Positions 1-52,550 of a DNA stretch of 52,550 nt are shown piece by piece. The stretch comes from Myxococcales bacterium (GTDB lineage Bacteria; Myxococcota_A; Polyangia; JAHFDS01), in the NCBI GenBank assembly GCA_023248855.1, contig JAHFDS010000012.1, forward strand, positions 1-52,550, in the 5' to 3' direction. Within the stretch, counting starts at the first letter, position 1. Each line of letters begins with the position of its first letter. The notes under the pieces were generated by a model that ran no database searches, was not told where the DNA came from, and worked only from the letters and a program-made list of their open reading frames with translations. Position numbers and translations under genes: made by a program.

Positions 1-2
1 CG

Positions 3-2201
3 CCCCGGCTGTCGCCCGCACAGATCCGAAAGCGCGCGAGCCAGGTCGACATCCTGCTCAGCGAGGCGCACAAGGACGACCTCCTCGGGACGCCCTACAA
101 CGAGAACGCGCTCTACGGCGGGGCTGGCACCGACCGGCAGCCGCTCTACCACCTGGTCGTCATGACCACCGGAGGCGGTGGCCTCGACGTGGCCACCGCG
201 CCGGACGGCCAGGATCTCGTCTACTCGTTTCGCCCGAACCCGCAGGAGATCGACTTCACCGAGCCCGCTGCCGCCGAGATCCAGGCACTCCAGAACGGCG
301 GCCGCCACGTCGAGCACCAGGGCGACGCCATCGGCGACCTCACCATCGGCGGCACCACGGGCGTGTTCCTGCCGGACCTGCCCGCACCTGGCAGCCCGTT
401 CGACCGGCACCGCAGCCGCGCGCTCTTCGGCAGCGGCGTCGGCGAGCTCGACGCCGGCATCAAGTCGGCGAGCGGCCCCGGCTCGGACATCAGCCCGGGC
501 ATTGGGCGCGCGTGGGAGTTCCAGGAGAACCAGGACTCCGATTTCCAGGCCGGCGTCAGCGACGAGAAGCTCAAGACCGCCGGTACGAGCTACCGCGCCC
601 CCGCGTACACGACGACCGGCTTCGACCGCATCGTCGAGCTGCGCGCGTTCTTCCGGCTCTACCTCGACCTCAAGAAGGGCAAGCTCACCACGCCCGACAT
701 CACGCGACCGGACGAGTGCTTCGTCACGTGGCTCAACCTCAAGGACGGCGAGTGGTGGATCGTCGAGCCGGTGCTCCTGCGCGTGCCCCGCTCGCGCGAC
801 TTCCGTACCGGCTACCGCTACGAGCTCGAGCTCAAGGTGCTCGGGCGCATGGACCCCGCCAACGTGCCCTTTGCCACCAGCGTCGAGGCGCGACTCGAGG
901 GCTTCGACGCGTCAGAGGGCGCCGGTGCGGGCCTGCTCGAGCGAGCGCAGAGCTGGGTCGCCAAGGCCAGCGCAGCGCTCAACGAGCTCAACGGGGCGAT
1001 CCAGAAGGTCCAGGACGTCTTCAACGAGATCTCGGCCCTCGGCGGAAGCCTCACGAACCTGGTCTCGACTGCGTTCGGCGTCGCCCAGAACGCCATCGGC
1101 CTCATCGACGACGTCTCCGAGCTCGCGAAAGACGCAATGGACCTCGTGGGCGGCGTTGCCCAGGGCTCCATTGCGCTCGTGACGGTCCCGGTGCGCGACT
1201 GGGAGAACCTGGTCGTGTTCGCCGACAACTTCGCCCGCTCGCTCGAGCTCCTCGGCAATCAGCTCCCCGGCTCGAGCCCGGGTGCTGGCACGCCGCCTCC
1301 GTTCGCGCTCGGCGCGGGCGGCGACCTCGAGAGCGCCACGCGCGATCTGGCCCGCGCCGGCAAGCGCGCGGTCAATGCCCTGCGCGCCGAGGGCACAGCC
1401 GACTCCACCGATCCGCTGGTCACCGCCCAGCGCCGGCTCGAGCTCGCGCGCGCCGTGGACCCCGTGCTCGCGGCGGCGCCGCCAGCCCGCAGCGTCACGC
1501 AGGCGATCATCCTCCAGGGCGAGACCATCCGCGACGTTGCGCTGCGCCTTCTCGGCGACGACGCGCGCTGGAAGGAGCTCGTGATCCTGAACGACCTCCT
1601 GCCGCCCTACGTGACCGCCGACGGCTGCCCAGGCCTCCTCCGCGGTGGCGACCGCATCCTGGTCCCATCGCCCTCAGCTGCGCCGGCCGCAAGCGTCGCC
1701 CCGAGGGCCGGCGCGGGCCGACGCGCAGATCTGGCCGAGCGCCTCTACGGCACGGACCTCAAGCTCATCGACCCCGGGCGCTCCGCCGGCACCAGCATCG
1801 CCAGTGGCGTGGCCGGTGGTGGCCGCGGCATCGCCGAGCGCATCGCCCAGGAGATCGAGACCGTCCATGAGGTTCGCGGCGGCGACGCCGTCTTCGACTT
1901 CGCGCTCGTCCGAGGCGTGCCGAACCTCGCCCAGGCGCTCTACATCAAGGCCTCCACGCAGCCCGGCGAGTTGCGCCTCCACCCGAGCTTCGGCTTCGCG
2001 CTCCCGGTCGGCACGCGCCTCTCGCGCCTGTCGCTGTTCCTGGCGAGGTTCCAGGCCTATCGCACCATTGCCGCAGACGACCGGATCGCCTCCCTCGACG
2101 ACCTCACGGTGCGCGCCGAGGGGGACGTGCTGCGTATGAAGGTCCGGGCGACAGCCGTCGGCACGAGCGCGGTGGTGTCCGCGAGGACACCGGGGTTCTG
2201 A
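3..2201 (+). CDS. Baseplate protein, LysM plus gp25-like fusion (5' end outside window)
   Basis: Probable baseplate hub/wedge protein of a contractile tail. The frame is open to the left edge with coding-like residues. The first internal ATG (162) has no ribosome binding site, so the gene probably begins upstream; residue numbers here count from that ATG. A LysM domain lies at about 442-505, and such domains in tail proteins usually hold the protein on the tail tube or hub. The last 110 residues look like the T4 gp25 fold: a GVPNLAQAL stretch, a PGELRLHPSFG motif and a late DDRIASLDDL segment. The middle (about 265-350) is Ala-rich and helical. It precedes a baseplate J gene, though two minus-strand genes intervene. 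The domain calls come from reading motifs, not from a profile search; a separate upstream gene ending near 160 is less likely. Confidence 0.75.
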   Translation, partial: PRLSPAQIRKRASQVDILLSEAHKDDLLGTPYNENALYGGAGTDRQPLYHLVVMTTGGGGLDVATAPDGQDLVYSFRPNPQEIDFTEPAAAEIQALQNGGRHVEHQGDAIGDLTIGGTTGVFLPDLPAPGSPFDRHRSRALFGSGVGELDAGIKSASGPGSDISPGIGRAWEFQENQDSDFQAGVSDEKLKTAGTSYRAPAYTTTGFDRIVELRAFFRLYLDLKKGKLTTPDITRPDECFVTWLNLKDGEWWIVEPVLLRVPRSRDFRTGYRYELELKVLGRMDPANVPFATSVEARLEGFDASEGAGAGLLERAQSWVAKASAALNELNGAIQKVQDVFNEISALGGSLTNLVSTAFGVAQNAIGLIDDVSELAKDAMDLVGGVAQGSIALVTVPVRDWENLVVFADNFARSLELLGNQLPGSSPGAGTPPPFALGAGGDLESATRDLARAGKRAVNALRAEGTADSTDPLVTAQRRLELARAVDPVLAAAPPARSVTQAIILQGETIRDVALRLLGDDARWKELVILNDLLPPYVTADGCPGLLRGGDRILVPSPSAAPAASVAPRAGAGRRADLAERLYGTDLKLIDPGRSAGTSIASGVAGGGRGIAERIAQEIETVHEVRGGDAVFDFALVRGVPNLAQALYIKASTQPGELRLHPSFGFALPVGTRLSRLSLFLARFQAYRTIAADDRIASLDDLTVRAEGDVLRMKVRATAVGTSAVVSARTPGF

Positions 2202-2220
2202 GATGCGCAGGGGCCCGCAA

Positions 2221-2433
2221 TCAGTCGGTCTCGGCCGCAATCGCTCGGAGCGCCTTCCGGTGCTCGTCGGTCGGCAGCCAGCCGAGCGCGCTGGGGTTGA
2301 TGGCATTCACCTGGCACTCGAACAGCTCGTAGTAGGGGAGGTTGACCGCGGCGACGCGTTCGGCGCGCGCTCGGTCGTCGAAGACCCCGACCACGCGTCC
2401 CGCTCCCTGCCGGTCGAAGACAACGTAGACCAC
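2221..2433 (-). CDS. Small hypothetical protein (70 aa)
   Basis: Unrecognised small soluble protein. The GTG start at 2433 is chosen because a strong GGAGGAG ribosome binding site lies 8 nt upstream of it on the minus strand. The product begins VYVVFDRQG, carries a DDRARAERVAAVNL helix and ends in an acidic ETD tail. It lies 32 nt downstream of the 205-residue minus-strand gene, so the two are probably one small transcript. The pair sits between two baseplate genes on the opposite strand and looks like an accessory (moron) cassette. No function can be assigned. Confidence 0.6.
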   Translation of the reverse strand: MVYVVFDRQGAGRVVGVFDDRARAERVAAVNLPYYELFECQVNAINPSALGWLPTDEHRKALRAIAAETD

Positions 2434-2465
2434 GGACCATTCTCCTCCGAAGCGAGACGCGTTCT

Positions 2466-3083
2466 CTACCGACCACGGCGACCGGCCGGGTTGCGGGTGA
2501 CCTCGTGACTCCAGTCGCTCTGGACGAATTCCTTGAGCAGGTAGCCCTGCTCGACGAGCTCGTACGCGGCCGGCAGGACGGGGCGACCGGGCGCCTTCGC
2601 CACCGCCAGCCGTCGACCCACGTGGTACCGGAGGCGTGCGGAGAGTTTCTCGAGGGCGCTCCAGTCGATGCCATCCTCGTGGCCCCAGTTGCGCGCTCGC
2701 GTCTCGCTGTTGTGCCCGATGTGGGACTTCGTGAGGAGTCGCTCGCCAGCGCCGCCGAGATAGAGCTGCACGAGGCCAGCGCCGCGGATGTTGAAACGGA
2801 ACGTGTGGCCCTGGCAGGCCCCCGGATCGAGCTTGATGCGCTCGATCTCGAGCTTCTTTGTCACCGACGGCGACCACATCTGAAGGGCATGCACGAGGCC
2901 GTCTCCGCGATCGCACACCCCCACCCTGGCGACGGCATCGATGTCCGCCACGGACCGGAACTCCCTGAGCGGCTCGCCGAACCTCGAGGCGGTCTCGAAG
3001 ATCCGGAAGTCGGTCTCCGCCCAGATGAACTCCACGATCGCGATCTGGTCGTCGCGCGCGGCGAAGAAGTCGAGGCTAGCCAC
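2466..3083 (-). CDS. Conserved-looking hypothetical protein (205 aa)
   Basis: A soluble protein with no signal peptide or membrane segment. It starts at GTG 3083 with a weak ribosome binding site. The N-terminal half is aromatic and acidic (LDFFA, EFIWAETDFRIFE, FGEPLREF). The middle carries LYLGGAG and a KSHIGHNSETRARNWG stretch typical of a folded enzyme or binding domain, and the C-terminus is basic. I do not recognise the family. It is transcribed against the tail operon together with the 70-residue gene downstream. Their own orientation and compact size suggest independent expression, possibly from the lysogen. Superinfection exclusion would be a guess only. Confidence 0.7.
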   Translation of the reverse strand: MASLDFFAARDDQIAIVEFIWAETDFRIFETASRFGEPLREFRSVADIDAVARVGVCDRGDGLVHALQMWSPSVTKKLEIERIKLDPGACQGHTFRFNIRGAGLVQLYLGGAGERLLTKSHIGHNSETRARNWGHEDGIDWSALEKLSARLRYHVGRRLAVAKAPGRPVLPAAYELVEQGYLLKEFVQSDWSHEVTRNPAGRRGR

Positions 3084-3112
3084 CCGTGTGTGTCCGATGA
3101 AGGAGCGCCTTC

Positions 3113-4573
3113 GTGACGTTCCGACGTCGCGTCTTCGCCGAGATTCTCCAGGACATGATCGACCATGTCCAGCTGAACACGCCGCTCACCGATTTTCGCA
3201 TCGGCTCGGTGATCCGGACACTGCTCGAGGCGGCGGCGCTCGAGGACGACGAGGCGTACTTCCAGATGGCGCAGCTCCTGCGCGACTTCTCGTTCACCTC
3301 GGCGACCGGCGTGGAGCTCGACCGGCGCCTCGCCGACTTCGACCTCGAACGCGCCCCCGCAGCGCCCGCGCTCGGCGAGGTGGTGATCACCGCACCGCGC
3401 CCCGCCACGCGCGACATTGCGCTTGTCGCGCCCATCACCGTGTACGCGGACGAGACATCCGAGCGCCCGAGGGTCGACTTCGTGACGACGCAGGGCGGCG
3501 TCATCGCCGCGGGGCGCACGGCTTCGGCGGCCATCCCGATCGTGTCCACGGTTCCCGGTGCGTTCACCAATGTTCCGGCAGGCACGATCCGGTTCCTGCA
3601 GTCGCCCATCATGGGTCTCGAGGGCGCCACCTGCGAGAACCCCATCGCCGCCTTCGCCGGACGCGACTCGGAGAGCGACGATGACTTCCGCGCCCGCGCT
3701 CGCCGGCACATCCGCGCCCTGCCGCGCGGCACGGTGGCCGCCCTCGAGGGCAAGGTCATCGGCGTCCGTGCCTGGAACGCGGCGGGCGTGTTGCTCGGGC
3801 AGGTCTCGTCGGCGCTCCTGCGCGAGGAGCGCCCTGGCGAGAACACGCTCTTCATCCTCGACGCGACCCATCGCTTCGAGCAGACGACCGAGACGCTGCT
3901 GCAGCCCGAGCTCGCCCTGCCGGCAGCCACGCCGGGCCAGCGTCACGTCCACCTGTCGCACGCGCCCGTCGTACCGGAGACGCTCGAGCTGACGATCCAG
4001 ACCCCCGGTCCCTCCGGCTGGCTGACGCTTGCCGCACGCGATCCCGCAGCGCGCCGCTACTTCGATCTCGATGACACGACCGCGGTGGTCACGATCGGAA
4101 CGCTCCCGCCCGATCACGCGCATCGCGACCCGCGCACAGGGACGCTTGCGCCGGGGCTGCGCGCAGGGACGGCCGTGACTGCGCGGTTCGCCTGCTACAC
4201 GGGCCTCATCGGCGAGGTGCAGCGCGTCGTCAACGGCGACCCCGCTGATCGGCTGCGCTATCCGGGATGGAAGGCCGCGGGCACCCGCGTCCGCGTGCGC
4301 TACCCGCTCGTCCGGCAGGTCGATGTGCGACTCGCGGTCACGCCGAAGGAGGGCTTCGCGCGCGGCGATCTCGTCTCGCCCGTGATGGCGACCGTCGAGC
4401 AGTACATCAACGGGCTCGGCCTCGGTGCCGAGGTCGTGGTCGCGCGCATCGCGGCTCTCGCGATGTCGGTGCCCGGTGTCTTCGACGTCACGGCGCTCCT
4501 GCCGACGGGCAACGTGGTGCTGCTCGAGGACGAGGTGGCGCGCGCTCCGCGCGGGAGCGTCGTCGTCTCGTGA
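3113..4573 (+). CDS. Baseplate J/gp47-family protein
   Basis: Baseplate wedge component of a contractile tail (P2 gpJ / T4 gp6 type). The 486-residue product opens with a typical family N-terminus: an FxEIxxDM-like helix, then DFRIGSVIRTLLEAAALEDDEAYFQM and a TGVELDRRLADF segment at about 45-75. A SESDDDFRARARRHI segment near 190 matches the conserved ESDxxfRxR motif of baseplate J proteins. The GTG start at 3113 is supported by AAGGAG about 6 nt upstream. It is followed at 54 nt by the next + strand structural gene, so it probably shares the tail operon. The length is normal for the family. Confidence 0.88.
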   Translation: MTFRRRVFAEILQDMIDHVQLNTPLTDFRIGSVIRTLLEAAALEDDEAYFQMAQLLRDFSFTSATGVELDRRLADFDLERAPAAPALGEVVITAPRPATRDIALVAPITVYADETSERPRVDFVTTQGGVIAAGRTASAAIPIVSTVPGAFTNVPAGTIRFLQSPIMGLEGATCENPIAAFAGRDSESDDDFRARARRHIRALPRGTVAALEGKVIGVRAWNAAGVLLGQVSSALLREERPGENTLFILDATHRFEQTTETLLQPELALPAATPGQRHVHLSHAPVVPETLELTIQTPGPSGWLTLAARDPAARRYFDLDDTTAVVTIGTLPPDHAHRDPRTGTLAPGLRAGTAVTARFACYTGLIGEVQRVVNGDPADRLRYPGWKAAGTRVRVRYPLVRQVDVRLAVTPKEGFARGDLVSPVMATVEQYINGLGLGAEVVVARIAALAMSVPGVFDVTALLPTGNVVLLEDEVARAPRGSVVVS

Positions 4574-4626
4574 GACCCGTTGCCTGTGTTCGCCGGCTCC
4601 TCGGTCGGCTCCTCCGGAGGCTCGTG

Positions 4627-6054
4627 ATGGCGTCTGCCTACGTCTTCGAGATCGTCACCCACTGCAGGACGCCGCGCGTGCGCCTCTGGCTGCCGACCGA
4701 CCCGATCCCCGCGCGCCTCGCCGGAGAGGTGGGAAACCGCGGCATCTTCGAGGGGCGCGCCGAGATGCCCGGCGGGGCCCCCATCACCGGCACGTGGGTC
4801 GGCGTCCCCGACCTGCCCGCCGGCTACGACAGCGTCGCTCTCGATCTGCACGGGTCATCCGGGATCGCCGAGATCACGAGCCCGCTCGAGCGGGCCTGCG
4901 GCAAGGATCACGGCGCGCGCTTCGGCATCGCCCTGCGTCCGCACTCCGAGGCGACCCACGTGCTCGCGGTGACGTTCATCGCGACCGGCAGGTCCGTAAA
5001 GCTTCCGCCGCTTGCGGCGAAGCGGTCCTTCGACGTGCTGTCCGTTCGCGTGCCAGTGCCGGCGCCCGTGGGCGCTGCCGATCACGCGTGCAAGGGAGTC
5101 CTCCTCGCGGAGCTCGAGCGCGTGCCGAGGGCCGTCATGGACGCGCTCGAGGCGGGCAAGGCCGAGGCGCTCACGCTCTCGCCCGACGCTCGAGGGATCG
5201 ATCGGCTGGGCCCGTTCGAGCCGACCGGCCCCGCGAGCGGACGAATGGCCTTCACCCTGACCGAGACGGCCGACGACTTGCACCAGATGGTCCTCACGGC
5301 TCGCTGCCTCGAGGACCACCGCTTCGTCACGGCCACTGCGCCAGCGTTCGTGCATCAGGGACACCCGCGCGTGGAGCTCGTCGGGCCTGTGGCCGCTCGC
5401 GCCCTGCCCGCGGAGCCGCCGGCCCGCTTCCGCATCGGACCGTTCGACGGTCTCGAGCCGGGTCAGGCCGATCTCGTGCAGGCAGCCTTCGGTGACCTCC
5501 GGCGCCTCGGGCAGCCGTACAAGGGGCCCCCCTGGATCTTCCAGCTGCGCGTCCAGCCGTACCGGCGTGCAGACGGCTCGGTGAACGACACAGTGCCGCG
5601 GAGGCGGCGCGCGGGCTTCGCGGTGACCGAGGGCGGCGACCTCGGCGTGGTCGTCGCCGCGGACGAGGCGCACCCGCACCTCGAGTACGCACATGTCGAC
5701 AAGGGCCACTTCCAGCCCAGGCGGCCGCTCCGGCGCGCCGGCAATCCGTTCCTGCCGGCAGACAGCACGACGGGCTCGACCGTGATCGTCGTCCGCGGAG
5801 CCGGCATCGAGGAGCCAGTGGAGCTGCCCGGCCGCGGAGTCGTCTTCTACCTTGACGAGCACGAGCTCACGAACGCCCACGATGGCCTGCTGCGCGGGCT
5901 CGACACGGCCAGCGACCATTGCGGGACGCCGCTCCTGATGGCGCTTCACGTGCTCGCACCGTGCGGCTGCGTCTCGCGCCTCGAGCTCGAGCCGAGGGCG
6001 CACCCGCAGCTCCAGCTCGCAAGCGGCTTCCGGCCCCTGGCGGTGCAGCGATGA
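4627..6054 (+). CDS. Hypothetical tail/baseplate-associated protein (475 aa)
   Basis: Unrecognised protein in the baseplate operon. The ATG at 4627 follows a good CGGAGG site; a GTG one codon earlier is an alternative. The sequence is beta-rich without membrane segments. The C-terminal half has cysteines (HVLAPCGCVSR) and a run of short beta-like segments. Its stop overlaps the start of the next gene by 4 nt (ATGA), so the two are translated together. From position alone it is a likely structural or tail-tip protein; it could also be an adhesin-like component. Confidence 0.7.
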   Translation: MASAYVFEIVTHCRTPRVRLWLPTDPIPARLAGEVGNRGIFEGRAEMPGGAPITGTWVGVPDLPAGYDSVALDLHGSSGIAEITSPLERACGKDHGARFGIALRPHSEATHVLAVTFIATGRSVKLPPLAAKRSFDVLSVRVPVPAPVGAADHACKGVLLAELERVPRAVMDALEAGKAEALTLSPDARGIDRLGPFEPTGPASGRMAFTLTETADDLHQMVLTARCLEDHRFVTATAPAFVHQGHPRVELVGPVAARALPAEPPARFRIGPFDGLEPGQADLVQAAFGDLRRLGQPYKGPPWIFQLRVQPYRRADGSVNDTVPRRRRAGFAVTEGGDLGVVVAADEAHPHLEYAHVDKGHFQPRRPLRRAGNPFLPADSTTGSTVIVVRGAGIEEPVELPGRGVVFYLDEHELTNAHDGLLRGLDTASDHCGTPLLMALHVLAPCGCVSRLELEPRAHPQLQLASGFRPLAVQR

Positions 6055-6824
6055 ACGCCTTCGTTTTCGTGCACGACACGCTGATCGCGCGCCCCATCTG
6101 GAGGCAGCCGATCGTCCCCGACAAGCGCATCGTGCTTCCGCTCGCAGCGCTGGACCGAGATCTCGAGTCCGTCACGCTCCTGCCGGGCACGCGCGGTGCG
6201 TCTGCAGTGCGCCTCGTCCACCGCGGCCGGGGTACCGGCGAGCTCGAGCTCACCCCGGATACACCGCTCGTCGGGCCGTACGCCCTGTCTCTGCGGCTCC
6301 GCTACTCGGACGGCATCCAGCACGTCGATGATCGGGTGGATGCCGTCATCGAGGCACCCGCGAGTGCGTTCGGCATCCGCTTCACCGAGCACGGCACGGT
6401 GCGCGTCGACCTTCCGGTGCGCCTGGCAGTCACGCCCCTTCTGACGGCGCCCTCCGCATACCGCATCGAAACGACGGACCCTGGTCGGCCCCCGCTCGAG
6501 GTGCGCGCCATTGGCCGCGAGGAGCGTCGCCCGGACGCGGCCGGGGTACTCCGCGCCGTCAGCGACCCCACCTACCTCGAGCTCTTCGTGTCCGGGGCAC
6601 CCGGCACGTATCGCCTGCACCTGCCTGCGCTGCGCACGACCGAAGGCGGCGTCTTCGGCCCCACGAGCGGCACGTTCGTGGCCCGGCTGGTCAAGCGCGG
6701 CTTCGCGGAGCGCACGCTCGGTCCGAAGAGCGCGCACGCACAGGAGCTGGCTCCGGGGGTCGTCCTGTCGGCCCTGTTCGCCGAGGACGAGCGCGCCGGT
6801 GGACGGGAGGGCGGCAATGGCTGA
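6051..6824 (+). CDS. Hypothetical tail operon protein (257 aa)
   Basis: Beta-rich protein of unknown family beginning MNAFVFVHDTLIARPIWRQ. It starts in an ATGA overlap with the upstream gene, and its end overlaps the next gene by 8 nt. It has no signal peptide or transmembrane segment. The repeated pattern of short beta strands with Gly/Pro turns (for example GPYALSLRLRYSDG and APGTYRLHLPAL) resembles Ig-like or jelly-roll structural domains, which would fit a tail decoration or fibre-attachment role. That is inference from position and composition. Confidence 0.65.
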   Translation: MNAFVFVHDTLIARPIWRQPIVPDKRIVLPLAALDRDLESVTLLPGTRGASAVRLVHRGRGTGELELTPDTPLVGPYALSLRLRYSDGIQHVDDRVDAVIEAPASAFGIRFTEHGTVRVDLPVRLAVTPLLTAPSAYRIETTDPGRPPLEVRAIGREERRPDAAGVLRAVSDPTYLELFVSGAPGTYRLHLPALRTTEGGVFGPTSGTFVARLVKRGFAERTLGPKSAHAQELAPGVVLSALFAEDERAGGREGGNG

Positions 6825-8604
6825 CCGCTTCCAGGGCGCCATCGACCAGGTGCGAGACGAGCTCTTCGTCGACAGCGCTGACGGTCGCTACCTCGACGTG
6901 ATCGGCGAGAACTTCGGCCTGTTCCGTCCGCCCGCAGGCGTCGACGACGACACGTGGCGACAGGTCCTGCGCATCTGCCTCATGGCGCCGAAGACCACCG
7001 AGGAGCGCCTCTTCGCGCTCCTCGACGTCCTGCTCGGTGACGCCGTCCGCATCGACTACCTCGGCGACCCGGTGACCGCGCCGCCGGACCTGCGCGTCGA
7101 GCTCCTGCTCAATCCCGCCGCGCCTACTTCGGCGCGCCCGCATCCGCCTGCGGTGGCCGTTCGCCTGACAGGTCGTAGCGTGCCGGCCGATGCTCCCGCA
7201 CCCGGGCTCGGGACGGTGACGATTGGCGCCGGTGGCGTGCAGGTCGGAACGCCCGGCTCTCCCGATCCCGCGCCGAGACCGGGGCCGGAAGTCGTCGTGC
7301 CCCGAGCCGTGGGCGGCACGATCGCCGCGAAGCTCGCGCACGCTCCCGTGATCCCGGACTCTGTCGAGCTCTGGGTAAACCCCCACACGCCGGCGGCGTC
7401 CGTGCCGGTTCGCCTTTCTCCCCCGCATTTCAGCGTCGATGCCGCGGGCCGCGTCTCCTTCGACATCCTTCCCGCGCCCCTCACGTTCTTCGCCATCGAT
7501 CCCTCGACGAGCGCACCGGTTCCTCGGCCCGGTCTGCCCACCGGCGCCGAGGTCCTTGCGACCTACCGGATCGACACGCGCACCCTTGCCGGCCTCGGCG
7601 CTGCGCTGCGCCTCGCGCTCCCGCCGACCTACCGGGTGTCCGTCCCGGAGGCGTCGCGCAGGCACGCGTGGACCGATCTCGAGGGGTGCGTTCGCACGAT
7701 GGAGGCAGTCCTGCTCCCCGGCCCGCCTGCGACCGAGGACCCGCACCCGCGCTTCCGCTCGCTCGAGACGCGCATCGACCTGCGCTCCTGGTCGCTGTTC
7801 GACGTCGGCCGCGCACCGGGGCCGCCCGAGGCGCAGCCCACAACGCCGTTCCTCGACCAGGTCACAGTGGGCCCGCGCGTGTTCGTGGACCTGCGCCGGC
7901 GCGACGACGTCACGCGAGTCCCCGCCGACCTGCGCCAGGCGAGCTACCTGCACGACGACTTCGAGCATCCGCTGCCGCCCGCCGTCCGCGATCGCACCGT
8001 CGAGGAGCCGGCCGGCGAGCCCTGGGACCCGCCGCCCGCTCCCGCTGTCGCACCCGCCCCGCAGCGCTGGGCCGTCCATCCCTGGAACGCTTCTGGCGAC
8101 CCCGCGCGTCTGTCGATGGATCGCGCCTTCCCGGGCCCGCACGTCTACACGTTCGACGCGCGCCTTCAGCCGTGTGGCCGCGAGCGCGTCCTCGGCGATC
8201 CTTCGAGCTGGGAGCCCTTCGCCGAGGAGTTCGCAACGGTGCTCGCCCGCGACCCCCGCAATGGGCGCGACCTCCCCGTCGTCGTGCGGCAGGATCCCTT
8301 CGCAATCAATCCCTTCACCGGCTCGGCGCTCGAAACGGCACCCGGCTCGGGCATCCTCTACCGGGACATCGCGGTCCCCCGCCCACACGCGCCCGATCCC
8401 ACGCGCGCCGACCATCCGCTCGTCCTCTTCGCCGATGATTTCTGGATCGAACGCCTGAAGACACTCGTGGACCTCGTGCGCGCCGCCGGCGTCTTCGTGA
8501 CCTTCGAGCGCAGCGCCGAGCCCGCACCGGACCCGGCTCCGCCCTGGTTCTGCGAGCCCTGCTACGCGGTCCGGTTCTACACGGACGCGGAGGCCACATC
8601 ATGA
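6817..8604 (+). CDS. Putative baseplate wedge / tail protein I-like protein (595 aa)
   Basis: Structural protein following the J-type gene in a contractile-tail operon, the place where a tail protein I or gp7-like wedge component is expected. The N-terminal 70 residues (ADGRYLDVIGENFGLFRPP, then DDDTWRQVLRICLMAPK) resemble the start of baseplate-associated proteins that contact J. A long Pro-rich region follows, with an Arg/Pro-rich C-terminal half. The ATG at 6817 has GGGAGG upstream and lies inside the end of the previous gene. The downstream gene starts in an ATGA overlap. The family assignment is weak. Confidence 0.6.
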   Translation: MADRFQGAIDQVRDELFVDSADGRYLDVIGENFGLFRPPAGVDDDTWRQVLRICLMAPKTTEERLFALLDVLLGDAVRIDYLGDPVTAPPDLRVELLLNPAAPTSARPHPPAVAVRLTGRSVPADAPAPGLGTVTIGAGGVQVGTPGSPDPAPRPGPEVVVPRAVGGTIAAKLAHAPVIPDSVELWVNPHTPAASVPVRLSPPHFSVDAAGRVSFDILPAPLTFFAIDPSTSAPVPRPGLPTGAEVLATYRIDTRTLAGLGAALRLALPPTYRVSVPEASRRHAWTDLEGCVRTMEAVLLPGPPATEDPHPRFRSLETRIDLRSWSLFDVGRAPGPPEAQPTTPFLDQVTVGPRVFVDLRRRDDVTRVPADLRQASYLHDDFEHPLPPAVRDRTVEEPAGEPWDPPPAPAVAPAPQRWAVHPWNASGDPARLSMDRAFPGPHVYTFDARLQPCGRERVLGDPSSWEPFAEEFATVLARDPRNGRDLPVVVRQDPFAINPFTGSALETAPGSGILYRDIAVPRPHAPDPTRADHPLVLFADDFWIERLKTLVDLVRAAGVFVTFERSAEPAPDPAPPWFCEPCYAVRFYTDAEATS

Positions 8605-11435
8605 CCAAGCGCCTGCGCGTCCTCGGAAACGAGCGCATCGACCTCGAGGACTTCCTCCACGGAGGCAGCGGCTTCACCGTCGCCGAGCTCAAGGTCCACG
8701 TCGGCCAGCTCTTCTCCGAGCTCATGGGCGTCATCGAGGGCTTCGACGTCGCGCTCGATGGCGCGCCGGGCTCGGAGACCAACGTCCTTCGCATCTACAA
8801 CGGCGCCGCGCTCGATCCGACGCTGCAGCTCGTCCACATCGAGGACTCGCCTGCCGGCGTCGTCACCCTCCCGCTCGAAGGTGAGGGCCTGCACCACATC
8901 GGCGTCGTCTTCCGCCTCGTGCCCTCCGACACCGCCGCCCGCTACCTCTGGGACCCTGCCGCACAGAACCCCGACGGCACGACCGGCCGGGAGTTCATCC
9001 AGCAGGTGCGGACCCGCCTCTCGGTCGCCTGGCAGCCGGTGGACGCGCTCGACGACCCGAGCTTCGGAAACGCCAGCGTGGACACCCCCGCGCTCGTCAT
9101 CCCGCTCGCCGTGATCCCGGTGATCGCGCCGCGAGGGCGCAGCATCATCGACGAGTCTCGCCTGCGCACCGAACCGGCAGTCGGCAAGGTGCTGTCCCTC
9201 GACACCAGCGACCCGGCCCGCACGATCGTCCGCCTCGTGCGCGCACGGCTGTTCCGCCCGGGCTCCGCGCTGTCGGTGCCCGCCTCGACCGGCACGTACA
9301 CCGTCGACGCCGTCGACCCGCACACGAACGAGCTCACGGTCACGCCGCCGCTTGCGCCGGCCGACCAGGCGCACTCAGTCGCCATTGGCTTCGTGACGAA
9401 CCACGCCCCGGCGCTTCCGCCGTCCCGCTCGGGCTATCGCTTCGTCCGCAGCATCGGCAGGCTCGCCGACGCGCGCGACCCCGCCGACCGCAGCGCACCG
9501 GGTGACGTCCGCCCGCGCCTATTCGCCGGAGACGTCCTCCGCGGCGAGAGGCTCCTCGGCAGACCCGCCGACGAGCCCGACCGTCTCGGCGGAACGAGCG
9601 AGCGCCTGACCGGCCGCGAGGAGGACGCCCTCGGCACCCACAAGAGCCTGCGCGACGCGCTCGCGTTCATCCTCGCCGAGGCCAAGTTCGGTCGCCCCGG
9701 CACCTGGGCACCCATCGCGGCCGACACGCCGACGCCGAAGTGGATCGATCCCGTCCCCGTCCCGCTCTGGGACATCGCGCGTCTCTACTTCAACGAGCTC
9801 AATGGCACGGGCGTCGTCGCCGGAGGCGCGCCCACAGCCATCGACCTCGTCCCCGGCGCGTCTCCAGGCCAGTGGACCGCGCGCGTGCACCTTCCGGAGG
9901 CGCACTACTACACGGCCGGCATTCGCCACCGGATGCGCCCGACGGTCGACGCCAGTGACTTCTCGCTCGCGCCGGCGGCCAGCGTCCTCTTCGTCTACTA
10001 CTGGGCCACGCCGCAGCCGAACACGAGCGACCCCGGCATCCCGCTCACCGGCCCCGACTGGCAGACCGCCCCCACGCGCGTCCACCGGACGACGAGCCCC
10101 GACTTCCGCCCGAACCCCGCGCCGCCCACCGCGCGCTCGGTCCTCCTCGGCGCCGTCCGCTTCGACAACCGCGCCGGCGGCGCCCTGCCCACGCCGACCG
10201 TCATCGAGATGGCGCGCGTCCCGCGCAGGGTGCCCGACCTCCTCGGTCCTGACGCGCACGGCCGCCTGCAGCGCGACCTGGTGTTCCGGACCTGGGCGGC
10301 ACTCGGCGACTCCGGTCGCCGCATCACGGTCGACGACCCGCGCGGCCAGCTCCACCTCGACGTCGGCGCCGGCACGATAGTCGTCCACAGCCGCGGCGTC
10401 GTGCGCCTGCTCGGAGATCAGACAGGCCCCGCCGGAGCACTACAGGCGCACCAGGCCGGCGCGTCGAGTCCCGTCATCGTGCAAGTTAGCGCCGCGGGCC
10501 TCGACCTCACGACTGCGTCCGCCGTCCGCATCTGGGCCGACGGGATCGGCGGCCAGGGCAACCTCCGCGGCATTCTCGGCATCGGCACCGATCGCGGCGG
10601 CGGCCTCCGGAACCACGGCGCCGTCGCCAGTCTCGAGGGGGTCTCCGGCGACGCGAACCTGGCCGGCACCCTCCGGCTCTCGGCGAGCGACGGCTTCGAC
10701 CAGGCCGGCTGGACCGACGGCGCGGTGCTGGTCGACTCCGAGGTCCTCGAGGTCCGGCGCCGCCTGCGCCTGATGGGGCAGGCCGCGATGATCAACGTCG
10801 ACCGCGACGCGGTCGGTGCGCCCGTGCCCGGCCCGCCCGGCTTCAACTTCATGAATCCCTACAAGCTCCCGCTCGCGTGGGCCTACCTCACCTACGATGC
10901 GGGCACCTGGCGTCTGCGCGCCCAATCGCACTGCATGATCTCCGACGGTGGGATGGGCCCGCAGCGCGCCGCACCCACCTGGCGTCCGCCCTTCGCCGCC
11001 CCCGTCGCGCCCACGCCCGCGCTCGTCGAGATCATCGGCCCCTCGACCAACGCCGGCGCCATCTACGGGCTCCAGCTCCCGTGGTCACCGTGGTTCCGCC
11101 CGACCGCGCCCGAGGGCTACATCGTCACGCTGCAGGTGAACCCGCGCTACGAAGCCTGGCGAAGCGTCGCCATGCTCGGCCCCGAGCCCACGCACCGCCG
11201 CCCCTACAACGAGCTCCGCGGCTTCTGCACCTCCGCCGACGTCGCCTGGCGCGGCTTCGCCCGCGACCTCCGCTTCAGCTCGGGCCTCGTCCTCCGCGCC
11301 ATCGACGGCCCGCTCCTCGTCTACACGTACCCGTCCGCGCAGCTCTCCGGGATCGAGGGCGTGATGGTCCAGGTGTGGGGGACGTTGGGCGCCGTCGAGG
11401 CGGTCGGCGCATCGAGTACTGTCGGTGCGATTTAA
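8601..11435 (+). CDS. Putative tail fibre / baseplate receptor-binding protein (944 aa)
   Basis: Largest gene of the tail module and last in the operon, the usual position of fibre or receptor-binding proteins. The N-terminus (VLGNERIDLEDFLHG) is probably the attachment part. About residues 240-270 form a Val/Thr-rich beta region (TYTVDAVDPHTNELTV). From about 590 there is a Gly- and Val-rich segment with repeated polar turns. The C-terminal 200 residues are rich in aromatic residues and Pro. There is no signal peptide. It starts in an ATGA overlap with the upstream gene. The next gene is on the opposite strand, so the tail transcript probably ends in the 90 nt after the stop, although I see no clear hairpin there. 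Confidence 0.6.
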   Translation: MTKRLRVLGNERIDLEDFLHGGSGFTVAELKVHVGQLFSELMGVIEGFDVALDGAPGSETNVLRIYNGAALDPTLQLVHIEDSPAGVVTLPLEGEGLHHIGVVFRLVPSDTAARYLWDPAAQNPDGTTGREFIQQVRTRLSVAWQPVDALDDPSFGNASVDTPALVIPLAVIPVIAPRGRSIIDESRLRTEPAVGKVLSLDTSDPARTIVRLVRARLFRPGSALSVPASTGTYTVDAVDPHTNELTVTPPLAPADQAHSVAIGFVTNHAPALPPSRSGYRFVRSIGRLADARDPADRSAPGDVRPRLFAGDVLRGERLLGRPADEPDRLGGTSERLTGREEDALGTHKSLRDALAFILAEAKFGRPGTWAPIAADTPTPKWIDPVPVPLWDIARLYFNELNGTGVVAGGAPTAIDLVPGASPGQWTARVHLPEAHYYTAGIRHRMRPTVDASDFSLAPAASVLFVYYWATPQPNTSDPGIPLTGPDWQTAPTRVHRTTSPDFRPNPAPPTARSVLLGAVRFDNRAGGALPTPTVIEMARVPRRVPDLLGPDAHGRLQRDLVFRTWAALGDSGRRITVDDPRGQLHLDVGAGTIVVHSRGVVRLLGDQTGPAGALQAHQAGASSPVIVQVSAAGLDLTTASAVRIWADGIGGQGNLRGILGIGTDRGGGLRNHGAVASLEGVSGDANLAGTLRLSASDGFDQAGWTDGAVLVDSEVLEVRRRLRLMGQAAMINVDRDAVGAPVPGPPGFNFMNPYKLPLAWAYLTYDAGTWRLRAQSHCMISDGGMGPQRAAPTWRPPFAAPVAPTPALVEIIGPSTNAGAIYGLQLPWSPWFRPTAPEGYIVTLQVNPRYEAWRSVAMLGPEPTHRRPYNELRGFCTSADVAWRGFARDLRFSSGLVLRAIDGPLLVYTYPSAQLSGIEGVMVQVWGTLGAVEAVGASSTVGAI

Positions 11436-11525
11436 GAACGCGGGATGCCTCGGTGCCTCTTGCGGCCGGTTCGGATCGCGGCATGGCGGTATGGCGCGAT
11501 ACCTGGGGCCGGCAATGCACGGTTC

Positions 11526-13691
11526 TCAGCTGTCCAGCCCGGCGAATCGTGCCAAGGCCTCAGCGAGCTCTCGCGCCGGGGGACGCCGCGTCGGATCAAA
11601 CGCCAGCGACTGCTGTAGGAGATCCACGATCGTCGCGTCGAGCCCCAGCCGGGACCAAACGCTCGCCGCGATCTCGGGCGACGTTGAGCGCCGCTCCATC
11701 GCCGGCACGCGAAAGGGTAGCTCTCCGCTCAGGACCTCGTAGCTCACGACGCCGAAGCTGAACACATCGGCGGATGGCGTGGCCTCGTAGCCGCGGCGCC
11801 CGAGCTCAGGGGCCATGTAGGCCGGCGTGCCGATCACCGCGCCAGTGGCGGTCAGGCGCGGACCGGAATCGCCGACGAGCGTCGCGGCCACGCCCGCTGC
11901 GGCGGCATCGATGGCGGGCTCGTCGATTCGTCCAGCGAGCGCAGCGATGCCGAAGTCTGCAATTCGCGCGCGGGTCCCGTCCCCCTCGACGCCGCCCTCG
12001 AGGAGGACGTTTGAGGGCTTGAGGTCTCGGTGAACGATCGCGGCCTCGTGAAGCGCCGCCAGGCCCCTCGCGACCTGGGCCAGCACGCCCGACACCCACG
12101 CCCGGTCCCTGCGGCGCTCACCAATGTGCGCCAGGGTGCAGCCTCTGACGATTTCCATGACGAGGTAGAGGCGGCCCTGCTCGCTGACACCGAAGTCGAG
12201 GACCGGAACGAGGTTCGTGTGGCTCACGCGCGCCGCAAGTTCCGCCTCGCGCGCGAAGCGGGCCTTGGCGTCGACACGGATCTGCTCGTGCATGACCTTG
12301 AGGGCGATGTGACTGCCGTCCGCGTGACGCCGCGCCTCGTACACCGTGCCCATGCCGCCCGTTCCGAGGAGCCGCTCGATGCGGTAGACCCCGACCTCCG
12401 ACCCGGGACCGAGGCCGGCGGTCGGACCCTGGTGGCTGAGGATCGCGAGAGCTTCCGAGAAGCCCTTGGCCCGCTCGGCGACCTGACGCCGCAGCTCGAC
12501 ATTGAGCGCACTGAGCTCCCGGTCGCGTTCCTCTAGAGATCGCACCTGGTGCTCAAGCGAGCGATGCACGGCGAGGAAGCGACGCACGAGGATGGCGCCG
12601 AGGGACGTGAAGAAGATCGCCACGCCCGGCATGCTTGCGCCCCACCACCAGCGCACCGCGCCCATCGTCATGTTCATGGATCCCACGACGTCGATGATGC
12701 TGAACCCGATGAAGCCCGCGAGACCAGCGAAGGCTAGGCGCGCGTCTGCGCTGCCCCGTCGCGCGGACCGGAGCGCCACTGCCAGCGCGACGACACACGC
12801 GGTGAGAAGGACCACCTGGCCAGGCAGCATCGTGTCGATGTTCCTGACCTGACCCGTGGCCATGAGGATCGTTGCGCCGAGCCCGAACACGAACGTCCCA
12901 CGGCCCATCCAGGCCATGACGTTGCCCGGCCCACCGCCCAGCAGCGTGACGAACAGCCGGCAGATCAGCCCCGCGCTTAGGAACAGAAGCGACAGTTCGA
13001 TCGAGAGGCCGAGGTAGGGCGGCGCCAGCGCCCAGTCATGAGGAGACCGAAAGACGTAGTAGATCCCGAACACGAGCGACGCTGCTCCGAAGTCAGCGTA
13101 GATGCGCTCTCGCCGCCGCCAGAGCCAGAGCCCGAGTGAGAAGAGACCCGAGGTGACGAGCACGCCGGAGAGGCCGACAATGGGCAGCCCTTGGCGCAAT
13201 TCCCAGGCAAGCATCGAATCCGCAGTGCCGAGGGCGACCACGCCGATCAAGCCGATCCACCGCGGGTCATCGGACCAGAAGCGGAATGAGATCCAGCGGC
13301 CTCCCCACCGGGGCTGCAGCCGAATGCAAGCCGGTCGGAAGCCATCGAAGCTACGAGAGTCGGGATCGCCCTGCCGATACACACGCGCTCCGTCAACGAA
13401 GACCTCGGCGGCCAAGCTGAGCGACATCGTGTAGAGGCACGCATCGTCTGGGAAAGAGGCCGGCAAGCGGAGGCGCTTCCACATCCACTGCTGGCGACCT
13501 CGATCCAACAGGCCCCCTTGCGAGCCCGTGGACGTCCACCCGTCCGAGCCCTCACTGACGGCCCATTCGAAGGTCCCGTCGGCGCGCCTCGGGCTGTCAC
13601 CCCAGCGGGCCTGCCATCCCTGGTCGAGCGCAGTCATCTCGCTCGCGCAGCCGATGAGGCAAGCCAGCAGGACCACCCACGCGCTCCCCAC
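11526..13691 (-). CDS. Lipoprotein-anchored 7TM serine/threonine protein kinase
   Basis: Eukaryote-like Ser/Thr kinase fused to a sensor region. Residues 1-15 form a lipoprotein signal with lipobox LIGC (Cys15). Residues 16-165 should be a periplasmic beta-rich sensor. About 170-375 contain around seven hydrophobic segments, a layout like 7TMR-DISM receptors. About 377-410 is a coiled-coil linker. The kinase domain spans about 436-715: glycine loop GTGGMG at 443-448, Lys465, HRDLKPSN with Asp556, DFG at 579-581 and APE at 627-629, so it looks catalytically complete. An Ala-rich insertion of about 30 residues precedes the APE motif. It reads against the tail operon. This architecture is typical of myxobacterial signalling proteins rather than phage ones, so it is probably a host-derived cargo gene. 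The start is GTG with no obvious ribosome binding site. Confidence 0.9.
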   Translation of the reverse strand: MGSAWVVLLACLIGCASEMTALDQGWQARWGDSPRRADGTFEWAVSEGSDGWTSTGSQGGLLDRGRQQWMWKRLRLPASFPDDACLYTMSLSLAAEVFVDGARVYRQGDPDSRSFDGFRPACIRLQPRWGGRWISFRFWSDDPRWIGLIGVVALGTADSMLAWELRQGLPIVGLSGVLVTSGLFSLGLWLWRRRERIYADFGAASLVFGIYYVFRSPHDWALAPPYLGLSIELSLLFLSAGLICRLFVTLLGGGPGNVMAWMGRGTFVFGLGATILMATGQVRNIDTMLPGQVVLLTACVVALAVALRSARRGSADARLAFAGLAGFIGFSIIDVVGSMNMTMGAVRWWWGASMPGVAIFFTSLGAILVRRFLAVHRSLEHQVRSLEERDRELSALNVELRRQVAERAKGFSEALAILSHQGPTAGLGPGSEVGVYRIERLLGTGGMGTVYEARRHADGSHIALKVMHEQIRVDAKARFAREAELAARVSHTNLVPVLDFGVSEQGRLYLVMEIVRGCTLAHIGERRRDRAWVSGVLAQVARGLAALHEAAIVHRDLKPSNVLLEGGVEGDGTRARIADFGIAALAGRIDEPAIDAAAAGVAATLVGDSGPRLTATGAVIGTPAYMAPELGRRGYEATPSADVFSFGVVSYEVLSGELPFRVPAMERRSTSPEIAASVWSRLGLDATIVDLLQQSLAFDPTRRPPARELAEALARFAGLDS

Positions 13692-13697
13692 GCGCGT

Positions 13698-13726
13698 ATG
13701 ATACCGGAACCTGGGTGCGCCATGTC
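13698..13726 (-). promoter_or_regulatory. Possible promoter of the kinase gene
   Basis: On the minus strand a TATCAT hexamer (13698-13703) ends 6 nt before the GTG start of the kinase, with a CGGACA-like -35 about 19 nt upstream. If it is used, the transcript would be nearly leaderless, which fits the missing ribosome binding site. The spacer is long, so this is tentative. Confidence 0.3.
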
Positions 13727-13854
13727 CGCGTCCTGTCCGTCGCCACCCGGGCCGCCCCGTCGAGCACGATCCCGCCCGCGCCCGAACGCGACATCACGCC
13801 GCAAGGCCCCTCGACATGGCGCCTCACGCAGGCCGTGGACGGGCGACTCCTCCT

Positions 13855-14775
13855 CTACTGGATGGGCGTGCCGTTGTGCACGACCTTTTCGAAGCGCCCG
13901 CAAAGGGTGCGCAAGGGGTGACCAGCATCGAGCAACTCGCGGGCCACGCCGGCAGCGACGTCTGCCGCCTGGATCGCATCGGCCTCCCGCGAATCGGTTT
14001 CTCGGGCGCCTCCGATCCAAGGAGTCTGCAGGCGCAATGGCTCGGCAAGGGCGGCAGCCGCACGGTTGAGCACACCCAGGGAACCTGGGAGCTCCACGTC
14101 GAAGACGCGCTTGGTCTGGAACTCCTCCTCGAGTGAGCCTCGCCGTGCCCACTCGGGTGTTTCGATTTCTCGAACATATCGGTCCGAATCAATGGGCATC
14201 GACGCAGCCGCCCGACCCGCGAAGATCAATGAGTGGCGAGCGAGGCTTCTTGTCGCCGAGCTACCGGCGAGGAGATCGCTCAGGACATCGTCGGCACGAA
14301 ACGCCAGCAGGCGGCGTTGTTGCCGCGCTGGGAATGCGAGGGATGAAAAGGACGGCTGAAACCACTCGGTCGCCAGTCGCTCGGCGACTCGAACTGGCAG
14401 AGTCTCCCGCAGAATCTGCAGGGCCCACGCGCGGTCGAGTGCATCCCGGAACGCGTGATCTCGAGGGTCACCCTGTCCGATTAGCCGCAGGGCCGCCTCT
14501 CGCGCGGGCGTTGGATCGATGACCACAATGGTCGCTTGGCTGAGGCCGGCCCGGATCGCTCGCCAGAGCGCCTTGTGGTTCTGCTGCAGAAGTGCCGGCT
14601 GGTGCTGCTTGAAGTGCTTCCACTTCAATTCATCTATCACGCAAGCTCGTCGAGTTGCCGCCACCCAGTCGAGCCTCGCGTCGCTACGGAACTGACCGAC
14701 GATGTACTTCTGCACCGCATGATCGCGGCCACTCGTCTTCGTGGCGTCTGCGAACGTAGTTGCCCATCCGGACAT
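13855..14775 (-). CDS. Hypothetical protein, possibly DUF3800-like (306 aa)
   Basis: Soluble protein of uncertain family. The ATG at 14775 is chosen because GGAG lies 8 nt upstream; an ORF extending further is open, but its upstream residues look non-coding. Near the N-terminus there is an acidic IDELKWKHF motif, then an ATIVVIDPTPARE strand-turn. The C-terminus has DAIQAADVAAGVARELL, similar in pattern to the QxADxxAG segment that ends DUF3800 (RNase H-like) proteins. No other catalytic motif is visible. It lies upstream of the kinase on the same strand with a 163 nt gap. The DUF3800 link is a pattern-level guess. Confidence 0.6.
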   Translation of the reverse strand: MSGWATTFADATKTSGRDHAVQKYIVGQFRSDARLDWVAATRRACVIDELKWKHFKQHQPALLQQNHKALWRAIRAGLSQATIVVIDPTPAREAALRLIGQGDPRDHAFRDALDRAWALQILRETLPVRVAERLATEWFQPSFSSLAFPARQQRRLLAFRADDVLSDLLAGSSATRSLARHSLIFAGRAAASMPIDSDRYVREIETPEWARRGSLEEEFQTKRVFDVELPGSLGVLNRAAAALAEPLRLQTPWIGGARETDSREADAIQAADVAAGVARELLDAGHPLRTLCGRFEKVVHNGTPIQ

Positions 14776-14899
14776 GGCAAGGACTCCAGTCCACACAAGT
14801 ACCACGGAGATCTGACCGGGCTGCGAGGCAGCCTGAATTGGCCTCGTTGCCGTGCTCCCCACCCCTCCCGCTGGGGCACAGCGCCCCGGGGAGGTGCTG

Positions 14900-15331
14900 A
14901 TGCTCTTCTTCTTGATCGCTGCGGTTCTCGAAACAGTCGGCGAGCCAGTCGATGTGGTCTCCGCCTGGACCCAGTTCACCGAGGCCATCGTCGACTACAG
15001 GGTCGTCGGGGCGGCCGGGCTCGTGGCGCTCTTCATCGCCGCGCTCGTGGCGGTCCTCAAGCGCATCGGCGCTGGTGGGCCCGGGCCGAACTGGTGGGGG
15101 CGGATGCCGCGCTGGGGCAAGCGATTGCTCATCGCCGGGCTCGGGGTCCTCGCGGGCGTGTTCTCGGCGATCCAGGCCGGCGTCCACCCGGGCCAGGCGA
15201 TCGTGCTCGGCTTCTCGGGGCTGCTCTCGATCGCAGGGCACGAGCTTGCCCGGAGGCTCGGCGTCATTGCTTCGCCCTCGAAGGACGAAGCGTCGGCCGA
15301 CGACGACGCGCCCGTGCCGCCGAAGGAGTAG
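14900..15331 (+). CDS. Holin-like small membrane protein (143 aa)
   Basis: Small integral membrane protein. The ATG at 14900 has GGGGAGG upstream. There are three probable membrane segments: residues 1-15 (MLFFLIAAVLETVG), about 33-55 (VVGAAGLVALFIAALVAVL) and about 75-115 (LLIAGLGVLAGVFSA and AIVLGFSGLLSIAG). The tail is charged and ends PPKE. Size, hydrophobic pattern and position in a phage module that also contains a lysin fit a holin, the protein that opens the inner membrane for the lysin at the end of infection. No family signature confirms this, and it could be another phage membrane protein. Confidence 0.6.
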   Translation: MLFFLIAAVLETVGEPVDVVSAWTQFTEAIVDYRVVGAAGLVALFIAALVAVLKRIGAGGPGPNWWGRMPRWGKRLLIAGLGVLAGVFSAIQAGVHPGQAIVLGFSGLLSIAGHELARRLGVIASPSKDEASADDDAPVPPKE

Positions 15332-15363
15332 TCCTGACTGCCGGCCCCGCCACAGGCGTCCTC

Positions 15364-15720
15364 GTGGGCGGGCGCGTGCTGTTCCTGCCCCTCGGCGCCC
15401 TGTACCCCGAGTGCAGCATCCACCTCAGCGAGCACGCCGCGGCCCCGCCGATGGCTTGCCTCGAGGCGCACGGATGTCCCCGTGGTCTCGGGGCTCGCTG
15501 CATGCCGATCCTGGCCCGGCGGCTCGGACGGCTCTTCGACCTCCACGGCGCCCTCGAGCACATCGTTCTCCACTGGCAGCGCCCGGACGGCACCTGCCGC
15601 GGGATCGGGTTCGATCGTGCCCTGTCGCCCCCGCGGGTCGCGACCCTCCGCCCGGTCTACCTGCAGCACTACCGGGCGTCGGGCCAGCCGTTCGCCGTGC
15701 CCGCTGAGGTTCTCGCGTAG
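15364..15720 (+). CDS. Cysteine-containing hypothetical protein (118 aa)
   Basis: Unrecognised small protein with five cysteines (in ECSIH, MACLE, HGCPRG, ARCMP and TCRGIG), which might bind metal. The start is uncertain: GTG at 15364 is in frame, but the best ribosome binding site (GAAGGAG, ending at 15327) would instead serve a CTG at 15334, adding ten residues. The C-terminal half reads as a compact alpha/beta domain with no signal peptide. It lies between the holin-like gene and the sigma-like gene and probably belongs to the same transcript. Confidence 0.5.
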   Translation: MGGRVLFLPLGALYPECSIHLSEHAAAPPMACLEAHGCPRGLGARCMPILARRLGRLFDLHGALEHIVLHWQRPDGTCRGIGFDRALSPPRVATLRPVYLQHYRASGQPFAVPAEVLA

Positions 15721-15766
15721 GGAGCCCGGGGGAATTGGCCGCTTCGCCGGTGTCCGAATCGGGTGC

Positions 15767-16096
15767 ATGTCCAGGGACGAGCTCGATTGCAACACCCGGA
15801 GGCTGCCGGTGCTCCCGCCAGAACGGCCGCTCGTGCGCGGCGACTGCTCGGAGATCCCGCGCCCGTGCCCGTTCGTGAGCTGTCGCTATCACCTCGCTGC
15901 CGACAGCCGCGACGGCATGTCCTACCTCTACTCGTGCGCGCTCGACGTCGCCGAGGACGGCGCCCACACGCTCGAGGAGGTGGGCCAGATCCTCGGCATG
16001 GCGACAGATGACGTCCGCGAGATCGAGGTCACCGCGCTCTCGCGCCTGCGACGGGCACTGCGATCCACTGCGCAATCGACAGGCCGAGCGGCATGA
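15767..16096 (+). CDS. Sigma-70 region 4-like HTH protein (109 aa)
   Basis: Small probable transcription regulator. The C-terminal half (about 62-98) follows the region 4 pattern of sigma factors: HTLEEVGQILGM, then DDVREIEVTALSRLRRAL, close to the usual EEVGxxLGxTRExxRQIExxALxKLR. The N-terminal half carries Cys-rich PRPCPFVSCRYH and YSCALDVAE segments, a combination seen in short phage and mobile-element proteins of this kind. There are no region 2 residues, so it should not act as a complete sigma factor; it could bind -35 DNA or modulate the host polymerase. Its end overlaps the methyltransferase start by 4 nt. Confidence 0.75.
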   Translation: MSRDELDCNTRRLPVLPPERPLVRGDCSEIPRPCPFVSCRYHLAADSRDGMSYLYSCALDVAEDGAHTLEEVGQILGMATDDVREIEVTALSRLRRALRSTAQSTGRAA

Positions 16097-16872
16097 CCGA
16101 CAACGGAGGCTGGCCCGAAACGGCACCTGCGCTCGGGCGAACCCACTGCCAGGGCTGCGTCGAGGGCATGGCCGCAATGCCCGATGCGTGCGTGGACCTC
16201 GTGCTCGCCGACCCGCCGTTCAACCTCGACAACGGCGGGCGAATGTTCCGCGCCGGTCGCTTGGCCCGCGCGGGCGACATGGCGTGGGACACCATCGACA
16301 ACGGACCCTGGCTCGCCGAGGCGCTGCGCGTCCTCCGACCCACGGGCACGCTGCTTGTCTTCGGCACCTGGCACAACGTCTTCGACCTCGGCCAGCGCCT
16401 CCGGCAAGCCGGGGCGCGCATCCTCAACACCATCGTGCTCGCCCGGGTCGGCGGGTTCTCCGTCTCCCGGCGGCAGCTCTACGAGCGGACGCTCTACGTC
16501 CTCTGGGCGTCGCCCTCGGGCGCCGGCTGGTTCTTTGACTATGGCCTGCTCAAGCGGCTCGACGGACGGCAAGCGTCGAATGTGTGGCCGTACTTGCCCC
16601 CGGCGGCGCGCAGCCACCCGACGCAGAAGCCCGTCGACGTCATCGAGCGGATGGTCGTCATGGCAAGCCGGCCGGGCGAGGTCGTCCTCGATCCGTTCAT
16701 GGGCTCGGGCACGACGGCCGAGGCCTGCGTGCGCCAGGGGCGGCGGTTCCTCGGCTTCGAGCGCGATGGCGCGTTCGCGGAGGCGGCAAATGCGCGCATT
16801 CGCGGCCTCGGCTGGGCCGAGCGCCTCGCCCGCCGGAGCCGCTCCGGGGGTTCATGTCCGTCGCACCCGTAG
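16093..16872 (+). CDS. Site-specific DNA methyltransferase (N4/N6 amino type)
   Basis: Transfers methyl groups to the exocyclic amino group of adenine or cytosine in a specific DNA site. The catalytic motif IV is DPPF at residues 40-43, and the AdoMet-binding FxGxG motif is DPFMGSGTT at 200-208. This order (IV before I) is the beta-type arrangement. SHPTQKPVDVIERMV at about 174-188 is the usual motif X neighbour. The 259-residue length is normal for a phage-encoded orphan enzyme. No restriction endonuclease gene lies next to it, so it probably protects phage DNA or has a regulatory role. It is translationally coupled to the sigma-like gene. Confidence 0.9.
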   Translation: MTDNGGWPETAPALGRTHCQGCVEGMAAMPDACVDLVLADPPFNLDNGGRMFRAGRLARAGDMAWDTIDNGPWLAEALRVLRPTGTLLVFGTWHNVFDLGQRLRQAGARILNTIVLARVGGFSVSRRQLYERTLYVLWASPSGAGWFFDYGLLKRLDGRQASNVWPYLPPAARSHPTQKPVDVIERMVVMASRPGEVVLDPFMGSGTTAEACVRQGRRFLGFERDGAFAEAANARIRGLGWAERLARRSRSGGSCPSHP

Positions 16873-16897
16873 CGTGGTTTCAGTCGACGAGGTGACC

Positions 16898-17713
16898 ATG
16901 TTCTCCGCGCTCTCCCACAACCTGGCCCCGTGGTCCGTCAGCAAGGCGAAGCTGGCCTCGACCTGTGCGCTCGCGTTCCGGTACCGCTACATCGAGCACC
17001 TGCCCGAGCAGGTGACGAGCCCGGAGGCGCGCGTCGGCACGGCCGCCCACGAGGTCCTCGAACGGGTGGAGCGCGGAGCGGCTCTCGACGCCTCCCTTGG
17101 CGCGGTCGCGACCCGGCTCGAGCTGTCGGCCGAGGAGCGCGCTCGGCTCGAGGCGCTCGCCGGTGCCATCGGCCGCTTCCTCGACACCATCTCCGCCTTC
17201 CGCGCACGAGGGGACGTCCGGCAGGAGCTCTGCGAGGAGCGCCTCGGCGTCGATGACGAGCTCCGGCCCACGGGATTCCTCGCGCCCGACGTGTTCTTCC
17301 GCGGTGCCGTCGACCTCGCGTTCGTCCTCGGCGACGGCCGCGTGGCCCTCATCGACCACAAGTCGAGTCGCAAGAAGGACCTCAAGTGGCACGCGAGCCA
17401 GCTCAAGGGCTACGCCGTGCTCGCGTTTGCGCACTTCCCCGAGCTCCGGAAGGTGTGCTCCGGAATCCACTTCCTCGGCGACGGCGAGCTGGTGTGGGGC
17501 CGCGGCCTCTCCGCCGACGAGATCCGCAAGAGCGTGCGCGACTGGTTCGTCGCCTGGATCGACGACGCCGCAATCCGCGGCAGCCAGCCCGATCCCAAGC
17601 CGCAGGTGTCCGCGTTCTGCGACTACTGCGGCTACAGACCGGTGTGCCCGGCACATGGCATCGAGGTGAAGGCGGATGGGCTCGTGCAGCTGCGTACGCG
17701 ACGGCACACGTGA
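16898..17713 (+). CDS. Cas4/RecB-like PD-(D/E)XK exonuclease
   Basis: Probable phage recombination or DNA-processing exonuclease of the RecB/Cas4 clade. Visible active-site residues are His51 in GTAAHEVLE, Asp139 in RGAVDLAF, Asp153 and Lys155 in the DHKS motif, and Gln168/Tyr172 in QLKGY. Cys23 together with Cys241, Cys244 and Cys250 (FCDYCGYRPVC) matches the one-plus-three spacing of Fe-S cluster Cas4/AddB proteins. The ATG at 16898 has a GAGG site. The gene follows the methyltransferase by 25 nt. No cas1 or cas2 is nearby, so a CRISPR adaptation role is unlikely; phage recombination or replication is the better reading. Confidence 0.88.
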   Translation: MFSALSHNLAPWSVSKAKLASTCALAFRYRYIEHLPEQVTSPEARVGTAAHEVLERVERGAALDASLGAVATRLELSAEERARLEALAGAIGRFLDTISAFRARGDVRQELCEERLGVDDELRPTGFLAPDVFFRGAVDLAFVLGDGRVALIDHKSSRKKDLKWHASQLKGYAVLAFAHFPELRKVCSGIHFLGDGELVWGRGLSADEIRKSVRDWFVAWIDDAAIRGSQPDPKPQVSAFCDYCGYRPVCPAHGIEVKADGLVQLRTRRHT

Positions 17714-17740
17714 GTGGACGGGGACGCCGCGCCCGGTCCC

Positions 17741-18169
17741 TCAGGGGAGGATCGTGAACCGCCGGGTACGGTTCCACCGGTACGTTACGAAGCCGCGGTG
17801 ATCGAGCGTGAGCACGTTGCCGATCTCGAGCTCCTCGGCCAGTGCGACCAGAGTGGCGTCGGCGAAGTCCATCGGCACGTTCGAGTAGCGGGCCATGAGC
17901 TCTCGACAGCGAGCCAGGCGCTGGGCCGTCATGGGCAACAGAAGGGCCCCGGCACGGATGAAGAAGTCGAGGCACGTGGCGGCATCCCGGGGTCGCTTGC
18001 CGACCAGATGCATTGCCTCGGTGAGTACCTCCTCGGTGCTCAGAAGGGGTCCGGGCAGGGACGCGAACGTCTCGACGCACTGCTCGTGGGCTGCGTCGTT
18101 CCTGGACAGCAGGGCGACGAGCGGCCCCGTGTCCAGCAGCCACTTACCTGCGGCGACCGAGGCCGGCAA
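17741..18169 (-). CDS. PIN-domain toxin (VapC-like)
   Basis: Probable ribonuclease toxin of a type II toxin-antitoxin pair. PIN acidic residues are visible: LLDTGPLVALLS near the N-terminus, Glu in LSTEEVLTEAM, the MDFADATLVALAEE motif and LTLDHRGF near the C-terminus. The start is inferred as TTG at 18169, inside the end of the antitoxin gene, because residues upstream are only the shadow of that gene. This overlap of antitoxin then toxin is typical of VapBC-type operons. The length of about 142 residues is normal. Confidence 0.82.
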   Translation of the reverse strand: MPASVAAGKWLLDTGPLVALLSRNDAAHEQCVETFASLPGPLLSTEEVLTEAMHLVGKRPRDAATCLDFFIRAGALLLPMTAQRLARCRELMARYSNVPMDFADATLVALAEELEIGNVLTLDHRGFVTYRWNRTRRFTILP

Positions 18170-18398
18170 GGTGCTTTCGTGAGTTCGTCGCCAGATCCCT
18201 CGGCAACCCACCGATGGCGCCCACCAGGTCACGGACGCGATCGATCGGCCGTCCCTCGAGCGCGCCGTCCGGCAGGTCGAGGAAGGCGGTGAGCGCGGCG
18301 CGGATCACGTCCGCGCGCGGTCTCTTGCGTTGCCTTGCGCGGCGGTCCAGCCGCTCCATGAGCTGCTCGGACAGCCGTATCGAGACCTGTCGCTCCAT
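18144..18398 (-). CDS. Ribbon-helix-helix antitoxin
   Basis: Probable antitoxin and autorepressor of the PIN toxin downstream. The N-terminus (RQVSIRLSEQLMERLDRRARQR) is a standard ribbon-helix-helix strand and helix, followed by RADVIRAALTAFLD. The C-terminal part (residues 45-84) should wrap the toxin. I chose the ATG at 18398; another ATG at 18416 would add six residues, but it lies inside a palindrome that looks like the operator. The gene overlaps the toxin gene by 26 nt. Confidence 0.78.
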   Translation of the reverse strand: MERQVSIRLSEQLMERLDRRARQRKRPRADVIRAALTAFLDLPDGALEGRPIDRVRDLVGAIGGLPRDLATNSRKHLAGLGRRR

Positions 18399-18409
18399 GA
18401 GCGAACTGT

Positions 18410-18423
18410 ATCCCATCTGGGAT
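18410..18423. promoter_or_regulatory. Palindromic candidate operator for the toxin-antitoxin pair
   Basis: ATCCCA and TGGGAT form a perfect 6 bp inverted repeat with a 2 bp centre (18410-18423), just upstream of the antitoxin start at 18398. Ribbon-helix-helix antitoxins commonly bind such short palindromes to repress their own operon. It lies in the divergent region shared with the + strand gene at 18468, so it could influence both. Confidence 0.45.
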
Positions 18424-18430
18424 TCGGCGC

Positions 18431-18459
18431 AACCTGAGCTGGTGGAACCCGCATATACT
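18431..18459 (+). promoter_or_regulatory. Possible promoter of the 79-residue gene
   Basis: TATACT at 18454-18459 is a five-of-six match to the -10 consensus and lies 8 nt before the ATG at 18468. The -35 region (about 18431-18436) is a poor match. If it is real, the leader would be only one to three bases long. Confidence 0.35.
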
Positions 18460-18467
18460 CGAGCCAG

Positions 18468-18707
18468 ATGGGCAAGCAGCGCACCCCGGCCATCTCCGTT
18501 GGGTCCCACGTCATGTGGCGGATGGGGAGGCGGGATGTCCATGCGATCGTGGTCGAAGATCGTGGGCCGATTGGCGTCCAGGGGCGCCGCATCGTGCGCG
18601 TACGCGCGGTCCTGGATCCGATCGAGCCGCCGCTCGAGTTCGAGGTGCCGGTCGAGGAGCTCACGTTCCTGCCCTTGACCGAGTTGCTCAAGCCATCCGC
18701 GGCGTAG
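18468..18707 (+). CDS. Small hypothetical protein (79 aa)
   Basis: Unrecognised soluble protein. The N-terminal stretch VGSHVMWRMG followed by VHAIVVEDRGPIGVQGRRIVRVR suggests a small SH3-like or KOW-like beta barrel. The C-terminus (FEVPVEELTFLPL) is acidic and hydrophobic. It lies divergently from the antitoxin with a TATACT -10-like box directly upstream. It is a single-gene unit ending 46 nt before the convergent lysin gene. No function is assigned. Confidence 0.65.
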   Translation: MGKQRTPAISVGSHVMWRMGRRDVHAIVVEDRGPIGVQGRRIVRVRAVLDPIEPPLEFEVPVEELTFLPLTELLKPSAA

Positions 18708-18753
18708 TCGAAGAGCGGTACCCGACCGCGCGGTTCGACAATCGAGCCGTCAG

Positions 18754-19671
18754 TCAGATGCCGTAGGCGTAGTCGGGCGGGCAGCGCTCCTCGCTCCCCG
18801 CGAACCACACGTGACCGATCGATGGCACCGCCACCTGCTTGGCCAGGGCGCGCGTGCCGGCAAAGACGTCGAAGTGGGCTCCAAAGATCGCGCCACCGGT
18901 GTCGTTGACCACGCACCAGCCGTCGTGGGTGCTCTGGTCGGGGAGCCTCGCGCCCGCGAGCTCGGTCACGAACACTCGCGTGCCCGCCGGGACGAGGCCT
19001 CCATTGTCGCGGAAGCGCGGGTCGGAGGTGCGATAGGCCCCGAGGTCCGCGGCGAGCGTGCGGAACGGCTCGCACGGAATGCCATGCTGGATGGTCCAGC
19101 CCTTGCCCGCGCGCTCGGGCGGGACCACCGCGAAGGTGAGGGCCTCGGTGACCCGGTCGCCGAGGACCCGGATCCCCGCGGCGGCCAGCTTCGACGGCAG
19201 GACCTGCATCGCCCTCGCCAGAACGGCGGCGTACGCGGGATGGCCCTGCACGCTCACGTACCCGCCCGTCACGTTGAGCAGGCGCCCGTCGTTCAGGCGC
19301 CCCGAGCCCTGGAGGGCCAGGTCGCAGAAGAACCGCGCAGACACGCGCCCGAGCACCTCGCCCGCTCGCCCGAGGACGGGCACGGCCGCGGGGCTGTCGT
19401 TCGCGGGCTGCTCCGCGAGCACGTAGTTGGTGAGCCGGAACCGGCTCAGGTGCCCGAGCTCGGCGGGTAGACCGGTGGCCCGCCGCACGCTGGCCGACAG
19501 GCGATCGAGCACCGATTGCGACCGAGCGTCGAGCGCGCCGGATGCGATGAGGCCGGCATCGCGCTGCAGCTGCAGGAGGGCAGCCCGGGTGCGCACGCCG
19601 AGGACACCGTCCGCGGGGCCGGGGGAGTAGCCGAGGCGCGCGAGCGCCGACTGTGCATCACGTAGGTCCAT
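18754..19671 (-). CDS. Peptidoglycan-binding plus 3D-domain lytic enzyme
   Basis: Probable phage lysin or exported murein-cleaving protein. Residues 1-55 match the PG_binding_1 pattern (AQSALARLGYSPGPADGVLG, then RTRAALLQLQRDAGL). The C-terminal part (about 235-290) has the 3D-domain signature of MltA-type lytic transglycosylases: WCVVNDTGGAIFGAHFDVF, with the expected aspartates. No signal peptide is visible, so export would need a holin, consistent with the holin-like gene at 14900. It reads on the minus strand between + strand modules. Confidence 0.82.
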   Translation of the reverse strand: MDLRDAQSALARLGYSPGPADGVLGVRTRAALLQLQRDAGLIASGALDARSQSVLDRLSASVRRATGLPAELGHLSRFRLTNYVLAEQPANDSPAAVPVLGRAGEVLGRVSARFFCDLALQGSGRLNDGRLLNVTGGYVSVQGHPAYAAVLARAMQVLPSKLAAAGIRVLGDRVTEALTFAVVPPERAGKGWTIQHGIPCEPFRTLAADLGAYRTSDPRFRDNGGLVPAGTRVFVTELAGARLPDQSTHDGWCVVNDTGGAIFGAHFDVFAGTRALAKQVAVPSIGHVWFAGSEERCPPDYAYGI

Positions 19672-19743
19672 TCAACGGATCGACGGGCCGGCAAGGCGGC
19701 CAATTCGGTTGGCTCGGTTGCCGCGGTTCCAACGGGCCTTCGG

Positions 19744-20376
19744 ATGCGGGGCTACTCGGCAGAGGAGATCGAAGCGGGCGTCCGGTTCGCGTGGACGTAC
19801 GACCGGAAGCTGCGGGCTTTCCTCGGCGACCGCTTCCGCGGCGCGCACGGCCGCCGCGGGCCGCGCCCGGGCGACGCGAATTTCGTTCATCACGTGCTCG
19901 CGGCCCAGCTCGCGCGCGAGCTCGGCGCCACGTTCGACGACCACGTCGAGGCGCACTTCTGGTGGGAGAAGCGCCACCACGGCCGCCACCCGCAGCCGCG
20001 GCACCTCCACCAGCGCACGGGACCCGGCAACGCCGCCGAGGTCCTCGCCGGCTGGCGACTGGCGAACCGCGTCGCCCCCGAGGGCTCCGTGGTCGCCGAT
20101 GGCCGCCCCGTCCGCACCTATCGCAGCCAGCGGTTTGGCGCCCAGGGCGCGTACCTCGCCCAGCTCTGCGCACGCTGGGGCGTCGGCCCCACGGACATCC
20201 TTTGCGCTCTCGGCGGCCCCGAAGCCGGCGTGTTCGACGCCGACTGGCTCCGCCGCCAGACCGCGTGGCGCACCCTCGACGCGGCCGGCCACTTCGCCCG
20301 CCACCCGGGCCCCGACCTCGATCACCTGCGCCGCCGGCAAGCAGAGCTCCGCCCGGCAATGGAGCTCGCGTCGTGA
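19744..20376 (+). CDS. Hypothetical protein preceding the helicase (210 aa)
   Basis: Unrecognised protein rich in Arg, His and Ala. It starts MRGYSAEEIEAGVRFAWTYD and contains HHVLAAQLARELGA and an EAHFWWEKRHHGRH stretch. No membrane segment or signal is visible. Its stop overlaps the helicase start by 4 nt (GTGA), so it is coupled to a replication gene. That position suggests a loader or accessory replication protein, but no motif supports this. Confidence 0.6.
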   Translation: MRGYSAEEIEAGVRFAWTYDRKLRAFLGDRFRGAHGRRGPRPGDANFVHHVLAAQLARELGATFDDHVEAHFWWEKRHHGRHPQPRHLHQRTGPGNAAEVLAGWRLANRVAPEGSVVADGRPVRTYRSQRFGAQGAYLAQLCARWGVGPTDILCALGGPEAGVFDADWLRRQTAWRTLDAAGHFARHPGPDLDHLRRRQAELRPAMELAS

Positions 20377-21683
20377 AGGCGCCCACGCTCGGCTTCGATC
20401 CGAGCTTCCAGCGCCTCATCGTCCGCGTCTTCTTCCAGGACCCGCTGGCGCTCTCGCGCGTCGTCCACGCCTTGCGCCCCGACCACTTCGATGTCGCGGC
20501 CTGCGCGTTCGCGTACCGCGCGATGCGCGACCACCTCGAGGACTACAAGGGCCCGCTCTCGATGCCCATCCTGCGCGATCGACTGCGCACTGCCGCCGAG
20601 GCCGACGAGCTCTCCCGGGCCGAGATCCCCGCTCACGTCGAGCTCGCCGCCGAGCTCGAGACGCCGGTCCAGCCGGCCGATCGTGCCTACGCGCTCGCCC
20701 AGATCTCCGATTTCATCGTCTTCCAGAGCCTTCGGAAGGCCCTCGACGAGTCCATCACGCTCATGCCGAAGGGCGACTGGCCCGCGATCCGCCGCGTGCT
20801 CACGCGCGCCCTCGACTCGGGTCTGCGCGACCTCGACCTCGGCCTGCACTACTTCCGCGACGCCGGAACGCGCCTGCTCGGGGCGCATGACGAGGGCGCC
20901 GCGCGCCTCCTGCCGACCGGCATCGCCGAGCTCGACATGCACCTGCACCGCGGCGGCCTCTCGGCCGGCGAGCTCGGCCTCGTCCTCGCGCCGACCAATC
21001 GCGGCAAGAGCATTGCCCTGCTGTCATTTGCGCAGCGCGCATTGCTCTCGAACGCGAACGTCGTCTTCTACAGCCTCGAGATGTCGGGCCGTGCGGTCGC
21101 CGCGCGCGCGGACGCGGCCCTCACGGGCCTCCGGATGAACGAGCTCGACGAACACGCCGAGACGGTCGCCCACAAGCTCGCCCAGCTCTTCGACCGGTAC
21201 GGCGACGCCTTCATCATCAAGCAGTGGCCGCCCCACGTGGCCACGGTCCAGATGATCCGCGCCCACCTCGCGGACCTCGGCGCCACGGGCTTCCGCCCCG
21301 ACCTCATCGTCATCGACTACGGCGACCTCATGCGGCCACACGCTCGCTACTCCGAGCGTCGCCACGAGCTCGCGGTGGTGTTCGAGGAGATCCGGGGCCT
21401 CGGCGTGGAGCTCGACTGCCCCGTCTGGACCGCCACGCAGGCCAATCGGGCCGCGCTCAAGAAGGAGGTGGTCGGCCTCGAGGACCTCTCCGAGAGCTTC
21501 GACAAGGCCATGATCGCGGACGTCGTCCTCGCCCTCTGCCAGACGCAGGAGGAGGAGCAGATGACGCCCCCGCAGATGCGGCTCTTCGTGGCGAAGAACC
21601 GCTCCGAGAGAAAGGGCGTCGTCATCCCCATCCAGACCGACTTCGCGCGGATGTGCTTCGCGCGGCCGCGGATCGGCGGATGA
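20373..21683 (+). CDS. DnaB-like replicative helicase
   Basis: Probable phage replication helicase of the DnaB/RecA-fold family. The N-terminal domain (about 10-120) has the DnaB-like helical layout. The C-terminal ATPase core contains a Walker A-like APTNRGKS at 206-213, an FYSLEM motif near 240 typical of DnaB H1a/H2, a Walker B region PDLIVIDYGDL near 310, and a TATQANRAA arginine-finger region. The usual first glycine of Walker A is Ala, a variation also known in some DnaB-type proteins. The GTG at 20373 is coupled to the previous gene, and the end overlaps the terminase start. Confidence 0.87.
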   Translation: MKAPTLGFDPSFQRLIVRVFFQDPLALSRVVHALRPDHFDVAACAFAYRAMRDHLEDYKGPLSMPILRDRLRTAAEADELSRAEIPAHVELAAELETPVQPADRAYALAQISDFIVFQSLRKALDESITLMPKGDWPAIRRVLTRALDSGLRDLDLGLHYFRDAGTRLLGAHDEGAARLLPTGIAELDMHLHRGGLSAGELGLVLAPTNRGKSIALLSFAQRALLSNANVVFYSLEMSGRAVAARADAALTGLRMNELDEHAETVAHKLAQLFDRYGDAFIIKQWPPHVATVQMIRAHLADLGATGFRPDLIVIDYGDLMRPHARYSERRHELAVVFEEIRGLGVELDCPVWTATQANRAALKKEVVGLEDLSESFDKAMIADVVLALCQTQEEEQMTPPQMRLFVAKNRSERKGVVIPIQTDFARMCFARPRIGG

Positions 21684-23329
21684 CGCGCCCGACGCCATTT
21701 CTCGAGTGGCTCATGAAGAGCGACTTCCGGGTCGATGGCCGCCCGTTCGACTGGAACGCCCACCGCTACCTCCTGCCGATCTACGAGGACGACGCCGACG
21801 AGGTCGTGCTCCTCAAGGCCGCGCAGATCGGCGCGACCATCTGGCTCCTGCTGCGTCTGCTCTGGTGGGTCTCCGAGCACACGGTCAAGGCGGGCCTGTA
21901 CTTCCCGACCAAGGAGGGCGTCGAGAAGCTCTCGAAGGACCGTCTCGGTCCCCTCATCGAGCAGAACCGGAGCCTGCGCACCCGGATGCAGGGCGACGAC
22001 ACGCTCTCGCTCAAGCGCTTCGGCAAGAGCTCGCTCTACCTCCAGCACATCGGCGGAACGGCCTCGAAGGACTCGACGCCGCTCGACGTCCTCGCGTTCG
22101 ACGAGGTGCGCCTCGTCGAGAGCCGCGACATCGCCCAGGCCGAGGAGCGCGTCTCGCACTCGACCTACCAGGTCAAGTACTACGCCTCGACCGCGGGTCT
22201 GCCGAACGCCGACATCCACGCCCGGTTCCTGCGCAGCGACCAGCACACGTTCCACACCAGGTGCGGCTGCCCCGACGGCATCGTGCTCTCGGAGGTCTTC
22301 CCCGACTGCATTGCCGTGACCGCGAGCGGCGATTGCTACTACCACTGCCCGCGCTGCGGCCACCGCATCCACGACCCGCAGAACGGCCGCTTCGTCCCCC
22401 ACAACCCCGGCTCCGCGCTCCGCGGCTACCACATCCACCAGATGCTGAGCCGCTACATCTCGCCGCGGCGCATCTGGCAGACCTTCCAGGAGACCGAAAA
22501 CCGCCAGGAGTTCTTCAACGCCAAGCTCGGCGTGCCCTTCGTCGACCCGAAGAACATTGGCCTGACCCCCGACGAGCTCGACGCCTGCATCTCGCCCGGC
22601 CTCGACTGGAACCGCGCGACGACCCGCGACGGTCAGCCCGAGGGCCGCATGTGCATGGGGGTCGACCAGATGGCCGGCTTCAACTACCTGGTCGTCCTCC
22701 AGCAGACCGGCACCGCCCGCCGCCTGGTCCGGCTCGAGGTGATCGAGGAGGACGAGCCCTTCCGCCGCTGCCACGAGCTCATGGTGTCCGAGCGCATCGA
22801 CGTCTGCGTGTGCGACGCGATGCCGAACTTCAACGAGGCCGCGAACTTCGCGCGCGCCTTCCCGCGCAAGGTGTTCCTCGCCTGGTGGACGCCGGCCGCC
22901 AAGAACATGGTCGAGTGGTCCGATCGCCGTCGCCAGGCCGTGCCGCTCCGGCGGGCGAGCACGCTCACGAAGATCCCCTGGTCGGTGGTCCTGAACAAGT
23001 ACAGCGCGATGGAGTTCGCATTGCGCCAGTTCCAGGACCGGCGCATCGCGATCCCGCCGCCAGACGGCTACCTGCAGGTGATCCGCGACCGCCGGGGCGC
23101 TCTTGGCCCGCAGAACCTCTACGAGCACCTGCGCGACCACCTGACGAGCGTGGTGCGCCAGCGGCGCGAGCGCACCGCGCTCAATGACGACGGCAAGCGC
23201 CTGCACACGGGCGAGTACAGCTACGAGTGGGTCTACACGCGGGGCGACCCGCACTTCCTCGACGCGGCGACCTACGCCGTGTTCGCCGCCGAGCGCCTCG
23301 CCAGGCGCATGGCGTTCGTCCTGACCTGA
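21680..23329 (+). CDS. Phage terminase large subunit (GpA family)
   Basis: DNA-packaging motor that cuts and translocates phage DNA into the prohead. It has a GpA-type N-terminus with a deviant Walker A LKAAQIGATIW near residues 47-57, the Walker B FDEV near 138, and a zinc-ribbon region (TRCGCPDG, then HCPRCGHRI) at about 190-230 that is characteristic of this family. The nuclease half has the acidic segments GVDQMAG, CVCDAMPN and DPHFLDAATYA. The length of 549 residues is normal. It starts in an ATGA overlap with the helicase gene. Together with the portal at 36.7 kb it shows that a packaging module is present. Confidence 0.93.
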   Translation: MTRPTPFLEWLMKSDFRVDGRPFDWNAHRYLLPIYEDDADEVVLLKAAQIGATIWLLLRLLWWVSEHTVKAGLYFPTKEGVEKLSKDRLGPLIEQNRSLRTRMQGDDTLSLKRFGKSSLYLQHIGGTASKDSTPLDVLAFDEVRLVESRDIAQAEERVSHSTYQVKYYASTAGLPNADIHARFLRSDQHTFHTRCGCPDGIVLSEVFPDCIAVTASGDCYYHCPRCGHRIHDPQNGRFVPHNPGSALRGYHIHQMLSRYISPRRIWQTFQETENRQEFFNAKLGVPFVDPKNIGLTPDELDACISPGLDWNRATTRDGQPEGRMCMGVDQMAGFNYLVVLQQTGTARRLVRLEVIEEDEPFRRCHELMVSERIDVCVCDAMPNFNEAANFARAFPRKVFLAWWTPAAKNMVEWSDRRRQAVPLRRASTLTKIPWSVVLNKYSAMEFALRQFQDRRIAIPPPDGYLQVIRDRRGALGPQNLYEHLRDHLTSVVRQRRERTALNDDGKRLHTGEYSYEWVYTRGDPHFLDAATYAVFAAERLARRMAFVLT

Positions 23330-23337
23330 GGGAATCC

Positions 23338-24615
23338 ATGATTGCCTGGAACCGAAAGCTCCTCGCGGCCACCAAGAAGATCCTGCGCCACCACACCACG
23401 CTCGGAGAGGCGCTGCCCGACATCGCCCGGGCCACCGGCGTGCCCGTCACGCTCGACTCGCTCGCCAATGCCTTCAAGCGCCACGGCGAGGGCACCCCCG
23501 CGAGCTTCCTCAAGCCCGAGCAGCCGAGGGCCGAGTTGACGCCGCGCGAGGAGCTCTACCTGCGTGTGAAGGCCAAGGACCGGGCGAGGCAGCGCAAGGC
23601 CCAGGGGATGACCGAGATCGTCCTCGAGAAGGTGGACGCGGCGCTCTGCAAGATCGCGCCGGACGTCCTGCAGGTGGTGCGAGAACCGCTGCCGGACGAG
23701 CCCCCCGGCGGCAAGCCCGAGCTCCTCTGGTGCGAGGTATCGGACGTCCAGCTCGGCACGAAGGTCGAGCTCGAGAAGATGGGCGGCATCAACCAGCACG
23801 ACTGGGCCATCTTCCTCACCAAGCTCGCCCGCTGGGAGACCGAGGTCACCGCGACGATCCGCGAACGGCGGGCCGCGGTGCCGCTCGAGGGGGTCGTCGT
23901 CGCGATGCTCGGCGACATCGTGGATGGCCACGGGATCTTCCGCGGGCAGGCCTACGAGCTCGACTTCGACGTCTACAAGCAGGTGGTCCACGGCGCCAAT
24001 GACTTCGCCCAGGCCATTGGGCGCATCGTGGCCGCATTCCCGGACGTGAAGTTCACGCTCTACGGCGTCGGCGGCAATCACGGCCGCGTCGGCAGCTACG
24101 GCGAGGCGCCCTACCGCTGCAACTGGGACCTCGTCCTCTACCACATCATCGAGCTGCGAATCGGCGCGCTTGGGTTGCCGAACGTGACCTGCCACTTCCC
24201 GCAGTCGTGGTTCCAGGTGGTCGAGACGTGGGGATGGACGCACCTGCTCGTCCACGGCGACGACATCAAAGGCTGGGCCGGGCTGCCGTTCTATGGCCTG
24301 CAGCGCGCGGTCGCGAAGTACCAGCAGGTGCTGCAGAAGCCGGTGAACTTCGTCCACGTCGGTCACTTCCATGCGGCGAGCGCGCTGTCCACGAGCCTCG
24401 GCGAGACGATCATCAACGGCAACTGGATCGGCGCGAACAGCTTCTCGAAGGTCATCGTCGAGGCCAACACACCCGTCCAGCTCATCCACGGCATCACCGA
24501 GGAGAACGGCATCACGTGGACGCGCAAGGTGTACCTGCGGACGCGCGAGGACATGAAGCCTCGCATCACGATCTACCGGCACGGCGCCCGCAAGCCCGGC
24601 CGGGTGGCGCAATGA
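23338..24615 (+). CDS. Calcineurin-like metallophosphoesterase, phage type
   Basis: Probable metal-dependent phosphoesterase or nuclease. The first 120 residues are helical with a DIARATGVPVTLDSLANAFKRHG stretch that looks like an HTH. The catalytic part has the family's metal-binding blocks in order: LGDIVDGH near 190, GVGGNHGR near 242, VHGDDIKGW near 305 and VHVGHFH near 341. The ATG at 23338 follows the terminase by 8 nt, and the end overlaps the next gene by 4 nt. An HTH fused to such an enzyme next to the terminase suggests work on DNA ends or on host nucleic acid. Confidence 0.85.
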   Translation: MIAWNRKLLAATKKILRHHTTLGEALPDIARATGVPVTLDSLANAFKRHGEGTPASFLKPEQPRAELTPREELYLRVKAKDRARQRKAQGMTEIVLEKVDAALCKIAPDVLQVVREPLPDEPPGGKPELLWCEVSDVQLGTKVELEKMGGINQHDWAIFLTKLARWETEVTATIRERRAAVPLEGVVVAMLGDIVDGHGIFRGQAYELDFDVYKQVVHGANDFAQAIGRIVAAFPDVKFTLYGVGGNHGRVGSYGEAPYRCNWDLVLYHIIELRIGALGLPNVTCHFPQSWFQVVETWGWTHLLVHGDDIKGWAGLPFYGLQRAVAKYQQVLQKPVNFVHVGHFHAASALSTSLGETIINGNWIGANSFSKVIVEANTPVQLIHGITEENGITWTRKVYLRTREDMKPRITIYRHGARKPGRVAQ

Positions 24616-24830
24616 AGGTCACGGTCACCCTCGATGCGCGGCAAGCCGAGGCCATGCGCATCGTGGCCTGCAAGGAGCACCGACCCATCGTCCAGTACCT
24701 GCGCGATGCGGTGCACTTCCTCTTGCAGGACCGGGCCACGGACGACCCCGAGGTGCGCCGCGCCCTCGGGCTCGACCCTCCGGTCGCCGAGCCTGCCCTG
24801 GCTGCACCCGAGGGCGAGGTGCGCCGGTGA
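24612..24830 (+). CDS. Small ribbon-helix-helix-like protein (72 aa)
   Basis: Small protein beginning KVTVTLDARQAEAMRIVACKE, a strand then helix arrangement like Arc/MetJ-type DNA-binding domains, followed by VQYLRDAVHFLLQDR as a possible second helix. The tail is Pro/Ala/Glu-rich. It overlaps both neighbours by 4 nt. It is probably a DNA-binding accessory protein of the packaging/replication operon. The match to ribbon-helix-helix is by pattern only. Confidence 0.65.
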   Translation: MKVTVTLDARQAEAMRIVACKEHRPIVQYLRDAVHFLLQDRATDDPEVRRALGLDPPVAEPALAAPEGEVRR

Positions 24831-25843
24831 GCACGCGGCATGTGGCCGCGTTCGCGGAGTCCACGGCCAGCCCCGGGCGGCTCAAGGGCTGGGCGCCGGT
24901 CCATTGCATCCTCTGTCCGCGCAAGCGGGGCCTGATTGCCAACGATCGCTGCCTCGAGCTCCAGGTGGCCGACCGGTGCTGGTGTCCCGCCGCGGCGACC
25001 GAGAGCGTGCGCGACAGGCTGCCGGCGCTCGAGGAGGCAGGAGGCCTGCGACGACATCTCCTGGCTGTCGGTCGGCAGGGCGGGTCTGACCCGGCACTCG
25101 GCTCGAATCGCATCGTCCTCGGCCTGCACGGCAAGAAGGGCCACGGCAAGACGACCCTGGCCGAGCACCTCGTCGCCCGGCACGGCTTCATCCGGCTGCG
25201 CTTCGCGGCGCCACTCAAGGAGGTCATCGGGGCGGAGCTCTTCGGCATGACCGAGGCCCAGACGGATGGGTGGCTCAAGGAGTCGCCCTGCCTCGACCTC
25301 ACCGGGATGTCCGCGGCTGTCCTCGCGCAGCGGACGGTCGAGCTCCTGCCGCCCGGGGAAAGCGCGACGCTCGATCCCGACGAGCTCGTTCGCCGATGGC
25401 GCGGCATCTACTGGCGGCTGTTCTCGGGCCCTCGGCGCCTCTACGCGCCCCGCGAGGTCCTGCAGGTGGTCGGCGGTGGCGCGCGCGAGCGGATCGGCGA
25501 GCGCATCTGGATCGACCTGCTCCTGGCGCGCCTCCGGGCCATGTCCACGGGCGAGGCGACGCGCATCGTCATCGACGACGTCCGCTACCCCGACGAGAAG
25601 GAGGCCCTCGAGTCTCTCGGCGGACAGGTGTGGCGCCTCGTGCGGACGGACCTTCCGGCCTCGGGGGATCGCGACCGCAGCGAGACGGCGTGCGACCACC
25701 TGCCGGACGTTGCCTTCGCCGCTGTGCTCCGGCGGTCGGGTTCGCGCGAGGACTTCCTCGCACAGGTGGATCGGCTCCTGGTCGCCAGGATCTCGCCGCC
25801 GCGGGAGGCAGCCGGCTCGAGCTCCAGAGAGGGGGCGCACTGA
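24827..25843 (+). CDS. Phage deoxynucleoside monophosphate kinase with Cys-rich N-terminal extension
   Basis: Probably phosphorylates dNMPs to dNDPs to supply phage DNA synthesis, as T4 gp1 does. The kinase domain begins near residue 96 with the P-loop GKKGHGKTT (102-110), then LRFAAPLKEVIGAELFGM, a lid-like segment rich in acidic and aromatic residues, and IVIDDVRYPDEKEAL near 250, the standard DVR motif of this family. The first 90 residues carry five cysteines (27, 30, 42, 51, 53) in a CILC and CWC arrangement not needed for kinase activity. It starts with GTG overlapping the previous stop. Confidence 0.85.
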   Translation: MSTRHVAAFAESTASPGRLKGWAPVHCILCPRKRGLIANDRCLELQVADRCWCPAAATESVRDRLPALEEAGGLRRHLLAVGRQGGSDPALGSNRIVLGLHGKKGHGKTTLAEHLVARHGFIRLRFAAPLKEVIGAELFGMTEAQTDGWLKESPCLDLTGMSAAVLAQRTVELLPPGESATLDPDELVRRWRGIYWRLFSGPRRLYAPREVLQVVGGGARERIGERIWIDLLLARLRAMSTGEATRIVIDDVRYPDEKEALESLGGQVWRLVRTDLPASGDRDRSETACDHLPDVAFAAVLRRSGSREDFLAQVDRLLVARISPPREAAGSSSREGAH

Positions 25844-26022
25844 TGGCCTGGTACTGGCACCTCTTCTGGGGCTTCGTGGTGTTCGAGGCTGCGCTCCAGG
25901 TTGGTCGCGGCGTCGCTCTGGCCGGCGAGTGGATTGGCAAGGCGATCGTCCAGCACGACCAGGCTCTCCTGACCCTGCAGCGCGAGGCCCTGAGCCGACC
26001 GCGCCCAGGTGGTCGCGCATGA
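25843..26022 (+). CDS. Small single-pass membrane protein (59 aa)
   Basis: Very small protein with one probable membrane segment (WYWHLFWGFVVFEAALQVG, residues 3-21) followed by a cytoplasmic helix and a basic tail. The ATG at 25843 shares a base with the previous stop (TGATG), and an AGAGGGGG site lies upstream. Its stop overlaps the next start. No family is recognised. A pinholin or antiholin is possible for its size, but it lies in the packaging operon rather than near the lysin. Confidence 0.6.
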   Translation: MAWYWHLFWGFVVFEAALQVGRGVALAGEWIGKAIVQHDQALLTLQREALSRPRPGGRA

Positions 26023-26636
26023 GACGCCGCCGCCTCACCACCGAGCAGGTGAACGAGCTCGTGCACCTGTTCCGCTCAGGCGTCACCGCCGGCGAGCTCG
26101 CGCGCGTGTACCGGGTCAGCCCTCGAGCCGTCGTCTACCGGCTCGCTGCACGGGGCTGTCGGTATCGCCGCACCGTGCGCGATGCCGTTCGCGTGGCGGC
26201 CGAGGAGCGCCGGGGAATGGTCAATCGTCTGCGTGGGCAGGGCCTGTCGATCGAGCAGATGGCCGGGTGCCTGGGCCTTCGGACGTGGTCGTGCCGGGAG
26301 TGGATGCTGCGGAACATGCCAGGCCTCTGCGCGCAGATGCGAGGCGAACGCGCACCCGCCCGGCCGAAGGCGACGCCGCCAGCACCCGCCCCTCGGCACC
26401 GGCGAACACCGGTCGCGAGGCGCCGTCCGCGCCGGGCTCCCCAGGGCGCTCGACTCCGGCGGGACTACCTGGCCGGGTACTCCATCCGCGCGATCGCGCG
26501 TCACTACCTTTCGCACCCGTGGACGGTCTGGCGCGTACTCCATCGGCTCGGCGTGCCCTTGCGGCCGAGGACGAAGCGCTCGCCCAGGTGGCTCGCCGCG
26601 ATGCGACAGCAGCGAGAGCAACGGAGGGCCCGGTGA
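26019..26636 (+). CDS. Double helix-turn-helix DNA-binding protein (205 aa)
   Basis: Basic DNA-binding protein. One HTH (about 7-45) reads TEQVNELVHLFRSGVTAGEL, then ARVYRVSPRAVVYRLAARG. A second pattern (about 68-95) is RGQGLSIEQMAGCLGL, and a third near 150-180 is RDYLAGYSIRAIARHYL, then PWTVWRVLHRLG. The linker is extremely Pro/Arg-rich. Repeated HTHs with basic linkers suit a small terminase subunit, a site-specific DNA binder or a resolvase-type domain without a catalytic part. It overlaps both neighbours by 4 nt or less. Confidence 0.72.
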   Translation: MRRRRLTTEQVNELVHLFRSGVTAGELARVYRVSPRAVVYRLAARGCRYRRTVRDAVRVAAEERRGMVNRLRGQGLSIEQMAGCLGLRTWSCREWMLRNMPGLCAQMRGERAPARPKATPPAPAPRHRRTPVARRRPRRAPQGARLRRDYLAGYSIRAIARHYLSHPWTVWRVLHRLGVPLRPRTKRSPRWLAAMRQQREQRRAR

Positions 26637-27208
26637 GCGCGCGCTCCGAGATCACCGGCCGGCGTCGCCGCGTGGCCCACCTGCTCGGCGAGGGCATGAG
26701 CACGAACGAGATCGCGGAGACGCTCGGCGTGCGCTGGGACGTGGCCGACGGCGACATCAAGGCAGTCCGCGCCGATCCGAACAACATCGACTACCTCTCG
26801 CCCAAGCACGCCCTCGGCCGGCTGCTCGACAACTACGACACCCTCGAGCGAGAGGCCCGCGAGCACCTGGCCGCGTCGGTTGCCGACGGCAAGATGGAGG
26901 CCGCCAATCGCTGGTTCGAATCCATCCGGCGAATCGCCGAGGACCGGGGCCACGTGCTGCACCAGATTGGCCTGCTCAACCGGGCCGCCGACCAGGCCCC
27001 CGACGCCGAGCTCGAGCCGCGCATGGAGGACCTGCTGTCCCCGCGCGCCCGGACCCTCGTCGCGCGCATCGCGCTCGCCGAGAAGATGGGCCACCGCTGG
27101 ACCGCGGAGATCCAGGTCGAGGACACGACCGCCGTCGAGCCCGTGCCGGTGCCGCCACCCGCGCCTGTGTCAGCCGGGACTGACGAACCCCGCGCGAGCC
27201 TCCCGTGA
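26633..27208 (+). CDS. HTH-containing protein, possible small terminase subunit (191 aa)
   Basis: The N-terminus (RRVAHLLGEGMSTNEIAETLG, then RWDVADGDIKAVRAD) is a clear HTH. The rest is helical (TLEREAREHLAASVADGK and FESIRRIAEDRGHVL), with a Pro-rich C-terminal tail. HTH plus coiled helical core is the usual plan of phage small terminase subunits, and the large subunit is four genes upstream, so this is a reasonable but unproven assignment. The GTG start overlaps the previous stop, and the stop overlaps the MarC-type gene. Confidence 0.65.
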   Translation: MSARSEITGRRRRVAHLLGEGMSTNEIAETLGVRWDVADGDIKAVRADPNNIDYLSPKHALGRLLDNYDTLEREAREHLAASVADGKMEAANRWFESIRRIAEDRGHVLHQIGLLNRAADQAPDAELEPRMEDLLSPRARTLVARIALAEKMGHRWTAEIQVEDTTAVEPVPVPPPAPVSAGTDEPRASLP

Positions 27209-27831
27209 GAGACCTCCTGATCTCGACCCTGACCGCGCTTCCGGCGCTCTTGTTCGTGGTGGATCCGATGTCTGCGGCCCCGATCTTCCTCTCGCTCACC
27301 ACTGGACAGGAGCGAGCCGCCCGGGCCGCCATCGCGCTCCGGGCCGTGCTGGCAGCGGGCCTCGTGCTGTCCCTGTTCGCGATCCTCGGGCCCGGCCTGT
27401 TCCGCTTCTTCGGCATCACCATGCCGTCGTTCCAGATCGCCGGCGGCCTCCTGCTCGTGCGAATCGGCGCCCTCATGATGACGCCGAGGCCGGCGGGGCC
27501 ACGAGGTGACCGGACCGCCGCGGCGGCGCCCTCGGATCCATCGATCTCCCCGCTTGCCGTACCGCTCCTCGCCGGACCGGGCGCCATCACGACGGTCCTG
27601 GTCCTCACCTCGCGGGAGCACTCGTCGATGTCGCTGCTGGCAGTCGTGGCGGCGGTGGCCATCGTGATGCTCGCCACCTGGGCCATCCTGCGCGGCGCCC
27701 ACGAGATCGAGGCGAGGCTCTCTCAGCGCACGACTGACCTGATCAGCCCGATCATCGGCCTGCTGCTCGCAGCGATCGGGATCGAGTTCGTGGTCTCGGG
27801 ATGGCGCGCGGCAGCAGGGGCGAGTCCGTGA
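27205..27831 (+). CDS. MarC-family (UPF0056) integral membrane protein
   Basis: Six-helix inner-membrane protein of the MarC family. Segments include ALPALLFVVDPMSAAPIFLSL at the N-terminus, AVLAAGLVLSLFAILG, FQIAGGLLLVRIGALMM, the conserved SPLAVPLLAGPGAITTVLVL, AVVAAVAIVMLATWAI and PIIGLLLAAIGIEFVV. The length of 208 residues is normal. The family's transport substrate is not settled. Its GTG start sits inside the stop of a phage-type HTH gene, so it is translated as part of the phage packaging operon, which is unusual for this family. Confidence 0.9.
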   Translation: MRDLLISTLTALPALLFVVDPMSAAPIFLSLTTGQERAARAAIALRAVLAAGLVLSLFAILGPGLFRFFGITMPSFQIAGGLLLVRIGALMMTPRPAGPRGDRTAAAAPSDPSISPLAVPLLAGPGAITTVLVLTSREHSSMSLLAVVAAVAIVMLATWAILRGAHEIEARLSQRTTDLISPIIGLLLAAIGIEFVVSGWRAAAGASP

Positions 27832-27836
27832 CTGTC

Positions 27837-27855
27837 GCTGACGACGACGGTCAGC
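27837..27855. terminator. Possible bidirectional terminator hairpin
   Basis: GCTGAC (27837-27842) and GTCAGC (27850-27855) form a perfect 6 bp inverted repeat with a 7 nt loop, exactly between the convergent stops of the MarC-type gene and the minus-strand HTH gene. There is no U-tract, so the call rests on position. Confidence 0.3.
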
Positions 27856-28746
27856 CGACCGCCATGAAGTCGAAGTTGCCGCGCCCGACGGAGCGCTCGA
27901 GCGTGCGCATGACGGTGCGGGCGTCGTCGTTGGGGCCCTGGGAGAAGAAGGGCTTTCCATGCCAGCCGAACCGGATCGCGCTTGAGGCCGTCCACGTGCC
28001 GAGGTGCGCCCGGCAGGCCTCGAATTCGGGATGCGGCTCGAAGCCGAGCTTGCGCGCGTAGGCCTCGGCGCCGAGCACCAGCTCCTGGACCAGGTCGAAG
28101 GGCACCACCTGCGGCGGCTCGTCGTAGGCCTGGAAGTAGCGCCTCACGAGCGCATCGAGCTCGTAGCGCTCGATCACCCGCGGCCCGAGCACGTTCTTCA
28201 CGCCGAGGCATTGCGCGTCGACCAGGTAGCCGCAGACGGAGACCTTCGTGTACCGGACCTCGCGCGCGACAAAGACGCAGATGAGGGAGGGGACGCCGCG
28301 ATCGCCGTCGTCTGCGTCCTCGGACGCGTCACGCCACTCGGGATGCCCCTCCCAGGTGAGGCCCTTGCTCCAGCCCGGGCTGATCCAGCAACCCGCGATG
28401 GACGGCTCCCTGGCCGCCACGCTCTGGGCGTGGGCCCGGATGAGCGGCGCCACCTCTGCAGGCGAGACGCCGAGCGTGCGCGCGATCTGCTTGGGCGTCA
28501 GCCGCGTCCGCGGAGCTCGCTGACCCTCGAAGCCAGGCTGGTCTGGTCCATGCCGAGCATGTTGCCCAGCGGGTCTGACACCACGGCCACGGCTTCTTTC
28601 GGCTGGGCCTGGCCGAGTGGCCTCTTGCTCTTCTGCCCCGTGAAGGTGGGCCACCCGGCCTCGAGACGGAGCGGCGGAAAGCCGAGAGGAAAGCGGCATG
28701 ACCGTTGGCAGCAGATCGCCGTGCTTCGGGGACCGCCCCGCTCCAT
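27851..28746 (-). pseudogene. HTH-domain protein gene, frameshifted
   Basis: Minus-strand coding signal continues across a frame change. The first part (28746 to 28498) ends with VAVVSDPLGNMLGMDQTSLASRVSELRGRG and a stop. In the next frame the sequence resumes directly with LTPKQIARTLGVSPAEVAPLI, an HTH, then a 200-residue conserved-looking domain (SPGWSKGL, KVSVCGYLVDAQCLGVKN, ending RSVGRGNFDFMAVG). The two frames share the C of GGCTG near 28505; adding one C there (GGCCTG) would restore a single protein. It could be a genuine one-base deletion, a sequencing error, or two overlapping genes. The function of the intact family is unknown to me. The start is also uncertain (ATG 28746 or later). 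Confidence 0.65.
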
Positions 28747-28995
28747 CCCGGTGTCACCAGGCTCGACGCAATCACTTGGTCCAACCCGTGGGAGCCGGTC
28801 GAGATTCTCGGGGGCCGCCCGCTCCCGATTTGGTCGCGCCTCGGTCGAGAGAGCAGCGCCCTCGGGAAGTCAGGTGCGACCACGTCTTTGCCCGCGCCGC
28901 TCGGTCGCCGTTTTCGCACCCCGATCCTGGTCGCCAGGCTGGACCACTGAAGGCGGGGACGATCCTGGTCTCGCTGGTAACCTTCGCGGGCTTCC

Positions 28996-29385
28996 ATGAG
29001 CACACCAACCGCTCACGACGTGAGCCCGCTTGTCGAATACCTCCGGCGCGTCCCGGGCATCGGCCACACCATTGGATCGGGCGAGCACGGCGACGGACTC
29101 TGGTGGCTCAAGCTCAAGATCGATCTCGCGCATCCCCTGGCCTGGCGCGTGGTCCAGGAACTCGGCTACGTCCTCAACTACCTCTCGCTCGAGGAGCGCT
29201 TGCCGACGGCCTTCATGCCGGTCTCCCCGCCGCCCTACATGAACGGCGGGCCGCGCACGTTCCTGTCGTGGGTGATCGAATCCAAGGCCAGTGATTTCAC
29301 GCCAGCACGCTGCGCGGAGTGGCTCGAGGGCCGGCTCCCGCGCCCGGTCGACAACCTGTCCCAGTGGGAGCTGGACGAGGCCTAG
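28996..29385 (+). CDS. Hypothetical protein (129 aa)
   Basis: Unrecognised soluble protein with balanced composition. It includes LVEYLRRVPGIGHTIGSGEHG, DGLWWLKLKIDLAHPLAWRV and a C-terminal WLEGRLPRPVDNLSQWELDEA. The ATG at 28996 gives a credible N-terminus. It is a single-gene unit convergent with the DUF2199 gene, 3 nt away. The 249 nt upstream of it hold no other coding signal that I trust. Confidence 0.65.
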   Translation: MSTPTAHDVSPLVEYLRRVPGIGHTIGSGEHGDGLWWLKLKIDLAHPLAWRVVQELGYVLNYLSLEERLPTAFMPVSPPPYMNGGPRTFLSWVIESKASDFTPARCAEWLEGRLPRPVDNLSQWELDEA

Positions 29386-29388
29386 CGC

Positions 29389-29886
29389 CTACCCCGCGTG
29401 CAACCGGTCGCCAATGCGTGACAGGAGGTCATCGAGCGCGATTCCCTCGCGCTGGTGGACCACGAGCGGGTGGTCCGTGGGCTCGAGCTCGATGCGTGGC
29501 CGGTGCTTGGCCGACCGAAGGTGCACCCGCGTCTTGAGGTTCAGGGTGTCCGGGTCGCTCGGCACCTGATTGCAGAGCCAGCCGAAGTAGGGGCCCTCTG
29601 CCGCGGGCGGCTCCTCGTGGAAGAGCTCCCTGTAGCGCTCGAAGTTCTGCTGGCTGAGGGACACCCAGACGCCCCAGCCGAAGGACTCGTTGGTCCCCAC
29701 GATGGGCACGTCGAGGACCGCACGGATGAACCGGTCCTCCTCGATCTGGCAGAAATCATCGCTGAGCTTGGCGAGCTTCCGCTCGGCCTTCGACAGCGAT
29801 TCGTACTGGTGGGGGCTCGCGAAGCCGAGGTCCGGCAGCCCCTTGTGCATCTTCTTGCAGGTCGTGCAGCGGTACTGGATGGCCAT
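29389..29886 (-). CDS. DUF2199 family protein
   Basis: Conserved bacterial protein of unknown role. The N-terminal metal-binding pair CTTCKKMH (residues 6-13) is followed by GLPDLGFASPHQY and DDFCQIEEDRFIRAVLDVPI, then the family block ESFGWGVWVSLSQQNFERY near 80-100 and YFGWLCNQVPSDPDTLNLKTR. This order is characteristic of DUF2199. The ATG at 29886 is chosen over an upstream extension that reads as a shadow. The length of 165 residues is normal. It is convergent with the 129-residue gene. Confidence 0.85.
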   Translation of the reverse strand: MAIQYRCTTCKKMHKGLPDLGFASPHQYESLSKAERKLAKLSDDFCQIEEDRFIRAVLDVPIVGTNESFGWGVWVSLSQQNFERYRELFHEEPPAAEGPYFGWLCNQVPSDPDTLNLKTRVHLRSAKHRPRIELEPTDHPLVVHQREGIALDDLLSRIGDRLHAG

Positions 29887-30069
29887 CTTCGCTCCGGATT
29901 CGAGGTGTCGCGGAGGGTACCCGATCCTGACGCTTCGAGCGGCGACCAGTTCAAAGGGAAGCGCGCCCGGAGCACGACGAGGGCGCAATCAACCTCCGAC
30001 CAGGTGATTGAGATTGATTTCGCTCCTGCGCACGAGCCAAATGGCGGTCGGCAAACCTCTGGAGGCCAT

Positions 30070-30609
30070 GTGCCACGCAAATCGAAGTCGAGCACCGGTG
30101 ACGCGCTTCGCACCCTGGTGGATCAGTTCGCGAACCAGCTCCTCACGCTGGCCGAGAGCCGCGTTATGGAGCGGATCGAGGCTGCCCTCGGGAGCACTCC
30201 CATGCGGGTCCGTGGGAGCACCGGAAAGGCGCCACCCGCCCTGCCAGCGCCTGCAGATGCACAGCCAGCGCGAAAGGCGGCGCCCGCGGCGCCCAGGGCG
30301 AAGATGACCCGCCCCTGTCCGGTCCCTGGTTGCGGCAAGCCGGGACGGGGTCCTCGATACCGCTGGCTCTGCGACGCGCACAAGGGGATGCCCCGTCCCC
30401 AGTGGCTCGCCTTGAAGGCGGCTAATGCTGCGCCCGCCAACGGCGCCGCTGCGGCGAAGGCCCCGACGAGGCCAGTCAAGGTTGTGCCCGCGAAGGCCAC
30501 GCCACGGAAGGTCGCGACGGCCCCGAAGCCGAAGCCGGCCGCACAGGCCGCACGCAAGACGGTGGCCCCGCCGGCGCGCAAGACCGCAGCCCCGACCGCG
30601 AGGTCGTAG
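30070..30609 (+). CDS. Zinc-motif protein with histone H1-like Ala/Lys/Pro tail
   Basis: Probable nucleic-acid-binding protein. Residues 5-50 form a helical segment (ALRTLVDQFANQLLTLAES). A compact C-x4-C-x13-C-x2-H cluster (CPVPGCGKPG, then WLCDAH) near 83-105 looks like a small zinc finger. From about 118 the sequence is a Lys/Ala/Pro-rich tail with repeated PAK, PKP and ARKTVAPPARK units, like histone H1 or bacterial nucleoid tails. The GTG start at 30070 has a GGAGG site upstream. Similar tails are common in myxobacteria, which supports the host inference. Confidence 0.7.
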   Translation: MPRKSKSSTGDALRTLVDQFANQLLTLAESRVMERIEAALGSTPMRVRGSTGKAPPALPAPADAQPARKAAPAAPRAKMTRPCPVPGCGKPGRGPRYRWLCDAHKGMPRPQWLALKAANAAPANGAAAAKAPTRPVKVVPAKATPRKVATAPKPKPAAQAARKTVAPPARKTAAPTARS

Positions 30610-30657
30610 GCGAAATCCGGGCGCCCGGCACCGGCGTCCCCGGATCGGAGGAACTGG

Positions 30658-31242
30658 TTGGAGAACCTCGAAGGGATGTGCCTGCGCGTTCACGCGCTGG
30701 TTCGAGAGCTCCTCGCGGCCGAGGAGGAGCGATGGCGCTCGCTTCGCTCCGAGGAGCACCGATTCGCCTGGTCCGCAGGAGTCCGGGCGGCCCCGGAGAT
30801 TGGCATTGCGTACCTGCTCATGCCGAGGCTGCTCGTCGAGTTTCCGCAATCGCATCTCTGGCCAGAGCGCCCTGTGGCCGGCGGGAGGATGGACCTCTGG
30901 CTCTCGGCCCCCGGAACACCAATGGGAGAGCCGTGGTCGCGCGACGTCGAGGGCGGCGTCGGCATCGAGCTCAAGAACGTGATGAGCGCCAAGGACGCGG
31001 TCACGATTCCGCCGCAGGCCGCGCGCCTGCAAGCGAGTCCGGCCGCCGCAGCCTTGTTCGTGGCCTGGGCGCATGACGAGCCAGACGGCTCCTGCCCCCA
31101 TCCAGGTCAGCTCTCATCGACGCCCGGGTGGAGCGAGTGGGCGCGAAAAGACGACGCGATTGCGGACTGCCGCTACAAGGGCGGCGACCGCATCCTCCGG
31201 CTGAGGACCTTCCGGTCGTTCCGGCTCGCGACATCGGCCTGA
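30658..31242 (+). CDS. Probable PD-(D/E)XK-type nuclease (194 aa)
   Basis: Small protein with a plausible restriction-endonuclease-fold active site: Asp79 in GGRMDLWLS and Glu104-x-Lys106 in VGIELKNV, separated by the usual strand distance, with acidic AAEEERW upstream. The rest (FVAWAHDEPDG, CRYKGGDRILRLRTFRSF) fits an alpha/beta fold. The TTG start at 30658 is chosen for the GGAGGAACTGG leader. It stands alone on the + strand and could be a defence or recombination nuclease. The call depends on motif spacing only. Confidence 0.55.
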   Translation: MENLEGMCLRVHALVRELLAAEEERWRSLRSEEHRFAWSAGVRAAPEIGIAYLLMPRLLVEFPQSHLWPERPVAGGRMDLWLSAPGTPMGEPWSRDVEGGVGIELKNVMSAKDAVTIPPQAARLQASPAAAALFVAWAHDEPDGSCPHPGQLSSTPGWSEWARKDDAIADCRYKGGDRILRLRTFRSFRLATSA

Positions 31243-31449
31243 CCTGATTGCCGGGGCCCTCCGGGGGGGCCAGCTGCCGGCACGTTCGGGGGGGCCCCGT
31301 GACTCCCGGGCGGGGTGGTGCCTTTCCGTGGCGATCACGAATTCCGGTGAGGTCAATCCTGGTGACCAGGATCGGCGGGGCTCGGAGGTGTCACCGGCCA
31401 TCTCGCCGCCGCATGCCGAGCGCTTGCGCGATCTCCCTCGAAGCGCGAC
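31243..31449. other. Intergenic, G-tract-containing
   Basis: No reading frame is convincing here. Two copies of CGGGGGGGCC (near 31264 and 31290) and a further CCCGGGCGGGG run make it strongly G-rich on the + strand. On the minus strand the end nearest the metallophosphoesterase encodes a short SREIAQALGM HTH-like string without a start, possibly a remnant. The convergent ends of the neighbouring genes make this a terminator region. Confidence 0.35.
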
Positions 31450-32244
31450 CTACGGTTCGAACACGTCCTGGACGATGGGCCGGCCGTAGTCGGCCTCGCC
31501 AGTGCGGACGCGGAGGTTTGGCAGGATCGCCACGTCTGCCCCGCCGTGCGAGTGCCCGCACAGGACCAGCACGTCGCGGTCGGTCCGCGAGGCCGCCGCC
31601 CGGCGCAGCGCGTCGCCGATCGAACGGCACGAGAAGAACGGCAGCCAGTTCTCGTCGGACGGGCGGCCCTGGTAGGTCGCGCACGCCGGGAACGGCGGGA
31701 CGTGCGTCACGACGACCACGCGCGCGTGCTCCGCCATCGCCTGCGGCAGCACCGCCTCGAGGTGCGCCGCGCCCTCGTCCGCCAGGTTCTGCATGAGGCG
31801 CAGCCGGTCCTTGCCGTGCTTGCCGCGAAGCTCATCGATGAGCACGAAGTCGTTGAGGCCCACGTTGGTCTTCCAGTAGGCCCCGTGGCGCCCGTCGTAC
31901 CAGCCGTCGTGGCCGACGAGAGCCACCTCCTCAGTGAGCTGGACGACGCCGGCATCGCGGAGCCAGCAGAGGTTCGGCTGGCGGGCGCACAGGCCGCGCA
32001 CCTCGTCAGCGATGCGAGAAATGGAGGCGTGATAGAAGTCGTGATTGCCGAGGACGAAGTAGACCCTCCCCGGGATCCGTCTTGCGAGGGCGTCGAGGTG
32101 CATCGTCAGCATGCGCCCGTCCGAGATGTCTCCGCTGATCACGACGGCGTCGGCACCACGTGCGGCGACGACATCGGCGAACGCCTCGACGGCGTCCAGC
32201 TTGAGGAAATCGAGGTGGATGTCGGTCAGCCACGCGAGCTTCAT
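31450..32244 (-). CDS. Calcineurin-like metallophosphoesterase
   Basis: Dinuclear-metal phosphoesterase of the calcineurin/Icc type. All blocks are present: LTDIHLDFL (Asp8, His10), VVISGDISDG (Asp39), FVLGNHDFY, VVTHVPPFP and LCGHSHGGAD. The ATG at 32244 begins exactly at the conserved MKLAWLTDIH strand, so the longer upstream frame is rejected. The length of 264 residues is normal. It is unrelated in layout to the phage-type enzyme at 23.3 kb. The substrate cannot be told, and it may be an ordinary host gene. Confidence 0.88.
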   Translation of the reverse strand: MKLAWLTDIHLDFLKLDAVEAFADVVAARGADAVVISGDISDGRMLTMHLDALARRIPGRVYFVLGNHDFYHASISRIADEVRGLCARQPNLCWLRDAGVVQLTEEVALVGHDGWYDGRHGAYWKTNVGLNDFVLIDELRGKHGKDRLRLMQNLADEGAAHLEAVLPQAMAEHARVVVVTHVPPFPACATYQGRPSDENWLPFFSCRSIGDALRRAAASRTDRDVLVLCGHSHGGADVAILPNLRVRTGEADYGRPIVQDVFEP

Positions 32245-32345
32245 GGGGCAGCCGGAGGCCAGTATGGGTCCTCGCCGGACCGCTCGCATCCCCGGACTCG
32301 ACGTTCGTACCCGCGGACCGAGCACGGGACCGGGGCCAGGCAACG

Positions 32346-33278
32346 GTGCACAATGGTGGTGTGCGCGGTCTGTTCCTCCTGCTCGCCACCTCCGTGCCGA
32401 TCTGCGTGCCTCCGGAGCCCGCGAAGCAGCAGACGGCGCCGGAGCCCGCACTGCCGACCGCGCCAGCGCCTCCTCCGCCCGCGGCACCCAAACCTCCTGC
32501 CCCGACTGCGAACGAGGAGCCATCTCCCGCGGCTCCGCCCAAGAAGGCCAGTCGTCCCCCCGATCCGCCGCAGGAGGACCAGCCGGGCGTCGAGTTCGAC
32601 GACTGCAACTGCGACTGCAAGGAGCCTTCCACGCCCAGTCGGCCCTCGGGACGCGGCGATCCCTCGGTCGAGGGCGAGCTTCGATTCGACGGTCACCCCG
32701 CCGGGGCGGCGGTGAGCGCGAAGCCCCGCTTCTTCTTCAGCCGCGAGGGCTGGCGCGAGCCGGTCAGGCCAAGGACCGAGGCGTCCGGCGAGCGCTACGC
32801 GGTCTTCGGACTGCGCCCGGGGAAGTACTTCATGAGCGTCGCCTTCGAGGCGGCGGGCAAGTGGGGGAGGACTCGGTTGCGGGGCATTGCCGGATCGGCG
32901 CGCTTCGAGGTGGCGGCCGGGGCGACGCGCATCGTGGATCTCGACCTCGTGACGCACGTGCACTTCCGCGGCTCGCCCGACGGCCACTGGGTGGGAGGTG
33001 GCGTCGAGAAGAGCCCCATGACTGTCGCCTGGGAGCCTCTCATGGACGACGTGGAGTACGAGCTGCGCGTCTGGCGCACGCTCACGCCGCGAGAGTGCGC
33101 GGACCAGGGCTACCCCAAGGGCACGGCGAAGTGCTTCCTGCGCGCAATGACCAAGCAGACCGGCGTCCAGCTGACGCTCCGCCCCTCTGGCGACTCGGAG
33201 TACTCGTACTCGATCTTCGCCAAGCACAACGGGAGACGCGTCGGGGATGCCAGCGGCGGCCGCTTCAGAATTCGATAG
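32346..33278 (+). CDS. Exported hypothetical protein with Pro-rich linker
   Basis: Probable secreted or envelope protein. A short hydrophobic N-terminus (GLFLLLATSVPIC) is followed by about 70 residues of Pro/Ala/Lys (repeated PAPPPPA and PPKKA units), a CNCDCKE cysteine cluster near 88-94, and a 200-residue beta-rich domain (YAVFGLRPGKYFMSVAFEAAG, then FEVAAGATRIVDLDLVTHVHF) reminiscent of carboxypeptidase-regulatory-like folds. The start may be GTG 32346 or GTG 32361; the second gives a tidier signal peptide. This style is common in myxobacteria. Function unknown. Confidence 0.65.
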   Translation: MHNGGVRGLFLLLATSVPICVPPEPAKQQTAPEPALPTAPAPPPPAAPKPPAPTANEEPSPAAPPKKASRPPDPPQEDQPGVEFDDCNCDCKEPSTPSRPSGRGDPSVEGELRFDGHPAGAAVSAKPRFFFSREGWREPVRPRTEASGERYAVFGLRPGKYFMSVAFEAAGKWGRTRLRGIAGSARFEVAAGATRIVDLDLVTHVHFRGSPDGHWVGGGVEKSPMTVAWEPLMDDVEYELRVWRTLTPRECADQGYPKGTAKCFLRAMTKQTGVQLTLRPSGDSEYSYSIFAKHNGRRVGDASGGRFRIR

Positions 33279-33490
33279 CCACCCGGCACTTCTGCAGGCG
33301 AGCGCACCGACATCTCGTACACGCCGCGCACCACACGTTGCTTCCTGCGCGCGGTCACGCGTCGAACATGCCAAGCACCGCATCGGCGAGGTCGGCAGCG
33401 TCCGCTTCCGAGTGTGCACATAGCCTTCGCGTCCGCGGAGACCTCGGCGGCGGACTTGCGGCCTGACGTGCGCCGCGGCCTACTGCCGGC
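33279..33490. other. Intergenic with decayed coding fragments
   Basis: In the + strand, about 33310-33360 reads SYTPRTTRCFLRAVTRRT, similar to the KGTAKCFLRAMTKQT segment near the end of the preceding gene, which suggests a decayed duplicate. On the minus strand a 20-residue string (CAHSEADAADLADAVLGMF) ends at 33355 without a start. Neither is a gene. Confidence 0.35.
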
Positions 33491-33994
33491 ATGCAGCGCG
33501 AGATCGACCGGCTCAAGGCTCTGTTCGAGAGACTCGGTGCGCGGGACCCGGAGAGCTGGGCGCGCTCCGAGGTCGAGGAGGACATCCCGCAACTCGCCAC
33601 GTTCCTGTTCCTCAGGGCAGCCTGGCGCGAGGTGGTCGACGCCGAGGGTCAGTGGGTCGCGCAGGTCACGGAGCGGCGCCCCGAGCCCGACGGGCCGCTC
33701 GGCGACGTCCCAGCCGCATTGCGCAGACTCCTCGCACAGGGCGCCTCCAGCGACGACCTGACGACGCTCGTCCGCGGGCTCCAGTACGAGCTCCTGTTTG
33801 GCCTCTGCTACCTGCTCGCGGATCCCAACTCCGGCCGCGACGAGGCATCCACCGGGCTGCCCGCGCTCGACGAGGTCGGCTGGGGCCTCTTCGAGCTCGA
33901 CGCCGAGGGTGCACCGCAGCGCGCGATGTGCGGAGCCCACGAGAGCGTGCTCGGCATGGACCCGACCGGCAGGGAGATGCGCCCCCGCACCTGA
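33491..33994 (+). CDS. Hypothetical protein (167 aa)
   Basis: Acidic, helical soluble protein (IDRLKALFERLGARDPESW, TFLFLRAAWREVVD, RGLQYELLFGLCYLL). The alternation of helices and the acidic GWGLFELDAEG segment suggest a folded intracellular protein. There is no signal peptide, membrane segment or recognisable domain. The ATG at 33491 has no strong ribosome binding site. It precedes the coupled operon at 34.1 kb by 82 nt. Confidence 0.65.
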   Translation: MQREIDRLKALFERLGARDPESWARSEVEEDIPQLATFLFLRAAWREVVDAEGQWVAQVTERRPEPDGPLGDVPAALRRLLAQGASSDDLTTLVRGLQYELLFGLCYLLADPNSGRDEASTGLPALDEVGWGLFELDAEGAPQRAMCGAHESVLGMDPTGREMRPRT

Positions 33995-34075
33995 GTCGCG
34001 CAGCGTGCGAGCGGCGAGCCACGGACGCCGATTGGCCGTCTTGCCGGGGACGCAAGGCATCGCGAGGAGCGCGCG

Positions 34076-34813
34076 ATGCCGACGGCCACCTTCCCGCTGA
34101 CCGATGTCCTGCTCGTCCGCGAGATCACCTCGTCCGAGCTCGGCCTGCACTACGAGCGCGAGGTCCTGAGCGAGCAGCAGATCGGCGAGCGCGAGGAGCG
34201 CCTCTCGCAGACCCTGCGCGTCTATGACCACAAGGCTGAGGCCCTGGTCGCCAAGGGCGTCCTCGAGCGCGCCCGCACACGGCTTCGCAAGGTGTGCGCG
34301 CGGTCCGTTCTCGGCCTCGTCTGCCCGGCGTCCAGGGAGGCCGAGCTCGAAGCCGCCGTTGCCGAGATCGCGACGATGATCGCCGAGGCCAATCGCGGCT
34401 TCTCGGTGTGCAAGCTCGACTACGCCGTTGTGCCGATCCGCATGGAGCACGAAAACGCCCGTGCCCTCGAGGTTCTGCGCCGCGAGATCCAGAGCTACGG
34501 CGAGCGCCTCGTGGCCGCGAGGACGAGTCTCGACCCCGAGGCCATTCGCCGCGCGCTCCGCTCGGGGGAGGCCATCGAGTCCCTCATCGCCGAGGATGCG
34601 CTCCGCGAGAGCTTCGCCGACCTCGACCGCGAGGCACGACGCACCGTGCGCGAGCTGCGCCGCGCCGCTCGCGAGCACGACGGCGACGAGGCGCGCGCCC
34701 GCACCGCACCCGCGGTCCGCGCGGCCGCAGAGTCCGTCGCGCAGCGGTTCCAGTGGGCCGCCGCCTTCGGGGTGGCGCCGTCCCCGGCGCCGGAAGCGAG
34801 GAGCACGCCATGA
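34076..34813 (+). CDS. Coiled-coil hypothetical protein, first gene of portal operon (245 aa)
   Basis: Largely helical protein with long Arg/Glu/Ala-rich stretches (QIGEREERLSQTLRVYDHKAEALVAKG, shortened here, and ALEVLRREIQSYGERLVAARTS), so a coiled coil is likely. Three cysteines lie near 80-115. There is no membrane segment. The ATG has GAGGAG upstream. It opens a run of genes joined by 1-4 nt overlaps that leads to the portal, so it may be a head-assembly or scaffold-like protein, but nothing specific supports that. Confidence 0.6.
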   Translation: MPTATFPLTDVLLVREITSSELGLHYEREVLSEQQIGEREERLSQTLRVYDHKAEALVAKGVLERARTRLRKVCARSVLGLVCPASREAELEAAVAEIATMIAEANRGFSVCKLDYAVVPIRMEHENARALEVLRREIQSYGERLVAARTSLDPEAIRRALRSGEAIESLIAEDALRESFADLDREARRTVRELRRAAREHDGDEARARTAPAVRAAAESVAQRFQWAAAFGVAPSPAPEARSTP

Positions 34814-35577
34814 CGCCAATCGTCGCGGTCGTCATCGGCGCCTACCTCGCCGTGCAGGCGGGTGGCCACCTCGTGCACTGGCTCGCCCACTCGCCACGAG
34901 GCGGCGCGCTCCACGCCGCGCACCTCGTCCACCACGAGGTGCTCTACCCGCCGGGGGACTTCCTGTCTGCGACCTACTGCGGGCCGAGATCGTGGCGCCA
35001 GAGCTCGACCGTCGCGTTCCTGCCGTATCTGGTCCTGCTCTGTGCGCTCGCGTTCGTCCTCCTGCCGCCGGGACACGCGATCCTCGCGAGCGCCGTGATG
35101 CTCGTCGTCGGCCGGCTCGACAGCGACCTCCACGACGCGCTGCACGTCCGCGGCACCTGGCTCGAGCGCTTCAGCTGGTTCCGCCGGCTGCGCGCGCTCC
35201 ACCTCGAGCACCACCTCGACACGCACACCAACCTCGGCATCCACTCGTTCCTCTGGGACCGGGCGCGCGGCACGTTTCGCCCGTCCCGCCTGGCCGCGGC
35301 GCACGCGGTCGACAAGGGCGCCGCCCACCTCGCGCCCGCCGACCCGCCGCCTGCCACGCTCACCGAGTATCTGGTCGCGGTGGCCGTCCAGCCAGACCGT
35401 GACGGTCCGGGCCAGATCGAGCTCCGCACCGTGTACGCAGCAGACCCGCCGGCCGCACTGCGCGCCGCTGCCGATCCCCCGCGCGCAGTCATCGCCCAGC
35501 AGGCTGTGGCTCTTCGCGGCGAGGTCCTCGCTCTGTGGAACGAGCTCGGCCGGGCCGCCTTCGGGTTCGGCCGATGA
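34810..35577 (+). CDS. Fatty acid hydroxylase/sterol desaturase-like membrane protein
   Basis: Probable di-iron membrane oxidoreductase of the fatty acid hydroxylase superfamily. The histidine clusters typical of the family are present: His20/23/27, then H35-x2-H38-x2-H41-H42 in LHAAHLVHHEV, HDALH at 108-112, and HLEHHLDTH with His131/134/135/139. Two or three hydrophobic segments surround them (VAVVIGAYLAVQAGG, FLPYLVLLCALAFVLLPP, ILASAVMLVVG). The C-terminal 90 residues are soluble. It starts inside the stop of the preceding gene and ends inside the start of the next, so it belongs to the same operon as the portal. An auxiliary metabolic gene that modifies host lipids is plausible. The substrate is unknown. 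Confidence 0.75.
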   Translation: MTPIVAVVIGAYLAVQAGGHLVHWLAHSPRGGALHAAHLVHHEVLYPPGDFLSATYCGPRSWRQSSTVAFLPYLVLLCALAFVLLPPGHAILASAVMLVVGRLDSDLHDALHVRGTWLERFSWFRRLRALHLEHHLDTHTNLGIHSFLWDRARGTFRPSRLAAAHAVDKGAAHLAPADPPPATLTEYLVAVAVQPDRDGPGQIELRTVYAADPPAALRAAADPPRAVIAQQAVALRGEVLALWNELGRAAFGFGR

Positions 35578-36182
35578 AGTCGCCCGTGCCGGACTACGCT
35601 GCGCGCGACCTCCTCGAGCCGCGACCTCCCGGGTCGCGGCCCCCGGCCGATGAGGTGTCCTGGGGCAACCGCCGCTTGCTCGCGCGTGCCCAGGGCTACG
35701 AGGTGCACGCCGAGATCCTGCGTCCCGATGCGCGTCGCGGTATCGAGACGCCCGGGCGCGCTGGCCGCACGCTCGTCGTCGTCCGCGGCGTCCTCTGGAC
35801 GCGCGACGTCACCGCCGGCACCGTGACCCGCCAAGCAGCCGGGGCCTGCATCGAGTGCGCGCGCGATCGCGGCCTCGAGCTTGCGGCTGGCCAGGAGGGC
35901 GCGACGCTCCTGGTCGTCCAGCCTCCCGGCTTCGACGCCCATCTCGAGCGCGCTGCCGCGACCGTGCCCCCCGCACCGCCGCGCCAGACGCCAGGGATCC
36001 GGCCCCCCGCTCCCCGTCGCGCACAGGGAACCTTCGAGGAGCGCACCTCTCGCACGATGTCCGCTCTCGGCCTCGGCCGGTCGCAGCCCGTTCCCATTCA
36101 CGGACCGCGCACGGCGGCAGACGTGCACTTCGGCTTCGGTCCGCAGGGAACGAACCTCACCCCGGTGTTGCCGGAGCCATAG
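35574..36182 (+). CDS. Hypothetical protein in portal operon (202 aa)
   Basis: Soluble protein with a probable small beta-barrel in the middle (TLVVVRGVLWTRDVTAGTV, GATLLVVQPPGF) and a Pro/Arg-rich C-terminus. It starts in an ATGA overlap with the hydroxylase-like gene. The next gene begins 2 nt after its stop. The position next to the portal suggests a head or head-tail connection role, but no family is recognised. Confidence 0.6.
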   Translation: MKSPVPDYAARDLLEPRPPGSRPPADEVSWGNRRLLARAQGYEVHAEILRPDARRGIETPGRAGRTLVVVRGVLWTRDVTAGTVTRQAAGACIECARDRGLELAAGQEGATLLVVQPPGFDAHLERAAATVPPAPPRQTPGIRPPAPRRAQGTFEERTSRTMSALGLGRSQPVPIHGPRTAADVHFGFGPQGTNLTPVLPEP

Positions 36183-36184
36183 GC

Positions 36185-36655
36185 ATGCCCGCCCCGTCCT
36201 CCTCGAGCGATCATTCGGCGCGCCTGCACGCCGACATGGATCCCCTGCGCGCCCAGCTCGGCCTCCGCCCCCGGCGCGCCCCGCTCACTCCGCGTCCGGA
36301 CGCAGGCCCCCTCGATCCACCGCCGCCACTCGGGCCGGGCTCGGCCTCGACCATCGCACCCGCCGGAGCGACTCCGCGCGCCACGCCACCGACCCGCCCC
36401 CGGCCGCACGACTCCGGTGCCAGCCGTGCCCTGCGCGACGTCGGCGACGCCACCACGGCCGGCGTGCGCGCCCTGCCGCAGAGCCCCGTCGCGGCAGCCT
36501 TCGGCGTGGCCGAACGGCTCACCAGCGCCGGCCGAGCAGCGACCGGAGGCGCCTCGCATCTGCGCCGCTCCCTTCGCCCCGCGCATCTCGCGCCCGCCGC
36601 CACGACCGGCCCCGCGCTCTTCGTGGTGCACGCACCGCGGGGAGCTCGCCGGTGA
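36185..36655 (+). CDS. Pro/Ala/Arg-rich hypothetical protein (156 aa)
   Basis: Low-complexity, probably largely disordered protein rich in Pro, Ala and Arg, with one more ordered region (ALRDVGDATTAGVRALPQSPVAAAFGVAERL). The GTG of the portal gene lies in its stop (4 nt overlap). The composition makes a globular enzyme unlikely. A virion linker or head decoration role is possible. Confidence 0.55.
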   Translation: MPAPSSSSDHSARLHADMDPLRAQLGLRPRRAPLTPRPDAGPLDPPPPLGPGSASTIAPAGATPRATPPTRPRPHDSGASRALRDVGDATTAGVRALPQSPVAAAFGVAERLTSAGRAATGGASHLRRSLRPAHLAPAATTGPALFVVHAPRGARR

Positions 36656-38415
36656 AGAGCCTCCTCGGCACCCTCGGCCGATGGCTCGGCGAACGCCCCG
36701 ACGTCGACGGCGCGCTCGCCGCCCTCGGACCGCCGGGTCTCCAGAAGGGCTGGCAGACGACGCTGCCGCAGGGTCAGCCGGTGCATCCGGTGCGCAGCCT
36801 GCAGCACGACCCGTACGCGCTCGTCGCATCGATGGGCTACAAGGACCGTCGCTTCAGCCTGAGCTACGACGTCCTCCGGCGCATCTCGCGGCAGCTCACG
36901 GTGGTCGCCGCGATCCTGCAGCGACGGATCAGCCAGGTGGCGGCCTTCTCGGCGCCCTTCCGGCTCACGAAGTCGCTCGGCTTCGAGATCAAGCACCGCG
37001 ACCCCGAGCACCAGACGACGCGCTCCGAGAAGCTCCTCATCAAGGAGCTCGAGCACTTCATCGCCCGCTGCGGCAAGCGCGAGGCCATCACGGAGATCAC
37101 GCCGGGAGCCTGGGAGGACTTCGACACGTTCCTGCGCAAGTTCGTCCGCGACTCGCTCATCTTCGACCAGGCCGCGTTCGAGCTCGTCCCCGACCACGCC
37201 GGCCGCCCGTGCGCGTTCCTCGCGATCGATGCCTCGACCATCCGCCTCGCGGTCACCGACGAGGACCTCGCCCGTGGCGGCCTCGGCTCCGACCCGCGCG
37301 CGATCGAGGCCGCGCGTCGCGCGATGGAGAGCCCGCTCCTCGGCCCGAGCGGCCGGGCACGCCAGCTCCCGCCGCCCGAGCACATCGACTACGTGCAGGT
37401 CTTCCAGGGCCAGATCGTGAGCACCTACGCGAAGGAGGAGCTCGCCTTCTGCATCCGGAACCCGCGCACGGACCTGCACGTCAACGGCTACGGCTTCTCC
37501 GAGCTCGAGCAGCTCGTCCTGACGGTGACCTCGCTCCTCTGGGCCGAGGACTACAACCGCAACTTCTTCAAGAACGGGTCGATACCCGAGGGCATCTTGA
37601 ACTTTCGCACCGACACGCCCGACCCCGAGAGCCTCGAAGCCTTCAAGACCTACTGGACCGCGCAGATGACGGGCGTGGAGAACGCCTGGCGGATGCCCAT
37701 GTTTCAAAGCGAGGGGCTCGAGTACATCAATCTCCAGCAGTCGAACCGGGAAATGGAATTCCAGCAGTGGGTCGAGTACCTCCTCAAGCTGGCGACCGCC
37801 CTCTACGGCATGGACCCGTCCGAGATCAACTTCGACATCTCGCGCGCGAGCACCTCGCAGCCGCTCTTCGACTCGCCCGCCGAGCACCGCCTCGACGACT
37901 CGAAGGAGAACGGCCTGCGCCCGCTGCTCCGCTTCATCGCGCGCATGATCAATCGCCACGTCCTCTCGCGCATCGACGACCGCTTCCACTTCGACTTCGT
38001 CGGCCTCGACGAGCTCTCCGAGCCCGAGAAGATGCAGATGCGCACGCAGGAGATCACGACCTACAAGACCATCGACGAGGTCCGCGCCGAGTGCGATCTG
38101 CCCGCCCTGCCCGACGGCTCCGGGCGGATCGTCCTGAACCCCGTGTGGGCCCAGTTCGCCCAGATGCGCCTGCAAGCGGCACAGCAGGCGCAGCAGGCGC
38201 AGCAGGCGCAGCAGCAACCGGGCCAGCAGGGCGGGCCGCCAGGGGCGCCCGCGCCTTCATCGCCCCCAGGGCTCACCGCGCCTCCCGCCGATGAGCCCGC
38301 CCCGGGCGCCGATCCATCCGAGCCTGCCGCCGCCAACGACCCGCCGCCCGACGACGCGTTCCCGCCCGACGGCGACCGGCGCCCGTCGCAACCGCGGAGC
38401 CCGGTGAGGTCCTGA
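36652..38415 (+). CDS. Phage portal protein
   Basis: Ring-forming portal through which DNA enters and leaves the capsid. The family is recognisable from the long aligned core: YVQVFQGQIVSTYAKEELAF, then NPRTDLHVNGYGFSELEQLV near 275-300, WAEDYNRNFFKNGSIPEGIL near 310, and YGMDPSEINF near 390, the sequence pattern of SPP1/HK97-like portals. About 510-587 is a Gln-rich then Pro/Asp-rich tail (a QAQQ run) that is probably disordered. The GTG start overlaps the previous stop. The lipoprotein protease gene begins in the stop (TGATG). Confidence 0.9.
   Translation: MKSLLGTLGRWLGERPDVDGALAALGPPGLQKGWQTTLPQGQPVHPVRSLQHDPYALVASMGYKDRRFSLSYDVLRRISRQLTVVAAILQRRISQVAAFSAPFRLTKSLGFEIKHRDPEHQTTRSEKLLIKELEHFIARCGKREAITEITPGAWEDFDTFLRKFVRDSLIFDQAAFELVPDHAGRPCAFLAIDASTIRLAVTDEDLARGGLGSDPRAIEAARRAMESPLLGPSGRARQLPPPEHIDYVQVFQGQIVSTYAKEELAFCIRNPRTDLHVNGYGFSELEQLVLTVTSLLWAEDYNRNFFKNGSIPEGILNFRTDTPDPESLEAFKTYWTAQMTGVENAWRMPMFQSEGLEYINLQQSNREMEFQQWVEYLLKLATALYGMDPSEINFDISRASTSQPLFDSPAEHRLDDSKENGLRPLLRFIARMINRHVLSRIDDRFHFDFVGLDELSEPEKMQMRTQEITTYKTIDEVRAECDLPALPDGSGRIVLNPVWAQFAQMRLQAAQQAQQAQQAQQQPGQQGGPPGAPAPSSPPGLTAPPADEPAPGADPSEPAAANDPPPDDAFPPDGDRRPSQPRSPVRS
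38182..38208 (+). repeat. Three 9 bp tandem repeats in the portal gene
   Basis: Three perfect copies of CAGCAGGCG encode the QQA repeats of the portal tail, followed by further CAG/CAA codons. Slippage here would change the tail length by multiples of three residues without breaking the frame. Confidence 0.8.
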
Positions 38416-39107
38416 TGACCACCCCCGCCCGTGCAGGAGCCGCCCCGGCGTTCATCGCAGCGCTCGCCGCCGTCGCGATTGCCAGCTGCGCAACCGTCGG
38501 CCCCTCCGGTGCGACCAGCCTCTATCGGCGGATCGCTCGCTCGGCCGTGATCGTCGAGGCCGAGCACAGCACCGGCTCCGGCACCGTGATCGCCAGCGAA
38601 CCCGGCGTCCTCCTCGTCCTCACGGCCCATCACGTCGTCGCCGCCGGCCCGAAGGCGCTGCGCATCGTCCTCGCTGATCCGTCCCTGTCGCCCGACGCAA
38701 ACGCCCCCGCCGTCATCGTGGCCGTGGACGCCGATCACGACCTCGCCCTCCTGCTCGCCGAGACCTCGATCTCCCGCCCACCCCTGCCCATCGCCCGGCA
38801 CGAGCCGGCCCTCTACGAGCCCCTCTACTCCGTCGCCGCACCCCTGGGCCTCGGCGGCACCGCATCGCCGGCGCTCCTGTCCTCGAAGGCGATCCGCCAC
38901 GGCGAGTCCGACCTCTGGGAGATCACCGGCTTCACCTTCTTCGGCAGCTCCGGCGGCACCCTCGCGAACGCCCAGGGTGAGCTCGTGGCCGTCCCGATCC
39001 GAGTCGCGTCGATGGGCACGTTCCCCGTCCCCGACGTCGGCTTCTGCGTCCCCCTGCCCGCCATCCGCCAGTTCCTCGCCCGCACCGTCCCGGAGCTCGA
39101 CCTGTGA
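38415..39107 (+). CDS. Lipoprotein trypsin-like serine protease
   Basis: Serine protease of the S1 (trypsin/HtrA-like) fold with a lipoprotein signal: the hydrophobic segment FIAALAAVAIASC ends at lipobox Cys25. The catalytic triad is visible as His73 in LTAHHVV, Asp109 in DADHDLALL and Ser179 in FGSSGGTL. The 230 residues leave no PDZ domain. It starts inside the portal stop codon. A protease next to a portal would normally be the prohead protease, which is cytoplasmic and of another family; this one looks exported. Confidence 0.82.
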   Translation: MTTPARAGAAPAFIAALAAVAIASCATVGPSGATSLYRRIARSAVIVEAEHSTGSGTVIASEPGVLLVLTAHHVVAAGPKALRIVLADPSLSPDANAPAVIVAVDADHDLALLLAETSISRPPLPIARHEPALYEPLYSVAAPLGLGGTASPALLSSKAIRHGESDLWEITGFTFFGSSGGTLANAQGELVAVPIRVASMGTFPVPDVGFCVPLPAIRQFLARTVPELDL

Positions 39108-39373
39108 CCCGGCCGTACCGGATCCTCCCCACCCCGCCCCGCCGCCTCCGCGGGAACCTGCTCGTCGGAACCCCGGGCGCCCACCTCGACAAGACCCTCA
39201 CCGGTCCCCCGACCCTCCGCCCCATCCACCCCACGCGCGTCTCCGAGCTCGCCGCCCGCGGCGGCCGCGCACGGAACGTCGCTCGTGCCCAGCAACGAGA
39301 GCCAACGCTCCGAGAACAGGCGAAGCCGGGAAGGGCGGCGTACCATCTCGATGTGGGCTTCCGCCGCGGCTGA
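39104..39373 (+). CDS. Small basic hypothetical protein (89 aa)
   Basis: Last gene of the coupled portal operon, starting GTG in the previous stop. It is Pro/Arg-rich (RPYRILPTPPRRLRGNLLVG) and ends with basic helices and GRAAYHLDVGFRRG. There is no known domain, and most of it may be disordered. It is followed by 36 nt and then the first defence gene. Confidence 0.5.
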   Translation: MTRPYRILPTPPRRLRGNLLVGTPGAHLDKTLTGPPTLRPIHPTRVSELAARGGRARNVARAQQREPTLREQAKPGRAAYHLDVGFRRG

Positions 39374-39409
39374 CCACCGTCAGGCGGTCGCGCTACAAAG
39401 GGGAAAGTC

Positions 39410-40396
39410 ATGGCGACCGCGGACCAGGTCAAGGCGCTCATCCGTTGTCACGCGGAGGGTGACAACACGCGCTTCTACGCGATCGCGATGCAGGTCGCAG
39501 CGCAGGCCGCACGCGCGGGGCACGGCAGGTTTGCCCAGGAGCTCCGCGAGCTCGTCGACCAGATGAAGGCGCGCGGCAAGGCGCTCGATGCGGGGCGGGG
39601 ACCGGGTGTGGTTCCGCTTGCCCAGCCCCGTGGCGAGCTGACAGGGCTCCTCACCGTCGGCTATCCGAAGACCCGCATCGCAGACATGGCGCTCGAGGAT
39701 CCCCTTCGCACAAGACTTGAGCGCGCCCTGACGGAGCAGCGACAGCGCGAACGCCTCCGCGAGCACGGCTTCTCTCCGATGAGGAAGCTCCTGCTCGTGG
39801 GTCCACCAGGGACCGGCAAGACCATGACCGCGTCCGCACTCTCGGCCGAGCTCGGACTTCCCCTCTTTGGCATCCAGCTCCACGGCCTCATCACGAAGTA
39901 CATGGGCGAGACCGCGAGCAAGCTTCGCGTGGTGTTCGACGCCGTCCAGTCGACGCGAGGCGTGTACCTGTTCGACGAGTTCGATGCTCTCGGTGGCGAG
40001 CGGGGCAGCAAGAACGACGTCGGTGAGATCCGTCGCGTGCTCAACTCGTTCCTACAGTTTCTTGAGCAAGACGAATCCAACAGCCTCGTGCTGTGTGCCA
40101 CGAACCACGTTGGATTGCTGGATCGTGCTCTGTTCCGCCGTTTCGATGCCGTTCTCCAATACGAACTGCCCACCCCGGACATCGCGACCCGCGTGATGAA
40201 GGGTCGGCTGGCGTTGCTCGACACCACGGGCATCGACTGGGAGGCCACGTCCAGCTTGGCGAAAGGCCTCAGCCACGCCGAGGTCGCTCTGGCCTGCGAG
40301 CAGGCTGCCAAGAACGCGATCCTCAAGCATTCCACTGTGCTCCACGACTCCGATCTGGCACTCGCGATCGAAGACCGGCGTGGCACGCACCTGTAG
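39410..40396 (+). CDS. ietA: IetA-like AAA ATPase of the IetAS defence pair
   Basis: AAA-family ATPase that acts with a subtilisin-like protease in the IetAS anti-phage system. Residues 1-100 are a helical N-terminal region. The ATPase core has Walker A GPPGTGKT (131-138), Walker B LFDEFDALGG (Asp189, Glu190), a sensor-like LVLCATN near 227-232 and RALFRRFD with Arg243/Arg244 as finger residues. The ATG at 39410 has AGGGGAAAG upstream. Gene order and a short 22 nt gap to the S8 protease gene match IetAS. The trigger and protease target are not known from sequence. Confidence 0.87.
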   Translation: MATADQVKALIRCHAEGDNTRFYAIAMQVAAQAARAGHGRFAQELRELVDQMKARGKALDAGRGPGVVPLAQPRGELTGLLTVGYPKTRIADMALEDPLRTRLERALTEQRQRERLREHGFSPMRKLLLVGPPGTGKTMTASALSAELGLPLFGIQLHGLITKYMGETASKLRVVFDAVQSTRGVYLFDEFDALGGERGSKNDVGEIRRVLNSFLQFLEQDESNSLVLCATNHVGLLDRALFRRFDAVLQYELPTPDIATRVMKGRLALLDTTGIDWEATSSLAKGLSHAEVALACEQAAKNAILKHSTVLHDSDLALAIEDRRGTHL

Positions 40397-40418
40397 GCGG
40401 GCCTTGGAGCGCTGACCG

Positions 40419-42950
40419 GTGCCTGCTCCTCGCAACCGAAAGCACATCATCGTTCCGGGCGGCGCGACGGCGGAGTCGTACCGACCTCACCAGCGGAAGA
40501 TGAAGCTCCGCATCGCTCCTCCCCCAACGAGTCGGCCCGCGCACGGCCGCGCACTGAAGAGGTCCTTCGAGGCTGCCATCAGCGAGGCGCATCGCCGCCG
40601 CGCCGATGCGGGCATCCAGGTGCATGGTGCCGAGCCCGGCCTCTACGTTCAGTTCGAGAGCCAGCCTGGCGTGCCCCTCGCCCTCTGGTCGCTGGAAGAC
40701 TCGCGCAAGGGCATCGAGCTCGTTGCCGTCACGCACGCGCAGACCGCTGAAGTGCCGCCACGACCCGTTCAGCGGGCGACCGTGTTTGTCCCGGACGGGA
40801 AGGTGAAGCACTTCCTCTCTCGGTTCGAGGCCTACGCGAAGACCGCCCCCAAGTCGAAGGGCGAGCAACGCCACGAACCGATGCTGGATCCCCTCGGCGC
40901 GTTGCGCCTCGCGACTCTGCGCGGCCTCTGGACGGACACGACCGAGGGCTATCCCAACGACGACGAATCCATCTGGTGGGAGATCTGGCTACGCAAGCAG
41001 GACGGCAACGAGCTCTCCCGCCTGATGGAGTTCGCCACGCACAGGGAGATCGCCGTGGCACCTCGTCGTCTCCAGTTCGACGATCGCATCGTGACGCTGG
41101 CACGCGCGACCCCAGTGCAACTGTCGGCATCCATCGACGTGCTCAACGACGTGGCGGAGGTGCGCCGCGCCAAGGAAGCCGCCACGTTCTTCGTGCGGAT
41201 GGCACCTCACGAGCAAGCCGACTTGGTCAAGGATCTGCTCAAGCGGACGAGCCCGCCTCCGCCTGGATCTCCTGCCGTGTGCGTTCTCGACACCGGCGTA
41301 TCGCGCGGTCACCCGCTGCTTGCGGCGTCCCTCCACGAAAGCGACTGCCACACCTGTGAGCCAGCGTGGGGGAGCCACGACCACGACGGGCATGGCACCG
41401 AGATGGCCGGGCTGGCCCTCTACAGCGACCTTGCACCTCTGCTCAAAGGCATGGCGCCGGTCGAGCTGCGTCACGGCCTCGAGTCCGTGAAGATCCTGCC
41501 GCCGGATGGCGAGCCCCCGAATCCGCCCGAGCTGTACGGCGCGATCACTGCCGAGGCTACGAGTCGCGTCGAGATCCAGGCGCCCAGCAGACGGCGCTGC
41601 TTTTCGATGGCCGTTACCGCGACCGACCAGAGGGATCGCGGCCAGCCCACCTCTTGGTCGGCTGCGGTGGACGCGCTGGCGGCCGGCCGCGCCTTCGATT
41701 CGGGCGCGCAGGGGCTCGTCTATCTCGATGATGGCAGGGACCCACAGCGCAGGCTGTTCTTGATCAGTGCGGGCAACATCGACTCGGATGCCTTGCAGGT
41801 GGCGCACCTCGACCGGAGCGACGCGGACGGCGTCCACGACCCCGCCCAAGCGTGGAACGCACTGACGGTGGGAGCGTTCACGGAGAAGACGCTCATTCAG
41901 GATCCGGCGTGGGAGGGCTGGCAGCCTGTGGCTCCGGCGGGCGATCTCTCACCCTGGAGCACCACGGGGGTGACATTCGTCGAAGCGTGGCCGATCAAGC
42001 CAGACGTCGTGTTCGAGGGCGGCAACGTCGTGAAGAACGGCAGCGACGAAGTGGACTTTCCATGTCCGGACCTGTGCCTCCTGTCGACGAACTCCGAGCC
42101 TGCGGCGAACTCCTTCGCCTTGACGTGGGCCACCAGCGCCGCCACCGCGCAGGCCGCGCGGGCGGCCGCGATCATCTCTGCCGAGTACCCGACGCTCTGG
42201 CCCGAGGCCGTCCGCGCGCTCCTCGTCCACTCTGCCGAGTGGACTCCGCGGATGCTGGCGCACCTACGCGGCGCGAGCCTTAAGCGCGATCGCGCGCGAC
42301 TCGTCCAGCGGTACGGCTTCGGCGTACCGCACCTCGATCGCTCTCTGCGCAGCGCCACCGACGCCCTGACACTGATCGCTCAGGACACGATCCACCCGTT
42401 CACCGAAGGCAAGATGCGCGAGATGCACTTCTTCGAGTTGCCGTGGCCCCGGGAAGTGCTCCAGGGCCTTGGCGACACACCGGTCCGGTTGCGGGTGACC
42501 CTGTCGTACTTCATCGAGCCGAACCCGGGCCGCCGCGGCTGGAAGAAGCGACATCAGTACGCTTCCCATCTGCTCCGGTTCGACGTGAAGGGCCCGACCG
42601 AGTCCCTGGACGAATTCCGCAAGCGCCTCAATCAGACGGCGCTCGAGGATGACGAGGAGAAGCCCGCCGCGGGTGCGGACTCTTCCGAATGGTACCTTGG
42701 CCCGCTCGCCCGCAACCGTGGATCGATCCACTCGGACATCCTGCAGGGGTTCGCCGCCGACCTTGCCGAGCGCGGAGCGATCGGCATCTACCCCGTGAGC
42801 GGCTGGTGGAAGGCGCAGCCCAAGCGGGACCGGAGCGAGCAGGGGGCCCGGTACGCGCTCGTCGTCTCGATCGAGACCCCGGGCGTGGAGACGGACATCT
42901 GGACCCCCGTTTCCCAGCAGGTCGGCCTGCCGATCGAGGTCGAAACGTAG
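40419..42950 (+). CDS. ietS: IetS-like subtilisin (S8) protease of the IetAS defence pair
   Basis: Large (843 residues) subtilase-family protease. Residues 1-280 form an N-terminal domain without a signal peptide, so the enzyme should be cytoplasmic. The triad is complete: Asp291 in VLDTGVSRGHPLL, His325 in DGHGTEMAG, Ser573 in WATSAATAQAA, with oxyanion Asn453 in ISAGNI. The C-terminal 250 residues form a beta-rich accessory domain (RLRVTLSYFIEPN). The GTG start lies just after a TTGGAG site. Together with the AAA ATPase upstream this is the IetAS layout; the ATPase presumably controls the protease. Confidence 0.87.
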   Translation: MPAPRNRKHIIVPGGATAESYRPHQRKMKLRIAPPPTSRPAHGRALKRSFEAAISEAHRRRADAGIQVHGAEPGLYVQFESQPGVPLALWSLEDSRKGIELVAVTHAQTAEVPPRPVQRATVFVPDGKVKHFLSRFEAYAKTAPKSKGEQRHEPMLDPLGALRLATLRGLWTDTTEGYPNDDESIWWEIWLRKQDGNELSRLMEFATHREIAVAPRRLQFDDRIVTLARATPVQLSASIDVLNDVAEVRRAKEAATFFVRMAPHEQADLVKDLLKRTSPPPPGSPAVCVLDTGVSRGHPLLAASLHESDCHTCEPAWGSHDHDGHGTEMAGLALYSDLAPLLKGMAPVELRHGLESVKILPPDGEPPNPPELYGAITAEATSRVEIQAPSRRRCFSMAVTATDQRDRGQPTSWSAAVDALAAGRAFDSGAQGLVYLDDGRDPQRRLFLISAGNIDSDALQVAHLDRSDADGVHDPAQAWNALTVGAFTEKTLIQDPAWEGWQPVAPAGDLSPWSTTGVTFVEAWPIKPDVVFEGGNVVKNGSDEVDFPCPDLCLLSTNSEPAANSFALTWATSAATAQAARAAAIISAEYPTLWPEAVRALLVHSAEWTPRMLAHLRGASLKRDRARLVQRYGFGVPHLDRSLRSATDALTLIAQDTIHPFTEGKMREMHFFELPWPREVLQGLGDTPVRLRVTLSYFIEPNPGRRGWKKRHQYASHLLRFDVKGPTESLDEFRKRLNQTALEDDEEKPAAGADSSEWYLGPLARNRGSIHSDILQGFAADLAERGAIGIYPVSGWWKAQPKRDRSEQGARYALVVSIETPGVETDIWTPVSQQVGLPIEVET

Positions 42951-43176
42951 GCACGTGGCCTCGATCGCAGCGTGACCGAAGGGCCCTTGGATCAGATCCC
43001 TCAAGGTCCGGAGATCCTGGGAGCTTTGGCCCATCTGGGCCGGCAATCCAGCTCATGTCCGTTGCGCGGCTACGCTGGCAATCGTGGGCCTTGAAGCTCG
43101 AACGCCAGAAACCGCAGCGCGATTCGCAGCGGTATCCACGCTCACTCTGGTGAGGATCTCCGACGAGGGCTCGCGG

Positions 43177-43210
43177 TATGATGTCCGATGGGGCCGCATC
43201 GTCCCCATCG
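43177..43210 (+). promoter_or_regulatory. Promoter -10 box and leader hairpin before the nuclease-helicase cassette
   Basis: TATGAT at 43177-43182 is a good -10 box. Right after it, CGATGGGG (43186-43193) and CCCCATCG (43203-43210) form a perfect 8 bp inverted repeat with a 9 nt loop, ending just before the GTGGAGG ribosome binding site of the gene at 43224. It could be an operator at the start site or a hairpin that blocks translation. It sits in the only long gap (273 nt) of the defence island's + strand, so the cassette probably has its own promoter. Confidence 0.45.
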
Positions 43211-43223
43211 GTGGAGGGCGTGC

Positions 43224-44396
43224 ATGAGCCGCAGCAATCCGTCTCCAGGCGAGATCAAGGCGAAGCTCGAGTCGCTGCGAGGGGACTCGACCCCGCGCCC
43301 CGTCACCGCGCGCGTGGTCGCGAGCCAGAGCGCCAACACGCGGTGTGGCCTCCTGACCCTGGCCAACGCGTCCGGGGTGAGGTTCGACCGGATGCTCCAG
43401 CACACCGAGTTCGCGGTGCCGTACGGGCAGGCCAGGTCGGCCATCACGCGGGGCAATCAATTCGAGGGCAAGCTCAAGGCCGGAGGGTACGCCGAGCTGT
43501 TCCAGGTGCTTCGCGAGGCATTCGGGATCGGTGACCAGCCCCTGACCGTGAGGAACTTGAAGGAGGAGGTCCCGCACGACCGCGCCGACCCGTATGGATC
43601 GCTCGGCAAGCGGGCCGACCTCACGCGGGAGATCATCAAGGAGTCTCTGACCGCCAAGGTGGAGTCGCCGCATCTGATCGACGGTGCCATTCTCCGACTC
43701 GACCTCGGCGGACAGGTGGGCTACCTGGAGACGGACGCCCTTGCACTGCGGCTCAAGGGCAAGCTCCGCGTCGGCGAGATCAAGTCGTTCCCGGCGATCG
43801 ATGGGCGGGCAGATCCTGCGAAGGTGGGCTCGGCCGCCGACCAGTCTGCCGTCTACGTTCTCGCCCTCGAGAACCTGGTGCGGGAGCTCGGGGGCGACCC
43901 AGAGCAGCAGGTGTCGAGCCGAATCCTCCTCATCACACCCCGAAACACCGGAATGCGCCCAACCGTCCACGAGATCGACGTCAGCCGGCGGGTGAGCCAT
44001 CACCGGCGCCAGCTGGAGGGCGCGCCCGACCTCAATGAGCTCCTGGCAGCCGTGCCCTCGGCGGTGTCGTTCCCGAGCGAGGACGGCAAGGGCAACCCCG
44101 TCGTCGAGCTCGGCAAGATGGCCGCGGCGACCGGTACCTGCTACTCGCCCACGTGCCTCTCGTTTTGCGGCCTCAGCCGCTGGTGCCGGCATCGCGCGAG
44201 CGAGGTATCTGACCCGACCCGGATCGGCCCCACGCTCGTGCGCCTGTTGCCGGGAGTCGCATCCCTCGAGCGAGCGCGTGAGCTAGCTGGCGGTGCCGCC
44301 CCGACTGCCGGGGAAGAAGCGGCAGCCGAGCCCCTTCGCCGGGCGGAACGCCTCCTCAGGTCCATTCCCATGCCGCCCCGAAAGCAGGTCGCATGA
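43224..44396 (+). CDS. Cas4-like Fe-S nuclease, first gene of uncharacterised defence-type cassette
   Basis: Probable PD-(D/E)XK nuclease of the Cas4/AddB type. The active-site pattern is E169-T-D171 in VGYLETDALAL and E185-I-K187 in VGEIKSF, with Gln207 and Tyr211 downstream as the usual QxxxY motif. Cys41, and Cys306, Cys311, Cys315 and Cys321 (TCYSPTC, FCGLSRWC) suggest a Cas4-style Fe-S cluster, with one cysteine to spare. RGNQFE at 76-81 is in the place of the GxxxHE motif. The ATG at 43224 has a GTGGAGG site. It is coupled by a 4 nt overlap to the next gene and is unlike the other Cas4-like nuclease at 16.9 kb in length and sequence. The role is inferred from the domains. Confidence 0.8.
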   Translation: MSRSNPSPGEIKAKLESLRGDSTPRPVTARVVASQSANTRCGLLTLANASGVRFDRMLQHTEFAVPYGQARSAITRGNQFEGKLKAGGYAELFQVLREAFGIGDQPLTVRNLKEEVPHDRADPYGSLGKRADLTREIIKESLTAKVESPHLIDGAILRLDLGGQVGYLETDALALRLKGKLRVGEIKSFPAIDGRADPAKVGSAADQSAVYVLALENLVRELGGDPEQQVSSRILLITPRNTGMRPTVHEIDVSRRVSHHRRQLEGAPDLNELLAAVPSAVSFPSEDGKGNPVVELGKMAAATGTCYSPTCLSFCGLSRWCRHRASEVSDPTRIGPTLVRLLPGVASLERARELAGGAAPTAGEEAAAEPLRRAERLLRSIPMPPRKQVA

Positions 44397-45865
44397 CGAC
44401 GCAGCTCGACGTCCTGCTCGCGGAGCGAGCGCTGGCCACTGGGCGCGCGCAGCTCAGGGCAACGGTTCGCCACGTGCACCTGTCGAAGCGCCCCATGTTC
44501 CTGGTGGCGTTCCAGCCGGCCGCCGAGCCGTTCTCCGCCCTCGGCGTCGCCCTGGGGCAGAGCGCCAAGGACGTGATCAAGGCAGTCGTCATCGAGCCCC
44601 GCAACAGGACGCTCTTGTTTCGCGCCATGCTCCCCGTTGCCCAGCGGTTCAACGCCTGGATGCGCAGCTTCGCCGGCGAGCGAGTCCCCATCGGCCGGAA
44701 CGATGACGACGATCGCGAGCGGACGGTGGACGCGCCGCAGCTCATCGTCGCGAACAGCGGGATGGTCAACCTGCTCGAGCACTGGGGCCGGCGATTCGCC
44801 TATCTGCAGACCTCCGGTGCCGAACCGGCCGATCCCGCGCTCGTCGAGTTCGGGCGTCACCTGCAGTTCCTGGCAGGCCACGCCAGCATGCCGGGCCAGG
44901 CGATCGTCGTCCCCGCGACAGCGCTCCTACGCCGTCACTTCCGCACCGGACAGTCGGACCTCGAGGACGAGAACCTCGCAGCCCTGGACGCGTGGGTCGC
45001 CCCTCCGGCCGGCACCACAGGCCAGGCGGCATCTCTGAACGTCGAAGACATCGCCGTCGGCCCGCTACTCCAGCCCGATGACGACAACGAGGCACACGGA
45101 CTCATTGCCAACTTCGGAAAGGAGCGCAAGGGCAGTACGGACGAGGCGCTCGTGCGGCGCCTCGAGCCAGCGTTGCACGCGCTCATGGCGCCGCATCTCA
45201 ATCGCGCGTTCGGCTTGGTTTCGCGTGCTCCGAAGCACGTTGCTGAGCTGCCGGAAGGCTCATCGGTCGCGGGCAGATGGGTCGATGACTGCATCGCCTA
45301 CACCGGGCACGTCGATTGGACGAGCAGCGGCGGATTCCGACGCGCGCGCGACAGCGCGCAGCGCGCGGCAAGGCTTCGCCTTCGGCTCGAGAAGGCACAG
45401 GGCCGCCTCGAGGCAGAGGAGGCCGCTGACGATCCACTGACGATGGCCGGCTACGAGCTCATCGGGAAGGCCATTCATGGCCGCATCGTGTCGGTCGATC
45501 CGAGCCACAAGGACGGCCCGCGCAAGATCCGCCCCTTGATCGTGCTCGAGACCGAGCACCCCAGCCTCATTCCGTCTGCCAAGGCACTCTGGTGGAGCGA
45601 GCGCCCCGGACAGCTCCGCGCGGAAGTCGTGTCCACGGCGAGTCACGGCAAGGGATCACGCGTGACGCTCAAGGTAACGGCCGGCATGCGAGGCGACCTC
45701 CCGGTCAAGAGCAAGACAGCGTGGTTCTGCCAGCTGAGCGCCAGCTCGGGCGGCCCGAGCCTTCCCATTCCCAAGGAGGTCCCCTGGACTCACAAGGCCC
45801 AGTTCTCGAGTACGCCAGCCACGATCGAGACTGGGCCGAGTGATCGCTGGGAGGAGACGCCGTAA
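44393..45865 (+). CDS. Unknown protein of the nuclease-helicase cassette (490 aa)
   Basis: No recognisable family. It has no signal peptide or membrane segment. The N-terminal 100 residues mix strands and helices (RAQLRATVRHVHLSKRPMFL, AKDVIKAVVIEPRNRTLL). The middle is helical with Asp-rich loops (RNDDDDRERT, LLQPDDDNEA). Residues about 305-365 (SGGFRRARDSAQRAARLRLRLEKAQG) look like a coiled coil, and 370-470 read as a beta barrel (GRIVSVDP, RAEVVSTASHGKGSRVTLKVTAG), possibly OB-like. The start overlaps the nuclease stop (ATGA), and the stop shares a base with the helicase start (TAATG). Tight coupling between a nuclease and a helicase suggests a shared complex. No function is claimed. Confidence 0.75.
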   Translation: MTTQLDVLLAERALATGRAQLRATVRHVHLSKRPMFLVAFQPAAEPFSALGVALGQSAKDVIKAVVIEPRNRTLLFRAMLPVAQRFNAWMRSFAGERVPIGRNDDDDRERTVDAPQLIVANSGMVNLLEHWGRRFAYLQTSGAEPADPALVEFGRHLQFLAGHASMPGQAIVVPATALLRRHFRTGQSDLEDENLAALDAWVAPPAGTTGQAASLNVEDIAVGPLLQPDDDNEAHGLIANFGKERKGSTDEALVRRLEPALHALMAPHLNRAFGLVSRAPKHVAELPEGSSVAGRWVDDCIAYTGHVDWTSSGGFRRARDSAQRAARLRLRLEKAQGRLEAEEAADDPLTMAGYELIGKAIHGRIVSVDPSHKDGPRKIRPLIVLETEHPSLIPSAKALWWSERPGQLRAEVVSTASHGKGSRVTLKVTAGMRGDLPVKSKTAWFCQLSASSGGPSLPIPKEVPWTHKAQFSSTPATIETGPSDRWEETP

Positions 45866-47235
45866 TGCCCGACCAGACGGTGCTCGAGGAAGCCAGGCAG
45901 GTGACCGACGCGGCCACGAATGACTTCATCGCCGGCACGCACCGCGCACTCGTTGTTCGCGCGGGCGCTGGTGCTGGCAAAAGCGGACTCGTCGTGCAGG
46001 CGACCTGCGCCGCGGCCGCTGCCGGCATGCGAGTCGTCGTCGCAGCCCCCACCAACGCACAGGTGGCCGACCTGGTCTGCCGAATCGCTCCAGCCGCGAA
46101 AAAGGTCCAGATCGCCTACCTGCACAAGCAGCCGGGTGAGAGCTTTCAGGTAGACCCGCGCGTGACGGCACTGTCCAACGTGACGGCGACGCATCACCCC
46201 GTCATGACCGCGAGCGCCCCGATCGTCATCAGCACGATGGACAAGCTGGCGTTCTCTGCCGCGAAGATGGGCAGCTTCGATCGGATGATTCTCGATGAGG
46301 CCTACCAGGCGGACTCCACGCGCTACATGTGCGTGGCTCCGCTGGCGGAGAGGCACCTCCTCGTGGGCGACAGCGGACAGCTCGATCCGTTCTCGACGGT
46401 CGACTGTTCTCGATGGCGCGGGTTGTCGGAGGATCCCCTGCTGACGGCGATCGGCGTGCTCGAAAAGAACCACCGGGACTCCACCGGCGCGCACGCACTC
46501 CCGCTGACGCGGCGGCTTCCTGCAAGCGCGGTACCGGTGGTCCAGCCGGCGTTTTACGGGCGGGGGCTGCCTTTCCGCGCGGCGTCCCTTCCTCCAGATC
46601 GCGAGATGAGGCTTGCCCCCTCGCCGACCAAGCGGGATCGTCTGCAGCGAGCTGCGCATGCGGCCCTCGATGGGGCTGCAATGCACGGATGGGCTCACCT
46701 CGAGCTCGCCGACAAGCCCGTCCTGACAGCGGACCCGGAAGCCGTCGAGATCATCACCCACTTGGTGGCCGGGCTATTCGCGCGCAGCCCGAAGGTCCGC
46801 TGCGAGAAGACAGCGTCGAGCAAGCGCCCCTGGACCGAGCTCGGGCACAGGCAGGTCGCCGTGGTGGTGAGCCACAACGATCAGAAGGATCTCGTTCGCG
46901 CCCGCTTCGAGGCCGAAGGGCTGGACGATGTGCTCGTCGACACGGCCAACCGCGCCCAGGGCCTGGAGTTCGAGGTGGTGATCGCCTGGCATCCCCTGGC
47001 GGGGCTGGTGGACCTCGACGAGTTTCACCTCGCCCCTGGCCGAGCGTGCGTGATGCTGACGCGGCACCGCCAAGCGTGCATCGTGGTCGGTCGGGCCGGT
47101 GATCGCGACGCGCTCCGCTATCAGCCCCCGACGCCGCCTGCGTTCCTGGGGGAAGACAAGGATCCCCTGCTCGATGGCTGGGAGGCGCACCGGCATGTCT
47201 TCGACGCGCTCACGCCGCACGTGATCAGCGCATGA
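45865..47235 (+). CDS. Compact SF1 helicase, third gene of the cassette
   Basis: Superfamily 1 DNA or RNA helicase. Motif I GAGAGKS (34-40), Ia VVVAAPTNAQVADL, motif II LDEAYQ (Asp144, Glu145), motif III VGDSGQLDPF near 167-176, motif IV KNHRD at 201-205, motif V DTANRAQGLEFEVVIAW (359-375) and motif VI MLTRHRQA with Arg400/Arg402. At 456 residues it lacks large 1B/2B insertions, so accessory domains may be supplied by the partner protein upstream. The AQG motif V with LEFEVVI resembles Upf1/Dna2-type helicases. It ends convergent to the Res gene, 51 nt away. Confidence 0.85.
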   Translation: MPDQTVLEEARQVTDAATNDFIAGTHRALVVRAGAGAGKSGLVVQATCAAAAAGMRVVVAAPTNAQVADLVCRIAPAAKKVQIAYLHKQPGESFQVDPRVTALSNVTATHHPVMTASAPIVISTMDKLAFSAAKMGSFDRMILDEAYQADSTRYMCVAPLAERHLLVGDSGQLDPFSTVDCSRWRGLSEDPLLTAIGVLEKNHRDSTGAHALPLTRRLPASAVPVVQPAFYGRGLPFRAASLPPDREMRLAPSPTKRDRLQRAAHAALDGAAMHGWAHLELADKPVLTADPEAVEIITHLVAGLFARSPKVRCEKTASSKRPWTELGHRQVAVVVSHNDQKDLVRARFEAEGLDDVLVDTANRAQGLEFEVVIAWHPLAGLVDLDEFHLAPGRACVMLTRHRQACIVVGRAGDRDALRYQPPTPPAFLGEDKDPLLDGWEAHRHVFDALTPHVISA

Positions 47236-47286
47236 GCGCGGGGTGCGCGCCTGTGTCCCGCCCCGGATTACCGTTTCGCCAAAGCG

Positions 47287-49908
47287 TCACCGTGCTCCTT
47301 TGGGGTCGTAGTCGGCGGCGATGCTGGACCGATAGATGTCTACGGGGCTCTCCTTGGCAACCAGGATCTCCTCGCGCACGGTGTCGTAGTTCATGTTGAC
47401 GACCTTCATCCGGCCGTCGACGTCTGCCACGGCCTCGATGCGGTGGAACGCCTCGCCGTACGTCCTGGCGAACGTCGCCAGGGCCTTCAGCTTCATCAGC
47501 GCGTCGGGGAGGTGGTGTCCGTGCGGGTCGACAATCGAGGCGACGATCTTGCCGCCGACCTCGTGGAAGAACACGAAGTCGGGGTGCATGGATCGCCAGT
47601 TGGCAGTGATGTCGTCACGGTAGGCGATGGCGAGTGAGTCGACTGCAGCCCGCGAGGGGTTGCGGTACCAGCCGCGCACGCTCGGCCGCGCGAGCTCGGC
47701 GAGCACAATCTGGCGCTCCCAGCTGTTGAGTGACGTGAGCGGGAACTGGCCGTCTTCGTCGGACATCAGGTGCAGTGGGGCCAGCGGCGCGGCAGCGATC
47801 TGCCCGTTCTCCTCGACCACGGAAAACCCCTCAATGCGCGTTCGCGGCGGGCGCAGAACCCCCTTCTGCGGGACGGTCGACATGGCCCGAATGTCCTCGT
47901 ACTCCTGCTGGCGAACGTCGGACAGTCCCTTCCTCGCGACGCGGTGCTCGGCGAAGAGGCGATCGGTCAGCGTGATCGCCTCTTCGTCGACCTTGGCGCG
48001 CACCTCCTTGACGGTGGCCAGCGCCGCTACCCGCACGTACGCCTCGCGCAGGCCATCGTCGTCGTCGGCCTCGTCGTCCGGGCCGGCGAGGTGGTTGACG
48101 TAGGACTGCGCGATGTCGGCGCCGAAGGCCTTCTTGGCCGCCTCGAAGCCGGTGCGGATGGCGCGGTCGTCGGCCCGCTCGACGAACTCGGCATAGCTCA
48201 ACCCCGTCTTGCCGAAGCGCCCCGCAATCTGCTTGATGTGGACGTCCCACACTTCTTGGATGGCCGCGGCGAGTTTGTCGGAGTAGCGCGTTGCGTAGGC
48301 ATCGAGGATGCGGTGCAGCTCCTCTTTGACCTTGCTGAGCGCCCCGGGCGACACCGCGTCGGCCGCCAGCGCCTGCGCCAGCGCCACCAGCCGCTTCACC
48401 GGTCGGGCACCGCGCTGCGGCAGCGTCTCCGTCGGCAGCGCCTCCCACAACTCCCACACCTCGCGCGGCACGTTCGGGTTGGGACGAAGCTCCTTGCCGC
48501 CAACCACCAGCTTTTTCTCGCCGCCCGGCATGGACTCCAGATCGCCGGTGAGGAACCGGACCACCTGCACAGCGGTGGTGCGGTCGAAGAACGGAAGGAT
48601 GCAGTCGACGGCGTTGAGTCGTTCGTCACCGGGGATGCGGCGGGCGAGCGGATTGCGGACCATCCGACCGAGCATCTGCGTGATGTGGGTATTGTCCCTC
48701 GCCGGCCGGAACGACACGAGCACCTCGGCGCGGGGGCAGTCCCAGCCGGTCGAGATGGCATCCTTGGCGACGAGGACGCGCACCTGCGACTCGTCCTGCA
48801 CACGCTGCGGCTCGATCCATTCGACTGCCCACGCGCCGAACTTCTGGGTGGAGTGATCGCCGAGCACATGCCGCACCGACGACTTGAGCAGGTCGCGATA
48901 CTCGGCGAAGATCGTGTCGAGCGCGATCCCAACGTCGCTTGGGTCGGGCGTGTTCGGTGTCTGCAACACCAAGAGCGGCTGGACGGTCTCGGCTAGCCCC
49001 TGCGAGCGGGCGTAGTCAGCCCATCGATCGGTGGAGTCCTTCAGCTTGCGAGCGGCGCGGCGCACGAGGACGGAGTCGAAGTTGCCGGCCTCGTCGGGGA
49101 TCTCGAGGACGAGGGTGTCCTTGACCAGGCCGGACTCCTGCACTCGGACCGGGTCGACGGTGACAGGCAACAGAGCGCGGCGGTTCTTGGTAGCCTCGGC
49201 CTCCTGCATCGCCGTATCAAAATGGGCGATGGTGGCCGATATCCCCCACACGATCGGGATGGGTGGACGCTCCTTCGTGCCGTTGACGAGCCGACGCACG
49301 ATGGTCGGCTTGTCGGAAGTCGCCTTGGCGTTGAAGCCGCGGTGTGCCTCATCCAGCACGAGGTACAGAGTAAGATCGTCGGCCCCGATGGTATTGGCGA
49401 GCGTCTGCCAAATGGTCCAGCCCTGCATATCGGGCGCGGCCGCCGCAATGCCGGGGAGGTGCCCTTGCCCGTCGAGCGCGGTCTCGACGGGCCCACGCGT
49501 CAGCAGAGAGCTCTTGGTGAGTTTCTGGGTGTTCAGGAAGTACACCTTGCCGGCATCGAGACGCGGCTTGGCGAACGGTGGTTCGATGTGCACGAGATTC
49601 GAATAGGTGAATTTCTCGGAGGCCTGCCGAAGGCGGTTGAACGTCTGCTTGTTCAGGTTCGGGTCGTCCGAGAACCACAGCACGACCGCACCCGGGTCTG
49701 GCTCGAAGTCGAAGGTATCGTTGCCCCAGAAGAGCGCCTCGATCGCCGCCGCCGCCATCACCGTCTTGCCCGCGCCAGTGGTGGCCGTGAGCGAGAAGGA
49801 CGAGATCTCGGGCTTGTCTGGGTTCTTGAAGTTCTTCCGGGCGAGCTTGAGATTGGCGAGGACGTCATTGACGGCCTGTTCCTGGTAGTCCTTTAGGGTA
49901 AACTTCAC
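47287..49908 (-). CDS. Type III-like restriction subunit (SF2 helicase, Res)
   Basis: Helicase/translocase subunit of a type III-like restriction system. N-terminal motifs: Q-type KDYQEQAV, Walker A TTGAGKT (43-49), DEAH (186-189), SAT in WGISATIAH, and motif VI QMLGRMVRNP near 415. The 873-residue length and the C-terminal HPDFVFFHEVGGK, then ASIVDPHGHH, follow the Res endonuclease plan. The expected (D/E)xK there reads DPH, so the cleavage residue may be missing or replaced. The GTG start overlaps the Mod stop by 4 nt. Mod and Res are transcribed in that order, opposite to the cassette. Confidence 0.85.
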   Translation of the reverse strand: MKFTLKDYQEQAVNDVLANLKLARKNFKNPDKPEISSFSLTATTGAGKTVMAAAAIEALFWGNDTFDFEPDPGAVVLWFSDDPNLNKQTFNRLRQASEKFTYSNLVHIEPPFAKPRLDAGKVYFLNTQKLTKSSLLTRGPVETALDGQGHLPGIAAAAPDMQGWTIWQTLANTIGADDLTLYLVLDEAHRGFNAKATSDKPTIVRRLVNGTKERPPIPIVWGISATIAHFDTAMQEAEATKNRRALLPVTVDPVRVQESGLVKDTLVLEIPDEAGNFDSVLVRRAARKLKDSTDRWADYARSQGLAETVQPLLVLQTPNTPDPSDVGIALDTIFAEYRDLLKSSVRHVLGDHSTQKFGAWAVEWIEPQRVQDESQVRVLVAKDAISTGWDCPRAEVLVSFRPARDNTHITQMLGRMVRNPLARRIPGDERLNAVDCILPFFDRTTAVQVVRFLTGDLESMPGGEKKLVVGGKELRPNPNVPREVWELWEALPTETLPQRGARPVKRLVALAQALAADAVSPGALSKVKEELHRILDAYATRYSDKLAAAIQEVWDVHIKQIAGRFGKTGLSYAEFVERADDRAIRTGFEAAKKAFGADIAQSYVNHLAGPDDEADDDDGLREAYVRVAALATVKEVRAKVDEEAITLTDRLFAEHRVARKGLSDVRQQEYEDIRAMSTVPQKGVLRPPRTRIEGFSVVEENGQIAAAPLAPLHLMSDEDGQFPLTSLNSWERQIVLAELARPSVRGWYRNPSRAAVDSLAIAYRDDITANWRSMHPDFVFFHEVGGKIVASIVDPHGHHLPDALMKLKALATFARTYGEAFHRIEAVADVDGRMKVVNMNYDTVREEILVAKESPVDIYRSSIAADYDPKGAR

Positions 49909-51896
49909 AGGGATCCCCGTCCGGACTCGATCTCGAAGTTGCGCAGGTATGCCTCGTACAAGCGAACGGGCTCGACGTGGTCGGGCAGCTCCTGCGCGAC
50001 GGACTCGAAGAGTCGGTCCTCGTCAGTGACGACGTAGGCGACCGCGACGTTGTCGTTGATAGCGATGGCCTTGAGGAAGTCTTCGGTGTGGTCCAGGTCG
50101 GCAAGTACGCCATAGGCGTCGGCGACATCCCACCCCTTCGAAATGTTGTCGACGCGGCGTCCGCGCGCGCCGGCGCGGATCCAGAGCAACGACGCGATCT
50201 TGGCGAACTCGCGGTTGCTCGCCACGCGCAGTGGCGCCTCGTAGGACAGGGTGAAGAACTCGACGTTTTCCTCAAAACCGTCAGACATGGGGAATTCGTC
50301 GGTGAACTTGTAGTCGCCCTTGATCGGGTCGCCGTCGGGCGTCTTTCCCGTGATTGCGGCAAGAATCCGTGGATTGGTGATGCGTTCGCAGATCCCCCAG
50401 CGCTCCCAGTCGGGATCGCCCGGGCGAAGCCCCTTCTTGCGGAGCGCGGCTTGCTCGTCTGCGGACACCTCGTTGTTCGTGACCGAGATCGACACCCGGT
50501 GGCCACCATCCTGCTTGTTCAGTCGCATCACCGCGTGGGCCGTCGTGCCGGAACCAGCAAAGAAATCAATGACTACCGCCTGCGGCTTTTCTGCTACGAA
50601 GAAGCGAAGGGAGTCTTCGACCGCGAACAGTGACTTAGGGAACGGGAACTTCCGGCCCGGAAGGATCTTGTTCAGAAGCCCTGCGCCACCTGTACTTGCA
50701 TCGTGAGAGGTCTTGTTCCACACGGTTCGGGGCGTGGATTCTGTGGCCAACGTGCTGTTCTGCAGGTCGAGAATCACCACTCCATGCTCATCCTTCCCCA
50801 GAGTCGCGACGAGACCGTCGGCCACGGCCTTCGCCTTCTTCGCCTTCATGTACTGAATGCGCCACTGGCCGGTCTTGTCATTGAAGCTGCCGACGCGCAC
50901 TGTTCCCTGCGCGCGGGCGGCCTTGAGGCCGGGGGGCGAGAGCTGCCAGAAGCCTTCCGTGCCGTCATCTTTGATGGGCCAGACTGCGGTTAGCCCGGGA
51001 GGTGGCTCCACCGAGTTTCGATCGGCTGAGAGTGGGAGAGGGTCTCCAGAGCTCACTATCCGACCAGTACCCGCGCCCGCGTCTATGAAGATCGGATAGA
51101 ACTGTTTGGGCCGCTGCGACCTCACCACGCCGATCCCTCGGCGCACCATTCCCTCCCACAGGTCGGACTCCCTAATGCCCACCGCCTCCTCGGCAACGAC
51201 TCCCAGCATGTTGTCGTTCGTCCGGACGAGCTCGGCGTTGCCTATGAAGAGGAAATATAAGTATTCGTCTACGCGGGAGAACTCCTTCGTTCGCGACGTA
51301 CCCCCAGGCTTGATGACCGAGGAGATCATCTGGATCTTGGCGTCCGGGAACGTCTGCTCGAGCAGCAATCCGAGCCGCAGACACTCTTTCTCGTCGATCG
51401 TCACGATGAGAACGGAGTCGGCCGGGTTCAGCAGCTCCTTCGCGATGAGCAGGCGGCGCTCCATGAACGCGAGCCACTTCGAGTGACGGTAGAGGTCGTC
51501 GTCTTCGACGTAGTCGTTGTTGTATTTCCAGTCCCTCGCGCCGGTGTTGTAGGGCGGGTCGATGTAGATGCAGTCGACCCTGCCGCGGTGCGTGAAGAGC
51601 AGGGTCTCGAGCGCGTGGAAGTTCTCGGCGTTGATGACAGTATGGAACGGCTTCTCGCCCCCGCGCTCTACCTTGCCCGTCGGGACCAGACCCGGATAGA
51701 TCGCGTCGCGGAATTCGGCCACCACGACCAGTTCGTCCAGCGCAGCGGTGCTGGCCTTCAGATTCGGAGGGGCTTCGCCCGCATCGGCCACCAGCTCCAC
51801 TGAATCCGGAACGACGAGAGGCTCCAACGTGGCCGTGCTCGCGGAACGCTCGATCCCGATGACCCGCCAGAGTTTCTCGTCCGACTTTTTGGGCAC
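49905..51896 (-). CDS. Type III-like DNA methyltransferase (Mod), main part
   Basis: Adenine or cytosine-N4 methyltransferase of a type III-like restriction pair. The catalytic IDPPYNTG motif is at residues 112-119, just after ENFHALETL, and the AdoMet-binding FFAGSGTTAHAV motif lies near 435-450. The first 85 residues contain an incomplete beta domain (LWRVIGIERSASTATLEP). The GTG start at 51896 lies directly after a TAG in the same frame, and the missing N-terminal part is encoded upstream (51897-52100). The product of this part alone would lack the usual N-terminal segment. Confidence 0.87.
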   Translation of the reverse strand: MPKKSDEKLWRVIGIERSASTATLEPLVVPDSVELVADAGEAPPNLKASTAALDELVVVAEFRDAIYPGLVPTGKVERGGEKPFHTVINAENFHALETLLFTHRGRVDCIYIDPPYNTGARDWKYNNDYVEDDDLYRHSKWLAFMERRLLIAKELLNPADSVLIVTIDEKECLRLGLLLEQTFPDAKIQMISSVIKPGGTSRTKEFSRVDEYLYFLFIGNAELVRTNDNMLGVVAEEAVGIRESDLWEGMVRRGIGVVRSQRPKQFYPIFIDAGAGTGRIVSSGDPLPLSADRNSVEPPPGLTAVWPIKDDGTEGFWQLSPPGLKAARAQGTVRVGSFNDKTGQWRIQYMKAKKAKAVADGLVATLGKDEHGVVILDLQNSTLATESTPRTVWNKTSHDASTGGAGLLNKILPGRKFPFPKSLFAVEDSLRFFVAEKPQAVVIDFFAGSGTTAHAVMRLNKQDGGHRVSISVTNNEVSADEQAALRKKGLRPGDPDWERWGICERITNPRILAAITGKTPDGDPIKGDYKFTDEFPMSDGFEENVEFFTLSYEAPLRVASNREFAKIASLLWIRAGARGRRVDNISKGWDVADAYGVLADLDHTEDFLKAIAINDNVAVAYVVTDEDRLFESVAQELPDHVEPVRLYEAYLRNFEIESGRGSL

Positions 51897-52100
51897 CTAC
51901 CCACGGGGCGGCAGAATGCGCACCTTGTCGCCCTTCCGGACCTTGCGCCCCGGGAGCTCGACAGCCTCCGGCACGTGCCGCTCGAAGTTCAGCCCGAACG
52001 CCCGCCGGTCAGCGAGGGCGGCGACTTCCCGCTCGAGATCCCGGGCGAGCGCGGGTTCCCTGCCTCGTAGTTCGTGCAACAGTTCGTTCAGTCGAGACAC
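51897..52100 (-). CDS. N-terminal segment of the Mod gene, ended by an in-frame amber
   Basis: 67 residues that read as the usual N-terminus of this methyltransferase type: a helix pair (ELLHELRGREPALARDLERE), RRAFGLNFERHVPEAVELPG, then GRKVRKGDKVRILPPRG, half of a beta barrel. TAG (51897-51899) separates it from VPKKSDEKLWRV of the main part with no frame change. The start is GTG 52100. It could be translated separately, read through by an amber suppressor, or mark an inactivated gene. Confidence 0.7.
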   Translation of the reverse strand: MSRLNELLHELRGREPALARDLEREVAALADRRAFGLNFERHVPEAVELPGRKVRKGDKVRILPPRG

Positions 52101-52108
52101 GGCCGGTT

Positions 52109-52137
52109 ACTATACCACTCGTTCTGGGAGACAATCC
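52109..52137 (-). promoter_or_regulatory. Possible promoter of the Mod-Res operon
   Basis: On the minus strand TATAGT (52109-52114) is a five-of-six -10 match ending 8 nt before the GTG at 52100. TTGTCT lies upstream at 14 nt, too short a spacing for a standard -35. It sits in the 43 nt between the Mod gene and the divergent helicase fragment. Confidence 0.4.
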
Positions 52138-52143
52138 GGGTTC

Positions 52144-52467
52144 ATGACAACGTACACCGCCGCCCAGGCCGAGGCGATCGCGTGCCTCGACCAGCCGCTG
52201 CAGATCATCGCCTGCGCGGGGTCGGGCAAGACACAAGTCATCTCGCAGCGGATTGCGGCGATCCTGGCCCGGCCCGGGGTCAAGCCGCGCAACGTCGTCG
52301 CGTTCACGTTTACCGAAAAGGCCGCGGCCGAGCTGAAAGAGCGCGTCCTGTCGATGGTGGCTCGTGAGCTCGGCACGGTCACCGGGCTGGCCGAGATGTA
52401 CGTCGGGACGATGCACGGCTACTGCCTCGACCATCCCCGTTCGGATAACGCGGCCAAGACCGCGTGA
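52144..52467 (+). pseudogene. Truncated UvrD/Rep-type helicase
   Basis: The N-terminal part of an SF1A helicase: TAAQAEAIACLDQPLQIIACAGSGKT (Q motif and Walker A, given here in part), then NVVAFTFTEKAAAELKERV (motif Ia) and EMYVGTMHGYCLD (motif Ic). After about 97 residues the match stops and 10 unrelated residues precede a stop at 52467. A full enzyme has 600-1100 residues, so motifs II to VI are missing. The break is at about 52433. It may be a deletion or insertion scar in a former Gabija-like or restriction-associated helicase gene, or a recombination edge of the island. Confidence 0.7.
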
Positions 52468-52533
52468 GAACTTGAGAAAGGGCCGTCGTTCCCCCTTTGT
52501 TGGGCTTGTCCAGAGTCCAGCAAGGAGAGCGCG

Positions 52534-52550
52534 ATGGCCCGAGACCGAGG
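52534..52550 (+). CDS. Start of an unknown gene at the right edge
   Basis: ATG at 52534 follows a good AAGGAG site. Only MARDR is visible before the window ends, so nothing can be said about the product. It begins 66 nt after the truncated helicase. Confidence 0.5.

What the first reader, a model, noticed from the sequence alone, without database searches (positions are those of the whole stretch)
43224..47235. Three-gene coupled cassette: Cas4-like nuclease, unknown protein, compact SF1 helicase
The three genes are joined by an ATGA and a TAATG overlap and lie between IetAS and a type III-like restriction system, so guilt by association points to defence. Nuclease plus helicase is a common defence theme. 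However, the 490-residue middle protein matches nothing I recognise, and the combination does not correspond to Gabija, Hachiman, Druantia, Zorya, Shango or BREX as I know them. The middle protein's apparent coiled coil and OB-like barrel could supply accessory domains that the short helicase lacks. This is my best candidate for an undescribed system.
Basis: partly seen in the sequence, partly recalled or inferred. Interest (0 to 1): 0.78.

Follow-up and report, generated by a model that had tools for sequence, protein, structure and literature searches.

The report
Three-gene split Dna2-like helicase-nuclease machine
Three overlapping genes encode what looks like an iron-sulphur DNA-cutting enzyme, a previously unclassified partner protein and a DNA motor; the set has stayed together across phyla, is near-universal in Streptomyces and also sits beside many bacterial defence systems, but it appears to have no name.

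Summary
The trio is real: A (390 aa), B (490 aa) and C (456 aa) overlap by ATGA and TAATG. A is a Cas4/Dna2-type RecB nuclease with four invariant cysteines. C is a compact SF1B helicase whose best solved relative is DNA2. B has no Pfam, NCBIfam, PADLOC or PDB sequence match. Its confident model looks like an RNase H-like domain, a helical stalk and a six-stranded barrel.

A-B-C is contiguous in nearly every relative found and inherited as a unit. Two facts reshape the defence reading. (1) The family is near-core in Streptomyces: B is in 115 of 121 species sampled, at a fixed chromosomal locus without defence genes. (2) A separate accessory set carries a fourth gene D and lies beside SbcCD, Wadjet I/II, pPIWI-RE or R-M genes. 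In all five pPIWI-RE-linked copies A's nuclease site is damaged, while its cysteines and C's motifs are intact. Actinobacterial megaplasmids carry a B-C pair apparently without A, so B-C seems the core.

Best reading: a three-subunit machine working like DNA2 or bacterial Bad. Its window copy (between IetAS and type III R-M) is probably used against foreign DNA. Function is inferred, not shown. I found no published description.

The parts
43224..44396 (+). gene A: 390-aa Cas4/Dna2-type RecB-family nuclease with four Fe-S-type cysteines
   Evidence: Invariant C41, G77-N78-x-F80-E81, E169-x-D171, E185-x-K187, Q207-Y211, C311-x3-C315-x5-C321 in 7 close relatives. Model pLDDT 85.5; best PDB folds Cas4 4ic1 (E 3e-4, prob 0.99), ACE1 9iac, MGME1, EXO5. 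No Pfam hit for the window protein; PDDEXK_1 weakly in 3 of 18 relatives.
43344..43346 (+). A: Cys41, first predicted Fe-S ligand
   Evidence: Invariant in all copies covering it, also where catalysis is lost
43728..43784 (+). A: catalytic E169-x-D171 and E185-x-K187
   Evidence: Intact in the window, core and SbcCD-linked copies; damaged in all pPIWI-RE-linked copies
44154..44186 (+). A: C311-x3-C315-x5-C321, remaining predicted Fe-S ligands
   Evidence: Invariant in all copies examined
44393..45865 (+). gene B: 490-aa middle protein of a family not found in Pfam, NCBIfam or PADLOC
   Evidence: No hit in Pfam, NCBIfam or PADLOC, none in PDB by profile. Model pLDDT 85.3, pTM 0.84. Relatives in every A/C cluster.
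44393..45007 (+). B: N-terminal alpha/beta domain, RNase H-like topology (inferred), without acidic residues at the usual catalytic places
   Evidence: Strand order b-b-b-a-b-a in the model. Weak Foldseek matches to RNase H, NurA, PIWI, Spt6 (E >= 5e-4). Conserved residues include R26-H27, P69-R70-x-R72, R133.
45074..45730 (+). B: helical stalk (about 228-356) and six-stranded barrel (about 358-446), candidate stand-in for the 1B domain missing from C
   Evidence: Model; Foldseek to UPF1 2xzo (prob 0.90, E 0.065) and SIR2-HerA HerA (prob 0.94, E 0.058). Profile test against bacterial UPF1-like 1B domains not significant (P 0.24).
45865..47235 (+). gene C: 456-aa compact SF1B (UPF1/DNA2-like) helicase core
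   Evidence: AAA_30, AAA_11 and AAA_12 above gathering. Profile best PDB hits DNA2 5eax/5eaw/5ean (E 1.4e-12), SMUBP2, UPF1. Only about 35 residues before motif I, so no N-terminal 1B domain.
45970..45981 (+). C: Walker A GAGK (residues 36-39)
   Evidence: Near-invariant; GSG-K in the two distant copies
46294..46308 (+). C: Walker B DEAYQ (residues 144-148)
   Evidence: DEA present in all copies aligned; DEAxQ in the close relatives
47062..47070 (+). C: motif VI RHR (residues 400-402)
   Evidence: Present in all but one distant copy

Best explanation
A, B and C form one helicase-nuclease that works like DNA2 and bacterial Bad, but made from three subunits in the same order (nuclease, middle part, helicase). 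C is the ATP-driven motor on single-stranded DNA, probably 5' to 3' as for other SF1B enzymes. B is the motor's obligate scaffold: its stalk and barrel would take the place of the 1B domain that C lacks, and its RNase H-like domain would grip or guide nucleic acid. A is an Fe-S nuclease fixed at the strand exit that cuts the displaced or threaded strand. In Streptomyces a vertically inherited copy probably does a genome-maintenance job. Accessory copies, including the window's, have been recruited to process or destroy foreign DNA ends and flaps, working with whichever neighbour marks the target (R-M, SbcCD, pPIWI-RE or Wadjet). Shown: gene coupling, conservation, motifs, common inheritance, partner associations, nuclease decay beside pPIWI-RE. 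Inferred: complex formation, polarity, substrate, cellular role.
For: Complete A-B-C in every relative locus long enough to show it but one (the exception, G607, has C 36 kb away), including seven genomes of the window's phylum. A, B and C trees give the same main clades. C's best solved relative is DNA2. A has the RecB motifs and four-cysteine pattern and folds like Cas4/EXO5/MGME1. A C-like helicase occurs on 47 further actinobacterial plasmid records; in the five read, four have directly upstream, and one has divergently, a protein related to B (profile-profile E 2.7e-7 on the five together) and no A was found. Known partner genes lie near 17 of 23 accessory loci and 0 of 49 core loci. A's site is damaged in 5 of 5 pPIWI-RE-linked copies and intact in 10 of 10 SbcCD-linked ones, while cysteines and helicase motifs persist. 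Bad has the same order, an unexplained central domain, and lies beside a type III Mod-like gene (PMC7430649); the window trio also lies beside type III Mod/Res.
Against: No experiment. B's match to 1B domains is not significant, and its RNase H reading rests on weak fold matches. Most relatives lie in a core locus with no defence genes, so defence is not the family's only and maybe not its first role. The partner queries were taken from the accessory loci, which favours the contrast. The pPIWI-RE-linked copies are one clade, so nuclease loss there may be one or two events. Bad's central domain could not be compared with B.
Confidence: 0.6

Rival explanations
1. The trio is a DNA repair or replication helicase-nuclease with no defence role. 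The window copy is a moved repair module that happens to lie in an island.
For: B in 115 of 121 Streptomyces species at a fixed central locus with PAP2, Prim-Pol-like and GGDEF/EAL neighbours; DNA2-type helicase; catalytic residues intact in all core copies checked.
Against: Accessory copies are sporadic, lie on plasmids, chromosome ends and an integrative element, and repeatedly sit beside defence genes.
Confidence: 0.22
2. The trio is the cutting-and-unwinding arm of a methylation-controlled restriction system, as proposed for Bad: the neighbouring type III Mod protects self DNA and the trio degrades unmodified DNA.
For: Type III Mod/Res beside the window trio and beside the distant trio L125; type I MTase near L177, type I REase near L178, type IIG near L117, C5 MTase near L180; authors' proposal for Bad (PMC7430649).
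Against: The methyltransferase type differs from locus to locus, the window's Mod has its own Res, and many copies have no methyltransferase identified nearby.
Confidence: 0.12
3. It is a mobile-element tool (plasmid or element maintenance, transfer or DNA processing) rather than host defence.
For: B-C pairs on Rhodococcus and Mycobacterium megaplasmids, some beside MoxR and VWA genes; D-A-B-C in an element with a serine recombinase.
Against: The core Streptomyces copies are chromosomal and vertical; several accessory copies lie with chromosomal defence systems.
Confidence: 0.06

Closest known systems
Bad, bacterial DNA2-like helicase-nuclease (Geobacillus stearothermophilus; PMC7430649)
   Same: Four-cysteine RecB-family nuclease, then an unexplained central part, then an SF1B helicase; beside a type III Mod-like methyltransferase.
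   Different: Bad is one chain with Walker A at K815; here three genes. Homology of B to Bad's central domain could not be tested.
Eukaryotic DNA2
   Same: Fe-S Cas4-like nuclease plus SF1B helicase; C's best profile match in the PDB.
   Different: Single chain; no counterpart of B beyond a possible 1B barrel; essential replication and repair enzyme.
TM0106-family RecB-helicase fusions (TIGR03491) of Actinomycetota
   Same: RecB-type nuclease fused to a helicase that matches C (E 2.3e-5).
   Different: No B-like domain detected (P >= 0.097); A does not match with confidence (prob 3%).
AddAB / AdnAB
   Same: Multi-subunit helicase-nuclease; iron-staple nuclease in AddB; AdnA among the fold matches of A.
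   Different: SF1A UvrD-type motors, large fused subunits (own knowledge); C is SF1B and B has no counterpart there.
Defence systems with nuclease plus helicase (Hachiman, Gabija, Mokosh, pPIWI-RE)
   Same: Nuclease plus helicase theme; C weakly hits MkoA (E 4.7e-6).
   Different: A and B hit no PADLOC model; defining subunits absent; pPIWI-RE is a neighbour of some copies, not the trio itself.

Membership tests
DNA2/Bad helicase-nuclease | RecB-family nuclease with four-cysteine Fe-S pattern | tested here: met
   Motifs and four invariant cysteines; Cas4/EXO5-type fold. Cluster itself not tested.
DNA2/Bad helicase-nuclease | SF1B UPF1/DNA2-type helicase | tested here: met
   AAA_11/AAA_12 and DNA2 best PDB match E 1.4e-12
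DNA2/Bad helicase-nuclease | Nuclease and helicase in one polypeptide | tested here: not met
   Three separate genes in the window and relatives
DNA2/Bad helicase-nuclease | Bad's conserved central domain | not testable with these tools
   No Bad sequence could be reached; the TM0106-type fusions that could be reached show no B-like domain
DNA2/Bad helicase-nuclease | 1B stalk and barrel preceding motif I | tested here: inconclusive
   Barrel and stalk in B's model, UPF1 fold match prob 0.90 at E 0.065, profile test not significant
Hachiman | HamA nuclease (DUF1837) and HamB SF2 helicase | tested here: not met
   No Ham or DUF1837 hit for A, B or C; C is SF1
Gabija | GajA OLD-type ATPase-TOPRIM and GajB UvrD helicase | tested here: not met
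   No GajA or GajB hit for A, B or C
Mokosh | MkoA SF1 helicase subunit with its nuclease partner | tested here: not met
   C gives only a weak local MkoA match (71 residues, E 4.7e-6); A and B give none
CRISPR-Cas4 | Cas4 with cas1/cas2 and array | tested here: not met
   No Cas1/Cas2 model hit in the eight window proteins scanned; an array was not searched for
pPIWI-RE | pPIWI protein, DinG helicase and REase | tested here: not met
   None among the scanned window neighbours; present beside five accessory relatives

The most novel reading that the evidence does not exclude
A previously undescribed class of modular DNA-destroying motor: a B-C helicase core that gains or loses a nuclease (A), gains a putative targeting gene (D) and swaps partners (SbcCD, pPIWI-RE, Wadjet, R-M) in defence islands, and that has also become a near-universal core machine of Streptomyces.
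Probability: 0.3. Interest if true: 0.85.

Novelty: new variant of a known kind. Interest (0 to 1): 0.67.

Why it matters
It links one near-universal, apparently undescribed Streptomyces operon to accessory copies in defence islands and on plasmids of other bacteria, and gives the unexplained middle part of DNA2-like bacterial enzymes a candidate separate-subunit form. It makes two questions directly testable: what such enzymes do in bacteria, and whether a genome-maintenance motor can be turned into a defence effector by exchanging partners. The damaged nuclease in all pPIWI-RE-linked copies is a ready-made natural experiment.

Tried and rejected
Named defence systems: A and B hit nothing in PADLOC. 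The first genome-contig scan with B alone found no confirmed relative; the scan with the helicase alignment worked. Viral contigs and phage records with B: nothing; C in phage records: nothing. B as the 1B domain by profile-profile comparison: not significant. B inside the fused TM0106-type proteins: not found. De novo repeat proteins matched by A's profile in the PDB are low-complexity alanine-rich matches and were discarded. Near-full-length Foldseek hits of B to Spt6, hexokinase and DnaK have rmsd over 20 A and were discarded, apart from the RNase H-like core they share. Wadjet as an obligate partner: only 5 of 23 accessory actinobacterial loci show Wadjet genes. Promoter and terminator scans gave nothing useful. 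Literature searches gave Bad as the only close work; no paper found describes the trio.

Full report
OBSERVATION. The three ORFs are as described: A 43224-44396, B 44393-45865, C 45865-47235, with ATGA and TAATG junctions. They lie between IetAS (39410-42950) and a convergent type III Res/Mod pair (47287-51896).

WHAT THE PROTEINS ARE. A: no family match by itself, but across relatives it keeps GNxFE, E-x-D, E-x-K, Q-x3-Y and one early plus three late cysteines (C-x3-C-x5-C). Its model (pLDDT 85.5) matches Cas4 (4ic1), the Argonaute-associated Cas4 ACE1, MGME1, EXO5, RecE and AdnA. This is the nuclease kind called 'iron staple' in PMC7430649. C: all SF1 motifs; the profile's best solved relatives are DNA2, then SMUBP2 and UPF1. 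Only about 35 residues precede motif I, so the N-terminal 1B domain of that superfamily is missing. B: no match in Pfam, NCBIfam, PADLOC or PDB sequences; scanning 31 members against Pfam gave only scattered weak hits. Its model is confident (pLDDT 85.3, pTM 0.84): an alpha/beta domain of RNase H-like order, long helices, a six-stranded barrel and a disordered tail after a conserved PWTH. Fold matches are weak and partial: RNase H, NurA and PIWI types for the N-terminal part; UPF1 and HerA barrels, reductase barrels, presumably for the C-terminal part (the output does not give the aligned range). No acidic residue sits at the usual RNase H catalytic places, so I read that domain as non-catalytic (inference). 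B as a stand-in for the 1B domain is attractive because gene order A-B-C equals the order nuclease-1B-helicase, but the profile test was not significant.

DISTRIBUTION. B searches found relatives in 4 other genomes of 284 sampled in the window's phylum, one of them only a weak 79-residue match, and in three plasmid-collection records. Of these, 78 show B and 73 show A; the exceptions are all cut by a contig end. In Streptomyces the trio lies at a fixed locus: phosphatase, PAP2, A, B, C, a 124-aa gene, a Prim-Pol-like gene, a 477-aa gene, GGDEF/EAL. B is in 115 of 121 Streptomyces species sampled, and about 11 of these have a second, divergent copy, for example near both ends of one chromosome (G339). 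In a sample of 297 Actinomycetota genomes 13 have B, several of them Streptomyces genomes already seen. Further complete trios exist in G213, G150 and G160 of the window's phylum, so seven genomes there have it (in G062 B is frame-shifted). One exception to contiguity, G607, has A and B together and C about 36 kb away on the same chromosome.

INHERITED AS A UNIT. Trees of A, B and C each recover the same core, pPIWI-RE-linked and distant clades; the SbcCD-linked copies form one clade for A and B and two for C. The window copy groups with G204 of the same phylum.

ACCESSORY COPIES AND PARTNERS. Accessory actinobacterial copies carry a fourth upstream gene D (about 255-290 aa, no Pfam match), absent from the core locus and from the window. 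Ten of 23 have an SbcD-like gene (nine also SbcC-like) divergent from D. Five have the pPIWI-RE gene set in that place. Wadjet I (3) or II (2), type IIG, DrmB and NERD-UvrD genes occur beside others. Such partner genes were found near 17 of 23 accessory loci and 0 of 49 core loci (Fisher P 7e-12). The queries came from the accessory loci and the loci are related, so the P value overstates the case, but the core figure of zero is informative. Outside that group: the distant trio L125 lies beside type III R-M and a UvrD gene, L177 near a type I MTase, L178 near a type I REase and a HEC-05-like gene, L090 near a HEC-05-like gene, L176 near SbcC and SbcD, and L180 is D-A-B-C in an element with a serine recombinase and a C5 methyltransferase.

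NUCLEASE LOSS. In all five pPIWI-RE-linked copies A has lost catalytic residues (E81H, E185L, K187R; or D171H, K187R, Y211S), while the four cysteines and C's motifs stay intact. In ten of ten SbcCD-linked, ten of ten core copies checked and the window copy the site is intact. Some Streptosporangiaceae copies are also damaged. A therefore has a structural role beyond cutting, and its cutting seems dispensable where pPIWI-RE brings its own nucleases (inference; one clade).

B-C AS THE CORE. Forty-seven further actinobacterial plasmid records carry a C-like helicase. Five were read. In four the gene directly upstream, and in one the divergent neighbour, encodes a protein related to B (profile-profile E 2.7e-7; Euzebya member alone E 7e-12), and A's profile finds nothing there. 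So B belongs with C, and A is separable.

MECHANISM. Most likely an Fe-S helicase-nuclease working like DNA2 and Bad: C moves on ssDNA and unwinds, B holds and guides DNA and completes the motor, A cuts the exiting strand. Bad moves 5' to 3', prefers ss-ds junctions and 5' flaps, and lies beside a type III Mod-like gene; its authors suggest a new kind of restriction (PMC7430649). Steps shown: gene coupling, motifs, inheritance, partner association. Steps inferred: complex, polarity, substrate, role.

MEMBERSHIP. Bad/DNA2 is defined partly by one chain, which is not met, and Bad's central domain could not be tested; I therefore say 'works like', not 'is'. Hachiman, Gabija, Mokosh, Cas4-CRISPR and pPIWI-RE are not met.

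VERDICT. A real, conserved, apparently undescribed three-gene machine.

Noticed in passing
window 52144-52467: A UvrD-helicase N-terminus (Pfam E 7e-26) that breaks off after about 96 matched residues and is followed by unrelated sequence: a gene fragment or frame-shifted copy. Similar UvrD genes lie near the trio in L125 and L069.
   Followed up: partly
window 38415-39107: Trypsin-like serine protease gene (Trypsin_2 E 1.4e-17) just upstream of IetAS, possibly another protease-type defence gene.
   Followed up: no
L069, L116, L119, L120, L122: pPIWI-RE genes (PprDinG, PprRE, PprPDDEXK; PADLOC on L069, the others by homology) divergently beside D-A-B-C, with damaged A nuclease sites in all five.
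   Followed up: yes
L171-L175 (plasmids pFiD188, pREL1, pJCM12272 and others): Two-gene version (B-like protein plus C-like helicase), apparently without A, on Rhodococcus, Mycolicibacterium, Euzebya and Arthrobacter plasmids, often with MoxR and VWA genes; pFiD188 also has a RAMP CRISPR-type gene nearby.
   Followed up: partly
L180 1-8433: D-A-B-C in a predicted viral or integrative contig with a serine recombinase and a C5 methyltransferase; shows that gene D is not confined to the Streptomyces and related loci.
   Followed up: partly
L123 (G339 C1:21462 and C1:10654192): Identical-scoring accessory copies near both ends of a Streptomyces chromosome, as expected of terminal inverted repeats.
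   Followed up: no
L003 / L091 (G062): B is split between two frames in this genome: a frame shift by sequencing error or a decaying gene.
   Followed up: no
L118 12445-15594, L119 12235-15411, L120 3977-7201: Genes of about 1050-1075 aa downstream of C in several accessory loci; the L118 one has no Pfam or PADLOC match, and they did not cluster with each other by BLAST.
   Followed up: partly
genome G000: The assembly is reported as 5.46% contaminated in 724 contigs, so the window contig's host is not beyond doubt; the sister trio in G204 of the same phylum is mild support for it.
   Followed up: partly
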